A DNA stretch of 64,000 nt from Armatimonadota bacterium (GTDB taxonomy: Bacteria; Armatimonadota; UBA5829). Both the position numbers and the translations under genes were made by a program. Location of the stretch: NCBI GenBank assembly GCA_039679645.1, contig JBDKUO010000013.1:1-64000 (forward strand), given 5' to 3'. The notes beneath the pieces were generated by a model. It ran no database searches and had not been told where the DNA came from. It worked only from the letters and a program-made list of their open reading frames with translations. Shown here piece by piece: positions 1-64,000 of this stretch; the stretch's first letter is position 1; each line of letters opens with the position of its first letter.

Positions 1-142
1 GCGCTGGAAGAGGCACGGAATCGAGACAATCGCACATTTGCGCTCTGCAGTGCTTAATAAAAGAACTGGCAATATATTAGAGGCTGCCAAAATTGCAGCG
101 TGATTCCGTAAATCTGACATGCACCCCCCCGCGACTGACCAC
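1..142 (+). other. Left-edge stretch, possible tail of a truncated gene
   Basis: One plus-strand frame is open from base 2 to a TGA at 101-103 (33 codons, ending in NILEAAKIAA). It could be the 3' end of a gene that starts outside the window, but the stretch is too short to assign to a family, and a second frame is also open for 18 codons. No start codon or ribosome site is available to judge it. I see nothing else here before the tatD promoter. Confidence 0.2.
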
Positions 143-171
143 TTGCCTTTCGCTTACCCTCGCTTTATACT
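143..171 (+). promoter_or_regulatory. Housekeeping-type promoter of tatD
   Basis: TTGCCT (143-148) and TATACT (166-171) are separated by exactly 17 bp. The expected transcription start is near 178-180, almost touching the ATG at 181, and there is no Shine-Dalgarno sequence before that ATG. The mRNA would be leaderless or nearly so. This rests on pattern match only. Confidence 0.5.
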
Positions 172-180
172 TTACTTGAT

Positions 181-990
181 ATGGACTTGCCAGGACTTAT
201 AGATTCCCACATTCATCTTACCGACTTTGATCCGGGCACCGATATCGCTGCGCTGGTAAGCCAGGCATTTGAAAATGGCGTCACCCATATGGTCTGCAAC
301 GGGACGTCGGAGGCGGACTGGACACAAGTGCAGCGGGTGGCCGAGGAGTGCCCGGGCGTTATCCCATGTTTCGGGCTGCATCCCTGGTTTGTAGTGCGCA
401 GGTCCAAAGAGTGGCTCTCTATATTGGAGAAGCTGGTACGGGACCATAAGTGCGGAGTAGGGGAGACGGGGCTTGACCGGTGTGCGGATCTGCTGGATAA
501 GGACGCTCAGGAAGAGGCTTTTCGCGCTCAGCTTGATCTCGCATACAGATACGATAGGCCTGCAATGGTCCACTGTGTCAGGTCCTGGGGATGGCTTATG
601 GACGTGCTCCGTAGCACGCAGAGGCTTCCCAGAATGGTGGTTCATGCCTTTGGCGGGTCGACTGACATGATAAAGTGCCTTGCTGATATGGGCGCGTACT
701 TCTCATTTTCGGCGACAGTGTTAAACGATAACTTCAAACGCGCTCGCACTGCACTTTTTGCTGCGCCGCCGGACAGGCTGCTTGTCGAAACTGACGCGCC
801 GAACATGGTCCCCCCAGAGCCGTTTCGCGTTTACAGGCTCACCGGCATCAGCGGTGAGATGAACCATCCGGCGAATCTGGCGACGATCACTAACGGAATT
901 GCCGATCTGCTCGGCGAAGAACCTGATGCGCTCAGAGAACTATTATGGAGCAACGCCCGTGAGTTTCTGGGCGATCTTATTAAACAATGA
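181..990 (+). CDS. TatD-family metal-dependent hydrolase
   Basis: A 269-aa amidohydrolase-fold protein of the usual TatD length (about 260 aa). The metal-binding DSHIHL motif is at residues 8-13, GLHPW near 65-69, a GETGLD motif with the conserved Glu near 95, two further His sites (VHC near 130, VHAFG near 154) and ETDAPN near 204. TatD enzymes are cytoplasmic metal-dependent nucleases or hydrolases linked to DNA repair and quality control; the substrate here is unknown. The ATG is set by the conserved N-terminus. There is no ribosome site but a promoter just upstream. The stop overlaps the ATG of the next gene (ATGA), which implies translational coupling with tcdA. Confidence 0.9.
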   Translation: MDLPGLIDSHIHLTDFDPGTDIAALVSQAFENGVTHMVCNGTSEADWTQVQRVAEECPGVIPCFGLHPWFVVRRSKEWLSILEKLVRDHKCGVGETGLDRCADLLDKDAQEEAFRAQLDLAYRYDRPAMVHCVRSWGWLMDVLRSTQRLPRMVVHAFGGSTDMIKCLADMGAYFSFSATVLNDNFKRARTALFAAPPDRLLVETDAPNMVPPEPFRVYRLTGISGEMNHPANLATITNGIADLLGEEPDALRELLWSNAREFLGDLIKQ

Positions 991-1784
991 CTCAGCCGAA
1001 TGAACGCTTTACAAGAATAGAACTGATGCTTGGGGCAGACGCCTGCGCCAGGCTCAGGGACTCGTCCGTAACTGTGGTCGGGCTGGGAGCCGTCGGCAGT
1101 TATGCCGTTGAGGGTCTCGCTCGAGCGGGAGTCGGCAGGCTCAGGCTTGTGGACTTCGACAAGGTCTCCACCAGCAATATCAATCGTCAACTGCTGGCCC
1201 TAACATCCACGCTTGGCCAGGACAAGTGCGAGGTCGCGCGCGAACGTGTGCTGGACATTAATCCTGATTGCAAGGTCGAGGCTATCTGTAATTTTCTGGA
1301 CGGCGAGACGGCGCTTGACCTCATCGGTGAGTCGCCTGACCTTGTGATAGATGCGATAGATGCGCTGAACCCGAAAGTCGAGCTGATATCGGCAGTGAGA
1401 AACAGAGAAATTCCGCTTATCTGCTGCCTTGGAGCTGCGCTCAGGTCCGATCCGACCATGATCCGCATAAATACACTCGAACATGTGCATCACTGTCCAC
1501 TCGGGCGCGCAGTCCGGCAGCGGCTAAGACGGCGGGGCATGCCGATTGACTTTGCATGTGTCTTCTCTGATGAGCCCCTGCCCAGACCGCTTCCCATAGC
1601 GCCGCCTATAGAAATAATTAATGAAGACCATATAATCAGTCGAGGCAGAGCCAGAAACACTCTGGGCAGCATGCCCACCATTACCGGCATGTTCGGTCTT
1701 ACTGCTGCTAATTTGGCTATCACAATGCTAGCCGCCGGGCCCGATTACCTCAACACGTGTGCCGACAGGAGTCATTGCATATAG
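987..1784 (+). CDS. tcdA: ThiF/MoeB-type E1-like enzyme, probable tRNA threonylcarbamoyladenosine dehydratase
   Basis: A 265-aa single-domain E1-like protein. The nucleotide-binding Gly motif (VGLGAVGS) lies near residues 31-38, followed by VDFDKVSTSNINRQ, the typical adenylation-site signature. TcdA (CsdL) adenylates and cyclises the t6A base at position 37 of ANN-decoding tRNAs. The order and length fit TcdA better than MoeB or ThiF, because no C-terminal rhodanese or CxxC zinc pairs are seen. It starts inside the tatD stop codon. Its last 57 bases overlap the 3' end of the convergent YkuD-like gene. Another ThiF-family substrate cannot be excluded. Confidence 0.8.
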   Translation: MTQPNERFTRIELMLGADACARLRDSSVTVVGLGAVGSYAVEGLARAGVGRLRLVDFDKVSTSNINRQLLALTSTLGQDKCEVARERVLDINPDCKVEAICNFLDGETALDLIGESPDLVIDAIDALNPKVELISAVRNREIPLICCLGAALRSDPTMIRINTLEHVHHCPLGRAVRQRLRRRGMPIDFACVFSDEPLPRPLPIAPPIEIINEDHIISRGRARNTLGSMPTITGMFGLTAANLAITMLAAGPDYLNTCADRSHCI

Positions 1785-2510
1785 CGCGCGGGCGTCATAC
1801 TCGGTCAAGCGGTTACAGCCCGATGATGCAGGTCCGCCTAGATACTCATACATGTCGGGGCTGGTGGCGTGGATAAAATGTCCACCGAGATATCGCATCG
1901 CATACGGCATCGGGACATCAAACAGGCGCGACCAGTAGTTAGGAATCTTATCCAGCACTCTGAAGACTCCGGCATGATCATGAGGTATGTTCAAATGCCT
2001 GCCGGGCGGCATCCACAAGTAGTTGCGCGATGAGCTGGAGATATACACATGGGTGATCCCATGATTGCTCTGTATATACAGTCGCTGGTCTGATCGGTCG
2101 TGCAGGTCGAGATAAATACCGTCGGCAAATCTATAAGCCATGACTGCAGGTCGAAAAGCATAGTTGCGTTCATCTGTCGCAGCAGGCTGACCCGACTCAT
2201 CATATCCATCTATTGCGATAATCATTTCGATGGAGTCGACCCATGGCACTGTCCAGTTTACTCTGCTTTCATTTGCCGGGACGTTGTCTGCGATGACTAT
2301 TTCAAAATCTCCTCTTGATGTTTCTCCGAGAGGCGTTCGAGTCCCATAGGCAATTACACGTATGCTATCAATTCCGATGGCATGCCAAGTTATCGTATAT
2401 GTTACACCTTCGATCATTGCCTGGCGGTTCGGACCGGTTAATGACAGCACTTGTCCAAGCCCCGGAGCCGCTGATGCAATGATCCACAATAAAATCATCA
2501 CGGCTCTCAT
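1728..2510 (-). CDS. Secreted YkuD-like (L,D-transpeptidase fold) protein with N-terminal Ig-like domain
   Basis: About 260 aa from an ATG at 2510, chosen because GGAGG lies 8 bases upstream; a longer frame lacks a ribosome site. An N-terminal signal peptide (ends near GLGQ) is followed by a Kre9/KNH-like Ig-type segment, then a YkuD-like domain. Near the C-terminus are HATSP and SSGCNRL, matching the H...SHGCxR active-site pattern except that the His before Gly-Cys is Ser. L,D-transpeptidases crosslink peptidoglycan or attach lipoproteins in the periplasm. The replaced His makes catalysis uncertain, although the Cys and the upstream His remain. The 3' end overlaps tcdA by 57 bp tail-to-tail. 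Confidence 0.65.
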   Translation of the reverse strand: MRAVMILLWIIASAAPGLGQVLSLTGPNRQAMIEGVTYTITWHAIGIDSIRVIAYGTRTPLGETSRGDFEIVIADNVPANESRVNWTVPWVDSIEMIIAIDGYDESGQPAATDERNYAFRPAVMAYRFADGIYLDLHDRSDQRLYIQSNHGITHVYISSSSRNYLWMPPGRHLNIPHDHAGVFRVLDKIPNYWSRLFDVPMPYAMRYLGGHFIHATSPDMYEYLGGPASSGCNRLTEYDARALYAMTPVGTRVEVIGPGG

Positions 2511-2623
2511 CGCTGCACCTCCTATTAATTTTACCCGGAATCGGGCATAAATGCCGAAGCAGACAGACATATGCCGAAAAGACTGAACAATTTTTTATGT
2601 TAGCCTGCTAAAAATGCGAGGTT

Positions 2624-2638
2624 TGGCACGATTCTTGC
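2624..2638 (+). promoter_or_regulatory. Sigma-54 (-24/-12) promoter
   Basis: TGGCACG, a 4-base gap (ATTC), then TTGC matches the RpoN consensus at every invariant position. It points rightward into a gene-free stretch that ends in an intrinsic terminator. No activator site was identified. Confidence 0.55.
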
Positions 2639-2649
2639 CGATATAAAGA

Positions 2650-2762
2650 ATGAGAAAATCATCTTTTCTCCTTCCTTAAAGTGTTGTGGCTTATATCCGC
2701 TTTGAGAGCATACAGCTCTACAAACGGCCCGTCAGCGATATTGTTGACGGGATTTCTTTTTG
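2650..2762 (+). ncRNA. Candidate sigma-54-dependent small RNA, about 110 nt
   Basis: The stretch is bounded by a consensus sigma-54 promoter on the left and a terminator on the right: stem CCCGTCA (2728-2734) / TGACGGG (2745-2751) followed by ATTTCTTTTT. Both are on the plus strand, between two minus-strand genes. The only reading frame is nine codons long (ATG at 2650) with no ribosome site. I do not recognise the RNA family. This is inferred from promoter plus terminator; expression is not shown. Confidence 0.4.
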
Positions 2763-2774
2763 TACGGGGTAGTT

Positions 2775-3920
2775 TTAGAATGAAAGGTTAATTCCTATAT
2801 CAATGGCTGCTGCCTTGGGTGAGCCGCCGCTCAGAAAATCCGCGGATGCGCCGATGTGCCAGGTCTGCGCATATGAGCCGATCTCCAGTCGACTTTCAGA
2901 GGGGTAATAACAACAATACGGGATCCAATTGCGCTGCTGAGGCCATGCAGCGCCAAACTTTGGAAGAGTCGTATATCCCTTTTGCCAGGTCAGTCCCATA
3001 ATCTTGTACGGAGTTGTATGAGTCTGGACTACTCCGAGATTTATGACACGACCCACGCCCATGCTCTTGTCTTCTTTCCAACCGGCTCCCGACATAGCGA
3101 AGTAGTCATGCAGAAAACCATCAGGGTCTTCAAATACGTTTGGAGACGACACATAGTCATCTTCTACGACGGCCTGTCTCCACGATACCTGTCCCAAAAG
3201 ACCTTCCACAGACATCAGAAACCGCATCTTGTTCTTAAGATTACCGGTTACCCGGCAGTCCAAAGCCCATCCACGGCCCGAAACTCCGTCCTTGGCGGCG
3301 CTCGCTCTCAGCGTCCTTATCATTCCTGTATAGTTGTCTCCGTCAACATTGCCGACAACACTGCGTGCGAGCATGTCTGATGTCGTGATGTAGCGCGCAT
3401 AGACCTCGCATGTTCCTGAAGAGCCTCCTCGCTCATAAGAAAACGCCCGCCCGAGAGCATACCAGGAGGCCTGCACTCTGTATCCATTGGCTTCCGGCTC
3501 GTATGTGCGACCTGTAGCGTCAATTGAATGAAGGTCAATCCACAACTGTCCGGCATCCCTATTGCCGTTGTATTCACTGTATTGACCCTGACCGGCAGAA
3601 AAAATCCAGTCTCCCCGGTAAACTCGAACCCATTGCGAAAGTCCCCACCTCGCATATACCGAGCTTACGTCGAGATTGCGTGGAGCGTAGTTGTCATCAT
3701 TGAACTGGCCTAGAGGAATGGCGTTGTTATCGGCAAAAGCGGAAGCGGCGCATTCGGTCCGACCGGTGTCATCGAGTCCGTTAACGCAAGAAAGCAAAAG
3801 ATCGTCCCGGGCGAACACATTCGGGAGAGTCATATCAACTGCAGCGACACGGACCGGCATAAATACTAGTGCGATGAAGAAAAAACTCAAATGAAAATAG
3901 TAATGCATTATACAACTCAT
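2775..3920 (-). CDS. Secreted, possibly outer-membrane beta-barrel protein of unknown family
   Basis: About 381 aa. The hydrophobic N-terminus (LSFFFIALVF) is a signal peptide with cleavage likely after VRVAA. The rest is rich in aromatic and Gly residues and ends in IDIGINLSF. A terminal Phe preceded by alternating hydrophobic residues is the usual sorting signal of outer-membrane barrels. I do not recognise the family. The start is uncertain: ATG at 3920 or 3908 both follow a strong hairpin (3928-3956), and neither has a good ribosome site; anything further upstream would lie inside that hairpin. It may use its own promoter or read-through from the lipoprotein gene. Confidence 0.5.
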   Translation of the reverse strand: MSCIMHYYFHLSFFFIALVFMPVRVAAVDMTLPNVFARDDLLLSCVNGLDDTGRTECAASAFADNNAIPLGQFNDDNYAPRNLDVSSVYARWGLSQWVRVYRGDWIFSAGQGQYSEYNGNRDAGQLWIDLHSIDATGRTYEPEANGYRVQASWYALGRAFSYERGGSSGTCEVYARYITTSDMLARSVVGNVDGDNYTGMIRTLRASAAKDGVSGRGWALDCRVTGNLKNKMRFLMSVEGLLGQVSWRQAVVEDDYVSSPNVFEDPDGFLHDYFAMSGAGWKEDKSMGVGRVINLGVVQTHTTPYKIMGLTWQKGYTTLPKFGAAWPQQRNWIPYCCYYPSESRLEIGSYAQTWHIGASADFLSGGSPKAAAIDIGINLSF

Positions 3921-3927
3921 AAATGGG

Positions 3928-3956
3928 ATGCCGGGCGATATCAAATCGCCCGGCAT
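3928..3956 (-). terminator. Hairpin after the lipoprotein gene
   Basis: A perfect 12-bp stem (ATGCCGGGCGAT and its complement) with a 5-nt loop, 10 bases past the stop of the lipoprotein gene. The U-tract is poor, so it may be a weak terminator or an mRNA-stabilising structure. Confidence 0.5.
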
Positions 3957-3966
3957 TTATAGCCTG

Positions 3967-6204
3967 TTACTCAGGTAGATATTCGTGCGTGTCGTCGGTA
4001 AATGTGATTTTGAGCATTCCGTTTTCTTTGCTTATATCAGCAACCTTTGCGGCGTCTACAGTCACTTCTCCGACAAGTCCCGCGCCAATTGTGAATTTGA
4101 CTCCGTCCTGGTTTGTAAGTTCCAGAGTCGGGTTCTTGGCATCTCCTCCGGAGTCAATTTGTGTGGAGCCGCTGCCGGTCAGATATGCGGTTCCCCAACC
4201 CAGCTTGTTCACGGTGCACGTAGCGTTTCCGCCTCCGTCAAGGTTGAACTCCAGGTTTGCTTCATAAGCGCGGTAGCTATCTCGGGTAATCTCTCCCACT
4301 ATTGTGACAGATCCTTGGGCGGTATTAACCGAAGCATCGGCTGTAGGATTATCGCACTTGCCTTCAATAGTGCCTGAGAAGTCAAGTTTGGTATCCGAGT
4401 TGTTGTAACCGCCGCTGAGTTTTACGTAATCAGGCACAGCCGCATTGCCTTTGCTGCCTGTCTTTATCTGTGCGGTCGCTGTAAGACCGCCTGATACGCC
4501 TACCGTTTGCGTGCCGTTCTTGATTGTCAGCGAAAGACCTGTGGCATTAAGGCCAGTGGGAAGAATGTCGCCATCATCTGTGACACTGCTGCTCACTGTT
4601 GCGCTGATATTTCCCTTGAGTTCGACCGACTTCGTTCCTGAACTGGCAGAAATCGATGCGCCGGAAAGACTTATTGTTTTGGGAATTGACTGTGCATATC
4701 CATTGATCGTTACCACCTGCATTGTCTCACTGAAGTCTCCAGACAGCGAAGCTGTTATCGACCCGCCTGTTACTGTACAAGACGCCCCACTCATCGCCAG
4801 ACTGGTCGGGTAGTCATATATAGTGGTGTCTTTCTGGGCCCCGCTTGGAACTGCTGAAAGGAAGTTGGCGACAAAATTGCCTTTGGCGTTAACCTCAGCG
4901 GACGTCAACGTGCCGTTAAACTGAATAGCGGTATAGGCAGACTTGTTCGCGCCGGTAGCGCTCACAACGCCGCTAAAGGTGATCGGAGTTGTAATCTTGC
5001 TGTCCTTGATCGAAACAGAGACGTTGGCACTCGGATTTGTCACATCCAGTATGGATTCGTCCAGCCCGACCACCTTGTAGTACATCGTGCCGTCATTTGA
5101 CGATGTCTGAACCACCTGCCAAGTGGTCGAAGTTGGCTGAGTCGCCACAACAGTATATGTGACGCCGCTGTCGGTCAACTTGATTGTAATCCTGCCGGTG
5201 GCGTCATATGCAGGATTTTTTGTGATCTCGATCCATGACCAGCCCCAGGCCTCCTCATGAAGTGTCGCCTGATAGCCTTTGCCCATTTCCAGATCAGTGA
5301 TGCTCTTGCTGTCGTAGTCGTAGTCGGATGTGTATAGTTCGCCAAAAAACGCAGGCATGAGCAGCTTGCTCATTCTGCTGCCGAGCTGTTCATACTTTTC
5401 TGCAACCTCGTCGAGAGGAGCATAGTCAATGGCGCTCGCACATGCGTTATAGACGGATTTCAGGTTAGGGCTTTCCTCATTCAACAGCGTTGCCCAAGGC
5501 ATAGCGACCTCTTTCATCTGCTGAACGGCATTCTTTGCCTTTACCAGTGCGTTATAGATCTTCTCAGCACCTTTGGCTATCAAGCCTGCGAGTTTCTCGC
5601 TGTCCAGATTGCCTTTGGCTCCAAAAGTTTCACCGGATATCAATCCCCCGCCCAGAGAGACGTCGGCATCGGAATGAGCAGCCAGATAAGACTCGGCCTC
5701 GGCTTTCACTGCATCGAATGTGTCGCTGTCGATTACAGTGCCTGTCTTGTAGTGCGCTTCACTGATTGCTTCAGAGGCTAACGTAGTCGCTGCGTCGGCT
5801 ACGTAGGTTGCATTGCCCTGAGGAACCGTCGGGATAATAGTTGACATGCGATAGTTCTTGTCTCCTATCTTTCCGGTTATTACTACCACGACACTAAGCC
5901 CGGATGTTACATTTACAGTCCCGAACCCATTACTGTCGATTGTACCGGTATTAGGTAGAAGCTCGCCCGTCGCAAAATTATAGACCTGTATGGTAGCTCC
6001 CGCATCCAGCTTTGCGTTGATTGTAGTCTCTGCGCGGCTTTCCGCTGTAGTGCTTCCTATTGCTGTATCAGCTCCGATAGTCAATGTGACTCCCGGGTTT
6101 CCCGTGAGCGGAGTCGTCGATCCGCCTCCTCCACCTCCACCACATCCGGCAATTGCCAGTGCAACAATCAGCACCAGCGCCAATTTGAATCCATACATCT
6201 TCAC
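3967..6204 (-). CDS. Large lipoprotein of unknown function
   Basis: About 745 aa. I place the start at the GTG at 6204 because GGAGGG sits 7 bases upstream. This gives MKMYGF, a short hydrophobic segment and a lipobox IAGC with Cys at residue 21, followed by a run of Gly residues (a flexible tether). The mature part is Ser/Thr/Gly-rich with many short beta-like segments (roughly residues 380-690 look repetitive) and contains no catalytic motif I recognise. It is probably anchored to a membrane and exposed at the surface or in the periplasm. It is divergent from pfkA and followed by a hairpin and the barrel-like gene. Confidence 0.6.
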   Translation of the reverse strand: MKMYGFKLALVLIVALAIAGCGGGGGGGSTTPLTGNPGVTLTIGADTAIGSTTAESRAETTINAKLDAGATIQVYNFATGELLPNTGTIDSNGFGTVNVTSGLSVVVVITGKIGDKNYRMSTIIPTVPQGNATYVADAATTLASEAISEAHYKTGTVIDSDTFDAVKAEAESYLAAHSDADVSLGGGLISGETFGAKGNLDSEKLAGLIAKGAEKIYNALVKAKNAVQQMKEVAMPWATLLNEESPNLKSVYNACASAIDYAPLDEVAEKYEQLGSRMSKLLMPAFFGELYTSDYDYDSKSITDLEMGKGYQATLHEEAWGWSWIEITKNPAYDATGRITIKLTDSGVTYTVVATQPTSTTWQVVQTSSNDGTMYYKVVGLDESILDVTNPSANVSVSIKDSKITTPITFSGVVSATGANKSAYTAIQFNGTLTSAEVNAKGNFVANFLSAVPSGAQKDTTIYDYPTSLAMSGASCTVTGGSITASLSGDFSETMQVVTINGYAQSIPKTISLSGASISASSGTKSVELKGNISATVSSSVTDDGDILPTGLNATGLSLTIKNGTQTVGVSGGLTATAQIKTGSKGNAAVPDYVKLSGGYNNSDTKLDFSGTIEGKCDNPTADASVNTAQGSVTIVGEITRDSYRAYEANLEFNLDGGGNATCTVNKLGWGTAYLTGSGSTQIDSGGDAKNPTLELTNQDGVKFTIGAGLVGEVTVDAAKVADISKENGMLKITFTDDTHEYLPE

Positions 6205-6392
6205 AAACCAGCCCTCCATTCGTAATAGTTGATCGCATTTAGCTTACTAGCGAGTTATATACATGAGTAATTGTACACATCTATTGAGAATCCTTCATGC
6301 CGCTGATCTATTTGTGAAATGCATCGTGGCGAGTGTTGTCATCTCTTTGAACGCGTAGGTAAGCCATGTCCCTTCCACTTTCTTCAGCAGGC

Positions 6393-6457
6393 AAGGAGGT
6401 ATTATGATTCTGTTCTATAATCATCCATTATGCCTGTCAAAACGATCGGTCTTCTAA
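6393..6457 (+). promoter_or_regulatory. pfkA leader: strong ribosome site with overlapping short frame
   Basis: A perfect AAGGAGGT (6393-6400) lies 29 bases before the pfkA ATG at 6430, too far for normal use. It is ideally spaced for an ATG at 6404 that opens a 17-codon frame running past the pfkA start in another frame. The bases between also contain a weak inverted repeat (ATGATT 6404-6409, AATCAT 6419-6424) that, if folded, would bring the ribosome site to about 8 bases from the pfkA ATG. Either coupling or folding could set pfkA translation. Confidence 0.35.
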
Positions 6458-7386
6458 CCAGTGGGGGTGATGCCCCCGGAATGAATGCCTGCATCGCCAC
6501 GATTGCAGCGCGCGCGGAAAAGCTTGGCTTGGATGTGCGCGGGATATTTCGCGGGTTCCAGGGACTCGTAAACGCCGATACTATTCCCGTAGGCGTCGAG
6601 CTTGAGGGTCTTGCCAGGCGCGGCGGGAGCTTCCTGGGCACATCCCGCAACGGCAAGCGGGAATCCAAGCTACTGGATATGGGGATCGAAGAGGCAATGA
6701 AGCACTGCAGCATCGACGGCCTGATAGTCCTGGGCGGAGGCGGCACTCTTGAAACGCTGGGCAGGTTTGCCGTGGGCGGCGCCCCCGTTATCGGAGTGCC
6801 CTGCACGATAGACAATGACATTTATGGCACCGACTACGCGCTTGGTTTCGACTCAGCCGTCAATAAAGCGCTTAGAGCAGCCGATGAGATCATGGACACC
6901 GCCGAGAGCCTGTCGGAGCGCGTGTTCGTGATAGAAACTCTCGGCGGCACAGCTGGCCACATGGCTCTTGAGACCGCATACTCTGCCGGAGCCGACGCTG
7001 TGTTTGTCCACGAAGTCAAACCGGATATCAATGCCGCGGTCCTGAAGATAAAGACCAAGATGGATGCGGGGGGCACTCATGGGCTCGTTGTCCTGTGTGA
7101 AAACCTCGGCCTTGAAAGTATCACGAAACAGCTTGAAGAAGGCATCGGCAGGCGTGTAAGGGTTACGGTCCTCGGACATATTCTACGCGGTGGCAACCCC
7201 ACTTACTTCGACCGCAACCTTGCCCGCCGGTTCGGCGAGACGGCATTCGACCTGCTTGTCTCCGGCGAGACTGAGAAAATGGTCGCCTGCGCCGGCAAAG
7301 ACATATCATCAGTTCCTCTGAAGCAGATAGCAGGCAAAAAGAGAGAACTCGATCTGCATAAATACGATTTTGTGAATCAGCCTTAA
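6430..7386 (+). CDS. 6-phosphofructokinase homologue with altered phosphoryl-donor motif
   Basis: A 318-aa PfkA-family protein. TSGGDAPGMN opens the protein, GGSFLGTSR matches the Arg72 region, PCTIDND (catalytic Asp at 128) is intact, and the fructose-6-phosphate residues are present (Arg in SERV, Glu in LCENLG, Arg in GRRVRV, HILRGG). The donor-site motif normally GGDGS (ATP) or GGDDS/T (pyrophosphate) reads GGGGT at residues 102-106, so the Asp that holds Mg-nucleotide is Gly. MGR is also changed to LGG. The family phosphorylates fructose 6-phosphate in glycolysis. Whether this copy uses ATP, pyrophosphate or another donor, or is regulatory, is unclear. The start fits the conserved N-terminus. 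Confidence 0.8.
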   Translation: MPVKTIGLLTSGGDAPGMNACIATIAARAEKLGLDVRGIFRGFQGLVNADTIPVGVELEGLARRGGSFLGTSRNGKRESKLLDMGIEEAMKHCSIDGLIVLGGGGTLETLGRFAVGGAPVIGVPCTIDNDIYGTDYALGFDSAVNKALRAADEIMDTAESLSERVFVIETLGGTAGHMALETAYSAGADAVFVHEVKPDINAAVLKIKTKMDAGGTHGLVVLCENLGLESITKQLEEGIGRRVRVTVLGHILRGGNPTYFDRNLARRFGETAFDLLVSGETEKMVACAGKDISSVPLKQIAGKKRELDLHKYDFVNQP

Positions 7387-7465
7387 TCCACCTATAGTCT
7401 GCCGTGCTTCTTCCCGATATATCTATGGGCCTATGTGTCCAAATGCAAATATGAGGTTACGGCAA

Positions 7466-7882
7466 ATGCCTGTGGGATGGACCCCGGAGATGTCCGTTGG
7501 GATAACCGAGATAGATGACCAGCACAAGGAATTGTTCAAGAGAGCAAATGTCTTGCTTGATGCAATAAAAGAAAGCAAGAGTGCGGATGATATCAGTAGG
7601 GTTGTTGCTTTTTTACAAAACTATATGGCCGGTCATTTCGATACGGAAGAAAAATATATGATGCGCTACGGCTGCCCGCAATATATCAGCCATAAAGCCC
7701 GGCATACGCTCTATGCAATGGAATTTTCCGGCATCAAACACAGCTTGATACACACAGATTCGGATGCTTCAGTATTGCTGGTAAAGAAGAGAATTGTCGA
7801 TTGGCTTATAGACCATATCCAGCGTGAGGATATGTCTCTCGGCAGTTTTATCAATAGCATAAAACTAAAAAATGCAGCTTAA
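7466..7882 (+). CDS. Bacteriohemerythrin
   Basis: 138 aa from the ATG at 7466, chosen because GAGG lies 9 bases upstream and the product then starts MPVGWTPEMSVGI, the usual family N-terminus; an upstream ATG at 7433 has no ribosome site. All di-iron ligands are visible in order: His in IDDQHKELF, HFDTE (HxxxE), HKARH (HxxxH) and HIQRED (HxxxxD). Hemerythrins bind oxygen reversibly at a carboxylate- and hydroxo-bridged di-iron site in the cytoplasm and act in oxygen storage, sensing or delivery. It stands alone and its stop overlaps the stop of convergent pdxA by 4 bases. Confidence 0.9.
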   Translation: MPVGWTPEMSVGITEIDDQHKELFKRANVLLDAIKESKSADDISRVVAFLQNYMAGHFDTEEKYMMRYGCPQYISHKARHTLYAMEFSGIKHSLIHTDSDASVLLVKKRIVDWLIDHIQREDMSLGSFINSIKLKNAA

Positions 7883-8880
7883 AGCTTAGCCATTTTAAGC
7901 ATATCCACGGCAGCCAGAATAGCCGCTTTCATACTCACGGGGTTGGCGATCCCCTTCCATGCAATATCCAGAGCAGTGCCATGGTCGACCGACGTCCGCA
8001 GCACCGGAAGGCCGAGAGTGGCGGTAACTGTGCCATAGAAGTCCCGTGTCTTAGCGGCGATGTGCCCCTGGTCATGATAGAGCGAGATCACGCAGTCGAA
8101 CTTGCCTTCGAGAGCCATGTTAAAGACCGAATCGGCTCCTATCGGCCCGCTTACCCTAATCCCCTCTTCCAATGCAAGTTGGACGGCCGGGGTCAGATAC
8201 TTCTCTTCCTCGTCTCCAAACTGTCCGCCGTCGCTGGCATGCGGGTTCAAAGCCGCGAGAGCGATAGTCGGATTCACAAACCCGAAACCGGTCATGGCTT
8301 CATGGACGCGTCTGATGAACTTATGGACTCTCTCGATTGTGATGTAATCTATCGCCTGCTTCAGTGATAAATGGCGTGAGAGGAAGAATATACGCATATT
8401 CTCCGTGATAAAGAGAGTGAGCGGGTTTGGAGAGTCCAGATATGCCGCCAGCATCTCCGTGTGTCCTATATACTCGACTCCGGCAAGCCTGAGGGCTTCT
8501 TTATTTATTGGGGTGGTCGCAATGGCATCTATCTCACCCGCCAGTCCAAGTTCGCAAGCTCTCCTGACAAACGCGTTCGCGGCCTGACCCGCGTCAGCGC
8601 TGAGCCTGCCCGGCTCGATATCCTGCATGCCGGGCGTTTCGACATGCACTATCTCTATTGTCCCAAGCTCGCCCTTCGCGTCAGTCGGGGAGTTGATAGT
8701 TATGATAGGAACGCTTTTGCCAATGGCCTGGGCACAGCGCCTCAAAATGCCGGAGTGCCCGATCACGACCGGCACGCATTTCTGATAGACTTCCTCGTTT
8801 TCCAGCGCTCCAAGCACAATCTCAGGCCCGACGCCAGCCGGGTCGCCTAGCGTGATGCCTATTATGGGTTTTCTGTCCAA
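7879..8880 (-). CDS. pdxA: PdxA-family 4-hydroxythreonine-4-phosphate dehydrogenase (or PdxA2-type sugar-acid phosphate dehydrogenase)
   Basis: 333 aa, the usual PdxA length. GITLGDPAGVGPE opens the protein; LNPHASDGG and LYHDQGHIAAKT carry the metal-binding His and Asp sites. PdxA oxidises 4-phosphohydroxy-L-threonine with NAD in pyridoxal phosphate synthesis. The GHI after YHDQ also resembles PdxA2 proteins, which act on erythronate or threonate 4-phosphate. No other vitamin B6 gene and no DUF1537 kinase lies near, so the choice stays open. The start is a TTG at 8880 with GGAGGG 5-6 bases upstream. It lies downstream of the riboswitch cassette, separated by a hairpin (8968-8987). Confidence 0.8.
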   Translation of the reverse strand: MDRKPIIGITLGDPAGVGPEIVLGALENEEVYQKCVPVVIGHSGILRRCAQAIGKSVPIITINSPTDAKGELGTIEIVHVETPGMQDIEPGRLSADAGQAANAFVRRACELGLAGEIDAIATTPINKEALRLAGVEYIGHTEMLAAYLDSPNPLTLFITENMRIFFLSRHLSLKQAIDYITIERVHKFIRRVHEAMTGFGFVNPTIALAALNPHASDGGQFGDEEEKYLTPAVQLALEEGIRVSGPIGADSVFNMALEGKFDCVISLYHDQGHIAAKTRDFYGTVTATLGLPVLRTSVDHGTALDIAWKGIANPVSMKAAILAAVDMLKMAKL

Positions 8881-8967
8881 ACCAGCCCTCCTGCAACAAT
8901 TGCAATATTATACATCCATGTTCGAGCGGTGCAAACATAAACGGTGGATAGTGTGGAGTAAGTTCCA

Positions 8968-8987
8968 GGGTCCGTATAAACGGACCC
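8968..8987 (-). terminator. Hairpin between the riboswitch cassette and pdxA
   Basis: A perfect 8-bp stem (GGGTCCGT/ACGGACCC) with a 4-nt loop lies just past the stop of the PEP-CTERM gene. There is no clear U-tract. It plausibly ends the riboswitch-controlled transcript before pdxA. Confidence 0.4.
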
Positions 8988-8998
8988 CGGTTGTGGTG

Positions 8999-9544
8999 TT
9001 ACTTGCCGCGGCGGCGGAGGAGCCTTGTAGATGCGGCAAGACCTATCATAGAGAACACAGCGGTCATGGAAGAGGGTTCGGGGACGCTCGGCACATCGGG
9101 TGCTCCAGCAGACCCATAACACCAGCCATCCCAGCATCCATCGGTTATGGTCCGGCCACTGGCTCCGGTACTCGCCATAGCCCATGAAGCGCCGTTTTCA
9201 GATGTCCAATAGTGCCACCAGTTGTCGCCTCCGCCATAGCCGATGCAACTGTCCTCGTTGTAACTGATCCCGTTTACAAAGGCGCCATAGCCGAAGTCTT
9301 TGATATCCAGATTGACGGCGCCTGCGGCATCGATTGCCTGAATCATATCGAAGCCCTTGTAAGTGCCGGTATCCCACTTGTAACCGAAAGCATAAGAGTG
9401 CGCCCCAAAGTCGATGACACAAACTGCGCTGTTGGAGCCGCTGCCTGCCCAATACTCAATGTCGGCAGATGCACTGCCAGACGCATACGCATTCGCCGAT
9501 ATGGCAATAAGCATCACAAATACTACCGTTAAAAAATTACGCAT
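8999..9544 (-). CDS. Small PEP-CTERM surface protein in the cobalamin-riboswitch cassette
   Basis: 181 aa. A signal peptide (MRNFLTVVFVMLIAISANA) is followed by a Gly/Trp/Tyr-rich domain and a C-terminal sorting tail: VPEPSS, a hydrophobic stretch, then RLLRRRGK. Exosortase is known to process such tails and attach or release the protein at the cell surface. The domain contains motifs such as IEYWAGSGSN, YAFGYKWDTG and SGRTITDGCWDGW. From memory these resemble secreted proteins seen beside cobalamin riboswitches in other phyla, but I cannot verify this here. It is last in a three-gene unit, 26 bp after the preceding gene. Its function is unknown; a role in capturing corrinoid is inference only. 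Confidence 0.7.
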   Translation of the reverse strand: MRNFLTVVFVMLIAISANAYASGSASADIEYWAGSGSNSAVCVIDFGAHSYAFGYKWDTGTYKGFDMIQAIDAAGAVNLDIKDFGYGAFVNGISYNEDSCIGYGGGDNWWHYWTSENGASWAMASTGASGRTITDGCWDGWCYGSAGAPDVPSVPEPSSMTAVFSMIGLAASTRLLRRRGK

Positions 9545-9570
9545 TCTCTTTTTCTCCTTTATATCTGATT

Positions 9571-11034
9571 TTAATTGGCTTGAGCACCTGAGCGTATCAC
9601 GTCCAGGTCGTCAACGCTCCTGAGCTGCAAGATTGGAACCGAGTCTTGTCCTGATGTCTCGGATGATATGATTCCGGTCACCAGGACAAAGCTGTCCCGG
9701 CTCGGAGGGGTAAATTCCGGGTCAACAACAGTGCCCCAGTCCGGATTGGTGGGGTTTGCAGGATCTGAGCTTGCCGGTCTTACCCTTGGAGCCATACATT
9801 TGAGGTCGACACCGGAGCCGTCATCAATGATGAACGACTTCGACACGTCATCAATTTCTTCTACAGTCCCCCAGGTCTTTACCGGCATTCCGGTCGCGCC
9901 AAGGCCGGAGGTTATGCTCCTGTTTGACATACCAACGACTTTTACGTTACCGCTGGGCATCTGATCGGCACCCTGCGGTGGATCTATAGCGACGGCATTA
10001 ATCGCCCTTTCGCCATTCACAGTGGTCATGTTGCCATAGATAGTGACCCTGCTGCCCGTATCAAGGACTCGACCGTAGACTCTTATCCCGGCTAGAGTGG
10101 TGCTATCTTGAGCATAACAGAATCGCCCGACTGCATATGTCCCCGCCGAAATCACTACATCTTTCAGGATCACATGTGCCGCGTCGGGCAGTTCTTTTGC
10201 TGCGCCGACCGATATGGGGCTGATCTTGTGGCTTACGCGCGTTACCGCATCCAGTTCGACAGAGTCCCCAGTTATCTTTACATAGCGAATCCACTTGCGC
10301 CCTGATTCGTCAGTCGGCAGAGGCAGGCTAGAAATGTCAAGCGCGGTCCCGCCGGCAGAGCCCTTGTACATATCAATCCCCTGCGCTACTGATTTCTCTC
10401 CAAAGTCGGCTTTTGTGCAATCGGTCGGCACCGGTTTGGTATAGTCCAGATCGTCCGCCCAGTTGTTTTCGATCCAGTCCCATGCCGATGCCTGTGTGGG
10501 CGCAAAGTCATCCGCATACGGAGAGGCGAAGGTGTACCAGTCGCCGTTTTCATACTGGCTGACGCTAACAGTCGCCTGCTCCCACTGCCCATCGGATGAT
10601 ATATTCATCTCCTCCATGTTAGTTGCGGGAAAGACGGTGCCGATGCTGGTGAACATACTGTTGCCGAATACGATCAGGTCCTTGCCGTCCCAGTTTTCCG
10701 GGTCGTCATAGATCGGCGGGTCGAACTCTACGGTGATCTGCCCGCCCGCCAGCACAGTGGCGACAAGAGGCTGGCCATCGGGCGAAAGATTATACGGAGC
10801 ATACACCATGGACGCGTGAAACACACTGCCGGGAGCAATGGGCCAATAGCCCGCATCCTGAATAAGTGTGGTAGGCCTGCCCAGCGCCGCACCGGCATCG
10901 TTGTAAGGGACATTCGGGTCGAGATTGAATGTGAGACCTTCTGCAACACTTGTTGCCCAATCGGAAGCGCAGGCACCACACATAATTGCAGCCAATAAAA
11001 CTGCTATGAACACTATTGTCGATATCAAACGCAT
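9571..11034 (-). CDS. Secreted surface protein in the cobalamin-riboswitch cassette
   Basis: 487 aa with a signal peptide (ending near CGACAS). The N-terminal half contains NDAGAALGRPT, ITVEFDPPIYDDPE and DLIVFGNSMF; from memory this recalls a cell-surface protein family met next to B12 uptake genes. The C-terminal part, roughly residues 290-470, resembles an OB-fold segment (RVTIYGNMT, SFIIDDGSG, VLVTGIISS). No metal or catalytic motif is obvious. The start is supported by GGAGAATAGGT just before the ATG. It follows the pseudopilin after a 42-bp spacer largely made of 7-bp repeats and precedes the PEP-CTERM gene, so the three are probably co-transcribed and cobalamin-regulated. Confidence 0.65.
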   Translation of the reverse strand: MRLISTIVFIAVLLAAIMCGACASDWATSVAEGLTFNLDPNVPYNDAGAALGRPTTLIQDAGYWPIAPGSVFHASMVYAPYNLSPDGQPLVATVLAGGQITVEFDPPIYDDPENWDGKDLIVFGNSMFTSIGTVFPATNMEEMNISSDGQWEQATVSVSQYENGDWYTFASPYADDFAPTQASAWDWIENNWADDLDYTKPVPTDCTKADFGEKSVAQGIDMYKGSAGGTALDISSLPLPTDESGRKWIRYVKITGDSVELDAVTRVSHKISPISVGAAKELPDAAHVILKDVVISAGTYAVGRFCYAQDSTTLAGIRVYGRVLDTGSRVTIYGNMTTVNGERAINAVAIDPPQGADQMPSGNVKVVGMSNRSITSGLGATGMPVKTWGTVEEIDDVSKSFIIDDGSGVDLKCMAPRVRPASSDPANPTNPDWGTVVDPEFTPPSRDSFVLVTGIISSETSGQDSVPILQLRSVDDLDVIRSGAQAN

Positions 11035-11043
11035 ACCTATTCT

Positions 11044-11078
11044 CCAAATACCAAATATAAAATACTAAATCTAAAATT
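11044..11078. repeat. Degenerate 7-bp tandem repeat
   Basis: Five consecutive heptads (CCAAATA, CCAAATA, TAAAATA, CTAAATC, TAAAATT) fill most of the spacer between the pseudopilin and the 487-aa gene, reaching into the pseudopilin stop codon. Confidence 0.6.
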
Positions 11079-11907
11079 AGTTGAGGTCATATGCCGAGTC
11101 GTCCGGCGAAAGCGCGCCGCACAATCTGTTGCCGGGCCGATATGTGTTGTTTGTATATGAACGGTAGTTCTTGTTGACCGCCGATACATGCCCGTCCGCC
11201 CATGCCACGGCAGCCGATCCGTTGTGCCGGAAGTTGATTGTGCCCGCTGCGAACCATTGTTTGTCACCCGGAGCACGCAGGTAATTCTGCGGCATTACCG
11301 GATTGCCGTAGCCCGCATCGGCGAAAACGGCAGTCTTAGACGAATGTCTGATCTCCTGCAGCAGACAGGGTTTTCTTGGGCGTCCGGTCACTGGATCTAT
11401 GTAGGGTTGGCCGGTCGCCATATTGACATCACCGCCAATGTATGTGGCATTGTAGGCATATCCCGTATATGGGCGGGAATATGCGGTGTCGTAACCCGGA
11501 GGCAATCTGTATGAGGGGCAGGAATACAGCGCACCGCTTTTAGTATATGGCCCAAGGAGTCCGGCTTTCCATCCTGAGGAAGTGGAGCTGAAGTCCCAGG
11601 AAGACATAGTGCCGCTGCTGACCAGGTATGATGGGCATACTCTGCCGTTATTGTTGTCTGCATATAACTGCCATGCGGCAGCTATTTGTTTGAGGTTGGC
11701 GAGGCAGTCGATTCGTTTAGCGGTTTCTTTGGAGCTTGCAAAAACTGGCAGCAAGACAGCGGCCAGTACGGCGATAACGGCTATCACCACCAGCAGTTCG
11801 ATCAGAGTAAATCCGCAATATATACCAAAACGGCCCCGCGGCCTGTTTCGGAAGTTGTCAGGGCCGGGAGCCTTATATGCGCTTTTTGCGCTGCTTACCG
11901 CCGACAT
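11077..11907 (-). CDS. Pseudopilin-like H-X9-DG protein under a cobalamin riboswitch
   Basis: About 276 aa from the ATG at 11907, chosen for the GGAG six bases upstream rather than the TTG at 11931. A leader of about 32 residues ends in G-FTLIELL, the type IV prepilin peptidase site, followed by a hydrophobic helix. The body carries the LKQIAAAWQLYADNN segment, and the C-terminus has FRHNGSAAVAWADGHV, the H-X9-DG motif of secreted pseudopilin-like proteins abundant in Planctomycetota and Armatimonadota. It is the first gene after the riboswitch and leads two exported proteins. It may help build or anchor a surface assembly; what it binds is unknown. Confidence 0.75.
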   Translation of the reverse strand: MSAVSSAKSAYKAPGPDNFRNRPRGRFGIYCGFTLIELLVVIAVIAVLAAVLLPVFASSKETAKRIDCLANLKQIAAAWQLYADNNNGRVCPSYLVSSGTMSSWDFSSTSSGWKAGLLGPYTKSGALYSCPSYRLPPGYDTAYSRPYTGYAYNATYIGGDVNMATGQPYIDPVTGRPRKPCLLQEIRHSSKTAVFADAGYGNPVMPQNYLRAPGDKQWFAAGTINFRHNGSAAVAWADGHVSAVNKNYRSYTNNTYRPGNRLCGALSPDDSAYDLN

Positions 11908-11937
11908 CTTTGCCTCCGAAGATGTTCGCAAATAGCG

Positions 11938-12105
11938 GCAGGCAGGTCTTCTGACTTCCGGATCTTTCTACCCCGGCTCCTTCCCAGCGCCTAACAATAA
12001 GCGCCAGTGGATCAAGCCGGATCGTTCCCGGTCACAGCGGCGGGCCCGTGACGGTATTTCACCGTCTTCCCTTTTCAGCCCCGAATGGGGCAACCTTGCT
12101 CGCTA
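11938..12105 (-). promoter_or_regulatory. Cobalamin (B12) riboswitch
   Basis: Read on the minus strand, the stretch contains AGGGAAGACGGTGAAA, then TACCGTCACGGGCCCGCC, then GCTGTGA, and ends with AGTCAGAAGACCTGCC. These are the conserved segments of the cobalamin aptamer in the correct order. About 30 bases follow before the ATG at 11907, including the ribosome site CGGAGG. Control of translation start by hiding that site when adenosyl- or methylcobalamin binds is the likely mechanism. The edges are approximate. Confidence 0.93.
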
Positions 12106-12299
12106 AGACTGATATTGATTTTTGTAATGAGAGTCTAGCATCGCTTGCCCCCTTCTGTCAACAGGATTTTAGATAATTTTTTCCTCACGGACCGCCACTG
12201 TCGAAGAGACTTGGAATAACTAGCGCACAATTTATGTCTACATTGTGTTGCTATATGGGAAATATGTCATTGAATGCGAAATCAGGTAGGGCGAAAGCC

Positions 12300-12716
12300 A
12301 TGAATAGAATGATTGCGTTAGCATATATTACTATAATGCTCTGTTGTTTGCTGTTTGCCGCCGATGTTTTGTCAGCAGCGGCAACTTCGGGCAATACGAT
12401 AACAACAACGGTCACTTGCACATATCGTTGCAAGTATGGTATGCAGACCGTTACCGCCAAGTGCATAATCACTGTGATCTCACCGGCGGGCTCAGGTGCG
12501 GGAGCGCGCCCGGTCTATATAACCGGCTGCTGGAGACGTGTGATAAACAATGACGGTCAAATGACCTACGTCTTTCATGAACCAAATGCAATCGGACGGC
12601 TCGTCAGAGCTTTTGTCTGGGATAACGGCGCCAAGAGGTTAGTGGATGGTATTCAAGCGGCGGATGGAACGGTTGTAGTAGACGGGAAAGCATATGAACG
12701 CGTGCCCGGAATGTAG
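12300..12716 (+). CDS. Small secreted protein, unknown function
   Basis: 138 aa from the ATG at 12300; an upstream ATG (12234) would only add residues before the signal peptide. The N-terminus (MNRMIALAYITIMLCCLLFA) is a convincing export signal. The mature part has a Thr-rich segment and four Cys (TCTYRC, AKC, GCW) that could form disulfides. No family is recognised. It is divergent from the riboswitch cassette and followed by a clear hairpin terminator, so it looks like a single-gene unit. The ribosome site is weak. Confidence 0.5.
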   Translation: MNRMIALAYITIMLCCLLFAADVLSAAATSGNTITTTVTCTYRCKYGMQTVTAKCIITVISPAGSGAGARPVYITGCWRRVINNDGQMTYVFHEPNAIGRLVRAFVWDNGAKRLVDGIQAADGTVVVDGKAYERVPGM

Positions 12717-12736
12717 GCAGAGATGGTGTACGATAA

Positions 12737-12766
12737 ATAGCCGGCCGGTGTCGGTCCGGTCGGCTA
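12737..12766 (+). terminator. Hairpin terminator between convergent genes
   Basis: The stem ATAGCCGGCCGG (12737-12748) pairs with CCGGTCGGCTAT (12755-12766), with one mispair. It lies between a plus-strand gene and the convergent DUF5658-like gene and may serve both. No long U-tract is present. Confidence 0.5.
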
Positions 12767-12792
12767 TCTGGGAGCGGGCAGGGAAGCAAACC

Positions 12793-13098
12793 TTACATAT
12801 TTACGCCAAGAGTCAGGATCGTGAATGTTATCACATAGAGTCCTATTGCGCACCGGCATGCCTTGCGCGCGAAATCAGGGTTTCGCTTCTTATACATCTC
12901 TATCGCGACAACAAATGGCACAAAACTAAGCATCTTAACAAACACAAACATCCCCGGGCTTTTGTTGATACAGGCCGCCATTATCGGGTTCTGCTCTATG
13001 GCGATACCTGCCAGCACGCAATAAAGCGTCACCAGCATATCCGCCAGGCAGATTGCGACAAGTACCACACTTTCGATACTGACTCTGTACTTCACCAT
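12793..13098 (-). CDS. DUF5658-like small membrane protein
   Basis: 101 aa with three predicted membrane segments. The pattern ADMLVTLYCVLAGIAIEQNP, followed by a second segment starting FVFVKM, matches what I recall of DUF5658 proteins, whose function is unknown. GAGGTTGTT precedes the ATG. The gene is divergent from the glycosyltransferase and convergent with the small secreted protein. No partner gene suggests a role. Confidence 0.65.
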   Translation of the reverse strand: MVKYRVSIESVVLVAICLADMLVTLYCVLAGIAIEQNPIMAACINKSPGMFVFVKMLSFVPFVVAIEMYKKRNPDFARKACRCAIGLYVITFTILTLGVNM

Positions 13099-13172
13099 AA
13101 CAACCTCTTTTCAATTCGACTACACTCATCATATGTTCAAAAAGTGTGCCAATTGTACCCCACACAATTACC

Positions 13173-13225
13173 GGTTCATGGCACGGTTCATGGCACTTGG
13201 CCAAAAGACGATTTTGCGATACAAT
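13173..13225 (+). promoter_or_regulatory. Promoter of the glycosyltransferase with an upstream 12-bp direct repeat
   Basis: GGTTCATGGCAC occurs twice head-to-tail (13173-13184, 13185-13196), directly followed by TTGGCC (-35, 13197-13202), a 17-bp spacer and TACAAT (-10, 13220-13225). Transcription should begin at about the A of the ATG at 13233, giving a leaderless mRNA. The repeat is placed where an activator would bind. Confidence 0.5.
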
Positions 13226-13232
13226 CATATGG

Positions 13233-14057
13233 ATGATAGCAGCGCGAAAACCGAGGGTGTCGGTTGTGATTCCGGTCTACTGCGGCACGGACGTGCATGA
13301 GCAGTTCCTCCGCGAGGCTTTGGAATCGGTTGCCGCGCAGACATACAGAAATTTCGAGCTTTTAATTGTCGATGACCTCTCGCCGCGAGATATTGCGCCA
13401 ATTGTCGATAGCATCAGTGGGCTTGAGAATGTTTGCATTATAAGAAATGTTGTCAATGTAGGGCATGCCGAGTCTCGAAACACGGGCATAAGAGCGGCGA
13501 GTGGAGAATATGTCGCATTTCTTGATCATGATGACGTGTGGCTGCCGGATAAGCTTGCACGTCAAGTAGAAGTGCTGGAAGCCAACTCGGACGCTGCGAT
13601 GGTCTTTTGCGATATGATCGTCTTCGGCGAGCATGCCGGACGGCTGCGAATAGATCAGCGGGTAATTCCGGAAAGGCCGACGTTTTACTGGTTTGTCGCG
13701 CACGGCAACTATACGATTTCGGCGAGCGCGGTATTGATTAAGAAGCGGGCTCTGCTGGATATAGGACTCTTCGACAGCCGTTATTCGACCTGTGATGACT
13801 TTGACGCATGGCTTAAGGTGTTGATGAGAGCGCCGATAGTGCATATACCCGAGAGCCTGGCGAAATATCGATTGCACAACTTGAATGTAAACTACGGCGT
13901 CGATAGGCTCAACGATAACAGGCTGCTGACCTTGCTCATATGGCAATATTGGCGGATTGCGCCGCTATCGGATAAGATAAGGCTTCTGCCCAGGCTTGGG
14001 CGCAAGTACATAGGCAGAGCATATTTCACGTTCTGCAGGTTCAGAAAGTTTAAGTAA
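13233..14057 (+). CDS. Family 2 glycosyltransferase
   Basis: 274 aa from the ATG at 13233. A longer frame exists, but the GT-A fold begins right here (RKPRVSVVIPVY) and the promoter -10 box ends 7 bases before this ATG. Motifs include IVDDLSPRD (first Asp pair), FLDHDDVW (the DxD-type metal and sugar-nucleotide site) and CDDFDAWLK (likely acceptor-side acid). The protein is cytoplasmic and transfers a sugar from a nucleotide sugar to a lipid or polysaccharide acceptor; the acceptor is unknown. No membrane segment is evident and no other polysaccharide genes are adjacent. Confidence 0.85.
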   Translation: MIAARKPRVSVVIPVYCGTDVHEQFLREALESVAAQTYRNFELLIVDDLSPRDIAPIVDSISGLENVCIIRNVVNVGHAESRNTGIRAASGEYVAFLDHDDVWLPDKLARQVEVLEANSDAAMVFCDMIVFGEHAGRLRIDQRVIPERPTFYWFVAHGNYTISASAVLIKKRALLDIGLFDSRYSTCDDFDAWLKVLMRAPIVHIPESLAKYRLHNLNVNYGVDRLNDNRLLTLLIWQYWRIAPLSDKIRLLPRLGRKYIGRAYFTFCRFRKFK

Positions 14058-14090
14058 TAAGACGGCAGACTGAGCGGTTATTGGTTCGGG

Positions 14091-14118
14091 CTCTTAGCTC
14101 TCCACTCTCCGCTCTTAA
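14091..14118. repeat. Degenerate 7-bp tandem repeat (CTCTNNN type)
   Basis: Four heptads CTCTTAG, CTCTCCA, CTCTCCG, CTCTTAA lie in the gap before the PRPP synthetase gene and run almost directly into the CTCCAGG hairpin. A near-identical set is at 31095-31122. Confidence 0.65.
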
Positions 14119-14119
14119 T

Positions 14120-14144
14120 CCCTCCAGGTATCCTACCTGGAGGG
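14120..14144. repeat. CTCCAGG palindrome, copy 1
   Basis: CCCTCCAGGTA, a three-base loop, and the exact complement form an 11-bp stem. The same stem occurs at 45536-45560, and a similar one at 28201-28227. It could act as a terminator or a processing site between the glycosyltransferase and the PRPP synthetase gene. Confidence 0.65.
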
Positions 14145-14169
14145 TAAGCGCAAGGAGAGGACAAAAGTA

Positions 14170-15366
14170 ATGACCAGCGATACCCCGGTGCTCATAGTCG
14201 GGACGGAATCGGACAACCCTTTCGCGATAGACATTGGGGTCTTCTGCGGGCAGGCGACCGATATCGCAGATATACTGTCCCTGAAGACCTTCGCCAACAG
14301 TGAGTTTTGCCCAAGGTTCATCAGTGACGAAAAGGACATGCTCGATATCGGCAAAAAGCTCAAGGGCACAACCGTGGCCATGGTCTCCACGGTCTCAAAC
14401 ACCTTCTCTCGAAATGAACTGAGTATGAGAAACTTCCTGGTCGCGCGGGCAGCCAAAGACAACGGCGCCGAGAGGGTTATCCTTGTTGAGCCGGACTTGT
14501 ATTTCAGTGCCCAGGACCGCGGACCTCGCCCCGATCATGGCAGTGTCGCATTTGACCGCACACAGGATGATTACAAAAAGTTCGACGGCCAGCCCTTCAC
14601 CAGCAAGTTTTACGCCGAGGCTCTTGCTCTGGCGGGGGTGGATACGGTCATCACCGTGCACAACCACTCCAGCTCGGTTGAAAAGACATTCAGCAATACC
14701 ATGCCCGGCGGGTTTGTGAATTTGTCCCCGGCAGAGGTTTTTGCCGATTATATCAAGTCATCCGATGTGACCCCCAGTTTACATAAAGGTAAAGGGCTAT
14801 TAGTATGCGCGCCCGACGCCGGAGCGCGCGCGTTCGCGACACAGGTTCACGACAGTCTTGACATGCCGACAGCGAACCTGCTCTACATGACCAAGCAGCG
14901 CAGGGATGAGCGCAATGTGTCAGTCTGTGTGGACCCTGAATCGCCATGCGGAGCCGACTCGATAGAAGGCAAAGATGTAGTCGTGTTCGACGATATGGTG
15001 CGCACGGGAAACACGATCCGCGAGTGCTGCAAGATTCTTAAAGACGCGGGCGCAGGGCGGGTAGTATTCTTCGTCACCCACTTTTACTCCTCTCCGGAGG
15101 TGCGCGAGTGTCTGAGCGCGCCGGTCATCGACGAGATCGTTACGACTAACACCCTGCCTTGTATTCTTAATAGAGACATGCAGGGCCGTTTGAGGCGTAA
15201 GCTCACCGTGCTTAAGCTGGAAAAGTGGATATCGCGCTGCCTGCTCGATTATCTTGGTTTGGGCACTTCTCACCTGGTGTGGGAGGACTACAGCGTGGAC
15301 ATGTCATCGAAGAACCCGCGCTGGATGTCGATGGCCGATATGCGCGTCAAATTTCCAGTTGAATGA
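14170..15366 (+). CDS. prs: Divergent ribose-phosphate pyrophosphokinase (PRPP synthetase)
   Basis: 398 aa, about 80 longer than typical Prs. The PRPP-binding loop VVFDDMVRTGNTI is clear. The N-terminal half holds ANSEFCPRF, VSTVSNTF and LYFSAQDRGPR, corresponding to the ATP and regulatory-flap regions of Prs, and VDTVITVHNHSS matches the catalytic His segment. The enzyme joins ATP and ribose 5-phosphate to PRPP for nucleotide, His and Trp synthesis. The extra length lies mostly in the C-terminal ~60 residues and in the flap region. GGAGAGGA precedes the ATG. It may be a class with different allosteric control; a phosphoribosyltransferase role is less likely. Confidence 0.7.
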   Translation: MTSDTPVLIVGTESDNPFAIDIGVFCGQATDIADILSLKTFANSEFCPRFISDEKDMLDIGKKLKGTTVAMVSTVSNTFSRNELSMRNFLVARAAKDNGAERVILVEPDLYFSAQDRGPRPDHGSVAFDRTQDDYKKFDGQPFTSKFYAEALALAGVDTVITVHNHSSSVEKTFSNTMPGGFVNLSPAEVFADYIKSSDVTPSLHKGKGLLVCAPDAGARAFATQVHDSLDMPTANLLYMTKQRRDERNVSVCVDPESPCGADSIEGKDVVVFDDMVRTGNTIRECCKILKDAGAGRVVFFVTHFYSSPEVRECLSAPVIDEIVTTNTLPCILNRDMQGRLRRKLTVLKLEKWISRCLLDYLGLGTSHLVWEDYSVDMSSKNPRWMSMADMRVKFPVE

Positions 15367-15370
15367 ACAG

Positions 15371-15464
15371 TCCAAAAGTCCAAATGTCGAAAAGTCAAAA
15401 AGTTGGGATAGTGTTTCTATGTGAACGAACCAGTTTTGACTTTCAAACTTTTTGACTTTTAACT
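15371..15464. repeat. Octad repeat forming a long hairpin, copy 1
   Basis: Units of the type AGTCCAAA recur every 8 bp on the left. Units of the type GACTTTCA recur about every 8 bp on the right. The arms AAAAGTCAAAAAGTT and its exact complement enclose about 40 bases. A sister copy lies at 58839-58926. Confidence 0.65.
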
Positions 15465-15474
15465 AGGGGAATAA

Positions 15475-16539
15475 ATGGATATATCCGAATACCGCAAAAG
15501 AATAGACGAGATAGATAAGCAGCTTGTCGAGATGATTAACGAGCGCGCGAACTGCGCGCTGGGCATCGGCAAAATGAAGGACAAGGGTTCCAAGAGCATC
15601 TTTGCACCGGAGCGCGAAAAGCAGGTGCTCGGCGGGGTGCTCAAGAACAACAAGGGACCACTCAGCGATGCAGCCATGAGTGCTGTCTTTCGTGAAGTAA
15701 TATCGGCCTGCCGTGCACTGGAAAAGCCGATCAGCGTCGCATACTTCGGGCTTGCAGGCAGCAACACACATATCGCCAGCATTCTTAAGTTCGGAGAGTC
15801 CACCGACTTCATTCCTGCAGTCACAATTCCGGATGTCTTTAGCGCAGTCGAGCATAACGAGGCCAACTACGGTGTGGTGCCGGTCGAGAACTCCACCGAG
15901 GGGATCGTCAGCCATACGCTGGATATGTTTTTGCTATCCGACCTGCGAATATGCGCTGAGATATACGCGCCTATCTCACACAATCTGCTCTCCTCCGGGA
16001 CGGATATTTCTCAGATCAGGCGAGTGTATTCAATCGCGCAGGCCATAGCTCAGTGTCGAAACTGGATCGCTACCCACCTGCCGGGTGTTGAAGTTCTGGA
16101 AGTGTCCAGCACCGCAAAGGGCGCAAAGATGTGTGAAGACTACCCGACCAGCGCCGCTATTGCCTCCAGCCTTGCTGCGCGCGAATACGGCCTGAATATA
16201 TTAGCCGAAGGCATTGAAGATAACCCGCACAACAGAACTCGCTTTCTGGTAGTCGGCAACTCCAAACCTTCGCCCAGCGGCAAGGACAAGACTTCCATAG
16301 TTTTCGCGGTCCCAAATAAGGCGGGTGCGCTTTACCATGCTCTGACCGTGTTTGAGAGTGAAGGGATAAATCTCACTATGATCGAGTCGCGCCCGACCAA
16401 GCAGATGCCGTGGGAGTATATCTTCTTTGTCGACTGCCAGGGTCATGAAAACGACGAAAGAATGCAGATCGCTCTGAAAAAACTCGGCGAGCAGGCGCTT
16501 TTTGTTAGAGTGCTAGGCAGCTACCCTGAGGCTGAGTAG
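15475..16539 (+). CDS. pheA: Bifunctional chorismate mutase/prephenate dehydratase (P-protein)
   Basis: 354 aa with the standard three-part order. Residues 1-85 are an AroQ-type chorismate mutase helix bundle (EYRKRIDEIDKQLVEMINER). Roughly 90-265 is the prephenate dehydratase domain (VAYFGLAGSNTHIA, GVVPVENSTEG, NRTRFLVVG with the TRF motif). Roughly 272-350 is an ACT domain (GALYHALTVFESEGINLTMI, ESRP) that binds phenylalanine for feedback inhibition. It converts chorismate to phenylpyruvate in the cytoplasm. AGGGG lies 5 bases before the ATG. The gene follows the octad hairpin and stands apart from other aromatic genes. Confident. Confidence 0.95.
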   Translation: MDISEYRKRIDEIDKQLVEMINERANCALGIGKMKDKGSKSIFAPEREKQVLGGVLKNNKGPLSDAAMSAVFREVISACRALEKPISVAYFGLAGSNTHIASILKFGESTDFIPAVTIPDVFSAVEHNEANYGVVPVENSTEGIVSHTLDMFLLSDLRICAEIYAPISHNLLSSGTDISQIRRVYSIAQAIAQCRNWIATHLPGVEVLEVSSTAKGAKMCEDYPTSAAIASSLAAREYGLNILAEGIEDNPHNRTRFLVVGNSKPSPSGKDKTSIVFAVPNKAGALYHALTVFESEGINLTMIESRPTKQMPWEYIFFVDCQGHENDERMQIALKKLGEQALFVRVLGSYPEAE

Positions 16540-16540
16540 G

Positions 16541-17578
16541 TTAAAGTCCCGGCAGTTTAAGACGCCTCATCACATCAATGGTGATTGTGGAATCGCCATA
16601 AACTGTCAAGCCGTGCTCGGATACGAAATTGTCACCTGACGCGGAGCCGAGTACAGGAGGATAACCTCTGATTTCTAGCGTCGCCGTGTTATCGGATTTG
16701 TGTGCGTACATTAGGGCATCTACTTCGTTTGACAGATTGTCCACTTTGACCCGAGTGGGCGACATTAAAGCAATGTATGAGTTCACGTCCGAATATTTGA
16801 GCGCTCCAACAACCGTTAATTCACCCGTTGATACTACCGTGCACATTCCGCTGTACAATCCGGATACATAGGCCTTGCCGTTGACATATATAACGCCGCC
16901 CGAAAAACCAAAAATCGGGAACGTCAGATATGTGTCGCCTGAGTATGTTAGGGTAGCGATTGAAGCATAAGAGGTGAGATCGATGTCTGGAAAAGCAATA
17001 GCAGGACTGTTCGGATACTGTGGGTAGACACTGCCCTTGGTTGATATAGTGTTGGCTGCCCAAGCGCCATTTTTAAGGTTTGTATAGACATTATCCAGTT
17101 TGACGAGATCATTTGTGCGGACTCCGCCTACCGGATTTGTGTCGGTTATAGGATCGGCGTCATCAATCTTCTTATTTACGCACAGCGCATAATGATATGG
17201 CAGCAGACCCTGCACTACACGCTTGATGGTTTGTTTGTATTTGCCGCATGTGCCTGTTGATGTCACAAGCATCATAGAAGCATCTCTGTTGCCGTCATCG
17301 GTGGCAGTGATATGGATCGTGCCGGATGTGGTCGTAACATCCGTAGTGTAGGGCAGTTTCTCACCCTGATAATGTACTTTCCAGTAAGCGTAGTCCACGC
17401 CTGCTTCAGCAAGATCGACTGCTGCCTGCTTTTTTTGTCGGCTGACTTGAGCGATATACTGGCTGCCTGATGACCTCAACATAGCCAGCCCGAGGGTCAT
17501 CCCCACAAGCATCGTGGTAAGGGCCAGCACGTAAGCCGCTCCGCGCTTTCTTTTATATTTATATAAAGACGCTTTCAT
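16541..17578 (-). CDS. PilX-like minor pilin / pilus assembly protein, last gene of the pilus operon
   Basis: 345 aa. The N-terminus (MKASLYKYKRKRGAAYVLAL) has a basic stretch, a hydrophobic helix and the AEAGVDYAYW segment typical of PilX- or GspK-like proteins that lack the classical G-FTLIE site. The rest is beta-rich and may be a passenger domain exposed on the pilus tip. It starts 1 base after the upstream pseudopilin stop, so it belongs to the same transcript. Its stop lies directly next to the convergent pheA stop. GspK-like tip proteins prime pseudopilus assembly; that role here is inference. Confidence 0.65.
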   Translation of the reverse strand: MKASLYKYKRKRGAAYVLALTTMLVGMTLGLAMLRSSGSQYIAQVSRQKKQAAVDLAEAGVDYAYWKVHYQGEKLPYTTDVTTTSGTIHITATDDGNRDASMMLVTSTGTCGKYKQTIKRVVQGLLPYHYALCVNKKIDDADPITDTNPVGGVRTNDLVKLDNVYTNLKNGAWAANTISTKGSVYPQYPNSPAIAFPDIDLTSYASIATLTYSGDTYLTFPIFGFSGGVIYVNGKAYVSGLYSGMCTVVSTGELTVVGALKYSDVNSYIALMSPTRVKVDNLSNEVDALMYAHKSDNTATLEIRGYPPVLGSASGDNFVSEHGLTVYGDSTITIDVMRRLKLPGL

Positions 17579-17579
17579 A

Positions 17580-18209
17580 TCAGTTTCTCAGGCAGAATGT
17601 TGCGGTCTGCTTCAGGCTCTTTTGTGTTGTTCTGATCTTATATATCGACTCTGCAGTGACCATGACACGCGTCAGGCCGTCCCCTGTGGTTATATCAAAG
17701 CGAATGGATTTGAGCGGTGTTATTCTGCCGGGCCCGCCAATCGCATATAGACTCCACGATGCGTCCGGGGTCACGGTGGAAGTCATCGTATTAAGTATAC
17801 CTGCCCATAATATATCACCATTTTTAGTGTAGCTGCCGGTTGTATCGGAGAGATAGAACACTATCCACTGCCCGCTGCGTGTTTGCGTTTTCCCATTTGT
17901 CCAGGTCGGCACATAGACCCCGTATGCTTTATCGAGCGGTAAGTTGACCGCGAGAGTGTCATATGCGGTAAAGCGCGTGGATACCTGCACTCCCATCGAT
18001 TGGGTAATGTAGCCACCCAGGCGATCACAGCAGTTAGAAGTGGCAATAAGCGCGTCGGATGCGCCCTGCTGGCGTTCCCAGTCTCGCGCTGATGCGTAAT
18101 AGACCTCGCAGATGCATGATATGATCATGGCTGCCACGGTTCCCGCTATCATAAGCTCGACCAGAGTAAAGCCGCGCGCGCTTTTATTTGGGGCTGATGT
18201 AGGTCTCAT
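17580..18209 (-). CDS. Pseudopilin, GspJ/PilW-like
   Basis: About 209 aa from the ATG at 18209 (AGAAGG upstream), overlapping the preceding gene by 26 bp. The prepilin site ARG-FTLVELMIAG is followed by a hydrophobic helix, then SARDWERQQG and a beta-rich C-terminal domain. GspJ- and PilW-like minor pseudopilins join the tip complex of the type II secretion pseudopilus or the type IV pilus. A longer frame from 18263 exists but has no ribosome site. The position between GspI-like and PilX-like genes supports the assignment. Confidence 0.75.
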   Translation of the reverse strand: MRPTSAPNKSARGFTLVELMIAGTVAAMIISCICEVYYASARDWERQQGASDALIATSNCCDRLGGYITQSMGVQVSTRFTAYDTLAVNLPLDKAYGVYVPTWTNGKTQTRSGQWIVFYLSDTTGSYTKNGDILWAGILNTMTSTVTPDASWSLYAIGGPGRITPLKSIRFDITTGDGLTRVMVTAESIYKIRTTQKSLKQTATFCLRN

Positions 18210-18558
18210 AGAACACCTTCTGGGTGCCGCTGCCTTCCGGCCAGGTAACTGTGACCGATGCATAGGTCAATTTTGTGGCGCTGCGCGAGCCGGAGACTGA
18301 CGATACGGAAATGGAAATCTTGTTGCCGGACGGCAGGCCGGTAACGTCAGAGGAGGGCAGGGTATAACTCTGATTGCTGCGCAGACGCTCGACAGCGCTT
18401 TGCGCAGCGAGACGTCCGATAGCCATACGCATAGCGCGCTGCTGGGTCTGCCGTGCCGCGCTGCCTGCCGAGAGCACGGCAAGCAGTCCGATAGATAATA
18501 ACAAAACGGCGGCCAGCACCTCGACGAGTGTAAAGCCGCCGTTTTTATAAGTGTTCAT
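18184..18558 (-). CDS. Pseudopilin, GspI/PilV-like
   Basis: 124 aa. The short leader MNTYKNG is followed by the cleavage site G-FTLVEVLAA and a hydrophobic helix, then RLAAQSAVERLR, the region typical of GspI and PilV minor pseudopilins. The C-terminal domain is a small beta sheet. It is 16 bp from the GspG-like gene and its 3' end overlaps the next pseudopilin gene by 26 bp. It acts as a minor subunit in the tip complex. Confidence 0.8.
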   Translation of the reverse strand: MNTYKNGGFTLVEVLAAVLLLSIGLLAVLSAGSAARQTQQRAMRMAIGRLAAQSAVERLRSNQSYTLPSSDVTGLPSGNKISISVSSVSGSRSATKLTYASVTVTWPEGSGTQKVFYETYISPK

Positions 18559-18574
18559 CTGACTATATCAGTTT

Positions 18575-18976
18575 CTACGGCGCAGTAACTGATCCGTTGG
18601 AGTGATCGTATGTGAATGCGACATTCTTGACAGGATCGTTAGGCACTTCCTGCAGATATGGGCCGTGATAGTCTGTGGTGGTCGACAACGACGCCTCGGC
18701 TGTCCCGTTCCATATCTTTGCCGTGGTTCCATCGTCCCTTATCAGATCGTTGAGTGTGGACGGATAGTAGCCGGTATCGGTATAGAAGAGCTGTACGGCG
18801 TTTCTGATAATTTTGAGATCGCTCTTCTGCGCGGACTCTTTGCTGCGCTTACCTGAATCCATAAACTTAGGCAGGACAATAGCCGCCAAGACCGCAAGCA
18901 CAACCACTACGACCAGCAGCTCGACCAGAGTGAAGCCTCGACTGCCCTTCCTGACCTTCTCTAACAAATGATACAT
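18575..18976 (-). CDS. gspG: Major pseudopilin, GspG-like
   Basis: 133 aa. The leader ends GSRG-FTLVELLVVVVVLAVL (prepilin peptidase site), followed by PKFMDSGKRSKESAQKSDL and FYTDTGYYPSTLNDL, then YLQEVPNDP. This is the hallmark order of GspG, the major subunit of the type II secretion pseudopilus. The C-terminal DHSNG region could bind calcium as in known GspG proteins. AAGGGGG lies 9 bases before the ATG. It opens the pseudopilin part of the operon, 36 bp after pilC. Confidence 0.9.
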   Translation of the reverse strand: MYHLLEKVRKGSRGFTLVELLVVVVVLAVLAAIVLPKFMDSGKRSKESAQKSDLKIIRNAVQLFYTDTGYYPSTLNDLIRDDGTTAKIWNGTAEASLSTTTDYHGPYLQEVPNDPVKNVAFTYDHSNGSVTAP

Positions 18977-19012
18977 TTCAACAAACCCCCTTGTGATGCG
19001 GCCGAGCCAGGT

Positions 19013-20230
19013 TTATTTGACCCCACCTACCAGAGAATAGATCGGCACTATGACCGACATTGCAATAAAACCTACTATCATACCTAACACAACAATCATA
19101 ATCGGCTCAATAACGGAGGTGAGGGATTTGACCTTGGCGTCCGTTTCCCGGGCATACATGGAGCAGATATACTCCAGCATAGCGGGCAGTTCGCCTGTTT
19201 TCTCTCCACTTGCCACCATCTGAAGGACCAGAGGCGGAAAAACCCCCGTGGTCCTGAGCGACTGTGACGTCGCGCTGCCTTCCGCAACATCCTTTCTGGC
19301 TTGCAGAAGGGCCTCTTTCACAATCTCATTATTGGCAGCCGCTGCCGATGTCTCCAGTGTTTTTACCATGGGAACTCCACTTGAAAGTAACGTGGACATT
19401 GAAGCGAGTACCCGGTTTAAGATAACTTTGGTGACAATATCGCCTGCAATGGGAAGTTTAAGTGCTATTTGATCCAGTTTTCGCCTGCCGATAGGGCTGG
19501 ATGCATACCTGCGCACGGCGTAGACAACTCCGGCGACAGCGGGCACGATTATATACCAGTATGTTGTAGTTATGTGGCTGATATCCATCAGCGCCTTGGT
19601 CGTCCATGGCAGCTTTGCGCCCATCTGGTCGAAAAGCTTCATGAACCTGGGCAAAATGAAGGTGACCATCACAATAACAGTAATCACCGATATGGCCATA
19701 ACGACTATCGGGTATGCCAGAGCGGATTTGATCTTGCGGCCTATCTCTGCGCCGCTTTCCATGTGATCGGCCAGTCTCTCCAAAGCTTGAGAGAGATTGC
19801 CGCCGGCCTCAGCCACTTTAGCCATCTCCACCGCAAGGTTCGGAAAAAGCTTGGGGTGTCTGGCAAAAGCATCGCTGAGGTTCATGCCATGGCTGATGTT
19901 GAGTGTAATATCTTCCATAGCCTCCTTAAGAGCTATCGACCGAGCCTGCTCGGTAAGTCCCTGCAGACCCTCGACCAGAGGAACACCCGCGCGCGTAAGT
20001 ATGCTTATCTGCCTGATTGCGCTTGCCACTTCCTCCGGAGAAGACCTTTTCTTGAGCCTCTCATCAGCCTCAACACTCTGAGTATTGGCTGAGTTGACAG
20101 CCTTGATCTGAAGCACCTGCTCGCCTTTCTTGCGCAGAGACGATCTGGCCTGAGCCTCAGACATCGCTTCAACCCGGCTGTTTTTAACCCCGCCCGCAGG
20201 CGTTATAGCTTTGTAAGCATAGATCGGCAT
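19013..20230 (-). CDS. pilC: Inner-membrane platform protein PilC/GspF
   Basis: 405 aa, the typical length. Two copies of the GspF domain are visible (about 70-195 and 275-400), each with a conserved helical core (ILTRAGVPLVEGLQ, MSTLLSSGVPMVKTLE), with three hydrophobic membrane segments (about 170-195, 220-245, 375-400). PilC transmits ATPase motion to pilus subunit insertion. No ribosome site precedes the ATG; instead a block of seven hairpins (20242-20442) separates it from pilB, so expression may depend on mRNA structure or on coupling I cannot see. Confidence 0.9.
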   Translation of the reverse strand: MPIYAYKAITPAGGVKNSRVEAMSEAQARSSLRKKGEQVLQIKAVNSANTQSVEADERLKKRSSPEEVASAIRQISILTRAGVPLVEGLQGLTEQARSIALKEAMEDITLNISHGMNLSDAFARHPKLFPNLAVEMAKVAEAGGNLSQALERLADHMESGAEIGRKIKSALAYPIVVMAISVITVIVMVTFILPRFMKLFDQMGAKLPWTTKALMDISHITTTYWYIIVPAVAGVVYAVRRYASSPIGRRKLDQIALKLPIAGDIVTKVILNRVLASMSTLLSSGVPMVKTLETSAAAANNEIVKEALLQARKDVAEGSATSQSLRTTGVFPPLVLQMVASGEKTGELPAMLEYICSMYARETDAKVKSLTSVIEPIMIVVLGMIVGFIAMSVIVPIYSLVGGVK

Positions 20231-20241
20231 AAGCGGTTAAG

Positions 20242-20442
20242 TTGGGGCTTTGCCCCAAACCCCACAAAGGGCGCTGCCCTTTGATCCCGCCAGGAGCCGA
20301 GTGGCCCCTGGACCCCCATCTCGAAGTTGGTTACCCCCGTACGGGGGTAACCAACATCGGGGCAGAAGGTCAAGGAAACCTGGTTTCCTTGTGGAGTCCA
20401 GAGGCAAAGCCTCTGGTGGGAGTCTGAGGGTGAAACCCTCAG
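20242..20442. repeat. Seven consecutive hairpins between pilB and pilC
   Basis: Seven palindromes stand one after another: 20242-20258 (TTGGGGC/GCCCCAA), 20266-20282 (AAAGGGC/GCCCTTT), 20291-20310 (imperfect), 20326-20355 (a perfect 30-bp palindrome), 20371-20391 (CAAGGAAACC/GGTTTCCTTG), 20398-20416 (CCAGAGGC/GCCTCTGG) and 20424-20442 (CTGAGGGT/ACCCTCAG). Each has its own sequence. It is not a CRISPR array because units do not repeat. It may stabilise or attenuate the pilus transcript. Confidence 0.75.
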
Positions 20443-20451
20443 CTTATCTCC

Positions 20452-22164
20452 TTACTCGGTTGTTACACGCATAACTTCTTCGATGGTAGTCACACCCGCT
20501 TTGACTTTTTCCAGGGCGTCTTCGCGTAGTGTGCGCATACCCTTTTTCATAGCGATTTGACGGATTGCGGCGGCTGAGCTGCGCGCGATAATTGCGGATC
20601 GAATGTCATCGTCCATTCTAAGCAGTTCGTATATACCGACGCGCCCCTTGTAGCCGGTCCTGCCGCACTGCTCGCAGCCTGCGCCTTTCATTGCGCCTGA
20701 AAGCTCGGCTGCGCTTATCTCCAGTTTGAGCTGAGCCAGTAGTTCGTCATTTACGACAAATGGTGTGGCGCACCTGGTGCAGATAGTTCGCACGAGTCTT
20801 TGAGAGAGCAGACCCACCACGGATGATGCCACCAGAAACGGCTCGACACCCATATCGATAAGTCTGGCGGCTGCGCCGGATGAGTCGTTTGCGTGCAGAG
20901 TCGAAAGGACAAGGTGGCCCGTAAGCGCAGCCTCTACTGCAATCTCGGCTGTCTCGGAGTCGCGTATTTCACCGACCAATATTACGTCCGGGTCCTGCCT
21001 GACCATGGTCCTCAGGCCCGTGGCGAAGGTAAGGCCCGCCTTGCGGTTCACATTTGCCTGTACGACTCCGGTAAGTTGATACTCCACCGGGTCCTCGATA
21101 GTGATTATGTGCCTCTCGGGTGAGTTGATCGTGTTCAAAACCGCATAAAGCGAGGTCGTTTTGCCTGCGCCTGTCGGCCCGCATGCCAGGATCATGCCGT
21201 ACGGCGCATTGGTCATACGTGCGAAGTCTTCAGCAACATCCGGCTGCAGACCCAGCTTATCGAGAGTTATCTGCGCTGCGCTCTTTTCGAGCACGCGGAT
21301 TACTACATTTTCGCCGTGAACAGCCGGGTAGGTAGAGATTCTGAAATCATACTCCTGCGGGCGGGCGACTAGAGTAATTCTGCCATCCTGCGGTGCCCGG
21401 CGCTCGGCTACATCCATCCCGGCCATTACTTTAATACGGGATATTACCGGTGACTGCAAGTCCTTGGGCACGTTCATCACTTCATGCAAGATGCCATCGA
21501 CTCTAAGCCGCACGCGTACGCGTCCCGATTCTGGCTCAATGTGTATGTCACTGGCCCTTTCGGCTATTGCGCGGGCTATCATGGCGTTCACCAGTCTTAC
21601 TACAGGCGCGCCGCCCGCCAGGTCTCTTAGCTCGGCAACGTTGGCGTCGGTCTCCTCGGGCTCGTCCTCGCGGATTTTGACTTCTGCATCGGCGTCCTTA
21701 ATAGCCTCTACAATAATATCGCTGATATCTCCCGCTGCGCCGAAGCACTGGAAGATAGCCTCGAGTATATCATCCTCGACTGCGATCAGAGGGATAGGCT
21801 CAAGGCCGGTCATCTGGGCTATATCGTCAATTGCCTGGACGTCCAGCGGGTTGGCCATGGCTACTTTTATGACATCCTGCGTGCGCTCGACCGGGACGGC
21901 CTTGTATCGAAGAGCCATTGTATGTGGGATGAGCTTGGCGACATCCGCATCCATCTCCGGGCCGGAAAGCTCGACATACTGAATGCCGTGCTGAATGCCG
22001 ACGCAGCGTACGCGGTCCCGCTCGGAGATCATCTGCAGCCGCACCAAAAACTCGCCTATATCCTCGGCAACGTCGGTGCGCATCGCAAGCGCCGCGTCCA
22101 TTTCTTTCGCCGTTATAACGCCCTGCTCAATGAAGACGGATGTGAGTGAATTGTCTATTGCCAT
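20452..22164 (-). CDS. pilB: Assembly ATPase PilB/GspE
   Basis: 570 aa. An N-terminal MshEN/GspE-N domain of about 150 residues is followed by a linker and the ATPase core with Walker A GPTGAGKTTS near 327-336, Asp and His boxes (EDPVEYQLTG, VGEIRDSETA, LSTLHAND), and a zinc module of two CxxC pairs (CTRC near 465, CEQC near 505). It powers pilin polymerisation at the inner membrane. The ATG has no clear ribosome site and is directly preceded by heptad repeats, which is unusual. It lies after pilQ across a 114-bp gap. Confidence 0.93.
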   Translation of the reverse strand: MAIDNSLTSVFIEQGVITAKEMDAALAMRTDVAEDIGEFLVRLQMISERDRVRCVGIQHGIQYVELSGPEMDADVAKLIPHTMALRYKAVPVERTQDVIKVAMANPLDVQAIDDIAQMTGLEPIPLIAVEDDILEAIFQCFGAAGDISDIIVEAIKDADAEVKIREDEPEETDANVAELRDLAGGAPVVRLVNAMIARAIAERASDIHIEPESGRVRVRLRVDGILHEVMNVPKDLQSPVISRIKVMAGMDVAERRAPQDGRITLVARPQEYDFRISTYPAVHGENVVIRVLEKSAAQITLDKLGLQPDVAEDFARMTNAPYGMILACGPTGAGKTTSLYAVLNTINSPERHIITIEDPVEYQLTGVVQANVNRKAGLTFATGLRTMVRQDPDVILVGEIRDSETAEIAVEAALTGHLVLSTLHANDSSGAAARLIDMGVEPFLVASSVVGLLSQRLVRTICTRCATPFVVNDELLAQLKLEISAAELSGAMKGAGCEQCGRTGYKGRVGIYELLRMDDDIRSAIIARSSAAAIRQIAMKKGMRTLREDALEKVKAGVTTIEEVMRVTTE

Positions 22165-22202
22165 ATAGGTGTTGGGTGTTAGGGAAGGGAGCGCCTTCCC
22201 GT
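22165..22202. repeat. Heptads and a hairpin between pilQ and pilB
   Basis: On the minus strand, CTAACAC, CCAACAC and CTATATG lie up against the pilB ATG. They are preceded by the hairpin GGGAAGG-gagc-GCCTTCCC (22182-22200). The same heptad unit occurs on the plus strand at 45027-45061. Confidence 0.55.
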
Positions 22203-22278
22203 CACATCAACCTGCGCGTTTATGCTTCGCGGGCGAATGCCCCGAAGACCGGTTTTTTACACACAGAGAACTAACTGC

Positions 22279-23628
22279 TTAAACCCCCTCCACAATCTTT
22301 GGTGTAAGGAAAATCACTATTTCAGTGCGCTCCTTGGTCTTCTTTGAATGCCGGAAGACCGAGCCTATTATCGGCAGGTCGCCCAGCAGCGGGACTTTGG
22401 AGTAGTTTTTGATATCGTTATCCTGCAAAAGCCCGCCTATTGCCAGGGTAGAGCCGTTTTTGACTGAGACGGTGGTCTTAGCCTCTCGTGTGCTGATCTG
22501 AGGGTAATCCTTGAGATATCCCGTGACCAGGCTAACCTGAGGGTAGACGGTCAGCACTATTTCGGAGTCGCCCGCGATTTTGGGCGCTATCTGCAGATAA
22601 ATGCCGACCTTTTCTTCGTCTTTGTCATATATCGGGATGCCGTTGTCGTTGTAGCCGGTAAGTTTCGGGAAGAGAATCCTGTCGCCGATAAGGATCTCTG
22701 CGTATTCATTGTCCAGAACGGATATATTCGGCTTTGCCAGCAGAGTGGCACTTCCATTCTTGATCAATGCGGATACTGTGGCGGTAATGTTGGTAGCTTC
22801 TTTGGAAAACTTGCCGAACCAGATACCGGATGTGCTGGTATCTTCGGTAAGCCCGACCTCGTTCCACGCCCATTCTGTCCCAAGCTCTTTACCTGATGTC
22901 TCAGCGATCTCGGTAATGGAGACGTCAATATTTACCTGCTTGCGCGGCATATCGAGCTGGGCAAGTATGCCCTTTGCCTGCTCTATATCGCCGGGCTCTC
23001 CCATCAGCACCAGCATATTGGAATTGCTCCTTACACTCTGCGATGAGGATGAGCCGGAGGTCGATGTTGTCGAGCTTGATGAACTGCCTGTGCTGCTGCC
23101 CATTGACGTGCTTGTGCCGGAATCGGACGACTCCAGTGTCGGCGTGATCATATTCGGTCCCTCGACCGCAGTTACATTCGGCAAAAGTTTGGTTACAACC
23201 GTGACCAGATCGGCGGGTTTGCTGTGTTTGCACTGCCAGAGAAGTGTCTGCCGTTGGGCAGGCGCCTGAGCGGGCGCTGGTTTGACGAACTTCTCCTTGG
23301 CCGCGACCAGATATGTCTGGCCGCTCTTCTCCCAGGCAAAGCCGTGTACTGTGGCCAGATTATCGAGTATCGAGTCAATTGTCATCTGCTTGAGGTGCAC
23401 TGAAACATCACCCATAATATCCGGGCTGACCACTATATTTGCGCCGGACCTGCGCGCAAGGGCTTCGAGCACGTATTTGATGTCCGTGCCGCTGGAGTCG
23501 ATGTCATAAACTCCGGCTTCCGCCCCCGGTTTAGCAGCGACACTCTGCGCATGGCAAAATGATGTCCTTATCAACATCAGGCTTATAATTGCTGTAGCTA
23601 TTAAAATGCTTTTCTTACTTAGCATCAT
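22279..23628 (-). CDS. pilQ: Outer-membrane secretin PilQ/GspD-like
   Basis: About 449 aa from the ATG at 23628 (GGAG ten bases upstream; a GTG at 23637 is less well placed). A signal peptide precedes an STN/N0-like domain (about 40-105: DIKYVLEALARRSGANIVVS), an N1-like domain split by a Ser/Thr/Gly-rich linker (about 175-205), and the secretin core with AKPNISVLDNEYAEILIGDR and the C-terminal TEIVIFLTPKIVEG. The secretin forms the ring through which pilus or pseudopilus emerges. It overlaps the end of pilP. It is shorter than many PilQ proteins, lacking AMIN domains. Confidence 0.9.
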   Translation of the reverse strand: MMLSKKSILIATAIISLMLIRTSFCHAQSVAAKPGAEAGVYDIDSSGTDIKYVLEALARRSGANIVVSPDIMGDVSVHLKQMTIDSILDNLATVHGFAWEKSGQTYLVAAKEKFVKPAPAQAPAQRQTLLWQCKHSKPADLVTVVTKLLPNVTAVEGPNMITPTLESSDSGTSTSMGSSTGSSSSSTTSTSGSSSSQSVRSNSNMLVLMGEPGDIEQAKGILAQLDMPRKQVNIDVSITEIAETSGKELGTEWAWNEVGLTEDTSTSGIWFGKFSKEATNITATVSALIKNGSATLLAKPNISVLDNEYAEILIGDRILFPKLTGYNDNGIPIYDKDEEKVGIYLQIAPKIAGDSEIVLTVYPQVSLVTGYLKDYPQISTREAKTTVSVKNGSTLAIGGLLQDNDIKNYSKVPLLGDLPIIGSVFRHSKKTKERTEIVIFLTPKIVEGV

Positions 23629-24283
23629 TTCCCACACTCTCCACTCTCTGAGCCCCGCTGGGCTTTGCGCTTCCCATCAATCTTTTGGCGACAATCGTAG
23701 CCTTGCCATCGGAAAGCGTTACCCGTTCAGGCTCTATTGAGACTACTTTGAACCCGCCTTCGACTCTGTCACCTATATCGACCACTTGAGCCTGAGACTG
23801 GTCGATTTCAATCACTGCGCTGCTGCCTTTTGGGCCGCTTATGGTAGCCATCAGCTCAAATACAGGCAGCGTTTCTTTCGCTGCCTCAACTTGCGCGGCG
23901 GCGGGATGCTGCGGCGCAACCGTTATGGGGGCAATCTTTTCATTTCCTAGTTCAACGTCACCCGGCCTCCATGGGCTGATCCTGACATTTGCCGGTGCAA
24001 ATCTGCCTGATAAGTTTCTGTCCACTATATTTTCACCCTGCTTGGCAGAGGCGACATATCCGGGGCGTGCAAACGGGTTGCGCGAAGTTTCGCACTCGAT
24101 ACTAGGCATAACAACCGCCTGTGCTCTGCCCGCGATTGGAGCATTTGTCTGTGCCCGGGCTATCGGCGGCGGAGGAACCTTATGCGAGACTCGAAATGCC
24201 GTGACGCCAATAGCCGCAACCAGCATAACCAGAAGGGCTATCACCGTCTTTGTTTGGCTGGGGTCTGTCTTGATAAAAGCCAT
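23615..24283 (-). CDS. PilP/GspC-like periplasmic linker protein
   Basis: 222 aa. One membrane segment near residues 13-30 (TVIALLVMLVAAIGV) and a Pro/Ala-rich linker are followed by a beta-rich C-terminal domain (ISGPKGSSAVIEIDQSQAQVVDIGDRVEGGFKVVSIEPERVTLSDG), which matches the HR domain of GspC or the PilP core; the quoted features are spread over about 45 residues. Such proteins link the inner-membrane platform to the secretin. ATG and the upstream pilO stop share one base. The gene ends within pilQ. Confidence 0.7.
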   Translation of the reverse strand: MAFIKTDPSQTKTVIALLVMLVAAIGVTAFRVSHKVPPPPIARAQTNAPIAGRAQAVVMPSIECETSRNPFARPGYVASAKQGENIVDRNLSGRFAPANVRISPWRPGDVELGNEKIAPITVAPQHPAAAQVEAAKETLPVFELMATISGPKGSSAVIEIDQSQAQVVDIGDRVEGGFKVVSIEPERVTLSDGKATIVAKRLMGSAKPSGAQRVESVGNDAK

Positions 24284-24846
24284 CAGCTTGCGTTTGCCTT
24301 TTCATAAACGGTCAAAACCAGATTAAAGCTTACTTTACCTGTGCGGCTGTCGGAGGTCTCGATTGAAAAAGATTCGAGCTGGACCGGCATACCAGGGTTT
24401 TTGAGCCTGTCGAGCAGGCAGGTGAGCGAAGTGAACTCTCCACTGCCCTGAACGCGCACTTTGCTTGCATTCCAGTTTCCCAGCTTTACGTTTCCTAGAG
24501 TGATCTGAGATGCAGCAGGCGGACCTTCAGGGACGATAGACTCCACGCTGGCTCCATCCAGTTTTGCCCATTGTGAAAACGTCAGCGCAAACGACTCCAC
24601 TCCTCCCATGCCCGCAAGAGGCTCCGATGCATCGCGTTTGTGCTTATTATCGGCCTCGCGCTTTGTGCTTATCGCGGCGCTCTTTTCTTTTTGGAGAGCT
24701 TTGTTCGCACTCCATATCTCGCGCATGCTAAGCGCACTGGTTGCAATTAAATAGCCGCATATGATCAGCGCAACAATTCCGGCGCCTATACGTGCTTTGC
24801 CTGCCCGGTCCACATTTTCGAGTGTGTAGAACTTTGCGCTGATCAT
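24283..24846 (-). CDS. pilO: PilO-like inner-membrane alignment protein
   Basis: About 187 aa. I place the start at the ATG at 24846, directly after the pilN stop, with GGGGAG ten bases upstream; a GTG 21 bases earlier overlaps pilN. There is one membrane segment (about 25-45), a coiled-coil stretch with many Lys/Glu/Ala, then a ferredoxin-like fold domain ending in GKVSFNLVLTVY. PilO pairs with PilN in the alignment subcomplex of type IV pili. Sequence similarity is low as usual; the position in the M-N-O-P-Q order gives most of the confidence. Confidence 0.75.
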   Translation of the reverse strand: MISAKFYTLENVDRAGKARIGAGIVALIICGYLIATSALSMREIWSANKALQKEKSAAISTKREADNKHKRDASEPLAGMGGVESFALTFSQWAKLDGASVESIVPEGPPAASQITLGNVKLGNWNASKVRVQGSGEFTSLTCLLDRLKNPGMPVQLESFSIETSDSRTGKVSFNLVLTVYEKANAS

Positions 24847-24847
24847 A

Positions 24848-25447
24848 CTAATGATTCTCCCCGACACTGGGCACCTTACCGGCGCTTGTCGCCGCTTGTG
24901 AAATATTGGTCTTGAGCTTCAGTTCCAGCGAAAAGTCTACATATGGCGACGCGCCCGTGCCGGATATCTTTGTGCTGGTGAGCCGCACGTCTTTGAAACC
25001 GGCACTGTCACGCAGCCTGGTTATAAACTCAGTCATAGATTCAAACGAGCCGGCCTGGCCGTCAAGGGTCAGCTCCACATCTTTTTGAGAGTTTTCTATC
25101 CTGCTGAGCCATACGTCTTTGGGCACGCAGTCTATTATGGTGTCGAGCATGCCCAGACACTTCTCGCTTCCGCCGGCAAGCTGTTTCTGCCAGTCGCGCT
25201 GGCCGAGCCTGAAGTCGACCGCTGCGGTAGATCGCTTGATCGCGACACATTTTGACTGAACCGCTGCCAGCTCAGACTTGACGTGTGTGGCCCTGTTGCG
25301 GATAGTCTGGCGGCAGGCCTGAGACGCCGCGGCGATGCACAGCGTTATGCCGACAAAAACCGCAATCGCCTGCAGATGGCGGTTCAAATGCGTCCGGCAA
25401 TAGCCGCGCTCGACAATCCTCGACTCAGCCAGATTAAATGGTCTCAT
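24848..25447 (-). CDS. pilN: PilN-like inner-membrane alignment protein
   Basis: About 199 aa from the ATG at 25447. A short cytoplasmic N-terminus (MRPFNLAESR, the conserved PilM-binding segment normally INLLP) precedes a membrane helix (about 25-45), a coiled coil and a periplasmic ferredoxin-like domain (VELTLDGQAGS, ITRLRDSAGFKDVRL). PilN links cytoplasmic PilM to PilO. It overlaps the pilM end closely (the pilM stop is at 25450-25452), consistent with translational coupling. Confidence 0.75.
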   Translation of the reverse strand: MRPFNLAESRIVERGYCRTHLNRHLQAIAVFVGITLCIAAASQACRQTIRNRATHVKSELAAVQSKCVAIKRSTAAVDFRLGQRDWQKQLAGGSEKCLGMLDTIIDCVPKDVWLSRIENSQKDVELTLDGQAGSFESMTEFITRLRDSAGFKDVRLTSTKISGTGASPYVDFSLELKLKTNISQAATSAGKVPSVGENH

Positions 25448-25449
25448 AA

Positions 25450-26610
25450 TCAAGCAGCCGCTTTCATCTCCACGTTAGCCTCCAAAGGCCTTTTCTCCCA
25501 ATAGTCAGCAGTAGTAAGGCCCATGGCGGTGGTATATAAAGTGGCGCTTTCGCCGATATTGCTCACGCCGCCTCCCTCATCTGCTACAGAAAAGCCCGTA
25601 AACGGGTTTACTATGCCGTTTATCTCGATCCCCTGTTCCAGAAGACATGGCCCAAGCCCTTTAAGCAGAGCGCCGCCGCCGCTCATAGTGGTCGCGCCTA
25701 TCATGCCCAGATAACTTCCCTCAGCGTATTGGCTGGTAAAAAACCTCAGTGACCTTTGAATCTCTCTTGCAAGCCTGCCGACAACCTGCTCGCAATGCAC
25801 TCTTATCTCGCCGCTGCTTGTCGAAACAGCCAATGTTCCATCCTCGCTAATGTGCGCGCCCGGCGTTAGTTTTATCTTTTCAGCCTCTGCCCAGCTCACC
25901 TGTGCATGTTCGGCTATGCGCTCTGTGAAGTCGTTGCCGCCTACGGGCACGGTGCGGGCAAACTCAGGCGCTCCGCCGCGGATAACGGCCATGGTGGTGC
26001 TTCGAGCGCCCACGATGACATGCGCTTTGGGCTGGCCGCTCCATAGAGGGCTTGACGATTTCGCCCGTGCACTTGCGCTTCTTACCGCTGCAGCAACACC
26101 GATATCCACCGCCACAGGTTCCAGACCGGAGCTTTCGGCGATGTTGAGCATCTCGTCCACCATTGATGATGATGCAGCCACCAGCAGTGTGAAATACACA
26201 TTCCTCGAACCCATGCTCTTCTGTGAGAGCACTCGGTAGTCAATAATCACATCATCGGCGGCAAAAGGGGCTCCCCGGGCGGCTGTGCTCTGTGCGGTCT
26301 GCTCCAACTCCTCTTCGTCTGCGGCCTCAAGGTGGAGCCACTTCATATAGACGGCATGCGGGGCAAGAGCCAGCACTACTTTGCGAGATTCAAACTTGGC
26401 GGATGCCCAAAGGTTTTTCACGGCACCCACTATGGCCGAAGGCTCGGGCAGGTCCTGCTTTGATAGCAGGCCGGGTATTGCGGCGCTGCCCGCCGACCGG
26501 ATTACAGTCTCGGAGCCGCGCTCAATCACTTCGACACCGCTTACAGTGTGGCTGCCGATGTCGAGACCTACCCTGTTTGTGAAATCAGACTTTTTTTGAT
26601 GACCGAGCAT
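25450..26610 (-). CDS. pilM: PilM, actin-like pilus assembly ATPase
   Basis: 386 aa with an actin/FtsA-like fold. VGLDIGSHTVSGVEV near residues 14-28 is the phosphate-1 loop. LALAPHAVYMKWLHL, VDIGVAAAVRSA and a C-terminal MSGGGALLKGLG (adenosine loop) complete the nucleotide site. PilM binds ATP at the cytoplasmic face and recruits PilN. It is the first gene of the minus-strand pilus operon that runs to 16541. The upstream region holds a candidate operator array. The ribosome site is weak (AGG ten bases upstream). Confidence 0.9.
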   Translation of the reverse strand: MLGHQKKSDFTNRVGLDIGSHTVSGVEVIERGSETVIRSAGSAAIPGLLSKQDLPEPSAIVGAVKNLWASAKFESRKVVLALAPHAVYMKWLHLEAADEEELEQTAQSTAARGAPFAADDVIIDYRVLSQKSMGSRNVYFTLLVAASSSMVDEMLNIAESSGLEPVAVDIGVAAAVRSASARAKSSSPLWSGQPKAHVIVGARSTTMAVIRGGAPEFARTVPVGGNDFTERIAEHAQVSWAEAEKIKLTPGAHISEDGTLAVSTSSGEIRVHCEQVVGRLAREIQRSLRFFTSQYAEGSYLGMIGATTMSGGGALLKGLGPCLLEQGIEINGIVNPFTGFSVADEGGGVSNIGESATLYTTAMGLTTADYWEKRPLEANVEMKAAA

Positions 26611-27027
26611 GCCGTTTGCCTAATACGTACGAACGCGCTCCCTTCAGCATCATGACTAAAGGGATACCAATTATAGTATCGGCAGGTGAACGCCCGGTCT
26701 TGATGAGGAACGTCTTTACTAAGCCGTCGCATGCATAAGAGGCGTAAAGAAGTGCTGCAGCGAGCTGCCCATTGGGATCAAATATGGTCCCAATGAAAAA
26801 TCTGTTGGGATCAATTTTGATCCGAATGGAGATCAAAAATGAACCTTGAAGGGATCAGAAATGATCCGAACATGTAATGTAATAAGAATTCTTTCTCAAA
26901 ATATAGAGAAAAATTCTTTTCTTTTTTCTCCTTCGGACAATAAAGAACTCCTTGAAGCCGAAGGCGGCCGGGTTCCGACATCCTACTGCCGGAACTCACG
27001 CCGTAGTTGCGCCAGCGCCGTTAATGG
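26611..27027. other. Upstream region of the pilus operon (417 bp, no convincing gene)
   Basis: The part next to pilM (26640-26760) could encode a short minus-strand frame beginning near 26836 with TTG, but that frame runs through the inverted-repeat array and has no ribosome site, so I do not call it. 26774-26868 holds four GATC-type dyads. 26880-26945 is strongly A/T-rich, a plausible promoter or bent-DNA site. 26960-27020 is GC-rich with no recognisable signal. Confidence 0.5.
26774..26868. promoter_or_regulatory. Candidate operator array: four GGGATCA-N4-TGATCC-type dyads
   Basis: Four related inverted repeats begin at 26774, 26807, 26828 and 26851: GGGATCAAATATGGTCCC, GGGATCAATTTTGATCC, GGAGATCAAAAATGAACC and GGGATCAGAAATGATCC. 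The second and fourth are near-perfect. Spacing of 21-33 bp is two to three helical turns. They lie 160-260 bp upstream of pilM, suggesting binding of a dimeric regulator at several sites. Confidence 0.45.
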
Positions 27028-28077
27028 CTATGCTTTACGCCTTCTCAGCCCGAAAAGCGATATCAGACCACCAGCACCCAATATGACCGATGCCGGTTCA
27101 GGAACCTGAGGAGATGTATAGACATTGGAGACACGGAAACCTAAGTGACTGTATTCGGAAATCTGGTTTATGTGTTCGCGTTCCGATGCCCACAGGGCGT
27201 AGTCATAGGAACTAAACGAACTACCGCGACTACCACGATAAACGCAGCCCTCGATAAAAGCACAAATTGATTCATTCCACTCGCATACATTGCCACCCTG
27301 GTCGAAAGTGCCGTAAGCGCTCTCGGAGTTCTCGAACTCTCCAATTTCAGTTCGCCAGTAGGGGCTGTCTAGGGTGAAGTCATTTTGATAGAAGTTGGCG
27401 TTGTTGCCGCCATCAGGGTCAGAGATATCGTTACTGGGTATGGTGGGGATATCGCTCTGCATCGGATAATCCCAGTAACCGGCGTTCGTCCCGCCACCCT
27501 TATAATAAGCGGCCTTGTACCACTCGTCCTCATTGGTCACAGCCCATTTCCAGTCAGTGTTGCGCAGAATGTCGCGGCCGTCACTGCCGTTGTAGCCATT
27601 AAGCGTATATGCGCCGGTCTCGGTATCGCCGTCCCCCTGGCCGTTGTGCAGCCAGTTGGCAAATCGACAAGCATCCCAATAGCTTACATAGTTTACCGGC
27701 CTGTTTGCCCAGTATGAAGTTACACTATAGCTGTAGCTGTCCGAATCGCTTGTGCGCTGAATTTTGCAGCCGCGATCAGAGGACCACATATCAGTGTTGT
27801 ACAAGCCATATGGATCAGACTTTGCCTTATGGTTCAAAAAGTCACAATACTGGGCGGCAGTTACTTCGTATTTCCCGATGTTGTAGGTATATGATACTGA
27901 TCCGCAGATTCTATCGGGACCGTATCCGCCTGCGCCTGCGCCGGAAAGCTCGCTGTTATTGCCCGGATCGCCGACTGTAACCGTTTCCATGTTTGTAAGC
28001 CCAAAAACATCAGCATTACAGGCAATACTCAAGCCCAGCAGCGCAATTGCCGCTGTAACTGCGCATAGTTTTCTCAT
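27028..28077 (-). CDS. FGE-sulfatase-domain (SUMF1-like) protein with PEP-CTERM tail
   Basis: 349 aa. A signal peptide (ends near SIACNA) is followed by an FGE-sulfatase/C-type-lectin-like domain with YNIGKYEVTAAQYCDFLN, RPVNYVSYWDACRFANWL, YGTFDQGGNVCEWNE, VYRGSRGSSF and GFRVSN. The tail is PEPASVILGAGGLISLF then GLRRRKA, a PEP-CTERM signal. Classical formylglycine-generating enzymes are cytoplasmic or secretory and use a Cys pair; I do not see that pair placed as in active enzymes. Surface binding or structural use of the fold seems likely. GGAGAAG precedes the ATG. It forms a single-gene unit. Confidence 0.8.
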   Translation of the reverse strand: MRKLCAVTAAIALLGLSIACNADVFGLTNMETVTVGDPGNNSELSGAGAGGYGPDRICGSVSYTYNIGKYEVTAAQYCDFLNHKAKSDPYGLYNTDMWSSDRGCKIQRTSDSDSYSYSVTSYWANRPVNYVSYWDACRFANWLHNGQGDGDTETGAYTLNGYNGSDGRDILRNTDWKWAVTNEDEWYKAAYYKGGGTNAGYWDYPMQSDIPTIPSNDISDPDGGNNANFYQNDFTLDSPYWRTEIGEFENSESAYGTFDQGGNVCEWNESICAFIEGCVYRGSRGSSFSSYDYALWASEREHINQISEYSHLGFRVSNVYTSPQVPEPASVILGAGGLISLFGLRRRKA

Positions 28078-28200
28078 CTGCTCTTCTCCGGGATTTGCTA
28101 ATTTATAATGCAGAGTAACTGATGTGGTCTACCCCATCCGCAAACTTGCTAAACCTGATCTTTTGAGAGAGCGGATTTTCCTTAAGAGGATTTTTCTGTT

Positions 28201-28227
28201 TGCCTCCAGGAAAGATTCCTGGAGGCA
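28201..28227. repeat. CTCCAGG-type palindrome, variant copy
   Basis: TGCCTCCAGGAA, loop AGA, and the exact complement form a 12-bp stem, 33 bases past the stop of the minus-strand glycosidase. It shares the CTCCAGG core and three-base loop with the copies at 14120 and 45536. Confidence 0.6.
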
Positions 28228-28259
28228 TATAAATGTTTAGAGGTATAAAGAAACGCTGG

Positions 28260-30326
28260 CTAGATGTCCAGGTTCACGCCTATATATTTCACTTGAAGCC
28301 CTGACAACTCTATCTCTGGGGCGGAATCGAGCTTGGTCGAGCCGATAATCTGGCCGGAGGTAAGATCGCTCCAGTCTGTGAGGGCATGCTTCTTCTCTGA
28401 TGAAAGCTCCAGTTCCGGAGCATCAAGCGGGACTTTTACCATAAGGTCATCTTCGGTTGGGTTGATGAGCACAATGAAACCGGTCCCATCGATGATATGG
28501 CCCGAACCGTCCACGCTCTTGCCGTCCGGGAAACCGAGCACATGCTGATAGGTGTCGAAATATCTCTCGAAACGCTTTCTGAAGGCAAAGAGCTTAGCTA
28601 AGAACTCCATAAATTCCGGTCGAGCCTGTTTCAGATCGATACTGCCGCCCGCCTGAGCCAGGCCTATTGCTATCATGCTCATCTGGGCGTGAAAGAGTTC
28701 ATGGAGCGGGCGTTTGGTGAGGTTATCTTCACCTGCTTCGTGCCAGTTAACGCCGTGCCAGCCTCCCCGGATCGCATGGAACGGATGCTCCCAGGTCATC
28801 TGATACATCTGCTGCCGCTGGACAAGCTCGGATTGCACAGTAGGAAAGCTATGGGTGTCGGCGATCTGCTCCTGGTCGAGTGCGCAGAGCCTGTGGTTAT
28901 CTACCGGCAGGCTGAAAGCCGAAATTACAAGATCGGGTCTAGATTTATGAGCCTCATCACAGATTTCTGCTAAACGCTTGCGAGACTTGATCTCAAGCTC
29001 ATTTTGATCTCTATGATCGTGATTGCGAGAGGAGCAGACCGGTATGTTCCAGTCGTTGCCGTCCCAGCAGACCGTCCGTGTGTTCATCTCATTAACGAGC
29101 GCAAGGAACCGCTCGCGCACGTAGTCGTAATAATCGGACATCACACACAGTGAGAGCGCCCCTGATCTGCCGGAGGTCGAATTAGGGACCGTCCACTCCG
29201 GGTGTTCGTCTTCAACGGAAGACCGCCAGTAACTGCAGGTGAACGGGTTTATCCAGTAGCCCATATCAAGGCCTACTTCGCTTGCGCGCTTGGCTATCTC
29301 CGAAATGCCATTGGGGAACTTGCCCGCATCCCCGCGCATCGGCCAAATGGCTTCCCAACCCAGGTCGAGCTGGAGCGCATCATAAAAGCCAGCCTGTTTG
29401 ATCAGGTCGATGTAGTCGATCAGGAGAGTGCGGTCATAGTTGGACAGAATCGGACAATTGCCTTCACGCGTCACCAGCCATGTGTCCCATGCGACCGGCA
29501 TGCTCTTTCCCTTAACCGCGCACCAGTTGTCCGTGAGGTGCCGGTTATATCTTTTAAACCCGATCTCAGGCGGGCCTGCGTATCCGCCGATTATCGCCGC
29601 ACCTGTAGTGACACCTTCGGTGATCGGTACGCAATCGTGATGTTTCATCACCAGCCCTGTCGGACGATGAAACGACTCCTCGCCGGTGAGCGACTCGGTA
29701 AAGAAATACAGACCCTCGCCGTATCCCCAGTAACTGAGCACGGCACGAGAGGTATCTCCAAATGCAAATGAAAAATTAGGCTCGGCGGTATTTACAGCAT
29801 CGGGTTGGATATGGACGTTATCCTCATGGCCTGCATACGTCTTGGGGTAACGCGACAGGGGGGTGACCCCCTCGACCATCTCACGGAACCCCATGTTCTC
29901 AATGGTCACGCAGCGAATAGTCCAGCCTTCGAGTTTGCAAGGGTGCACCTTGATCCACTTTCGCATGAAGTCTACATCTGCTTTAGCTTCGTAGAAGACC
30001 GATACTTCCAGAGGCACATCGTTAACTTCGGCTTCCAGGCGTACCTCGACAGTCTTGATTTCGTCGCTCCAGTCGGGTGTTTCGCAGCCCTTAAACTCAA
30101 AGTCCTTAAAGTCGAGGGTTACAAGCTGCCCTTCGCCGGAGATAGTGATCTCAAACTCGGCTTTAGTCTCCTCCAGATATTCCTCGACATTCAGCATATT
30201 GACCAGGCTGGTTGTCCCGATCTTGCCGGATATAACATGCACCCTGCGCTGCATCCAGCCGTTGCCGATCTCGAGGACCATGCCTCCCGGTATTTCTTGC
30301 ACGAACCCAATAGCTTTATCAGTCAT
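28260..30326 (-). CDS. GH36-like (clan GH-D) glycosidase
   Basis: About 688 aa from the ATG at 30326 with GGGGAG seven bases upstream; the reading frame continues 51 codons further but without a ribosome site. An N-terminal beta-sandwich (about 1-270) is followed by a TIM barrel with ALQLDLGWEAIWP near 315, LDMGYWINPFTCSYW, TVCWDGNDWN near 420 and ISAFSLPVDNH, then a small C-terminal beta domain. The Asp in CWDGND is placed like the nucleophile of alpha-galactosidases. No signal peptide is seen, so it acts in the cytoplasm. The substrate is probably an alpha-galactoside or related sugar, unproven. Confidence 0.7.
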   Translation of the reverse strand: MTDKAIGFVQEIPGGMVLEIGNGWMQRRVHVISGKIGTTSLVNMLNVEEYLEETKAEFEITISGEGQLVTLDFKDFEFKGCETPDWSDEIKTVEVRLEAEVNDVPLEVSVFYEAKADVDFMRKWIKVHPCKLEGWTIRCVTIENMGFREMVEGVTPLSRYPKTYAGHEDNVHIQPDAVNTAEPNFSFAFGDTSRAVLSYWGYGEGLYFFTESLTGEESFHRPTGLVMKHHDCVPITEGVTTGAAIIGGYAGPPEIGFKRYNRHLTDNWCAVKGKSMPVAWDTWLVTREGNCPILSNYDRTLLIDYIDLIKQAGFYDALQLDLGWEAIWPMRGDAGKFPNGISEIAKRASEVGLDMGYWINPFTCSYWRSSVEDEHPEWTVPNSTSGRSGALSLCVMSDYYDYVRERFLALVNEMNTRTVCWDGNDWNIPVCSSRNHDHRDQNELEIKSRKRLAEICDEAHKSRPDLVISAFSLPVDNHRLCALDQEQIADTHSFPTVQSELVQRQQMYQMTWEHPFHAIRGGWHGVNWHEAGEDNLTKRPLHELFHAQMSMIAIGLAQAGGSIDLKQARPEFMEFLAKLFAFRKRFERYFDTYQHVLGFPDGKSVDGSGHIIDGTGFIVLINPTEDDLMVKVPLDAPELELSSEKKHALTDWSDLTSGQIIGSTKLDSAPEIELSGLQVKYIGVNLDI

Positions 30327-30658
30327 AATAATGCTCCCCTGTAAAGTTGACCCAAAGGGGCGCAATCTCCTTCTTGTTGGATGCGACCTATTCATAACGG
30401 GCACAAAGCGCCCATCACTGTCATTCCTCACATTCGGAATGACCGGCTGCGGTAAGCTGCTCTCCGGGGGTATTTTCAAAGATGCGTTTCATCTAGCGGC
30501 TGAGTGGGTATCAATCGTTGCATGAGTTGCCTGCTCGCTAAGCAATTTACGCTTAGTAAATTGCACGTATTGGCCTAGAAACCGGTATATTCGAGGCGTA
30601 TTCGTTAATACAAGTTCAAGGCCGTATGTTACTTAGGAGTCGACAACGAGGCAAGGAT
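30327..30658. other. Divergent promoter region with two palindromes
   Basis: No gene is seen. GTCATTCC and GGAATGAC (30420-30443) form an 8-bp dyad around an 8-base loop. GCAATTTAC (30542-30550) and GTAAATTGC (30556-30564) form a 9-bp dyad with a 5-base loop, placed about 100 bp before the anti-sigma-type kinase gene, a plausible operator or attenuator. The remaining sequence shows no recognisable signal. Confidence 0.4.
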
Positions 30659-31078
30659 ATGGAAGAGAGCTTATGTAAGTCTTTGGAGTTCAAAATACCT
30701 GCCGATACCCGCTACGTTGCAATAGTCAGACGCGGTGTGCGCAGTCTCGCCCAGTCCGTCGGCTTCTCATGCGAAGAGGTGACGGATATGGAGGTCGCCG
30801 TATCTGAGGCGGTCACCAACTCGGTTACGCACGGAAGCCCGGACTCGGATGTGGATGTGGTTGTAGTAAGGTGCCAGGCCACCGGCAAGTGTATGGTTGT
30901 GGAGGTTGAAGACGAGAGCCCGGCTGAGTCGATACCCTCTCCGATGCTCACAGCCGGCTCATGCGACGAGCATGGCAGGGGACTGGCAATTATGCGCGAG
31001 TTGGTAGACGAGCTCGAAGGCAGCCGCACCGAGCACGGTATGAAGGTAAGGCTGGCAAAACAGAAAGCAAACTGCTAA
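30659..31078 (+). CDS. Anti-sigma-type serine/threonine kinase (RsbW-like HATPase)
   Basis: 139 aa from the ATG at 30659 (GAGG seven bases upstream). The GHKL ATPase boxes are plain: EVAVSEAVTNSVTHG is the N-box and DEHGRGLAIMRELVD is the G1 box. Short single-domain proteins of this type phosphorylate anti-anti-sigma factors or bind a sigma factor in partner-switching stress circuits. No partner STAS protein or sigma factor is adjacent, so it is an orphan whose target lies elsewhere. The gene ends 45 bp before a convergent gene; that gap contains 7-bp repeats. Confidence 0.85.
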   Translation: MEESLCKSLEFKIPADTRYVAIVRRGVRSLAQSVGFSCEEVTDMEVAVSEAVTNSVTHGSPDSDVDVVVVRCQATGKCMVVEVEDESPAESIPSPMLTAGSCDEHGRGLAIMRELVDELEGSRTEHGMKVRLAKQKANC

Positions 31079-31094
31079 CTGACGTGACTTCTGG

Positions 31095-31122
31095 CTCTTA
31101 ACTCTCCACTCTCAGCTCTCGA
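31095..31122. repeat. Degenerate 7-bp tandem repeat (CTCTNNN type)
   Basis: CTCTTAA, CTCTCCA, CTCTCAG and CTCTCGA stand in series between two convergent genes. Same unit as at 14091-14118. Confidence 0.65.
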
Positions 31123-32088
31123 CTATTTCTGAGGCGGAGCCGGCAGATTGTCCTCAGATTTTTGTTTCGGCTTGGCGTATTTTGAAGAATACAGCGGTGC
31201 GCACGCCGCCGACCTCACGATAACCTGCGTCTTGACCCCGTCTTTTTCCTGGACCTTATCCGCACCGATAGCGGTTATAGTAAACATAACCCCTGTGGAA
31301 CCTTTGAATATTCCTGCGGGAATTGTTACCGATGTTACATCAGGCCCAAGCAGAGCTTTTTGCTCAAGCATTTTAGTGATCTCGTCATGAGAGAGGGCGG
31401 TGTCGATATTTACGTCCGCGCCGGACTTGGAACCGGCAGCCCAAGCGATGGTCTCTTCTTCGTTCCCGCCATAGGCGGCCACCCAATATGCCAGGGCGCC
31501 GGGCACGGCTTTCCATTCCAGTTTGATCGACTTTTCGATATCGATGTCCTTGCCCGGGTCGGCAAGCTCAATGGGCGCAAGGAAGTTCTGCGCATCGTCG
31601 AGTGTGACGGCTGTTGAGCCGGTATAGTTGGTGGTGAGTTTATAGGTTCCCACGGCGGAAGCGTCATCGCTTATGGGCCCAGTTTCAAAACCTTTGCCGC
31701 GGCCCGGCCAAAGAGCTGCAGTTTTGTAGTCCGGCTGCCGGGTCTCGTCCGTGGTTGCCATCTGTTTGATGCTCGGCTGGCCGGTCCCAACAGTCTCGGA
31801 TGAGCCCCAATAGGTTTTTACAGTTATCTGATCCGCGCTTTGAGCCTGGCTCGGCTGTGTGAATGGAGTGACCTGCATTCGCGCTGTCTTTGAAAGCTTG
31901 AGCCCTTCAGGAAGCGTTACACTTGCTTCAGGGCCTGCTGCCGAGCTATTGGAGTAAAGCTCCATGCTTATGCTTCTGACAGCCGGGCTTGCCTCATCAA
32001 CACCAGGTGTCGGCGTAAAAGCGGGCACACCGGGAAAGACCATCCTGGATGTGGTTATGGCTATAATAAACAACGTGCTTAGCGCCAT
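31123..32088 (-). CDS. Unknown exported protein, paralogue of the protein at 62753-63937
   Basis: 321 aa; I do not recognise the family. The N-terminus MALSTLFIIAITTSRMVFPG is hydrophobic and closely matches that of the paralogue. Shared blocks follow in the same order: PEGLKL, a YWG segment with GQPSI, GTYKLTTNYTG, NFLAPIELADPGK, LEWKAVPGALAYWVAA, IPAGIFKG and IGADKVQEKDG. The C-terminus is Lys/Pro/Gln-rich. The middle resembles a fibronectin- or Ig-type beta fold (inference). GGAG lies 5 bases before the ATG, 12 bp after the KOW-type gene, so it is likely co-transcribed with it and with the GlmL-like gene. Confidence 0.6.
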   Translation of the reverse strand: MALSTLFIIAITTSRMVFPGVPAFTPTPGVDEASPAVRSISMELYSNSSAAGPEASVTLPEGLKLSKTARMQVTPFTQPSQAQSADQITVKTYWGSSETVGTGQPSIKQMATTDETRQPDYKTAALWPGRGKGFETGPISDDASAVGTYKLTTNYTGSTAVTLDDAQNFLAPIELADPGKDIDIEKSIKLEWKAVPGALAYWVAAYGGNEEETIAWAAGSKSGADVNIDTALSHDEITKMLEQKALLGPDVTSVTIPAGIFKGSTGVMFTITAIGADKVQEKDGVKTQVIVRSAACAPLYSSKYAKPKQKSEDNLPAPPQK

Positions 32089-32100
32089 TGCAACTCCTTA

Positions 32101-33222
32101 CTACGTCTCTATGATTTCAACATTCGCTCTAGGTACTGAGACGATTTTCCCGCCGCCAAGTTCCGCTTCAAGAACGCGCACCACTGCTCCCGATTCTACT
32201 TCGACCAGCTCCGGCGGCAGTTTTGTTACTGTACCCAGCGCGCCGAAATACGGCTCGCGAATGATTCGGACCGTGCTGCCGATCTCCAGTGTCTGGCTGC
32301 CGGACTCGGTCTCTCTACGCTCCGAGGGCTCATCTAGTGGCGCAACCACTTCGGGCCGTATAACTCCGGCTCTTATCTGTGTCGCGCCGTTAATGGAGAC
32401 TGTGCGTCCTTCGAGAGACTTCAAGAGTTTATATGTTCTTTCGGCCATCTGAATCGAACCGAAGCCTTCGGTGAGTATCAGGGTGGTTGCGATATCTTCC
32501 TGACCGGTAATCGCAACGCCAATGTCATGGCCGAGGTAATCGATCAGGTCCGTATCGACTATAGCGCCCACGACTATCCCGTTTACACCGATACTCGCCG
32601 CTTTTTTGAGCGCGCCTATTGTCACGCCTGCCCCACCGATCAGCACCTGACCGGCGTGACTCTCATTTATCATATCCTCGGTGAGCGCATCTGAGATAGA
32701 GTGTGACGGAACCACTATTTTACCTGTCCGCTCGCCCCCAACACCGAATATACCCTGAACCAGGGCGCCGTATGTCTGAACAACTACTCCTTCGTCGGGG
32801 ATCACTTCCGAGATCGTCCCTTTTATGTAGGCATCGACTTCCACCGGCAGTGGTTTGAGACGCACGCCGACATGCCCAGTGGCACTTGTAATCAGCTCGA
32901 CCGTGCCGTTAAACGGAGACTTGCATTCACTCTTAAACAGGCCGAAAAACGACTTTGTCATGGCTATGACCTGCCCGGCCTCCACCTTGTCGCCCTGCTT
33001 TACATTGAGAGCGGCAAGGGCGTCCGGCGGCTCAAGGCCGAGTATCTCGGCGACCCTGACCGTCTGCATCACGCCTGGAATCTCAGTGCGCGCGACCACA
33101 GTGCCGGAGTCAACTCTATCGCCCACGCTAACCATGACCTGGCCCTTCAGCGGCAGCCTGCGAGTTTTGTTTATTATTGTGCCCGAGCTGATCTTAAGCC
33201 CGGGAGTATATGCTGTTCCCAT
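32101..33222 (-). CDS. KOW-motif and barrel-sandwich protein, partner of the GlmL-like ATPase
   Basis: 373 aa, cytoplasmic. The N-terminal half has repeated barrel-sandwich-like segments (LPLKGQVMVSVGDRVDSGTV, NVKQGDKVEAGQVIAM, SPFNGTVELI), as in biotinyl/lipoyl or RnfC/NqrA-type domains. The middle is a Gly-rich alpha/beta region (GQVLIGGAGVTIGALKKAAS). The C-terminal 70 residues form a KOW/SH3-like domain (GSTVRIIREPYFGALGTVTK). No catalytic residues are obvious. It starts 2 bp after the GlmL-like gene stop, a tight pairing that suggests a joint function. I do not know a named family. Confidence 0.6.
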   Translation of the reverse strand: MGTAYTPGLKISSGTIINKTRRLPLKGQVMVSVGDRVDSGTVVARTEIPGVMQTVRVAEILGLEPPDALAALNVKQGDKVEAGQVIAMTKSFFGLFKSECKSPFNGTVELITSATGHVGVRLKPLPVEVDAYIKGTISEVIPDEGVVVQTYGALVQGIFGVGGERTGKIVVPSHSISDALTEDMINESHAGQVLIGGAGVTIGALKKAASIGVNGIVVGAIVDTDLIDYLGHDIGVAITGQEDIATTLILTEGFGSIQMAERTYKLLKSLEGRTVSINGATQIRAGVIRPEVVAPLDEPSERRETESGSQTLEIGSTVRIIREPYFGALGTVTKLPPELVEVESGAVVRVLEAELGGGKIVSVPRANVEIIET

Positions 33223-33224
33223 AT

Positions 33225-35006
33225 TTATTCAGCCTCCATCCCTAGAGCTTTATGCCATTCAATCAGCTTCGCGATTCTTGCAGACGGATCCTCAGGCAGA
33301 GCCATCGGGCGGCCCCGGCAGTCTATAATGAGACCGACCACTCCGCCCTCGATCTTGCAATTTTTCTCTTTTCCTCTGCCCTCGCCGACATCGAGCTTTC
33401 GCGCGGGCTTTATTACGGCATCCACGCTTTCGCCTGCCGGGATCGGCACAAGCTTGAGAGAACCGAAGGCGACTTCATGGGTCTTATCGCCTATTGTAAC
33501 GCTGCATGCGCTCTCACCATGCTTGATCCTGCCTATGGGCGCTATCACATGTCCGAGCTTGATAAGGCAGTCGCGCTCGAACACTTGCGCAGCCGCTTCG
33601 GGGTGAACGACGGACAAAACTCCGAGCTGAGGCATCATAAATATCGAGTCCACGGCCAGCATAGTGACACCCTCGGGCTGGTAGGCGTCTAGCATCATAT
33701 ATGCGGCCTCTACGCGCCTGGGGGCATGGCTCAACACGCCGCCGCTGCCTATAATCATATCCAGGCTCATCATGTTGACCAGCGTCTGGCCGGTTTCCTG
33801 CTGATCGATACTGTCTGCCATGGTCCGCACACTCTGCACACCCTTAAGGGATCGAGCAAGCGTCTTGTGGTGCTCGAAAGCGAGCCGCAGCGCCTCTCGT
33901 GAGACCGCCTGCTCTATGCGCAGATCGCGTAGAGTCTGAGGGATGGTGGTCGGGCGGATCATCTTGTTTCTAAGGCTGTTTCTAAGGCGGGCTTCATCAA
34001 AATCAAACGGCACCCATCTGCCGATGCCGGTAGTCTTCGCCTCGGCAAGCACGTTACAGATCGAATAGCTCATACCCAGGTTTGCACTTACTGTGCGGTT
34101 GTATATTCCGCCGAAGACTGAGAAGACATCTGTAGTCGCTCCGCCTATATCGGCTGCCAGCACGTTGATGTCTAACTGTTCGGCTACTGTCTGAATGATC
34201 TTGCCCACTGCGTTAGGGGTGGACATGATTCCCGAGCTGACCCAGTCACTGAGCTTGCTGTAACCCGGGGCCTGCTGCATAACGTGCTGAAGGAAGAGCT
34301 CGTGAATGGCTTCGCGCGCGGGGTCGAGATTTTCACGGTCGAGCGAGGGGCGCAGGTTATCGACCACGCGCAGGTCTACTCTCTTATCGAGCACCTCTGC
34401 GACAGGCTCGCGCGCGTCCTTGTTACCCGCGTAGATGACCGGTATGTTCATACCGATCCCGAGTCTGGGTCGGGGGTCTGCGGATACGAGCATCTCTGAT
34501 AGTTCGACGAGGTGCTTCACCGTGCCGCCGTCTGTGCCGCCGCTCATCAAAATCATATCAGGTCGAAGCTCCCTGATGCGCTTGACCTTTTCAAAGTCCT
34601 TGCGGCCGTCGTCTACTGCTATAACATCTATAATAATCGCGCCCGCGCCGAGCGCTGCACGCTCCGCACTCTCCGCGCTCATAGCCTTGACCACGCCCGC
34701 GACGGTCATCTGCAGCCCGCCGCCCGCGCTGGAAGTTGATAGATATATGTCTACACCCGAGCCGTCATCCTGGGTCGGCGTTATGATATGGCTGCTTCCA
34801 TCCAGAATACGCTTGCCCGCAAGCTCCTCTACCTCTCTGACGGCGTTTACTACACCCACGGTTACATCATCAAAAGGAGCCTCGACAGTAGTAGGCGCTT
34901 CACCTCTCACTACAAGCCGATACTCATCACCCTGTTTTTCAATTAAAATTGCTTTGGTTGTTGTGCTGCCACAGTCGGTGGCCAGTATGCTTTTGATCTG
35001 CGTCAT
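33225..35006 (-). CDS. GlmL/MutL-like ATPase (glutamate mutase accessory protein family)
   Basis: 593 aa. The ASKHA (actin/Hsp70/BadF-type) nucleotide loop ATDCGSTTTKAILIE is at residues 9-23 and a second phosphate loop LAADIGGATTDVFSV lies near 288. MSGGTDGGTVKHLVEL and GSGGVLSHAPR are typical of GlmL. GlmL-type proteins were named for adenosylcobalamin-dependent glutamate mutase operons, where they are thought to service the mutase. No mutase gene is adjacent here. The partner is the KOW/barrel-sandwich gene. The protein may reactivate a cobalamin enzyme encoded elsewhere, or do something unrelated. Confidence 0.75.
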   Translation of the reverse strand: MTQIKSILATDCGSTTTKAILIEKQGDEYRLVVRGEAPTTVEAPFDDVTVGVVNAVREVEELAGKRILDGSSHIITPTQDDGSGVDIYLSTSSAGGGLQMTVAGVVKAMSAESAERAALGAGAIIIDVIAVDDGRKDFEKVKRIRELRPDMILMSGGTDGGTVKHLVELSEMLVSADPRPRLGIGMNIPVIYAGNKDAREPVAEVLDKRVDLRVVDNLRPSLDRENLDPAREAIHELFLQHVMQQAPGYSKLSDWVSSGIMSTPNAVGKIIQTVAEQLDINVLAADIGGATTDVFSVFGGIYNRTVSANLGMSYSICNVLAEAKTTGIGRWVPFDFDEARLRNSLRNKMIRPTTIPQTLRDLRIEQAVSREALRLAFEHHKTLARSLKGVQSVRTMADSIDQQETGQTLVNMMSLDMIIGSGGVLSHAPRRVEAAYMMLDAYQPEGVTMLAVDSIFMMPQLGVLSVVHPEAAAQVFERDCLIKLGHVIAPIGRIKHGESACSVTIGDKTHEVAFGSLKLVPIPAGESVDAVIKPARKLDVGEGRGKEKNCKIEGGVVGLIIDCRGRPMALPEDPSARIAKLIEWHKALGMEAE

Positions 35007-35113
35007 TGATCACCATGTTTTGTTTGCAGTGAATATGTACAGATTCTACCATTTGTAGGTGTTTGGGGCAATGGGTTTTGTGCTTGAAATAAGATATTGA
35101 GGGTTCAAGGGGG

Positions 35114-35632
35114 TTACTGCGATTTAGGCCATCGCCCGAGTGCTTTCAAAATCTTGGGCCAGTCGGTGCGGCCTGGATTCTCCCGATACGAGTGTCCGAT
35201 TGTACGAAACACCTTATGCGCCCACTGGTGCTGGTCTTCGCTCCCTTGCGATTCCAACATCCATAAAGATTGTGCATACTTTTTCCTCTCTTCGCTACTG
35301 GACAGGCACTTTAGCACAGCGATCATTGCCTCGTCAGGCACATACCAACGGGTCTGGAAATTTGCAGAGTAGTCTCTATGTATGCCGATATTGCTTTTGC
35401 ACAGGCTGACCCAGTGATGAACATGATGCGGATCGACATGCTTTTTCCAATAGGCAGCCAGAGGTCCTTCTTGCGTTTTGACCGGTAAGTTGAATGATGC
35501 GATTTTCGTGCGTGATTCGACTGCTCCGCAATATGGACAGCGGTAACGAGTCCATTCCCATGTATAGGAAATACATGTTATGGCAATCAGACCAATTAAG
35601 AGAACAAATGGAGTTAAGAGCTTCTTGGTCAT
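35114..35632 (-). CDS. Membrane-anchored protein with a Cys pair, unknown
   Basis: About 172 aa. An N-terminal membrane segment (LLTPFVLLIGLIAITCI) is followed by YRCPYCGAVESRTK, half of a zinc ribbon or a redox CxxC, and a region rich in His and Trp (DPHHVHHWVSLC). The start is uncertain: ATG at 35632 has AAGGA very close, and a TTG six codons earlier is possible. The His- and Cys-rich exported part may bind metal (inference). It is downstream of hicA on the same strand but probably not functionally linked. Confidence 0.5.
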   Translation of the reverse strand: MTKKLLTPFVLLIGLIAITCISYTWEWTRYRCPYCGAVESRTKIASFNLPVKTQEGPLAAYWKKHVDPHHVHHWVSLCKSNIGIHRDYSANFQTRWYVPDEAMIAVLKCLSSSEERKKYAQSLWMLESQGSEDQHQWAHKVFRTIGHSYRENPGRTDWPKILKALGRWPKSQ

Positions 35633-35665
35633 GTCCTTATCATTCAACAAAGACCTTACAGATAT

Positions 35666-35890
35666 TTACACTTTCCACTCTTTTTCAGGTATCCCGGCAT
35701 TAATGAAAATATTGCGCAGTGTTCCCAATGGTAAGTCACGACCAGCGTGCTCAGGCACGATAACCTGTACTTTACGCTCCGAATTACGCCATTTACGGTG
35801 GCTGCCTTGCTGAGAGACAAGCTCAAATCCATAACGATGAAGAATCTCTTCAACGTCACGGCATTTAATTCTGCGTATGCGTTCTCCCAT
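35666..35890 (-). CDS. hicA: HicA-type mRNA interferase toxin
   Basis: 74 aa. The double-stranded RNA-binding-like HicA fold is shown by IKCRDVEEILHRYGFELVSQ, then GSHRKW with the catalytic His, then a VPEHAGRDLPLGTLRNI segment. HicA cleaves mRNA without the ribosome when free of its antitoxin. The start codon shares one base with the stop of hicB (TAATG). The order antitoxin-toxin here is the reverse of the common hicA-hicB order. Confidence 0.85.
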   Translation of the reverse strand: MGERIRRIKCRDVEEILHRYGFELVSQQGSHRKWRNSERKVQVIVPEHAGRDLPLGTLRNIFINAGIPEKEWKV

Positions 35891-36090
35891 TAGGCTGCTA
35901 TCTCAGTAATTATCGCTTCCGAAGAGACCTCGATTGGGTCCTGCTGAAGATAAAGGGCAATGGCCTCGCGGATATTCACCAGGGCTTCTTCCTGTGTTGT
36001 CCCTGCCGAAACGCATCCAGGCAGTTCCGGGCACCAAACCGCCCAGTCGCCGGTCTCGGTGTCTTGTTCAAGCACTACTCGCCATTTCAT
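35890..36090 (-). CDS. hicB: HicB-type antitoxin
   Basis: 66 aa from the ATG at 36090 (GGAGG ten bases upstream). The partial RNase H-like HicB fold is clear: MKWRVVLEQDTETGDW, WCPELPGCVSAGTT, EEALVNIREAIALYL. There is no C-terminal ribbon-helix-helix or HTH extension, so DNA binding may come from elsewhere or be absent. It binds and inhibits HicA. It is the first gene of the pair and overlaps hicA by one base. Confidence 0.85.
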   Translation of the reverse strand: MKWRVVLEQDTETGDWAVWCPELPGCVSAGTTQEEALVNIREAIALYLQQDPIEVSSEAIITEIAA

Positions 36091-36161
36091 TATTGCTACG
36101 CCTCCATGACTCGTTCGCTGTGGGTATTTTACCATGACACTGATAGTAAACGCCTAATCCT

Positions 36162-36794
36162 CTAATGGGTTTTGTCTCTCTTAGCTATCTTTTCCAATTC
36201 TTTGTCGGGAAGGCCATCATACAGTTCATTAATATGTTTCGGCTGAGCTATCATAATTTCGGCAATCAGATTTACAAGGCCGAATAGTTTGCTTACTGTT
36301 TCGGAGTCGTCCAATAGGTCCAGCTTTCCAGGATGGACCGCGTTGTTTCCAACAACTCTCACTATATCAAGCGCCTTTTGCACTTGTTCGGGCAGACCTT
36401 TATTTACAAGGTTCTTTATGTCTTCATTTATGCTTGTTCCATTCTCGCCTAAGTGTTTGCAGAGCTTTTCTATTGCGAGGCGAAGCAAGGCTGCAGCGCT
36501 TCTCGGGGATATTCCGGCAATTGAGCGGGCTTCTTCATAATCAGCCAGTATATCAGGCGGAAGATCGCTGTTCGGCAGAGGAGCTGTTCCACAGAATGGA
36601 TCTATCGTCTGCCAATTACCATTGATGCATCGCCATATTGTATCCATATAGCAATGGCTGCAATTTGAAAACCTTATGTCTTCCTTCCATGTATTATGGC
36701 CATGGACATCTGCCCAGTTTTGTTTTGCATATGCTCCACAAAACGGGCAGTTAAAAGCATCCTTATTGTATTCAGGCGGTGTAAAAGGTGTCAT
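36162..36794 (-). CDS. DUF4145-domain protein with N-terminal zinc ribbon
   Basis: 210 aa. The N-terminal third has CPFC and CSHC pairs, a zinc ribbon. The rest matches the DUF4145 helical domain (ADYEEARSIAGISPRSAAAL, LRLAIEKLCKHLGENGTS, LDIVRVVGNNAVHPGKLDL), which is HEPN-like and often linked to restriction, Abi or toxin loci. The His in NNAVHPG is the usual conserved position. GGGGAGG precedes the ATG. It stands between HicAB and HEPN/MNT genes, which fits a defence or stress role, not shown. Confidence 0.75.
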   Translation of the reverse strand: MTPFTPPEYNKDAFNCPFCGAYAKQNWADVHGHNTWKEDIRFSNCSHCYMDTIWRCINGNWQTIDPFCGTAPLPNSDLPPDILADYEEARSIAGISPRSAAALLRLAIEKLCKHLGENGTSINEDIKNLVNKGLPEQVQKALDIVRVVGNNAVHPGKLDLLDDSETVSKLFGLVNLIAEIMIAQPKHINELYDGLPDKELEKIAKRDKTH

Positions 36795-36847
36795 GGTAGA
36801 CCTCCCCAGCCATACTTGGTAATCACTAGACTATCCGACTATACTCA

Positions 36848-37249
36848 TTAGGCAGAATCAACAATATGCCCGGCCCACTCCATCACACATTTTGCAATAT
36901 CAACAGCCTCATCATACTCTTCTTGAGCAATCTCTGGATTTGCCCCGGGGTATCGAAGCTGAACAGCATATATTGTCAAATCGGCTGCTGCGTCTAGCTC
37001 GTCAGGCCAATCAATGCCTTGCTGCTTTATGAGAGTAATCAGCCGGGCAATAACATGTGTCAGTGGGTATTCACATCCAAGATGCACAAGCACTGCTTTC
37101 AGGCTCTTTTCGACTGCCTGCTGAGCATGAAAGCAGAGAGTCTGCGGCAAAACCCCTTGAATATTTGCCTCGGACGCGACCGCAAGATCGCTGGCTGCAT
37201 GCCGGAGCCAATCCTTTGCGCTGCCGGGTTCAATAGGGTTATGCGGCAT
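36848..37249 (-). CDS. HEPN-domain toxin of a HEPN/MNT pair
   Basis: 133 aa from the ATG at 37249 with GGGAG eight bases upstream inside the preceding gene. The fold is four helices: AKDWLRHAASDLAVAS, FHAQQAVEKSLKAVLVHLG, then LRYPGANPEI and EEYDEAVDIAKCVMEW. HEPN proteins paired with minimal nucleotidyltransferases act as RNase toxins or as AMPylation targets. The classic Rx4-6H motif is not clearly present; the RYPG segment is the form typical of MNT-associated HEPN proteins. It overlaps the MNT gene by 11 bases. Confidence 0.8.
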   Translation of the reverse strand: MPHNPIEPGSAKDWLRHAASDLAVASEANIQGVLPQTLCFHAQQAVEKSLKAVLVHLGCEYPLTHVIARLITLIKQQGIDWPDELDAAADLTIYAVQLRYPGANPEIAQEEYDEAVDIAKCVMEWAGHIVDSA

Positions 37250-37556
37250 AGATCTGTCTCCCATCGCGAAGAGCGCTGCGATAAACGAGGCTGACATTCT
37301 GACCATAACGATTCAAGTCAGATTCCGTGGTTACTACCAGATCGACTGGGAGATCAAAGCCGATCAGGTTGCGATATATGAGGCGGGCAATCGAGTTTGT
37401 GTTTTGGCCTTCCGGGACCACAATGAGGACGTCAAGGTCACTATCCGGTTTCATCTCGCCGCGTGCGCCGGACCCGAACAAAAGTATCCGGATAGGCTGT
37501 GTTACAGCAACTATCCTATCAACCAGTTCGCTCAATACTTTGCTCGAAGGCTGCAT
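37239..37556 (-). CDS. Minimal nucleotidyltransferase (MNT) antitoxin
   Basis: 105 aa from the ATG at 37556 (GAGG five bases upstream). The nucleotidyltransferase motif LLFGSGARGEMKPDSDLDVL at about 25-44 carries GS and the DxD metal pair; a third Asp lies in LPVDLVV. MNT proteins of this type neutralise HEPN toxins, in studied cases by adenylylating a Tyr. The gene overlaps the HEPN gene by 11 bases, a strict pair. A single-copy TA system is the simplest reading. Confidence 0.85.
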   Translation of the reverse strand: MQPSSKVLSELVDRIVAVTQPIRILLFGSGARGEMKPDSDLDVLIVVPEGQNTNSIARLIYRNLIGFDLPVDLVVTTESDLNRYGQNVSLVYRSALRDGRQIYAA

Positions 37557-37627
37557 AATGACCTCGATTTTGGGTGACGATTCGGAAATCGCCACCCGGA
37601 AAGTGTAACTATCTAACTATCAAACCA

Positions 37628-38839
37628 TCACACCTTGCAAGCAGCAGGCGCGCCTCTCATCTGCTTGATCTTTTTAGTGAGCAGAGGCAGTATTTCGAGC
37701 ACGTCGCCTACAAAGCCGTAGTCCGCAATCGAGAAGATCGGGGCATTGGGGTCTTTGTTTATGGCGATGATGGTGTCGGAACTTTTCATGCCGACCTGGT
37801 GCTGCACAGCGCCGCTGATCCCGCAGGCAATGTAGACCTTGGGGCAGACAGTCTTGCCCGTCTGGCCGACCTGGTGCGCATACGGTATCCAGCCGGCATC
37901 GACTGCCGCGCGGCTTGATCCCACTGCTGCGCCTATCTCATCAGCAAGCTCGCGCAGTATCTGGAAGTTCTCCGGGCAGCCGAGCCCGCGTCCGCCGGAG
38001 ATGATGATATCGGCGTCCACGAGATTGACCTTCTCGCCCACGCTCTCGATGAAGTCGAGCACCTTGCTTCTGGAGTTGAACAGGTTCGACTTGGGAGCAA
38101 GGTTTACTATCTCAGCCTTGCCGGATGTGCGCTTTGCGCTTGTAGGAAAGACTTTGTGCCGGACGGTGCTCATCTGCGGCCTGGTATAAGGGCACAGGAT
38201 CGTAGCCATGATATTTCCACCGTATGCGGGTCGCGTCTGGTGCAGCAGACCATCTTCGCCGATTTCGAGACCGGTGCAGTCTGCGGTCAGGCCGGTGTAT
38301 AGATTGATCGCCACGCCGGACATGAAGCTGCGGCCTGTTGTGGTCGCGCCTGCAAGGAAAATCTCGGGCTTTAGCTCGCGGGTTACGTCTGTAAGCACCC
38401 GGCAGTAGCGCTCGGCATCGTAGTTTTCAAGCTCGGGAGCTTCATATACGTAGACTTTGTCCACAGGGTAGCTCGCGAGGTCTTCTACGGCCTCTGAAAT
38501 GTTGTTTCCGAGGATCACTACGGCCAGTTCGGTCTTGCGGGCATCGGCGAGTGTGCGGCCTATATTTATAAGCTCGAAGACAACCGGGGCCACTTTGCCG
38601 TCTCGCTGCTCACCGAAGACCCACACTCCCTTATACTTGGAGAGGTCCTCGGTAGCCTGCTTCTCTATATCGATAGAGATGGCTTTAAACCGGCAGGTCG
38701 AGACGCACGCGCCGCACATAGTGCAACTTTCTATGGTAATGGTAGCGAGCTTGTCCTTTACCTCTATCGCATTAGTTCCACAGCTCTTCGCACACAGCGA
38801 GCAGCCGTTACATTTGGACGCATCAACTGAAATGGACAT
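37628..38839 (-). CDS. etfA: Electron transfer flavoprotein alpha subunit with N-terminal ferredoxin domain
   Basis: 403 aa. Residues 1-60 hold two CxxCxxCxxxC clusters (CNGCSLCAKSC and CTMCGACVSTC), each binding a [4Fe-4S] centre. The remainder is EtfA, with the FAD-binding C-terminal region: GGRGLGCPENF, SSRAAVDAGWIP, QVGQTGKTV and GISGAVQHQVGM. Ferredoxin-extended EtfA is known from CarE-type, flavin-bifurcating ETF complexes, which suggests a link with ferredoxin or NADH chemistry. It is 1 bp after etfB. No dehydrogenase partner gene is nearby. Confidence 0.9.
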   Translation of the reverse strand: MSISVDASKCNGCSLCAKSCGTNAIEVKDKLATITIESCTMCGACVSTCRFKAISIDIEKQATEDLSKYKGVWVFGEQRDGKVAPVVFELINIGRTLADARKTELAVVILGNNISEAVEDLASYPVDKVYVYEAPELENYDAERYCRVLTDVTRELKPEIFLAGATTTGRSFMSGVAINLYTGLTADCTGLEIGEDGLLHQTRPAYGGNIMATILCPYTRPQMSTVRHKVFPTSAKRTSGKAEIVNLAPKSNLFNSRSKVLDFIESVGEKVNLVDADIIISGGRGLGCPENFQILRELADEIGAAVGSSRAAVDAGWIPYAHQVGQTGKTVCPKVYIACGISGAVQHQVGMKSSDTIIAINKDPNAPIFSIADYGFVGDVLEILPLLTKKIKQMRGAPAACKV

Positions 38840-38840
38840 C

Positions 38841-39638
38841 TCACACTACCTCCATGCACTTAAGCACATCATAAAGCTTATCGGCGAGTTCGGCGCTCTC
38901 GCCCTCATATGTTTCGCCGCCGCCTCTGCACGGCGGGGTCATGATCTTAACGACCTGCGTAGGCGAGCCCTGCAGACCGACTTTATCAGCCGGAGCATTT
39001 ATATCAGCAGCGCCCCATTTGGTGATTTCGGCCTTTTTGGCGGCCATCTTGCCGCGCAGGCTGGGGGTTCTAGGCTCGTTAATTTCTTTCACGACCGTGA
39101 GCACAGCCGGGAGCTTGACCTCGCAGACTTCATAGCCTTCTTCGATCAGTCGCTTGACTTTCATCTTTTTGGAGTCTATCTCCTGGATCTGGGCGACATA
39201 CGCTACCTGGGCATAATTTGCATGCACCGCTATCCCCGGTCCGACCTGACCGGTGTCGCCGTCGATGGCCTGCATTCCGCAGAAAACCATATCCGGCGCA
39301 AGTTTCTTCACGGCCATAGCGAGCGCGAACGACGTGCACCATGTGTCCGAACCGGCAACCGCTCGGTCGCAGAGCAGCACGGCATCGTCCGCTCCAAGCG
39401 AAATCGCCTCGCGCAGAGCATCCTCAGCCTGGGGAGGACCCATCGAGATAACTGTCACCGTGGACGCATCGCCCGCGGCAGTCATTTTTTCTTTAACACG
39501 CACGGCTTCTTCGAGGGCATAGAGGTCAAACGGGTTGATCTGGGTTTCAACGCCTTCGCGCACGAGGGTGTTGGTCTCCGGGTTGATCTTAACCTCGGTG
39601 GTGCCGGGCACTTGCTTAATACAGCAGCAGATCTTCAA
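38841..39638 (-). CDS. etfB: Electron transfer flavoprotein beta subunit
   Basis: 265 aa with the EtfB signature: MKICCCIKQVPGTTEVKI, NPFDLYALEEAVRVKE, VISMGPPQAEDALREAISLG and GMQAIDGDTGQVGPG. EtfB carries the second flavin or AMP and docks the dehydrogenase. The NPFDL and DGDTGQVGP segments occur both in ordinary and in bifurcating ETFs, so the sequence alone does not decide. The start codon is TTG with AAGGTGATT upstream. It is first in a two-gene unit with etfA. The GC-rich coding strand creates a long antisense open frame, which I disregard. Confidence 0.92.
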   Translation of the reverse strand: MKICCCIKQVPGTTEVKINPETNTLVREGVETQINPFDLYALEEAVRVKEKMTAAGDASTVTVISMGPPQAEDALREAISLGADDAVLLCDRAVAGSDTWCTSFALAMAVKKLAPDMVFCGMQAIDGDTGQVGPGIAVHANYAQVAYVAQIQEIDSKKMKVKRLIEEGYEVCEVKLPAVLTVVKEINEPRTPSLRGKMAAKKAEITKWGAADINAPADKVGLQGSPTQVVKIMTPPCRGGGETYEGESAELADKLYDVLKCMEVV

Positions 39639-39788
39639 TGGAAATCACCTTATAATGCAGTTTTTGGTTGTGAGATTTGTGTTTTGAGCTAACTCTCACA
39701 TACCGCGATCACCCGGTGTAATACCGGGTTCATTCGATATTGTATAATGTTTTGTCGCCTTATGGCAAATCACAAGCGCGGGGGCTAT

Positions 39789-41180
39789 ATGAAATCAGTC
39801 GAATGCTTTATATGTTACCTGAACGACAATTACCTCTGGGGACCGCCTATGCTGGTCCTGTTGCTGGGCACGCATTTGTTTCTTACGATCAGGCTGCGTG
39901 GGATTCAGCGATATATTCCGCTGGCCATCAAGCTGTCTTTCGGCAGATCGAAGGAGGGTGAGGGTGACGTCAGCCAGTTCGGAGCGTTGATGACCGCGCT
40001 GGCTGCCACAATCGGCACGGGCAATATCATAGGCGTGGCTGCAGCAGTTGCTGCAGGCGGGCCGGGAGCCGTGTTCTGGTGCTGGCTGACCGGCGTGCTG
40101 GGGATCGCTACCAAATACAGCGAGGCTCTGCTGGCTGTAAAATTCAGGGTGCATACATCAGACGGCCATATGCTCGGCGGGCCGATGTATGCCCTGGAAC
40201 GCGGACTCAAGATGAAATGGGCAGGTGTGCTTTTTGCCGTGTTCACGGCAATTGCGGCGTTTGGGATAGGCAATATTGTTCAGGCAAATGCGCTTGCGCA
40301 GCGCGCTCACAGCGCTTTCGGCGCACCATATTGGGTCTCGGGGATAGTAATGACTGTGCTTACCGCTATTGTGATCCTCGGCGGTATAAAGTCCATCGCA
40401 AATGTTTGCTCGGCTCTGGTACCATTTATGGCGATCTTTTATATAGTAGGCAGTCTGATTATTCTGGCAACGGGAGCTTCGCAGATACCACACACCCTCG
40501 CGCTGATTTTTAAATCGGCATTTACCGGGCAGGCGGCTGTCGGCGGGTTTCTTGGGGCCACAATAATGATTGCAGCAAGGTGGGGAGTCGCCAGAGGACT
40601 CTTCTCAAATGAATCCGGACTTGGCTCGGCGCCAATAGTAGCGGCTGCGGCCCAGACGAAAAACCCCGTCCGGCAGGCGCTGGTTTCATCTACCGGCACG
40701 TTCTGGGATACGGTCGTGGTATGCGCTATCACAGGTCTGGTGCTCGTAAACACCGGCGTCTGGAAAATGCATTTCGATGGAGGCGCAGGCGCTCTCACGG
40801 AAGCGGCGTTCGGCACTGTCCACAGTTTGGGACCGATTGTGCTCACTATAGCCCTTGCGACATTTGTGTTCTCAACGATACTGGGCTGGTCATACTATGG
40901 CGAGAAGGCACTGGAATATCTGGTCGGTCGAAAAGCGATTTTGCCGTATCGAATAATTTGGGTCGGCCTGGTTATGTTCGGCTCCGTATCTACGCCGACT
41001 CTTGTCTGGGGGTTCGCGGATGCGGCAAATGCCCTGATGGCCCTTCCCAATCTGCTCTCGCTCCTGCTGCTGAGCGGTGTGGTTGTGGCTGAAACGCGAA
41101 AGTATTTGTGGGAAGGTGATCTGGATGAAGTTGCACCTGTATCAATTGAGCAGAAGGAAAAGGATGTGTTGATGAAGTAA
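39789..41180 (+). CDS. Sodium:alanine symporter family transporter (AgcS)
   Basis: 463 aa from the ATG at 39789 (GGGGG four to five bases upstream). About ten membrane helices are seen. The family motif ALAATIGTGNIIGVAAAVAA lies near residues 75-95, followed by GGPGAVFWCWLTG and SNESGLGSAPIVAAAA, the substrate-binding and sodium-binding region. Members take up alanine, glycine or related amino acids with Na+ in the inner membrane. A TATAAT at 39743-39748 may be the promoter. It is followed 39 bp later by the M48 protease gene, possibly in one transcript. Confidence 0.9.
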   Translation: MKSVECFICYLNDNYLWGPPMLVLLLGTHLFLTIRLRGIQRYIPLAIKLSFGRSKEGEGDVSQFGALMTALAATIGTGNIIGVAAAVAAGGPGAVFWCWLTGVLGIATKYSEALLAVKFRVHTSDGHMLGGPMYALERGLKMKWAGVLFAVFTAIAAFGIGNIVQANALAQRAHSAFGAPYWVSGIVMTVLTAIVILGGIKSIANVCSALVPFMAIFYIVGSLIILATGASQIPHTLALIFKSAFTGQAAVGGFLGATIMIAARWGVARGLFSNESGLGSAPIVAAAAQTKNPVRQALVSSTGTFWDTVVVCAITGLVLVNTGVWKMHFDGGAGALTEAAFGTVHSLGPIVLTIALATFVFSTILGWSYYGEKALEYLVGRKAILPYRIIWVGLVMFGSVSTPTLVWGFADAANALMALPNLLSLLLLSGVVVAETRKYLWEGDLDEVAPVSIEQKEKDVLMK

Positions 41181-41219
41181 GCAAAAAGATAGAATGTCTA
41201 TACAACAGGTGAGAACAAC

Positions 41220-42371
41220 ATGTCAACAAAAGTAAAATGCGAAAACATGCCAAACCCACCGGCAATATTGGTCTATATTTCATTGTTGTTCGTGCCTGGG
41301 GTATATATATTGCTTTTAGGCTGCGCTGCTGCAATGCTTGGCGGCACGGGCTTTGTTTGTTACTGGGTGTTTACCTGGATGACGTCCGGCCATCGCGTTC
41401 CGGTAAAATTGCTCGGGATTGTTATACTCCTTATGATCGGCGCGCTGATGGGATGCTGGGCGGTTGTCAGGGGAATAGCAGCCACAATATGGAGCAAACC
41501 ACAATTTGAACCGGCGCTTATAGTTCCACTGAATAAAGAGCCCGAACTCGGCAAGTTTATTGCAGGTCTTTGCTCGGCTGTGGGAACCGGTCTCCCCGAT
41601 TATGTGATGATCCATGCCGAACCGACATTTTACGTGTGCCAGTCCAAAATCGAGACATTGAACGGGCGGGCAAAAGGCAGGATTCTTGCGATCGGACTTC
41701 CGTTGGTTGCCGGATTGACAATAAATGAACTACGGGCCATTCTTGCGCATGAGTTTGCTCATTTCTCCGGCGGAGACACGCTTTACAGCTCTAGAGTGGT
41801 TCCGGTTTATAGCGGAGCAGTTACGGCATGTGCGACGATGACAGAGTGCATTAACGAAAGTGATTCCATGTCTCAAGCGCTGCCGATGATGGCTCCACGT
41901 TTCCTGCTGGATATCTACCTGAGGCTGTTCCACCTGATTAACATGACAATTTCGCGCACACGTGAAAAAAGAGCCGACATGATTTCAGCATTAACTTGCG
42001 GCAGCCAGAGTTTCAAGATAGCCTTAATGAAAACTGCGGGGTTGATGCCCACTTTCTGGGATGAGTCGGCAAAGAAGATTGTCATGGAAAACAACCCCGA
42101 TAACTGCAGTTATTACACTGCTTTTCGATCTTCTCTTCCCAAGCTGACAGATTTGGCCAATGCGCACTACAAGCACCGCCTGATTGAAGTCGAGAATAAA
42201 TATGACTCCCATCCGATTCTGCAAACCAGGCTCGAGTCAATACCTGATATTGTCGAGCGTTATACCGACAAAGGAAGCTCAAGCAGATTGCTCATAAACT
42301 TGGAAGAATACGAACAGAAACTTGGTGAGTTTTACAAAATAGCGAGCGCTGCCCCAATGCACAATACGTAA
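41220..42371 (+). CDS. M48-family membrane metalloprotease
   Basis: 383 aa. Two N-terminal membrane segments (about 18-45 and 60-90) precede the peptidase domain. The zinc motif HEFAH lies near residue 178, with EKRAD near 245 as the third-ligand helix, as in HtpX and other M48 peptidases. The active site faces the cytoplasm in HtpX, which degrades damaged membrane proteins; the same orientation is assumed here. The insert between zinc sites contains a hydrophobic stretch. AGGTGAG precedes the ATG. The long C-terminal tail of about 90 residues has no known domain. Confidence 0.85.
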   Translation: MSTKVKCENMPNPPAILVYISLLFVPGVYILLLGCAAAMLGGTGFVCYWVFTWMTSGHRVPVKLLGIVILLMIGALMGCWAVVRGIAATIWSKPQFEPALIVPLNKEPELGKFIAGLCSAVGTGLPDYVMIHAEPTFYVCQSKIETLNGRAKGRILAIGLPLVAGLTINELRAILAHEFAHFSGGDTLYSSRVVPVYSGAVTACATMTECINESDSMSQALPMMAPRFLLDIYLRLFHLINMTISRTREKRADMISALTCGSQSFKIALMKTAGLMPTFWDESAKKIVMENNPDNCSYYTAFRSSLPKLTDLANAHYKHRLIEVENKYDSHPILQTRLESIPDIVERYTDKGSSSRLLINLEEYEQKLGEFYKIASAAPMHNT

Positions 42372-42488
42372 ATATAACAATATGGTTCGATTGTGTTATC
42401 GAATATTGAAATGTAACCTCATACATGTTATGATACTGGATTATTAGCCGCCCTGCTAAGCACGAGGGAGCAACATGGAGGCAACTCG

Positions 42489-43094
42489 ATGATTAAATGT
42501 CCGAAGTGCAATTGGGAAAATAGAGATGATGTCGTTAAGTGCGTGCTCTGCGCATATGACTTTAATTCCGCTGCAGTTGCATCTCCACCACTCGACCCTG
42601 TTATGAACCAACCGGCAGTTGCAACATACCAGCCACAGCCTAATCCAAACACCGCTGTAAAATTGAGTGTCTACGACGCTGCTATCAAATCCGGCGGAAA
42701 CTGGTTTTACTGGATTGCCGGACTCTCACTTATCAATACAGTAGTCGCTCTAGCTGGAATGGATTGGGGATTCGTCATCGGTTTGGGATTTACACTTTTA
42801 TTGGATATGGCAATCAGAGAATATGGAGGGTATGCAACAATTATCCTTTTGCCGATAAACCTGATTATTGTAGGCATGTATGTAGTGTTCGGCTACTTCG
42901 CCTGCCGCCGGGCCAGATGGGCCTTTATCACAGGAATTATTCTGTATGGTCTGGATACGCTGCTTGTGATTGTTGCGCGTGATTGGCTTATGATTGCGTT
43001 TCATGCTTTTGCGCTCTTTTGCGTAGGCCGAGGTCTTCAGGCGGTTTTAATGGCTAGAAAGGCCGAGGCAGCCGACAACGTCGGGGTAATGTAA
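42489..43094 (+). CDS. Zinc-ribbon membrane protein, unknown
   Basis: 201 aa. Residues 1-25 form a zinc ribbon (CPKC ... CVLC), followed by a Pro-rich linker and four hydrophobic segments (about 75-195). Small proteins of this design are common and uncharacterised; they may sense or organise membrane complexes. GGAGG lies 7 bases before the ATG. A bidirectional terminator follows directly. I do not assign a function. Confidence 0.6.
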   Translation: MIKCPKCNWENRDDVVKCVLCAYDFNSAAVASPPLDPVMNQPAVATYQPQPNPNTAVKLSVYDAAIKSGGNWFYWIAGLSLINTVVALAGMDWGFVIGLGFTLLLDMAIREYGGYATIILLPINLIIVGMYVVFGYFACRRARWAFITGIILYGLDTLLVIVARDWLMIAFHAFALFCVGRGLQAVLMARKAEAADNVGVM

Positions 43095-43099
43095 AAAAA

Positions 43100-43130
43100 G
43101 CAGTCGGCCTCAGCCGACTGCCTGCTTTTT
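43100..43130. terminator. Bidirectional terminator
   Basis: GCAGTCGGC-ctca-GCCGACTGC with an A-rich left flank (AAAAAA) and a T-rich right flank (CTGCTTTTT). It serves both the zinc-ribbon gene on the plus strand and accA on the minus strand. Confidence 0.8.
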
Positions 43131-44106
43131 ATTGTTCGGATGGTTCCATATAGAGCCCCATGCTTGTGAACTTCTTATAGCGCTCATCCAGGAGCTTGGG
43201 GATTTTAAGCTTTTCGAGCTGGTCCAGATGCTTGATGAGCGCAGTCTTTATGTTTCGCGCGGCAAGGTCTACATTTCTGTGAGCTCCGCCGGGCGGCTCA
43301 GCGATAATCTCGTCTATCACACCGAGTCTCAAAGCGTCGCTACTGGTTATCTTCAGAGCTTCGGCCATCTCTTTGTGTTTGGTCGGGTCACGCCAGAGTA
43401 TCGCCGCGCAGCTTTCAGGCGGGATAACGGAGTAGATTGCATGCTCGAGCATCAGGACCCGGTCGGCAACTGCAATGCCGAGCGCGCCACCGCTTCCGCC
43501 TTCACCGAGCACAACAGAGATCACCGGCGTCTCCAGCGTCGACATCTCCATCAGGTTGCGTGCGATTGCCTCGCTGATGCCGCGCTCTTCCGAGCCGACA
43601 CTGCAGTCGGCGGCAGGCGTATCCACAAGGCAGATAACCGGTCTCTTAAACTTTTCTGCCAGTTTCATCAGTCTGAGCGCTTTTCGGTAGCCTTCGGGCT
43701 TGGCGCTGCCGAAGTTGCGATACTGGCGGTCCTTCAGATCGCGCCCCTTTTGATGGCCGACAAACATAACCTGCCTGTCTTCGAGTGTGGCGATCCCGCC
43801 GACCATTGCGTGGTCGTCCGCAAAGAGCCTGTCACCTGAAAGCTCGGTATAATCATCGAACATCACTCTGACATAATCAAGCGTATAAGGCCGCTTCGGG
43901 TGACGAGCAAGCAATACCCTGTCCCAGGTGCTCAGGTTCGCGAATATCTCGGCCAGCAGCCTGTCACGGTCTTTTTCAAGGATCGCTATATCTGCCGACC
44001 TGTCCTCACCGCGCTCCATAGTGAGCCGTCTGATCTCAGCTATTTGGGTATCCAGCTCGGTTATCGGTTTTTCAAAATCAAGCACATTCCATTCGCTAGG
44101 CGGCAT
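43129..44106 (-). CDS. accA: Acetyl-CoA carboxylase carboxyltransferase alpha subunit
   Basis: 325 aa with the family N-terminus (LDFEKPITELDTQIAEIR) and the crotonase-like carboxyltransferase fold: FVGHQKGRD, GSAKPEGYRKALRLMKLA, PVICLVDTPAA and GEGGSGGALGIAVADRVLML. AccA with AccD transfers the carboxyl group from biotin to acetyl-CoA, the first step of fatty acid synthesis, in the cytoplasm. AAGGAG lies inside the accD 3' end, and the start overlaps accD by 11 bases, so translation is coupled. Confidence 0.95.
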   Translation of the reverse strand: MPPSEWNVLDFEKPITELDTQIAEIRRLTMERGEDRSADIAILEKDRDRLLAEIFANLSTWDRVLLARHPKRPYTLDYVRVMFDDYTELSGDRLFADDHAMVGGIATLEDRQVMFVGHQKGRDLKDRQYRNFGSAKPEGYRKALRLMKLAEKFKRPVICLVDTPAADCSVGSEERGISEAIARNLMEMSTLETPVISVVLGEGGSGGALGIAVADRVLMLEHAIYSVIPPESCAAILWRDPTKHKEMAEALKITSSDALRLGVIDEIIAEPPGGAHRNVDLAARNIKTALIKHLDQLEKLKIPKLLDERYKKFTSMGLYMEPSEQ

Positions 44107-44965
44107 CTTCTTTCTCCTTAAAGCCGCAGAACTGCAGCACCTTTATGAGCGTGGACTTAAGCTCCCTGCGCGGCACAATTCTGTCGATCATGCCGTGTTC
44201 GAGCTGGAACTCGGATGTCTGGAAGTTGTCCGGCCGATGGATCACACCCGCCTGCTGTGCGACCCGCGCGCCCGCAAAACCGACCAGCGCCCCAGGCTCA
44301 GCGAATATAAAATCACCAATTGATGCATAGCTGGCATGCACGCCCGCGGTAGTCGGGTCTGTGAAGACGACAATATACGGCAGCCCGGCTTTGCTCAGCC
44401 GCGCGCACGCGGCGGCTGTCTTTGCCATTTGCATCAGCGAAAGAATGCCTTCCTGCATCCTTGCGCCGCCCGAGGTAGTAAATTGGATCACAGGCAGCTT
44501 GTTTTCTATGGCGTGCTCTATCACTCGAACGACCTTCTCGCCGACGACGCTTCCCATACTTCCGCCCATAAACCTGAAGTCCGCCACTCCTAGCGCCACT
44601 TCGATACCGCATATCTCGCCCGTTCCGGTAATTATCGCCTCGCTGAGGCCGGACATCATTTTGCCCTTGGCGACTTTGGTCTCATACTCAGGAAAATCAA
44701 GCGGATTGATGGCTGTAAGGCCGGCGTCCATCTCAACAAATGTACCGTCGTCTATTGTAATCTCAATACGATCAACGGCCCCGAGTTTATAGTGATATCC
44801 GCACTTGCCGCAAACGCGCAGATTTTTTTCCAGTTCTTTGTTAAACAGTATTTCGCTGCACTTCGGGCATTTCGTCCATAACCCGTCCGGCAGCGCGTCA
44901 ACGCTCTTCCTGGCTGTTTTACGCGCCGCTTTGCCCTTTAGTCCAAACCATGGTCCAGGCGTCAT
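44096..44965 (-). CDS. accD: Acetyl-CoA carboxylase carboxyltransferase beta subunit
   Basis: 289 aa from the ATG at 44965 (GGAGG eleven bases upstream; a TTG three codons earlier is too near). The N-terminal zinc ribbon has CPKC and CGKC pairs. The carboxyltransferase core has FRFMGGSMGSVVGEKV-type residues, TTSGGARMQEGILSL and TDPTTAGVHASYA. It pairs with AccA. The biotin carrier and carboxylase genes accB and accC are not in this window. The promoter lies in the gap to 45150, which also holds heptad repeats. Confidence 0.95.
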   Translation of the reverse strand: MTPGPWFGLKGKAARKTARKSVDALPDGLWTKCPKCSEILFNKELEKNLRVCGKCGYHYKLGAVDRIEITIDDGTFVEMDAGLTAINPLDFPEYETKVAKGKMMSGLSEAIITGTGEICGIEVALGVADFRFMGGSMGSVVGEKVVRVIEHAIENKLPVIQFTTSGGARMQEGILSLMQMAKTAAACARLSKAGLPYIVVFTDPTTAGVHASYASIGDFIFAEPGALVGFAGARVAQQAGVIHRPDNFQTSEFQLEHGMIDRIVPRRELKSTLIKVLQFCGFKEKEDAA

Positions 44966-45026
44966 ATCCTGCAATACCTCCCGCTCAGGTAAAGGAAGCA
45001 GGGCTTGAGCCGTTACCTCTCATTCC

Positions 45027-45061
45027 CTAACACCCAATACCTAACACCTAATACCTATTTG
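45027..45061. repeat. Degenerate 7-bp tandem repeat (CTAANAC type)
   Basis: CTAACAC, CCAATAC, CTAACAC, CTAATAC and CTATTTG stand in series upstream of accD. The same unit is found on the minus strand at 22165-22182. Confidence 0.65.
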
Positions 45062-45150
45062 AGCTATTATAACAGATTGTCGGGTTTTCGCCGAATCAGG
45101 TGGGTAAACTTCACATGAGAAGCAGCTAATCTCGTAAAGGAAGTGTTTCG

Positions 45151-45468
45151 ATGAAAACGGTATATGTATTTGCCTTCATGGCTTTTGTGGTCTTGATTGC
45201 GTCTTCAATGGCGGCAATGGCAGCCGAGTGTAGAGCATGCTACGGTCAACCAGACTTGAGCACAGTCTGCCCGACCTGTCAGGCTCCTGCCTGGAACAGA
45301 ACCCAATGCGAAATTGGAGCGGGCCCATGCAATACATGTCCGCCAACTGTAGTCAGAGTTGATCCTTGGGTAAGGTGCGGAGCATTCTGCGCAGCGGGTC
45401 AGATTCCTCCAGGCTGGCCGTATGGCTGGAACGCGCCGTATTGGCTCAGGCCGAACAGCAATTTCTGA
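45151..45468 (+). CDS. Small Cys-rich secreted protein
   Basis: 105 aa. A signal peptide (VFAFMAFVVLIASSMAAMAA) is followed by an 80-residue mature part with nine Cys, arranged as CRAC, CPTC, CNTC and CGAFC plus one single Cys. The C-terminus is Trp/Pro/Gly-rich (PPGWPYGWNAPYWL). Such an array may hold metal or disulfides outside the cell. AAAGGAAG lies 7 bases before the ATG. It is not of a family I know. It stands alone, followed by heptads and the CTCCAGG hairpin. Confidence 0.6.
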   Translation: MKTVYVFAFMAFVVLIASSMAAMAAECRACYGQPDLSTVCPTCQAPAWNRTQCEIGAGPCNTCPPTVVRVDPWVRCGAFCAAGQIPPGWPYGWNAPYWLRPNSNF

Positions 45469-45476
45469 AAGAGGTC

Positions 45477-45518
45477 AGGTAACAGATAACAGGCTAGAGG
45501 CAATAGACAGTAGGCAAG
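45477..45518. repeat. Degenerate 7-bp tandem repeat (AGGNAAN type)
   Basis: Six heptads AGGTAAC, AGATAAC, AGGCTAG, AGGCAAT, AGACAGT and AGGCAAG follow the Cys-rich gene and precede the CTCCAGG palindrome, the same arrangement as at 14091-14144. Confidence 0.6.
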
Positions 45519-45535
45519 ATAGGGTCCTTCGAAAT

Positions 45536-45560
45536 CCCTCCAGGTATCTTACCTGGAGGG
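45536..45560. repeat. CTCCAGG palindrome, copy 2
   Basis: The 11-bp stem CCCTCCAGGTA and its complement around a TCT loop match copy 1 at 14120-14144 in all stem bases. It lies between two convergent genes, where it could terminate either transcript. Confidence 0.7.
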
Positions 45561-45583
45561 AGCCGGAACTATGTGTGGAGGTG

Positions 45584-47677
45584 TTAGCTCACCAGTTTGA
45601 AGAACACCTTAACTATGACAGGGCTGAACGGCGGTATTTGAAGGTCAAGAATAAGTTTGTCTCCGACATGCTCATAGGGTGCGCCGTCTACCGTTACGTC
45701 TTCGAAGAGTCCCAGGTCGCTCAATCTCAGCGCCACCCTGCGCGAGACGTGCGTATCGGTGAGGTTGAAAGAGTTGACCACACACCTGCCCGACTCTGCA
45801 AGCAAATGGATGTGTGTCAGCTCGTCGATTCCAAAGAATCTGCCTCGACTATAGAGGTCCTTCAGCTCTTTATACTCCGCCATAGCCTGTTTATAACATG
45901 CAAAACGCTTCGGGTTGTTACCGCCGCCGCCAATGCCGAGATGCCGGATGGTGCTTGCATACCACCAGAACGCGAGGCAGTTGTCGTTGTCCCTATCCAT
46001 GTTGATGTGCAGGTACAGCGGAATTTCGTAACACAAGTTATAATAAAAAAGGCTCAATGCCTTGCCGGAGAGCAGGTCTTCGAATGGGTCCCACATAAAC
46101 TCGAACGCCCATGCCTCGTCGAAAGCTTCGCTGCCATGCAGATAGTACATCGGCAGGTAGCGCACTCCCCATGGCCATATCGGGTCATGCACCTCCGTCA
46201 AAATATCGGGGTGGCTCTCATGGAGCTTGCGCGAGAGTTCCAAAACCGCACGCGCATGCATGTTGGGAGTGGTGGGAACAGCATGGCCGTGATTCGGATT
46301 ATAACACGCTCCGCGCCAGTCGAACTCATCAAACATTACAAAGCTCATTCCTGCATCTGCGAGCGCGCGTATTCTCTTGAGCTTTTCTTCTTGATAATCG
46401 TTGGAGCAGACGCACGGCTCGTAGAACGGCTTTTGATCATATGGCGCGTAGTAGCCGATACTGCCGTCTGCGCGGCGGCGATACAGGCCGGGATAATCGT
46501 CGCAGTAGCTGCGACCAATAGTGCGAAATGCCGTCTTGAGGCCGTATTTATCTCTTATCGTATTAATAAATTCCGTGACATCGCCCAGTCGCTCGATATC
46601 CCAAGTGGTCCCGCCTTCGCAGACCTCCCAACCCGGATCAAGATACAGCGAGTCGCAGCCTGCCTCGCGCGCCATGCCTGCCTCCCGCTCCAGGGCTTCG
46701 ATTGAATAATGCTGTGCCAGAGCTTCCTTGTTGTTGTGATGCCAGCCGATGTTGTAAAGCTCGTTCCAGTGGACGGGCGGGTCGTAGTTTTCCGGCAGGC
46801 CATGCCCTTTGGAGTTCATGAACTCTCGGAACATATAGCTGCCCTGTCTCCACAGACCCTCATAGAAGTGATAGCGAGTCTTTCCGAAGATCGACTCCGC
46901 CTCTGCCTTAAGTTTGCGCGCCTCAGTCGGCTCGTTATATAGTGACGCTGACGCTCCGCCGAAAGTGAGAAATTTTCCACCATCTCGAAGTTCCGTGTCG
47001 AGCATGGAATACTCGATGGAATCGGGATTATATTTTATAATCAGAAGACCGTTCTCGCCGTCAGTCCAAGCCCAGCCTTCACTTCTGCCGCGATCCTTGT
47101 CGACGACCTCCTGAACAAGCCTCTGGACGTTATGAAACTCCGAGCACTCATATCTACCGTGATAGAGGTCATCTAGCAGATAGTCATGCTTTTTACCATC
47201 GGGCTGAAGTCTGAACGGGAGTGCGACGAGTCTGTAATCTTCAATATCTATGCCTGGCCCGCCGTAGCGGCTGGGTTTCTCCAGCCTCTTGCGGAATCCG
47301 AACCGGTAGCCGCGAAGTACCAGGTCCTTTTGTCCCAGGTTACGAAGGGTTATCTGCTCCTCCAGATACTCGCCTCCTTCGGGCAGATAAAACTTCTGCA
47401 CCACTTTAACCCAAGACTGGTCGTCCGGCTTGCCCAACGTGCCGCTGATTGTCACAACCTTGCCTGCGCGCGGCGAGACCTCTTCATTGATGACAGGTGA
47501 AAAAAGACCTTCAAGGTGAACGATCTTGTCGTCATATTCCACAAAAGCCGAATATCGGTATTCACTGTCGGCAAAGCGCACGCCTGAATAGGTGTCCGTA
47601 AGCACTATTTTTTGCAGCCGGTCATCATACTCCACGTCGAGCTGGTATCGGCTGGTATGAAAGCTTTCCAGGTTCAT
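45584..47677 (-). CDS. Uncharacterised GH36-like (clan GH-D) carbohydrate-active protein
   Basis: 697 aa, cytoplasmic. An N-terminal beta-sandwich (about 1-270) is followed by a TIM-barrel segment with WNELYNIGWHHNNKEAL, CDSLYLDPGWEVCEGG near 350, ADAGMSFVMFDEFDWRG near 430 and a C-terminal beta domain. The Asp/Glu groups in LDPGWE and FDEFDW sit where clan GH-D enzymes keep their acids, but the fit to alpha-galactosidases is loose. GAGG lies 6 bases before the ATG. It shares the overall architecture with the gene at 28260-30326 but little sequence. The substrate is unknown. Confidence 0.55.
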   Translation of the reverse strand: MNLESFHTSRYQLDVEYDDRLQKIVLTDTYSGVRFADSEYRYSAFVEYDDKIVHLEGLFSPVINEEVSPRAGKVVTISGTLGKPDDQSWVKVVQKFYLPEGGEYLEEQITLRNLGQKDLVLRGYRFGFRKRLEKPSRYGGPGIDIEDYRLVALPFRLQPDGKKHDYLLDDLYHGRYECSEFHNVQRLVQEVVDKDRGRSEGWAWTDGENGLLIIKYNPDSIEYSMLDTELRDGGKFLTFGGASASLYNEPTEARKLKAEAESIFGKTRYHFYEGLWRQGSYMFREFMNSKGHGLPENYDPPVHWNELYNIGWHHNNKEALAQHYSIEALEREAGMAREAGCDSLYLDPGWEVCEGGTTWDIERLGDVTEFINTIRDKYGLKTAFRTIGRSYCDDYPGLYRRRADGSIGYYAPYDQKPFYEPCVCSNDYQEEKLKRIRALADAGMSFVMFDEFDWRGACYNPNHGHAVPTTPNMHARAVLELSRKLHESHPDILTEVHDPIWPWGVRYLPMYYLHGSEAFDEAWAFEFMWDPFEDLLSGKALSLFYYNLCYEIPLYLHINMDRDNDNCLAFWWYASTIRHLGIGGGGNNPKRFACYKQAMAEYKELKDLYSRGRFFGIDELTHIHLLAESGRCVVNSFNLTDTHVSRRVALRLSDLGLFEDVTVDGAPYEHVGDKLILDLQIPPFSPVIVKVFFKLVS

Positions 47678-47722
47678 TAATATCCTCTAGAGTATAGTAT
47701 TTTGCTGGCGATTCCATGAATC

Positions 47723-48808
47723 TTACAATTTCGCCCCATCGTCCGCCAGGCGATTGAAGTAAGATTTCAGCGATGACTGCTCCCACTTGCTGCCCTGGAG
47801 CCGGAGCAGATACTGCCGGGCGGCTCTGTTAAAAGTAGTAAGCCCGGCCACATGCTCACTGGCGGCTTTCCTGCCAAGGCGGTCTCCAACCTTGTCCTCA
47901 ACTGTCGTTACCGCGTTTATCATTTTCTGTGTGAGAGCAATCGTGCTGTCAGTCTGAGCCAACTGCTTATCCAGAGCAGTCGCCGCAGATTTCCATGCCG
48001 GAACAGCGGACTTTACATTGTCGATTGATGGGGATTTTTGGAATAAATTTACAGCCTCGATTGCTTTCCTGACCGGAACGTCGGATTGAGAGTGCATCTT
48101 TGCCAGAAACTGAGATGCCTGGATGCTGGCGTTCAAACAATGAGCCGTATACTGAGTGATGGAAACCGGCGTGCCGACTACCGGGATTCGGCTCAGAAAA
48201 GTGAGCGCCGAAGAACTGGAGACTGCTTTAAGCACCGGCTGGACTCGAGATGCGGCCGCATTGAAATCGTTCAGATATGTCCACAGCCGCGAGGATTTTA
48301 CGGGTGTCTTTGCCAGGGATGAAAGAGAAATACGCGGGTCCGATATGTCCGCGTTTATTTTATCGATGGGGCTGGCCGGTTGGGTTGCAGCCGGATACGG
48401 TACTGTCGTCGACTTGCCGGCAAAGTCTAATTGTAAACCATCTGCGGTATCAGTTGCCCTGCCCCCAAAAGCTCGAACGACAGCCTTAGTGGGAACATAA
48501 AAAACGCCATCCCTAAGAATAGGACATGTCGACAGCAAAATCGTCTTACTTCCGCTCGTCGCGACAATACTGCCTGAATCCATCACAAGCGTGTTTTTGC
48601 CATTGCTCAAGCGCACGCTTTCACCGGCGTTGTGCGTTTTTACCTTTATTCCCATCCAACCGGCAATATAGTCCAGGCTGATGCAATGCTTATTATTACT
48701 GGTAAGCGCCGCGGGGGAATCCTGCGCATATACGTTAGGTGCGCATATTATAAGGCAAATTGCCATAATTGAAAATCCAAACCGGCGGATCGAATATTTC
48801 ACAGACAT
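47723..48808 (-). CDS. Secreted stalk-domain (copper amine oxidase N-like) protein
   Basis: 361 aa. A signal peptide (ends near VYAQD) is followed by a stalk domain of about residues 35-130: LDYIAGWMGIKVKTH, VMDSGSIVATSGSKTILLS, RDGVFYVPTKAVVRAFGG. This domain is common in exported proteins of Firmicutes and relatives and serves as a cell-wall or scaffold module. The rest is helical (about 150-361), perhaps a coiled bundle. GGAG precedes the ATG. It is upstream of the glycosidase gene on the same strand, but a gap of 45 bp without a clear signal leaves co-transcription open. Confidence 0.7.
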   Translation of the reverse strand: MSVKYSIRRFGFSIMAICLIICAPNVYAQDSPAALTSNNKHCISLDYIAGWMGIKVKTHNAGESVRLSNGKNTLVMDSGSIVATSGSKTILLSTCPILRDGVFYVPTKAVVRAFGGRATDTADGLQLDFAGKSTTVPYPAATQPASPIDKINADISDPRISLSSLAKTPVKSSRLWTYLNDFNAAASRVQPVLKAVSSSSALTFLSRIPVVGTPVSITQYTAHCLNASIQASQFLAKMHSQSDVPVRKAIEAVNLFQKSPSIDNVKSAVPAWKSAATALDKQLAQTDSTIALTQKMINAVTTVEDKVGDRLGRKAASEHVAGLTTFNRAARQYLLRLQGSKWEQSSLKSYFNRLADDGAKL

Positions 48809-48955
48809 GCTAAACTCCTAAGCGAAACAAATGCCGAAAACTAATCCCAATGAGTGTCCATCCATGTGCCTGTTTTCCCTGCACGCCAAAATACTCAATC
48901 ATGGAGAAACGCGTAATACGTCCGTGAAAGGGCTGCCGTAATTCGGAATGTGCCC

Positions 48956-50197
48956 TTAAACCCATCCGAATAGATAGAATACCCATAGCATAGCAACGCC
49001 GACGAGAGTGGTCAGCAGAGTCACAGGAACTCCGGCTCGCAGAAAGTCCCAGAATGAAAGCTGCACATCTTTTTGCGAGCGCTGTGCCACTATCAAATTA
49101 GCTACACTTCCGAAAAGAGTCAAATTTCCTGCGAATGTGCTTGTGAGCGCCAGAAGCAGCCAGAAAAATTTCGGCTCACTCATCTTATCGATCCAATGAC
49201 CGGCAATAAGCACAAACGGCACATTGGAGAATATATTGCTGCCCAAGACTGAAACCATGCTCCATTTAATCATGCTTGCAAGTCCGGTTTTAGTCCCTAA
49301 AGAACTGAGGCTGCGTTCCAGCAGTGCGTGGTCAGTCCTAACGAAACCTTCAACGACAATAAACAGCCCTGCAAAGAACAGTAAAAGTGACCAGTCTACC
49401 ATCTCAAGAGTGAGCCTTGGCGGGCGATTTATCCAGACAAGTAGGAATGCGGCTGCCACGACCGCTGCAAAATCCATTGGCGCGCCCAGCATAATCGCGA
49501 CAATGAACGCTACGAAGACCATAGACCCGCGGACCGCGAGTTTACGTTTTATCTCGGTCTCAGGCCTGTGTGCATATTCTCTGGGCATTTCAACATGCAT
49601 TAGCTGTTTACGAAACAGCAGCAACAATAAAGCCCAGTCTATTACAAGGCAAATCAGCCCGACAGGCGCCATTCTTGCACAGAAACCGGCCCAGCTCCAG
49701 CCGGAAAACCGGCCAATTATCATATTTTGCGGGTTTCCGGTAAGGGTCATAACGCTTCCGATGTTGGAGCCTGTAGCAAGCGCCAGAAGGAATGGAACCG
49801 GCGGTAGCTCCGCCTGGATAACGACTTCCAGCAGGATAGGAGTGCCGAGCAGGCATACAGTATCGTTCAGCAAGAGTGCCGATGCAATCCCTGAAACGAA
49901 TACAACCGCAGCCAGCAGAACATGTGGGTGATGGCATCGGCGGAGGACCTTGAACGCGAAGAGAGTGGGGAGATTGCTCTGTATCAAAACTGCAAGCAGG
50001 ACCATCATTCCGAACAGTAAAGCTATGGTGCCCAAGTCAATGGCTGCCGCGGCTTGTATACGGGTGAGAGACCCTGTCAGGACCATCAAAACCGCTCCGA
50101 CAAGCGCCGCTGTAGGACGGTCAAGCTTGCGCGTGCTGTTTTCTCCCATAGAAACCAATATGTAGGTCAGGACAAAGACCAGTGTGCCAATGTGCAA
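48956..50197 (-). CDS. SLC13/ArsB-type anion transporter
   Basis: 413 aa with about eleven membrane segments. The ion-transporter-superfamily motifs are LLLNDTVCLLGTPILLEV near residue 110 and NIGSVMTLTGNPQNMII near 145, plus a second repeat with SNIFSNVPFVLI and LTLFGSVANLI. This fits CitMHS/ArsB/NhaD-like carriers, so the substrate may be a dicarboxylate, sulfate, arsenite or sodium. No arsenic genes are near. The start is TTG at 50197 with GAGG nine bases upstream. Confidence 0.8.
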   Translation of the reverse strand: MHIGTLVFVLTYILVSMGENSTRKLDRPTAALVGAVLMVLTGSLTRIQAAAAIDLGTIALLFGMMVLLAVLIQSNLPTLFAFKVLRRCHHPHVLLAAVVFVSGIASALLLNDTVCLLGTPILLEVVIQAELPPVPFLLALATGSNIGSVMTLTGNPQNMIIGRFSGWSWAGFCARMAPVGLICLVIDWALLLLLFRKQLMHVEMPREYAHRPETEIKRKLAVRGSMVFVAFIVAIMLGAPMDFAAVVAAAFLLVWINRPPRLTLEMVDWSLLLFFAGLFIVVEGFVRTDHALLERSLSSLGTKTGLASMIKWSMVSVLGSNIFSNVPFVLIAGHWIDKMSEPKFFWLLLALTSTFAGNLTLFGSVANLIVAQRSQKDVQLSFWDFLRAGVPVTLLTTLVGVAMLWVFYLFGWV

Positions 50198-50289
50198 CTA
50201 AAAAAACCTCAACAAAAAATGCTTCAGTAATTAATTGAAGCATTATAAGTATATCACCTGGCTGTAATCATGGTCTTTTGGTGGACTGT

Positions 50290-51507
50290 CTATCCCGGTT
50301 CGACCCATGATCGAAACGGCAGAAGTGAAGAGAATACGCCGGAAGCATCTACAAGAGCACGCACTGCATCTCCATCAGCCTTAATCATGCCGAGCTGCCA
50401 TGCATCCACCGGGTTTAGATAGCCGGTATAGAGTTTTGCAAGCGTTTGGACGTCCATTCGCAGTTTTGCATCAGAGCCGGGTTTACCGATTGAGACCCCT
50501 CCACCCTCAGCCGTAACGCCGAACTCAAAACCATGCTTAAACACAGGATCATCTATAGAAAGCGTAAAGCTGCAGGATACGTGCTCCATCGGTTTAAGCG
50601 AAGCCATTGCCTGCTCGGGGTCTATTATCCTGAACTGAAATGATGGCCGGACTGCCGCCTCGATCAGTTTCGGATTCGGTATCTCATGGAAAAACAAGTC
50701 GTCGGCGGGAGCCGCAAATTTTATCTTTGCTTCAGGCTCAAGGGACGCAAGCAGGGCAAGCATATTTCGCCTATGCTCATTTTCATTGCTTACGATCTCG
50801 CTTACGGAGACTAACCTTTCTTCTTCGGTACGCACTGAGTATATTGCATAGCCTGAAGGCCTTCCGTCCTCCATAAGGCTGACTATGACTTTTCGTCCTG
50901 TTTCGACTGCAGAGCCGACAGCTTCATCAAGATGCACGATTCTATCCCACCAGTCATCGGTTCTGCGCGTAGAGCAGTTATAATCACGGGCATAAAAATC
51001 ATAAACCAGTTTTATCGCAGCCAGATCATCGAGTGAAGCGCAGCGGGCTTTGCGCGAATCTCCGATTGCCGATAGTGCGCTTGCATCAGCCGTGTATGTC
51101 CTGATTTCACAGCCTGCCTCCCAACCGAATTTACGATAGTATTCATACGAAGCGGGCCATAGGGATGAAGTCGAAATGCCTTCTTTGCGCAGAAGCTTGA
51201 CGCAATGGGTGAGCAAAGCCTGTGCGTAGCCATGACGTCTGTGCTGTGCAAGTGTGCATACCGCACCTACGGCGGAGTGGCTGATCTTCGCTTCACCGAC
51301 ATACACAGTCCCCGGAGTGCAGATTAGTGTGGAAACAAGCTCACCATCCACCTCGCAGACCAGGATAAATCTCTCGCCGAACAGTTCCGCGATCGTGTGA
51401 AATGAACTCTGCCATTTATCGCGTTCCTGGCCGAATACTATATATGCAATATCCGCAGCCTTTTCTACTTCCGCAGGCGTGGGGTTTCTAACAATTATTT
51501 TGGGCAT
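50290..51507 (-). CDS. Eis-like GNAT N-acetyltransferase
   Basis: 405 aa, the Eis length. The N-terminal GNAT domain (about 1-140) contains VGAVCTLAQHRRHGYAQALL, the acetyl-CoA loop, then SSLWPASYEYYRKFGWEAG. A second GNAT-like domain and a C-terminal SCP2-like domain (about 300-405) follow. Eis enzymes acetylate amines on aminoglycosides, peptides or proteins; the substrate here is unknown. GGGGGAGG lies 7 bases before the ATG. It is a single gene with no resistance neighbours. Confidence 0.85.
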   Translation of the reverse strand: MPKIIVRNPTPAEVEKAADIAYIVFGQERDKWQSSFHTIAELFGERFILVCEVDGELVSTLICTPGTVYVGEAKISHSAVGAVCTLAQHRRHGYAQALLTHCVKLLRKEGISTSSLWPASYEYYRKFGWEAGCEIRTYTADASALSAIGDSRKARCASLDDLAAIKLVYDFYARDYNCSTRRTDDWWDRIVHLDEAVGSAVETGRKVIVSLMEDGRPSGYAIYSVRTEEERLVSVSEIVSNENEHRRNMLALLASLEPEAKIKFAAPADDLFFHEIPNPKLIEAAVRPSFQFRIIDPEQAMASLKPMEHVSCSFTLSIDDPVFKHGFEFGVTAEGGGVSIGKPGSDAKLRMDVQTLAKLYTGYLNPVDAWQLGMIKADGDAVRALVDASGVFSSLLPFRSWVEPG

Positions 51508-51593
51508 ATCTCAACCTCCCCCACAGAAATATTCTTCTTTCGATAATGTTCTTCCTGCGGAGAAACCGGTCGATTACGCACAAATATGTAAAT

Positions 51594-52226
51594 TTATCTC
51601 TTTGATATTAATTCACTTCCGAGCTTGAGCATTAATGCCCGCTGTGCAGCTCTTTTTCCCAAAAATCGGGCAGCAGCCAAGTCATTTTCGGTCGGCATCT
51701 GATCTGCATCCGGTCCGCTCACCGAACTTGCGCCGTAGGGCGTGCCCGCCGAGAACATAATCGGATCGGCATAACCGGGAGCTACGATAATCATGCCAAG
51801 ATGCATAAGTGGGTTGAGCATGGCAAGGAGTGTCGATTCATTGCCGCCATGAGTCGTGCTCGTGCTGACAAATACGGATGCCACTTTGTCTACCAGCGCA
51901 CCCTTTACCCACAGCGGTCCGGTCCTGTCGATCACAAGTTTCATCTCCGCAGTCGGGTTTCCATAGCGCGTAGGAGTGCCGAAGAAGATAGCGTCCGCCC
52001 ACACCATATCCTCATTGGTCGGTTCCTCATATGCAGCCGTCATTTCTCTGCGGGCTGCCGCCCAGCGCGGGTCTTTTGCAATGACTTCTTCAGGAGCAAG
52101 GTCCGCCGCCCTCCTGATGCGCACATCTACATCACCGACCTGCCTGGCGCCTTCGGCAATTGCTTCGGCCAGCGCGCGGGTGTTTCCATAACGTGAATAG
52201 AAAGCTATCAATACATTGATCTGCAT
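51594..52226 (-). CDS. wrbA: NAD(P)H:quinone oxidoreductase, WrbA-type flavodoxin
   Basis: 210 aa. The FMN phosphate loop FYSRYGNTRALAEAIAEG lies at about 9-26, and AIFFGTPTRYGNPTAEMKLV and VSTSTTHGGNESTLL supply further FMN contacts, all WrbA hallmarks. The enzyme reduces quinones by two electrons and limits oxidative stress. AAGGGGG lies 5 bases before the ATG. It is divergent from the DUF3352-like gene. Confidence 0.92.
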   Translation of the reverse strand: MQINVLIAFYSRYGNTRALAEAIAEGARQVGDVDVRIRRAADLAPEEVIAKDPRWAAARREMTAAYEEPTNEDMVWADAIFFGTPTRYGNPTAEMKLVIDRTGPLWVKGALVDKVASVFVSTSTTHGGNESTLLAMLNPLMHLGMIIVAPGYADPIMFSAGTPYGASSVSGPDADQMPTENDLAAARFLGKRAAQRALMLKLGSELISKR

Positions 52227-52388
52227 AATTTCCCCCTTAATTGATTTTCAGGTATTATATTGCTGAGTAGTTATATACCGTTATATGCGGGCAGCGTAAA
52301 CCGAATTTGTTTGATAGATGCGGATTTGTACGGAATATCGGCTTGTAGTAAGAACCGACGAGATATCCCGCTGCATGAGGAGAACCTT

Positions 52389-54071
52389 ATGGAAGAACAA
52401 TTGATCCCTGTTAGCCCAGGAGGTCGAAACAAGACCATTCCTCTTATTGTAGTGCTGCTGCTTATGGCGGCATCATGTCTTGCCGCATACTATATGATCG
52501 CGGCGTATTTCAAACCGCCGGTCGATCCGGCCATATACGTTCCTGCAGATGCCGTCTCAGCCATGACAGTCGATCTTACGCGCACAACCGAAAAAGATGC
52601 CGCATTCAAGGCCGTGCAGGCAATTTTCAAGGATGCAGGCGTTAAAGACCCAACAGTCAAGCTCTTTGAAGAAGTGAACAAGCAGTTCAAGATTGATGTT
52701 AAGCGTGATGTGTTAGCGCATCTGAATGGAACGGGTGCAGTGGCAGTGCTCCCGGCAATGATAGGCAAGCTCCCCCAATTGGTTGCTGTGATCGGAACCA
52801 GGGGAGAAAACGACTCCACAACAGTAATGACAACCCTGGGCAACAAGCTCAATGAGAACCACATGAAATTCGACCGGCTGGAGTATGACGGCTTTTACTA
52901 TTACTATATTCCATTCGAGGGTCCGCGGAATCCGTACTCCATACAGACAGCAACCTATGTCGGCGCGGTAAAAAGCGGTATAGTCTATACCAACAGCGAT
53001 GAGGCTTTTAAGAGAGTTGTAGACACAGTCAAAGGCCAGTCTAACCTTGCAGGCAATAAATACTTCAGGATTATGCGCAAGAAAGACGGGTCGACATTTG
53101 CATCGGTCTACTACAGCGGCGCAAGCTATTATAAGCTGATCGGCCCGGCTTTCAAGATGGCTTCGGGCCAATTTGCCCCCAATGCCGATGACACAATGAA
53201 GAGCATGGTTGAAAATAACGTTGTCGCCGTGGGCAATTTTGACGCTGGCGTGGATGGAATAAGTTTTCACCTCAAAGGCATAATGAAAAAACCAATTCCG
53301 ACTGCCGGTGTCTCAATTAATAAATTGGCATCATTTGCGCCGAAGAGTGCGGCAGTAGTTTTTGCGACTGCCGGCTGCGACAAGGCATGGAAGAGTATTA
53401 AAGCGCAGTTGGGTTCCAGTCCTCAAATGGCCGTGCAAGTAAATGCAATATCCAGTCAAATCAAGCAGTTTATCGGAATCGATCCATATGCGGATCTGTT
53501 TGATCGGATAACGTCGGTCGGCGGATATTACGATCCGGCAGGACCTATCAAGCTTAACGGGTTCAGCGGCAATCTGACACTGGTCTTTAAAGTTGATAAG
53601 CCGGATGTCGTTGGCAAAGCTCTTGCCAAAATACACACGGCGGTCTCTGCATTCGGTTTTGTTCAGATCAAGCCCACGAAGGTAGCAGGTGTGAAGGCAT
53701 CAATAGTCGAACTCGGGCCCACCGGTGTATTTTGCGATGCCATATCCGGCGATGGCCTGGTCCTTAACATGAGTGGCTCGAATACTGCAAGTGGGCTTAA
53801 AAGCGCCATTATGACCTCTACAGGTAAAGCACAGCCAATTACGCAGAGCAAATCGTTCCAGGCTGTAGTCAAACGCTTACCGAGAAAGGCAACTGCTATC
53901 ATTTACTGTAATCCCGGCTCCATTGCGAATTTTCTTACGCAGGGCGCTCCGCCCAGGGATCGCAAAATGGTGAAGTCTGTGTCGGATAAAATCGGCGCTT
54001 TCGGCATGACAGCCGGTTCAACCGGCGCCCGGTATGAAATACGCGCAGTAATGCCCTTCAAAACGAATTGA
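52389..54071 (+). CDS. DUF3352-like membrane-anchored protein
   Basis: 560 aa from the ATG at 52389 (GAGGAG six bases upstream). The frame is open for 43 further codons but lacks a ribosome site. One N-terminal membrane segment (about 19-41) precedes a large extracytoplasmic domain. PPVDPAIYVPADAVSAMTVDL just after the anchor is typical of DUF3352 proteins, whose function is unknown; later segments repeat the pattern LPRKATAIIYCNPG. A clear terminator (54103-54133) follows, so it is a single-gene unit. The promoter should lie in 52227-52388. Confidence 0.7.
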   Translation: MEEQLIPVSPGGRNKTIPLIVVLLLMAASCLAAYYMIAAYFKPPVDPAIYVPADAVSAMTVDLTRTTEKDAAFKAVQAIFKDAGVKDPTVKLFEEVNKQFKIDVKRDVLAHLNGTGAVAVLPAMIGKLPQLVAVIGTRGENDSTTVMTTLGNKLNENHMKFDRLEYDGFYYYYIPFEGPRNPYSIQTATYVGAVKSGIVYTNSDEAFKRVVDTVKGQSNLAGNKYFRIMRKKDGSTFASVYYSGASYYKLIGPAFKMASGQFAPNADDTMKSMVENNVVAVGNFDAGVDGISFHLKGIMKKPIPTAGVSINKLASFAPKSAAVVFATAGCDKAWKSIKAQLGSSPQMAVQVNAISSQIKQFIGIDPYADLFDRITSVGGYYDPAGPIKLNGFSGNLTLVFKVDKPDVVGKALAKIHTAVSAFGFVQIKPTKVAGVKASIVELGPTGVFCDAISGDGLVLNMSGSNTASGLKSAIMTSTGKAQPITQSKSFQAVVKRLPRKATAIIYCNPGSIANFLTQGAPPRDRKMVKSVSDKIGAFGMTAGSTGARYEIRAVMPFKTN

Positions 54072-54102
54072 AAGCGAGATCAATCATTTCGCGACGGCTA
54101 TC

Positions 54103-54133
54103 TGGGTCAGGGCTGAGTCCTGGCCCAGTTTTG
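54103..54133 (+). terminator. Terminator of the DUF3352-like gene
   Basis: CTGGGTCAGG and CCTGGCCCAG form a 10-bp stem (one G-T pair) with a 7-base loop, followed by TTTTGTG. Confidence 0.7.
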
Positions 54134-54263
54134 TGCCTCTGTAATTTGTTAAGATGCATCATATATTACAGCATTAAAAGAAGGAATCTTTGCACTCTGT
54201 TTGCAACTAAAGTAATTGGTACGGTGTGTCGTTGAAAAGTAAGTCAAATGAGGTTTTTAGAAA

Positions 54264-55580
54264 TTGGCAAAGATAGCATTCATTGGAGCGGGAAGCTTTC
54301 TGTTCACCAGAGGTTTGGTGCGGGACATTCTGACTTTTCCCGCTCTTAAAGACAGCACCATCGCTCTTATGGATATCGATAAAGAGCGGCTGGCTTTTAT
54401 TAAAACCGCTGTAGATAATATAGTCGAGGCAGGCAATTACCCGGCAAAGGTTATAGCCACAACAGACCGCGCAGAAGCGTTAAAAGACGCCGATGGGATT
54501 GTTATTACCATTCTTCAGGGCGGGGTCGATGTCTTCAGAAACGATGTCGAAATCCCAATGAAGTATGGCATCGATATAAACGTCGGCGATACGCGCGGGC
54601 CTTCCGGCATTTTCAGAGCATTAAGAACCATACCGGTGATGCTGGACATCTGCCGTGATATCGAGCGATACTGCCCGAACGCAATTGTCCTAAACTATAC
54701 CAACCCAATGGCAATGCTCTGCCGCGCAATGCAGGGTGCCGGCAATGTGAAAGTAACGGGCCTTTGCCACAGCGTTCAGGCGCTGGCCGGAATACTTGCC
54801 CGATGGATCGGGGCTCCCGAGGAAGAGACTACATATCGCTGCGCGGGGATAAACCATCAGGCATGGTATCTCGACTTCAAATGGAACGGCAAGGACGCAT
54901 ATCCTCTGGTCCGCGAGGCTATGAAGAGGTCCGAAGTATACAACGAAGAGAAAGTCCGAAACGAGATGTTTATCCACCTCGGCTATTATGTCACCGAGTC
55001 GAGCGGGCATAGCTCTGAGTATGTCGCCTGGTTTCGCAAGCGGCCAGAGCTTATCGAAAGGTATTGCTCATCCGGCACAGGCAACTACGGCAAGCACGCT
55101 ATGATCGTGGATAGGTATGCAGATGTCGAAAAGACCTGGCGGGACAATATCAAAAAAGATCTCCAGCAGCCGGTCGATCTCAACCGGGGCAACGAATATG
55201 CCGCCAGCATCTTTAATGCTACAATAGGTGACGGTGATCTCTTCGAGTTCAACGGCAACGTCCGCAATTTCGGCCTGATAGATAATCTGCCCGAAGGCTG
55301 CTGCGTTGAGGTTCCCGTGCTGGCGTCAAAGCGAGGGCTCGACCCGATGCACATTGGGCCATTGCCTGCCCAGCTTGCATTGTTAAACAATATAAGCGCG
55401 CGATGCGAAGAACTCGCGGTTGAAGGCTGCCTTGCCGGGGACCCGACTATGGTATTTCAGGCAATCCTCTTTGATCCGCTGACCTCTGCATTACTTAGCA
55501 TGCAGGAGATCAAGAATATGGTCGATGAGATGTTTGAGGCTAACAAAGACTGGCTGCCGCAGTTTAAGCATATAGAGTAA
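54264..55580 (+). CDS. GH4 glycosidase (alpha-galactosidase/alpha-glucosidase type), copy 1
   Basis: 438 aa. The NAD-binding motif [20 protein letters not shown] is N-terminal. CHSVQ (metal-ligand Cys) lies near residue 169 and GINHQAWY (metal-ligand His) near 198. GH4 enzymes work by NAD-dependent oxidation, elimination and re-addition, need a divalent metal, and may take unphosphorylated or 6-phospho sugars. MelA-like features are suggested by the length and the GINH motif. The start is TTG at 54264 with GAGG ten bases upstream. It is followed 46 bp later by a near-copy. Confidence 0.88.
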
Positions 55581-55626
55581 GATAGCTATGGCTAAGATGT
55601 TAATATAAGTAAGGGGACTTAAGAAA

Positions 55627-56946
55627 TTGGCAAAAATCGCATTTATCGGAGCCGGCAGTTTCGGCTTCACCAGAGGGCTGGTTCGTGACATTCTCACGTT
55701 CCCGGCGCTGGCGGACAGCACAATCGCACTGATGGACATTGATGCAGAGCGTCTGAGCTTCATCAAATCGGCAGTCGACAACATTGTCGAAGCCGGCAAT
55801 TACCCGGCAAAGGTTGTAACCACAACGGATCGCGCTGAAGCTCTCAAGGGCGCCGACGGTGTGGTCATCACAATACTCCAGGGCGGAGTAGACGTTTTCC
55901 GAAACGATATCGAGATTCCTATGAAGTACGGGATCGATATCAATGTCGGCGACACCCGCGGGCCGTCCGGGATCTTCCGGGCTCTCAGGACTATTCCTGT
56001 AATGCTGGATTTCTGTAAAGATATCGAGCGCTATTGCCCGAACGCGATTGTGCTCAATTATACAAACCCGATGGCAATGCTCTGCCGCGCAATGCAGGGT
56101 GTTACCAAGGTAAACGTCACGGGCCTGTGCCACAGTGTTCAGGGCACTGCCGAGATGCTGGCTGAGTGGATCGGCGCGCCAAAAGAAGAGATCACATATC
56201 ACTGTGCAGGAATCAACCACCAGGCGTGGTATCTGGATTACAAATGGAACGGCAAGGACGCATATCCTCTGATCCGCAAGGCTTTGGAAGACCCCGAAGT
56301 CTGGAACAAAGAGCAGGTCCGCAATGAAATGTTCAAGCACCTGGGCTATTATGTCACCGAGTCCAGCGGGCACAACTCAGAATACGTCGCATGGTTCCGC
56401 AAGCGGCCGGAGCTTATCGAGAAGTATTGCACGCACGGCACAAATTGGAACCCCGGCCATCATGCATATATACTTAACGAGTATCAGAAAGTAGCCGATA
56501 CATGGCGCGATAATATAAAAGAGGAGCTGGCCAAGCCCATAGAACTCGAAAGAGGCCATGAGTATGCGTCTCTCATCTTCAACGCCACGTTCGGTGACGG
56601 TGATCTCTATGAGTTCAACGGCAACGTGCGTAATTTCGGCCTGATAGACAACCTGCCGGAGGGCTGCTGTGTCGAAGTCCCAGTGCTGGCTTCAAAGCGC
56701 GGGCTCGACCCGATGCATGTCGGCGCTCTGCCTGCTCAGCTTGCGCTGCTAAATAATATCAGCGCACGCTGCGAGGAGCTTGCAGTCGAGGGATGCCTTG
56801 CGGGAGACCCGACCATGATCTTCCACGCCATCCTCTTCGATCCGCTGACCTCCGCAATGCTGAGTATGGAAGAGACCAAGCAGATGGTCGACGAGATGTT
56901 CCAAGCCAATAAAGACTGGCTGCCACAGTTCAAACACTTGAAGTAG
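55627..56946 (+). CDS. GH4 glycosidase, copy 2 (tandem duplicate)
   Basis: 439 aa, also beginning with TTG (AAGGGGAC upstream). The first 158 residues differ from copy 1 at about 12 positions, roughly 92% identity by my count; differences cluster around residues 230-290 (for example [13 protein letters not shown] versus [11 protein letters not shown]). All NAD and metal motifs are kept: [13 protein letters not shown]. The variable part lies after the second metal motif and may alter substrate range. A strong terminator follows at 56957-56990, so the two GH4 genes likely form a transcript. Confidence 0.88.
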
Positions 56947-56956
56947 ATGATATTCC

Positions 56957-56990
56957 AGGGCGCGGGTTTATCCCGCGCCCTATCTTTTTC
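56957..56990 (+). terminator. Strong terminator after the GH4 pair
   Basis: AGGGCGCGGG (56957-56966) and CCCGCGCCCT (56972-56981) form a perfect 10-bp stem with a 5-base loop, followed by ATCTTTTTC. Confidence 0.88.
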
Positions 56991-57100
56991 ATCCTCTGAT
57001 GTGCTGCTAAGCTATGCCGATAACGAATTACAAAGGAATCTATCCGCAACACGTACAACCATTCATTGACGTAACCTGATTGAAAGAGAATGGACTTCTG

Positions 57101-57859
57101 ATGAAGATAGCAATGGCAGCCGTTGCGCATCCCGATGATATCGAGCTGATGATGGCCGGCACTCTGATAATGCTCAGGGATGTGGGCTACGAACTGCATT
57201 ACATGAACATTGCCAACGGCTCATGTGGATCGGTTACAATGGGGCCGGAGGAGACCGCGAGGGTCAGGACTCAGGAGTCCCGCAATGCTGCCGCTCTTAT
57301 CGGCGCGACATATCATGAGCCGCTGGTAAACGACCTTGAAATTTTATACACAGACGCTCTTGTAAGCAAGCTGTGTAAAATCATTAGGGACGTGCGGCCT
57401 GAGGTTCTGTTCCTGCCGTCGCCTCAGGACTATATGGAGGATCATATGAACTCCTGCCGTCTGATGGTAACGGCTGCCTTTTGCAGAAACATGCCCAACT
57501 ATCCGACAGATCCGCCTTCCGCTGCAATAGATAACGAGATGGCGATTTACCATGCTCTGCCTTACGGACTGACGGACCAGTTGAGAAGACCTATCACCCC
57601 GGATTTCTATGTGGATATATCGGGTGTAATTGAACGCAAGAAAAGTATGCTTTCCTGCCATAAGAGTCAGAAAGAGTGGTTGGACAAGACCCAGGGTCTG
57701 GATAACTATCTGAACATGATGACGGATATGTCTGCTCAGGTAGGTCGTATGTCCGGCAAATTCGAGCATGCCGAGGGTTGGAGGAGACACTCGCATCTGG
57801 GCTTTGCATCTGAAGATTTTGATCCGCTGCGCTATGTGCTGGCAGAATTGGTTTTATAG
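57101..57859 (+). CDS. PIG-L/LmbE-family deacetylase
   Basis: 252 aa from the ATG at 57101; a GTG or ATG further upstream would add residues before the fold begins. The zinc motif AHPDDIE is at residues 9-15, and SPQDYMEDHMN near 116 supplies the third-ligand His. PIG-L family members remove N-acetyl groups from GlcNAc-type sugars (as in mycothiol, bacillithiol or GPI synthesis) or act on other amino sugars. It lies 47 bp upstream of a NagB-like gene, which fits amino-sugar handling. The ribosome site is weak. The acceptor is unknown. Confidence 0.85.
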   Translation: MKIAMAAVAHPDDIELMMAGTLIMLRDVGYELHYMNIANGSCGSVTMGPEETARVRTQESRNAAALIGATYHEPLVNDLEILYTDALVSKLCKIIRDVRPEVLFLPSPQDYMEDHMNSCRLMVTAAFCRNMPNYPTDPPSAAIDNEMAIYHALPYGLTDQLRRPITPDFYVDISGVIERKKSMLSCHKSQKEWLDKTQGLDNYLNMMTDMSAQVGRMSGKFEHAEGWRRHSHLGFASEDFDPLRYVLAELVL

Positions 57860-57906
57860 ACTGATATTGGCGGTAACCAACCTCAAAGCTTGTAAAGGAG
57901 AAGAAA

Positions 57907-58836
57907 ATGTCAAGACCATTAAGCAAAATCGCTCCCGATTGGTGGGACTATACTACTCTCGACCAGGAGATCCTGGACGCTGCCGCAAAACTGACGGCAG
58001 AGGACATGGTCGCTCTATCACGGCCCGGGTTCAAGGTCGTCTTTTATGACACACTCGAAGAGTTCTACTGCGCCGAGGCTCTGGAGTATATCGAGGCTTG
58101 GAAGCAGTCCACACCGGATAACCCGGTAGGAATCTGCGGACCCATCGGCCCGACCGAGCAGCTTCCATTAGTTGCCCGGATAGTCAACTCTATAGGTCTT
58201 AACCTCAAGGACTCCCATTTCTGGGGAATGGACGAATGGTTCATCAACGGTAAAGAGGCTCCTGAGGATCATCCCCTTTCATTTGCCAAGGCGGACAAGG
58301 AGATGTGTTTCAACAGGATCAAACCCGAGCTTGCCATGCCCGCATCCAATATGCACTTCCCGAAAGCCGACCCGGCGGAATACGTCGCGAGTTGGGAAGG
58401 AGTCAAGTGCGCGGTAATGCAGGGCGGTCAGGGCGACACCAAGCACTGGGCGTTCAACGACCCCCTGAGGCGTGAGGGCGCTTACAAAGACAATCCGCCC
58501 ACCCCTGAGGAGTATCTGAAACTCTCTACGCGCGTAGTGGACCTGCATCCGGTAACGGTCATGCAAAACGCGCGCACATCAGGCGGCGGTAAGGTCGACC
58601 TCGTGCCGAACCAGGCCGTGAGTGTAGGGCCGGTTCAGACTTGGAAAGCCGAGAAGATATCCATCTGGCAGGCGGGTATGCACGATAACGCGTTCGGCCA
58701 GAGGCTCACCGCGTTTATGATCGGCAAAAAGATCGCCGACAGCGCCGTGCCTATGTCTCTGCTCTCCCTGCATCCGAATGTGCAGTTCAACTATTTCCGA
58801 GGTGGAATCGGCACCTGCGAAGTCGAGATGCACTAA
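57907..58836 (+). CDS. Glucosamine-6-phosphate deaminase-like (NagB/RpiA fold) protein
   Basis: 309 aa, longer than NagB (about 265). GMDEWF matches the MDEY segment with the catalytic Asp; [15 protein letters not shown] matches the GGxGxDGHIAFNEP loop. The position of NagB Asp141 holds Thr (with Asp one residue earlier), His143 is kept, and Glu148 is Asp. NagB converts glucosamine 6-phosphate to fructose 6-phosphate and ammonia. The altered triad suggests a different substrate or weaker activity. AAAGGAG precedes the ATG. It follows the PIG-L deacetylase, as in amino-sugar pathways. Confidence 0.75.
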
Positions 58837-58838
58837 AT

Positions 58839-58926
58839 CAGTCGAAAAGTCTTAAAGTTTGAAAGTCAAAAAGTTGGGGTCTTGCATATGCAATTCCTTT
58901 GCTTTTTGACTTTTTAACTTTTTGAC
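58839..58926. repeat. Octad repeat forming a long hairpin, copy 2
   Basis: On the left, GT recurs exactly every 8 bp (AGTCGAAA, AGTCTTAA, AGTTTGAA, AGTCAAAA, AGTTGGGG). On the right, AC recurs every 8 bp in the complementary pattern (GACTTTTT). Arms such as AAAGTCAAAAAGTT pair across about 30 bases. It closely matches copy 1 at 15371-15464. Confidence 0.65.
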
Positions 58927-59010
58927 TAAAATGCTCGCCTCACATATTTTTTGCCCCTGAATGGTAAAGGTAATATGGGCATAAAATCCCTCCCGAAAGG
59001 GGTGGTGGAC

Positions 59011-59346
59011 ATGACAAATGAGCGTGATATAGAAGGCAGGACCCCCGCGCAGGAACGCGCTGAAATAGGAACACCGGCAGGCGAAAACCCGGATAAAGGC
59101 CGATATAGACATGGCACGCGCGGACTTACTGAAGAAGAGGAAATCGAGGAAGTCCGTAAGCGAGGTTTTATTGAATCCGAGTATGAAATAGACGAAGCGG
59201 AATTTTACGAAAGTGGAGATGAGATAGCCGTTACCGGCGGCATCACCGGGACCAAGGTGACTGGCGGTGTCCCGGCAGGGGGCACTCAGGCAGGCGGCAC
59301 ACCCGGTAAGTCCGAGGGCACGCCGAGCTGGGAAGAAAAGCCCTGA
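59011..59346 (+). CDS. Small acidic protein, unknown
   Basis: 111 aa from the ATG at 59011 (AAGGGG eight bases upstream; other ATGs at 58951 and 58975 are possible). The middle is very rich in Glu (LTEEEEIEEVRKRGFIESEYEIDEAEF in part) and the C-terminus in Gly, Thr and Pro repeats. It has no membrane segment or signal. It looks disordered. A strong terminator follows. Function unknown; I have no family for it. Confidence 0.5.
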   Translation: MTNERDIEGRTPAQERAEIGTPAGENPDKGRYRHGTRGLTEEEEIEEVRKRGFIESEYEIDEAEFYESGDEIAVTGGITGTKVTGGVPAGGTQAGGTPGKSEGTPSWEEKP

Positions 59347-59355
59347 TAAATATAG

Positions 59356-59400
59356 CGGTCCGGTGCATGGATTGGGACGGTTGCATCCGGACCGTTTTAT
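59356..59400 (+). terminator. Terminator after the small acidic gene
   Basis: CGGTCCGG (59356-59363) and CCGGACCG (59387-59394) form an 8-bp stem with a large loop, partly closed by TGCA/TGCA, and are followed by TTTTAT. Confidence 0.7.
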
Positions 59401-59440
59401 TATGCTGTAACACTAGCTTTATCTCGCTGACAAAGCCGTC

Positions 59441-60856
59441 TTATTCCACAGTCAGCACCCTTATCAGGCTCGTATTGCCCGGAATTCCCACCGGCACTCC
59501 TGCAATCACCAGCACGGTATCGCCTTTCTTTATAAGCTTATTGTCGTATGCAGCCTCGACTGCGTTTTCGATCAAGCCGTCTGTGTCTTTTGCCATTTCG
59601 ACAAAGATCGGGCTGACTCCCCAAGAAAGAGCCAGGCGCCTGGCTGTCTCATCGTTTGATGCAGCGGCTATAATCCGCGCCTCCGGGCGATATTTACTCA
59701 CCAGCCTGGCTGTAGTTCCACCGTAAGTGCAGGTGACGATTGCCGCGACCTTTATATCCTGCGCCAGCTTGGCCGCAGCTTCACCGATAGCCTCGGTATT
59801 GTCATGAGTGGGGTATGCCATGCGTCTTTCGCTCATGCTCTTGTAATCCAGCGACCTCTCAGTGCTGCGAGCGATCTTGTCCATCATTTGGACTGTTTCA
59901 ATAGGAAACTCACCCATGGCAGTCTCGCCTGAGAGCATGGTTGCGTCCGTTCCGTCTATAATGGCGTTGGCGACGTCAGTCACCTCGGCACGGGTGGGGC
60001 GCGGGTTGGATATCATTGAGTCGAGCATCTGTGTGGCAGTAATCACCGGCTTGCCGAGGCGATTGCAATGCCGAATGATGTTTTTCTGGATTGCCGGGAC
60101 CTCGTCTATCGGCAGTTCGATGCCGAGGTCTCCCCGCGCGACCATAATGCCGTCGTATTCTTCGATAATGCTGATCACGTTGCGCACAGCTTCGGGGCGC
60201 TCGATTTTTGCAATTATCGGAGCGCGCTTGCCGACCTCCCGCATAACTTTTCTCAGAGGCTTCACATCTTCAGCCGAACGCACGAATGAGCTTGCCACCC
60301 AGTCAACGCCGTGCTCCAGGCCGAATCGCAGGTCATCCTTGTCCTTTTGAGTCACCCCCGGCACGTCGTAGTCTGCTCCCGGAACGGTAAAGCCCTTGTT
60401 TGAATAAAGCTCGCCCCCTATTACGACCTTGGTGACAATGTCCTTCGTGGTGGTGGAAATGACCCTAAACTCCAGCTTGGCATCATCCACATATATCATC
60501 TGGCCCTTTTTGACCTGGTTTGCAAGGTTGGGAAACGGCAGCGTGACATGCTCGGCGTTACCCTCGACTTCAGATGAGGTAAAGGTGTATGTCTGCCCGG
60601 GGATAAGCATGACGGGCGGCTTGGCGATCTTGCCGATGCGGATCTTAGGGCCGGAGAGGTCCTGCAGAATTCCGACAGTCTTGCCGAGTTTTTCGGATAT
60701 TCGCCTGATAAGTATAATCTGGGCCAGGTGTTCATCATGTGTTCCGTGAGAGAAGTTGAGCCTGGCTACGTTCATCCCAGCCTTAATTAACTTCATTATC
60801 TTTTCCGGTGAATTGCTTGCCGGTCCGATGGTGCATACTATTTTTGTTCTTCGCAT
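59441..60856 (-). CDS. pyk: Pyruvate kinase
   Basis: 471 aa from the ATG at 60856 (GGAG seven bases upstream; the frame continues ten codons further without one). The order is standard: RRTKIVCTIGPASNS, MNVARLNFSHG, the B-domain loop, SSFVRSAEDV, IIAKIERPEAVRNV with the catalytic Lys, GIMVARGDLGIELP, and PVITATQMLDSMI. The C-terminal allosteric domain (about 350-471) ends with LVIAGVPVGIPGNTSLIRVL. It makes ATP and pyruvate from phosphoenolpyruvate in glycolysis. It is convergent with the small acidic gene and separate from the ROK-like gene upstream. Confidence 0.95.
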   Translation of the reverse strand: MRRTKIVCTIGPASNSPEKIMKLIKAGMNVARLNFSHGTHDEHLAQIILIRRISEKLGKTVGILQDLSGPKIRIGKIAKPPVMLIPGQTYTFTSSEVEGNAEHVTLPFPNLANQVKKGQMIYVDDAKLEFRVISTTTKDIVTKVVIGGELYSNKGFTVPGADYDVPGVTQKDKDDLRFGLEHGVDWVASSFVRSAEDVKPLRKVMREVGKRAPIIAKIERPEAVRNVISIIEEYDGIMVARGDLGIELPIDEVPAIQKNIIRHCNRLGKPVITATQMLDSMISNPRPTRAEVTDVANAIIDGTDATMLSGETAMGEFPIETVQMMDKIARSTERSLDYKSMSERRMAYPTHDNTEAIGEAAAKLAQDIKVAAIVTCTYGGTTARLVSKYRPEARIIAAASNDETARRLALSWGVSPIFVEMAKDTDGLIENAVEAAYDNKLIKKGDTVLVIAGVPVGIPGNTSLIRVLTVE

Positions 60857-60993
60857 AATGACACTCCAATTTTTGCTCGTGATCATGCTACGGGAAACAA
60901 TAGCGGACAGTCAAGCTCAAACGGGGCATGTAAGAACAACTTAACATTACTGCAATGGCAGTGTTACATTACCTTTAGCAGTTGGCCCGACAG

Positions 60994-61046
60994 CACCCAA
61001 AAAACACAAAAGGGGAAGCACGAAATTGAATTCCGTGTTTCCCCTT
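60994..61046 (-). terminator. Terminator of the ROK-like gene
   Basis: On the minus strand the stem AAGGGGAAA...TTCCCCTT (61010-61046, with an inner CACG/CGTG pairing) is followed by TTTTGTGTTTTTT, a good intrinsic terminator. Confidence 0.8.
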
Positions 61047-61069
61047 ATTCTGTCCGTGGTTGAGTATAA

Positions 61070-62470
61070 TCAGCGCGGTATGACAGGCAAACTAGCAGCA
61101 GCCACAGCCTGACCTATACGCCGGATCTTTTCATCAGGCAAATGGAGTTCTATCTTCTTTGCAAGTTCAGGGAACTCGGTCTCGAGGACCTTCTTAGCCT
61201 GAGCAAGAATGATGTTTCCGCCCTCAAACGAAGTCACTCGGCCAAGGATGAGCACATGCTTGAGTTCGTAGAACATCGCATAGTGCGCGACTCCATAGCC
61301 GGTGAAAACACCGATGCTCTCCCAAATCTTGATCGCTCTCTCGTCATTCGCGTTAAGCAGGTTCTGGACTGACTTGAGCTTTTCGGCAAGACCAAGGCTA
61401 TCGTCAATCCCGATTCCAGCCTCTTTGGCGAGTCTGAAGACGGCCTGCTGGGAGAAATACAGCGCTCCGCAGCCCAAATCGCCGGACCATTCGTCCACTG
61501 GCGCATCGTCGCCATAGTCTATGGGAATGAACGCGACCTCATTGAGCCATGATGTGATCTCACCGGCTGGTGTAACATATCCGCCAGCCTCGCTCGATCC
61601 CATAGCCACGCCCAGTACAGAGTCGTCCTTTAGGGACATAGCTCCGGCAAGCGCGGTGACTTCACCGTCGTTGACTACATCAAACGGGATTCCGCCCCAT
61701 TCTTTCTTGAGGTCGATGAACAGGTTTTCTATCTTATCAAACTTATCTTTCGGCACACCTCTGAAGAGCGACGCGACGCGCGGACGGTTATTGATATAAA
61801 CTCCAGCCGAGCTTCCGCCGACAGCATCTACTCTGGGCATATGCGATGCGGCGGTCTTGAGAGCCGTGTTTATCTCATTGTAATGGTAAGCCGGGTCGGT
61901 TGCGTTGCGAGGGTCCCAGTTGACTTCTTCGGTATAGACAGCCTCGCCGTCGATTACGGCGGAGACTTTGCGGTCGCTTGCGCCGAGGTCGAAGCCTATT
62001 CTGCAACCGTCAAGGTGACCACCGAGAGGTATGGTGCCTTCGGAGGGCGCGGGGATCTTGTCCGCGTCAGTTATCTCCACAGTAAATGGGTGCTCGTATA
62101 CGCCGCCCATAAAATCGGCGTCAAATTTGCGGGCTCCTGTGGATGTATAGACTTTCTTGATGTGCTCACCGACACTCTTGGGTCCGCCGACGATGACTTT
62201 CCAGCCTCCCCGCTGCCAGAGAAGCGTCTTTACTACCCGCTCAGCAAACGGTAGATTAAGATCGGCATCGGCGGAGCCTTCAGCAAAGCACTTTGTATTG
62301 AATACGGATACTGACCCATCGCCTCTTTCAAGCGCGATTACCAGGTTTACGCCTTCACCGGACTCTTCGACCATACGCAAAAATGCGCGATTGACCAGAG
62401 CCGCGGGGGCGAAATCTTTATGCAGAGGCGGCACGACGGCCGGCTTTGCAAGCTGAGAAAACTTACTCAT
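61070..62470 (-). CDS. ROK-like sugar kinase with N-terminal extension
   Basis: 466 aa, about 150 longer than a usual ROK kinase. The ASKHA fold starts near residue 160: RIGFDLGASDRKVSAVIDGE is the phosphate-1 loop, GSSAGVYINNRP follows, VNDGEVTALAGAMS near 265 has the catalytic Asp, and KHVLILGRVTSFEGG is close to the adenosine region. The first 155 residues have no ROK match. The zinc-binding Cys cluster of ROK regulators is absent. It probably phosphorylates a hexose or amino sugar in the cytoplasm, consistent with the neighbouring glycosidase, deacetylase and NagB-like genes; the substrate is unknown. GAGGGG lies 9 bases before the ATG. Confidence 0.75.
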   Translation of the reverse strand: MSKFSQLAKPAVVPPLHKDFAPAALVNRAFLRMVEESGEGVNLVIALERGDGSVSVFNTKCFAEGSADADLNLPFAERVVKTLLWQRGGWKVIVGGPKSVGEHIKKVYTSTGARKFDADFMGGVYEHPFTVEITDADKIPAPSEGTIPLGGHLDGCRIGFDLGASDRKVSAVIDGEAVYTEEVNWDPRNATDPAYHYNEINTALKTAASHMPRVDAVGGSSAGVYINNRPRVASLFRGVPKDKFDKIENLFIDLKKEWGGIPFDVVNDGEVTALAGAMSLKDDSVLGVAMGSSEAGGYVTPAGEITSWLNEVAFIPIDYGDDAPVDEWSGDLGCGALYFSQQAVFRLAKEAGIGIDDSLGLAEKLKSVQNLLNANDERAIKIWESIGVFTGYGVAHYAMFYELKHVLILGRVTSFEGGNIILAQAKKVLETEFPELAKKIELHLPDEKIRRIGQAVAAASLPVIPR

Positions 62471-62752
62471 TTGAAATTCCCCTCTTACTTGATACGCGAG
62501 CCGCGCGGGAGGATCCGGCGGCCAATTCTAACTCATCATACGATCAGAGTGCAGTGTTGTCAAGAAGTATGACAGGGCGAACGCATCATAATTTTGCGTC
62601 TGACAAAACAGTGTCTTTGCGACCATAGTCACAGCTACAAAGACACCAAGTCGGCATAGACCGACTGGACTCTCTCCCACAGCAATTTCTTCCGTCAAAT
62701 TGCCAAAAAACATGGTAAAATGGTTCAGCTATTTTGCATGGAGGATACGCTT

Positions 62753-63937
62753 GTGGACCCAAAAGTCTTATTTGTAATCACCATTACAACCGCTCGGATG
62801 TTTATGCCCGGTATATCCGGTATGACAAAGATACCCGGCATGAAAATTCCCGACATGAATGCGCCAACCAGGACGATCACTATGGACCTGACCAGCGGTC
62901 AAAAGCCGCAGGGCAGCTATAAGGCAGAGTGCGCTATCCCGGAAGGGCTGAAGCTGGGACCCAAAGTGGACCTGCAGATTGATCTTCCTGAGAAATCGGC
63001 AAGTGAGACGTTTTCCACGAAGGACGAGCAGGGCGGCAAGTCCGGTGATATGACGATCAAGGCCTACTGGGGCTGCGGGCAGACTATCGCTGACGGCCAG
63101 CCGAAGATTCTCGATACCAAATCCATGGGTGTGGCTGCTCAAAAGATGATGAAGCCGGACAAAATGACAGCGAGCCGCATCTTAGATGAAAACAACACCC
63201 ATGCCTACTGGCCGCACGGAGATTTCAAGGGTATAGATAACGAAGCCGCTGCTCCAGGCGAATATGACCTTACAACCAACTTCTGCGGCAACACCACCGT
63301 CAAGCTCAAAGACTCACAAGATTTCCTGGCCGCAATCGAGATAACGGAGCCGGGCAAGAAAGGCGCAGATGTTGCAAATGCTATTCCCATTAAATGGAAA
63401 AGCGTGCCCAATGCCAAGGCCTATCTGCTGATGGCGTTTGCCTCGTCAAATAGCGAGATGGTTACCTGGACTTCAAGTTCCAGCCCCGATATCCCGATGG
63501 ACCTGCAGTTCAAAGCAATCAAGAAATCGGACCTCGATGACTATATCGAAAAGGGAATTTTGCTTCCCGGCGATGCGACTTCGTGCTGCATCCCCGCCGG
63601 TATCTTCAGAGGGCAGGAAAACCCCATGCTGACAATAGTCGCCTTCGGAGCCGACAAGATTCAGGATAGAGACGACATTGTGACCAATGTGGTTATTCGC
63701 TCCACCGCCTGCATGACTTTAGGCGCTGCAATGCAGATGGATGATGAAGAAGAGTCCAGTGAGCCGGACCAGGCAAAAGTGAAGAAAGACAACAATGCGG
63801 ATCAAGACAAAGAAAATGAAGAAGTCTCTGATGATGACGATTCCACTAACGTTGTCGATCAGGCGGACGAAGCTCTCGACAAGATCGAAAAGACCGATAA
63901 TGTAATCAACCGCGCCAAGAATATCTTTAAGCGCTAA
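62753..63937 (+). CDS. Unknown exported protein, paralogue of the protein at 31123-32088
   Basis: About 394 aa. I place the start at the GTG at 62753 because GGAGGAT lies 6 bases upstream and the product then begins MDPKVLFVITITTARMFMPG, aligning residue for residue with the N-terminus of the 31-32 kb paralogue. Conserved blocks follow in order: PEGLKLG, KAYWGCGQTIADGQPKI, GEYDLTTNFCGNT, FLAAIEITEPGKK, IKWKSVPNAKAYLLMA, IPAGIFRG and FGADKIQDRDD. The C-terminal 65 residues are strongly acidic (many Asp and Glu). Function unknown; the hydrophobic N-terminus suggests export or membrane anchoring. A hairpin follows the stop. Confidence 0.6.
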   Translation: MDPKVLFVITITTARMFMPGISGMTKIPGMKIPDMNAPTRTITMDLTSGQKPQGSYKAECAIPEGLKLGPKVDLQIDLPEKSASETFSTKDEQGGKSGDMTIKAYWGCGQTIADGQPKILDTKSMGVAAQKMMKPDKMTASRILDENNTHAYWPHGDFKGIDNEAAAPGEYDLTTNFCGNTTVKLKDSQDFLAAIEITEPGKKGADVANAIPIKWKSVPNAKAYLLMAFASSNSEMVTWTSSSSPDIPMDLQFKAIKKSDLDDYIEKGILLPGDATSCCIPAGIFRGQENPMLTIVAFGADKIQDRDDIVTNVVIRSTACMTLGAAMQMDDEEESSEPDQAKVKKDNNADQDKENEEVSDDDDSTNVVDQADEALDKIEKTDNVINRAKNIFKR

Positions 63938-63943
63938 ACAAAT

Positions 63944-63970
63944 ATGGGGCGCGGATTCTCCGCGCCCCAT
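63944..63970 (+). terminator. Hairpin after the last gene
   Basis: ATGGGGCGCGGA and its complement form a 12-bp stem with a 3-base loop (TTC). No U-tract is visible, but the stem is strong and placed right after the stop. Confidence 0.65.
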
Positions 63971-64000
63971 AATAACCGTCAACTGTTTTATTCATTCTGA

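Follow-up and report, generated by a model that had tools for sequence, protein, structure and literature searches.

The window analyzed here is a 64,000-nucleotide stretch of an Armatimonadota genome that carries a phosphofructokinase (PFK) gene of the PfkA family together with the features below. Site residues are numbered as in E. coli PfkA throughout, unless given as the window PFK's own residues.

6430..7386, + strand: PfkA-family paralogue P0001, GGGG/ETLGG type (318-amino-acid open reading frame; PF00365; orthologues; AlphaFold2 model)
6733..6747, + strand: GGGGT in place of GGDGS/T (own residues 102 to 106; codons GGC GGA GGC GGC ACT)
6799..6819, + strand: PCTIDND, kept, with the equivalents of Asp127 (general base) and Asp129 (sequence and alignment)
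6934..6948, + strand: ETLGG in place of EVMGR; the Arg171 equivalent is the protein's own Gly173 (alignment)
7433..7882, + strand: hemerythrin-domain protein (PF01814, 48.6 bits), 46 bases downstream of the PFK gene on the same strand
7879..8880, - strand: pdxA-like gene, convergent (TIGR00557, 321.2 bits, cut-off 290.35), with a counterpart at this position in both G004 and G003

The PFK reading frame is uninterrupted, and its product matches the Pfam PFK profile PF00365 at 262.6 bits against a cut-off of 30.9, which places it in PFK superfamily A. An AlphaFold2 model built from an alignment with 36 relatives (pLDDT 92.3, pTM 0.90) has E. coli PFK (1pfk) as its top Foldseek match, with a TM score of 0.93, and the PfkA monomer fold is intact in the model. 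A sequence-only reading of this DNA had pointed out GGGGT in place of GGDGS and LGG in place of MGR in a gene otherwise keeping its fructose-6-phosphate (F6P) residues and PCTIDND, and all of this is borne out by alignment. Asp103 aligns with the window PFK's own Gly104 (codon 6739 to 6741), LGG occupies its residues 171 to 173 (6940 to 6948), and Thr125, Asp127, Asp129, Arg162, Gly170, Glu222, Arg243, His249, and Arg252 are present on the F6P side, with Leu at the equivalent of Met169. The protein passes the looser NCBIfam subfamily model NF002872 (290.9 bits, cut-off 253) and falls below the cut-off of the equivalog for ATP-dependent PfkA, TIGR02482 (261 against 371.35 bits). It also fits none of the ATP, ADP, and pyrophosphate donor motifs, as these are given in the part of PMC11609450 drawn on here: the ATP motif GGDGSxxG is replaced by GGGG(S/T) with Ala or Thr at position 108 in six of seven aligned orthologues, the window PFK combines GGGGT with PCTIDND rather than GG(D/E)D(S/T) with PKTIDxD as in pyrophosphate enzymes, and the ADP-dependent motif GGDGSxxI is absent.

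Orthologues were sought in 291 Armatimonadota genomes, with the best 30 matches made into loci, so that weaker Gly171 relatives may be missed. Seven genomes match at 516 to 579 bits and the next best match scores 308 bits; an eighth orthologue, in G003, is split by N runs in its assembly and was read in frame between them. The eight carriers (G000, which is the window genome, and G002, G003, G004, G007, G011, G016, and G018) all lie within one order, in families f1 and f3. All eight orthologues have GGGG and ET(L/M)GG (seven in the alignment, that of G003 from the N-bounded frame), and of the seven genes that can be read here, five encode the Gly at the Asp103 position with GGC and two with GGA. 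The dN/dS ratio is 0.065 both against G004 (317 codons, dS 0.84) and against G002 (284 codons, with a dS of 3.1 that is near saturation), and together with the conservation of the motifs this shows the gene to be real, old, and selected. Decay had been judged unlikely from the sequence, in agreement with the intact frame and this ratio, and a base-call error had been named as what would undo the observation. Gly differs from Asp here by a single base (GGC for GAC), the one point found in favor of a sequencing error or pseudogene; GGGG in every orthologue, the two Gly codons in different genomes, and the low dN/dS rule both out, leaving them a negligible probability.

The pattern of kept and lost sites is sharply divided among the seven aligned orthologues. 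Kept throughout are the acceptor and catalytic residues Thr/Ser125, Asp127, Asp129, Arg162, Gly170, Glu222, Arg243, His249, and Arg252, as well as Gly102 and the phosphate loop (Gly11, Arg72, Gly104, and Ser/Thr105); position 169 has Leu in five orthologues and the Met of E. coli in the other two, and the inter-subunit arginines are kept. Asp103 and Arg171 are each replaced by Gly in all seven, and Gly108 by Ala or Thr in six. The adenosine-pocket positions 76, 77, 82, and 107 vary and position 73 is Asn in five of seven, such that positions 73, 76, 77, 82, 107, and 108 have no common replacement and no new fixed residue set is visible in the nucleotide pocket of these orthologues. The ADP/PEP effector site is likewise largely gone, with Arg21 (Ala in all seven), Arg154, and Lys211 lost in all seven, Arg25 in six, and Lys213 in five, and with Glu187 changed to Asp. 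Invariant columns make up 100 of 282 gap-free columns overall, nine of ten acceptor/catalytic columns (P = 5e-4), and none of seven adenosine-pocket columns (P = 0.045), where the P values are descriptive, the test having been run after the pattern was seen with site lists taken in part from PMC10339645. As read from the alignment, the notable feature is this joint loss, in which the donor and effector sides are changed and the F6P site and both catalytic aspartates are invariant.

The loss of Asp103 alone is not diagnostic, because other PFKs can have Asn, Glu, or Gly at this position. In an alignment of 104 related PFKs, position 103 is Asp in 78, Asn in 19, Glu in five, and Gly in two, although the set consists of close relatives of the query and members of its phylum, was not drawn at random, and has no donors assigned to its proteins here; the generalization that ATP enzymes keep GGDGS is accordingly too strong, and Asp103Gly is rejected as the sole decisive change. 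Two metagenome-assembled genomes, one of Actinomycetes (L055) and one of Omnitrophota (L057), have PFKs with GGGGS in which the ATP-pocket residues and Arg171 are intact. (Each of these genomes also encodes a PFK with GGEDT and PKTIDND.) In the same class as the window genome, PFKs of family f4 (L137 and L144, in G025 and G019 of genus g11) have GGGGT together with PKTIDND and with MGH for MGR, placing His at 171; from their motifs they form a lineage of their own that lacks Asp103 and whose background is otherwise pyrophosphate-like. Gly171 is rarer than Gly103, being found in none of the 55 other rows of the comparison alignment, and on this residue evidence Arg171Gly, along with the alteration of the nucleotide and effector sites as a whole, is more telling than the change at Asp103. 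The earlier interpretation thus stands in part: an unusual donor and a regulatory role are still the proper candidates, given that most of the ATP and effector sites has gone and the F6P side has been retained, but L055 and L057 remove the diagnostic weight placed on Asp103 by itself.

Three distant relatives that group with the GGGG clade are PFKs of Armatimonadota family f18 (L011, L014, and L159), which have ETLGG and share Gly171, Thr168, Leu169, His175, Cys124, and an extra residue before Arg162 with the window PFK. Unlike the GGGG clade, they keep Asp or Asn at 103, Phe76, and Arg or Lys at 82, and their Arg21 is changed to Glu, whereas the GGGG clade has Ala; which residue they have at position 108 differs with the aligner used. 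Every f18 genome also carries two other PFK genes. A tree of 61 rows supports the GGGG clade at 100/97 (bootstrap/SH-aLRT) and its union with the f18 proteins at 100/98, and a likely order of change is that Gly171 came first, with later loss of the ATP pocket and Asp103. So far, the combined clade is known only from Armatimonadota. Among the best 80 of 584 relatives in a scan of genome contigs, the sole clade member (L041) apparently lies on the same contig as that of G003. No ETxGG protein was present among 20 loci read from the phylum of G291 (396 genomes, 54 matched at a threshold of 1e-85) or among four loci read from that of G292 (384 genomes, four matched at 1e-95). In 204 SGGDxxxMN frames, from overlapping loci that repeat some genes, E(T/V/I)xGG occurs only in GGGG-clade and f18 loci, and none of 26 pattern matches in viruses is a relative. 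We note that in all three f18 genomes the Gly171 PFK gene follows a T2SSE/T2SSE/T2SSF run and a Pfam-less membrane-protein-like gene (L216:8903-15146; L217 and L218); these secretion or pilus neighbors were set aside as giving no metabolic clue.

A check for a second pfk gene, suggested from the sequence, found two further ones in the window genome, which has three PF00365 genes: a canonical GGDGS type (L001), a long GGDDS/PKTIDGD type (L003), and the window PFK. The long type, which has the pyrophosphate signature, is present in all eight carriers, and the canonical type in four (G000, G002, G003, and G004). The canonical type is missing from G007, G011, G016, and G018, whose genomes are 95 to 100% complete and in which the window-type gene is the only short PFK. 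Another PFK is therefore available in every carrier, and the housekeeping reaction need not rest on the GGGG gene. Six further genomes of the class (G017, G021, G023, G024, G026, and G027) have only a long-type match to the query, so that glycolysis may need no PFK other than the long type. A dedicated regulatory subunit of the canonical ATP-PFK is unlikely as a general role, since half of the carriers lack that enzyme.

Gene neighborhoods differ by lineage, and no partner gene is common to all carrier lineages in those compared. The hemerythrin gene adjoins the PFK gene in G004 and G003 as well, so that hemerythrin and pdxA-like genes are the neighbors in genus g1 (G000, G004, and G003), and the former may, weakly, be an operon partner of the window PFK. 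In G002, G007, and G011 the neighbors are a divergent PPDK-like gene and a HATPase/STAS gene, and in G016 and G018 a PfkB kinase gene adjoins. The run in G018 (L037:1663-8884) comprises an FGGY kinase, a glycyl-radical enzyme, its activase, a DUF2007 protein, the GGGG PFK, and the PfkB kinase, and from its gene content looks like an uncharacterized sugar pathway. Neither the PfkB nor the PPDK-like neighbor was retained as an operon clue: relatives of the former are in 27 of 28 class genomes at an E value of 1e-30, and those of the latter in 13 of 28, seven of them noncarriers. Directly upstream of the PFK gene in the window, on the opposite strand (3967 to 6219), is a gene for a 750-amino-acid, glycine-rich, lipoprotein-like protein with no Pfam match and no match among the neighbor regions compared.

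On present sequence evidence, the window PFK is an intact and selected third PfkA paralogue, belonging to a small Armatimonadota subfamily defined by GGGG and ET(L/M)GG, and it is unlikely to serve glycolysis as an ordinary kinase. That the F6P side is kept and ordinary ATP-PFK activity is unlikely we hold with good confidence from the conserved and lost residues. The use that seems likeliest, though short of an even chance, is that of a sugar-phosphate-binding, sensor- or regulator-like protein whose ATP-PFK activity would be low or nil. Constraint is seen on the acceptor side and on both aspartates but on neither the nucleotide nor the effector side, and the nucleotide pocket has gained no fixed residues, which is the reason for this reading. 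The fold would stay PfkA, F6P or the bisphosphate would be bound between subunits, and the ordinary ATP-dependent, ADP/PEP-regulated function would have been given up; phosphates may still bind, since Arg72, Gly11, Gly104, and Ser/Thr105 are kept.

Such a use has a partial parallel in the C-terminal half of eukaryotic PFK, which, according to the part of PMC12203962 drawn on here, lost its ATP pocket and had its F6P pocket reused as an effector site. In the one human sequence compared, the liver PFK (7lw1), the C-terminal half, in which the ATP pocket is lost, shares Thr168, Gly171, Phe41, and the extra residue before Arg162 with the window PFK; both proteins are without Asp103, and both keep Arg162, Arg243, and His249 on the F6P side. 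In contrast, Asp127 and Asp129 are lost in the human half and kept in the window PFK and all seven aligned orthologues, and in eukaryotes the regulatory half is joined to a catalytic one, whereas the window PFK is a stand-alone bacterial gene. The human half has a very long branch in the tree and takes no firm position there, either with the GGGG clade or apart from it. By this analogy, it is possible, if doubtful, that the window PFK is a free-standing bacterial counterpart of the eukaryotic regulatory half, a fructose-phosphate sensor working without ATP that would have passed through a Gly171 stage with ATP-site residues as in f18.

Several observations count against a sensor-like use and bear on the alternatives. 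A mere binder would not need Asp127 and Asp129, the status of the gene as the only short PFK in four carriers also fits a working kinase, and there is the lack of a shared partner gene. The E. coli Asp103Ala mutant, moreover, reportedly keeps F6P binding with activity that is reduced and not zero. The protein might instead still transfer phosphate to F6P but from a different donor, a small or non-adenine one held on the phosphate loop (Gly11, Arg72, Gly104, and Ser/Thr105), with Asp127 as the base. The retention of base, Asp129, and loop beside an unconstrained adenosine pocket agrees with this, as do the repeated donor changes in PFK-A described in the part of PMC12203962 consulted; yet every known non-ATP signature (GG(D/E)D, Lys124, and GGDGSxxI, among the motifs taken from PMC11609450) is absent, no new conserved donor pocket is visible, and position 171 is Gly where the human, E. 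coli, and pyrophosphate-type rows have Arg or His, so that a changed donor seems possible and rather improbable.

An ATP-PFK that is slow or free of ADP/PEP control, serving as a minor isozyme, would account for the intact fold and catalytic aspartates and the NF002872 match, and it has precedents of a kind in the f18 relatives, which combine Gly171 with most ATP-site residues, and in L055 and L057, with Gly103 in an otherwise canonical site. It is nevertheless unlikely given the drift of the adenosine pocket at six positions without a common replacement and the failure at the TIGR02482 cut-off. A different sugar phosphate might be the substrate, in a pathway particular to a lineage, such as one that involves the neighbors of the gene in G018 (the FGGY kinase, the glycyl-radical enzyme, and the PfkB kinase). 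That gene order and the PfkB neighbor in G016 suggest such a role, but the F6P-side residues are unchanged, the neighbors differ in genera g1 and g4, and the distribution of the gene is not matched by the absence of transaldolase that a role on sedoheptulose 7-phosphate would predict, all of which make it very unlikely. A sedoheptulose 7-phosphate kinase replacing transaldolase was itself rejected, as transaldolase-family matches are in six of eight carriers and 10 of 20 class noncarriers and show no association.

Relative to E. coli PfkA (NF002872, TIGR02482), the window PFK has the same length, fold, F6P-side residues, Asp127/Asp129, and phosphate loop but differs in its Gly at 103 and 171, an adenosine pocket that is not kept, and effector residues that are mostly lost. 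Pyrophosphate PFK-A proteins (the long GGDDS type and group III) share the superfamily, the acceptor chemistry, and, in most rows, a large residue at 108, but the GGGG clade is without their GGDD, PKTIDxD lysine, and Arg171. The cyanobacterial ADP-dependent PFK-A, so far as PMC11609450 was drawn on, is likewise a short PFK-A in which the donor side has changed and the F6P side is conserved, although its signature GGDGSxxI keeps Asp103 and the GGGG clade has GGGG(S/T)xx(A/T/G). Judged by titles and the openings of abstracts, in a search that left most subscription journals outside, no paper apparently treats such a protein.

PFK is a textbook allosteric enzyme. The clade bears on donor choice within PFK-A, an open question, and separates a kept acceptor side from lost donor and effector sides in a small single-domain bacterial protein, for which the f18 relatives with their ATP-site residues offer a comparison. 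If the sensor-like reading is true, PFK-A proteins can live on as bacterial sugar-phosphate sensors; if the donor is changed, another phosphate donor exists. We also note that, among PFKs elsewhere, those of Bacteroidota often have GGNGT for GGDGS (L077, L080, L091, L099, and other loci).
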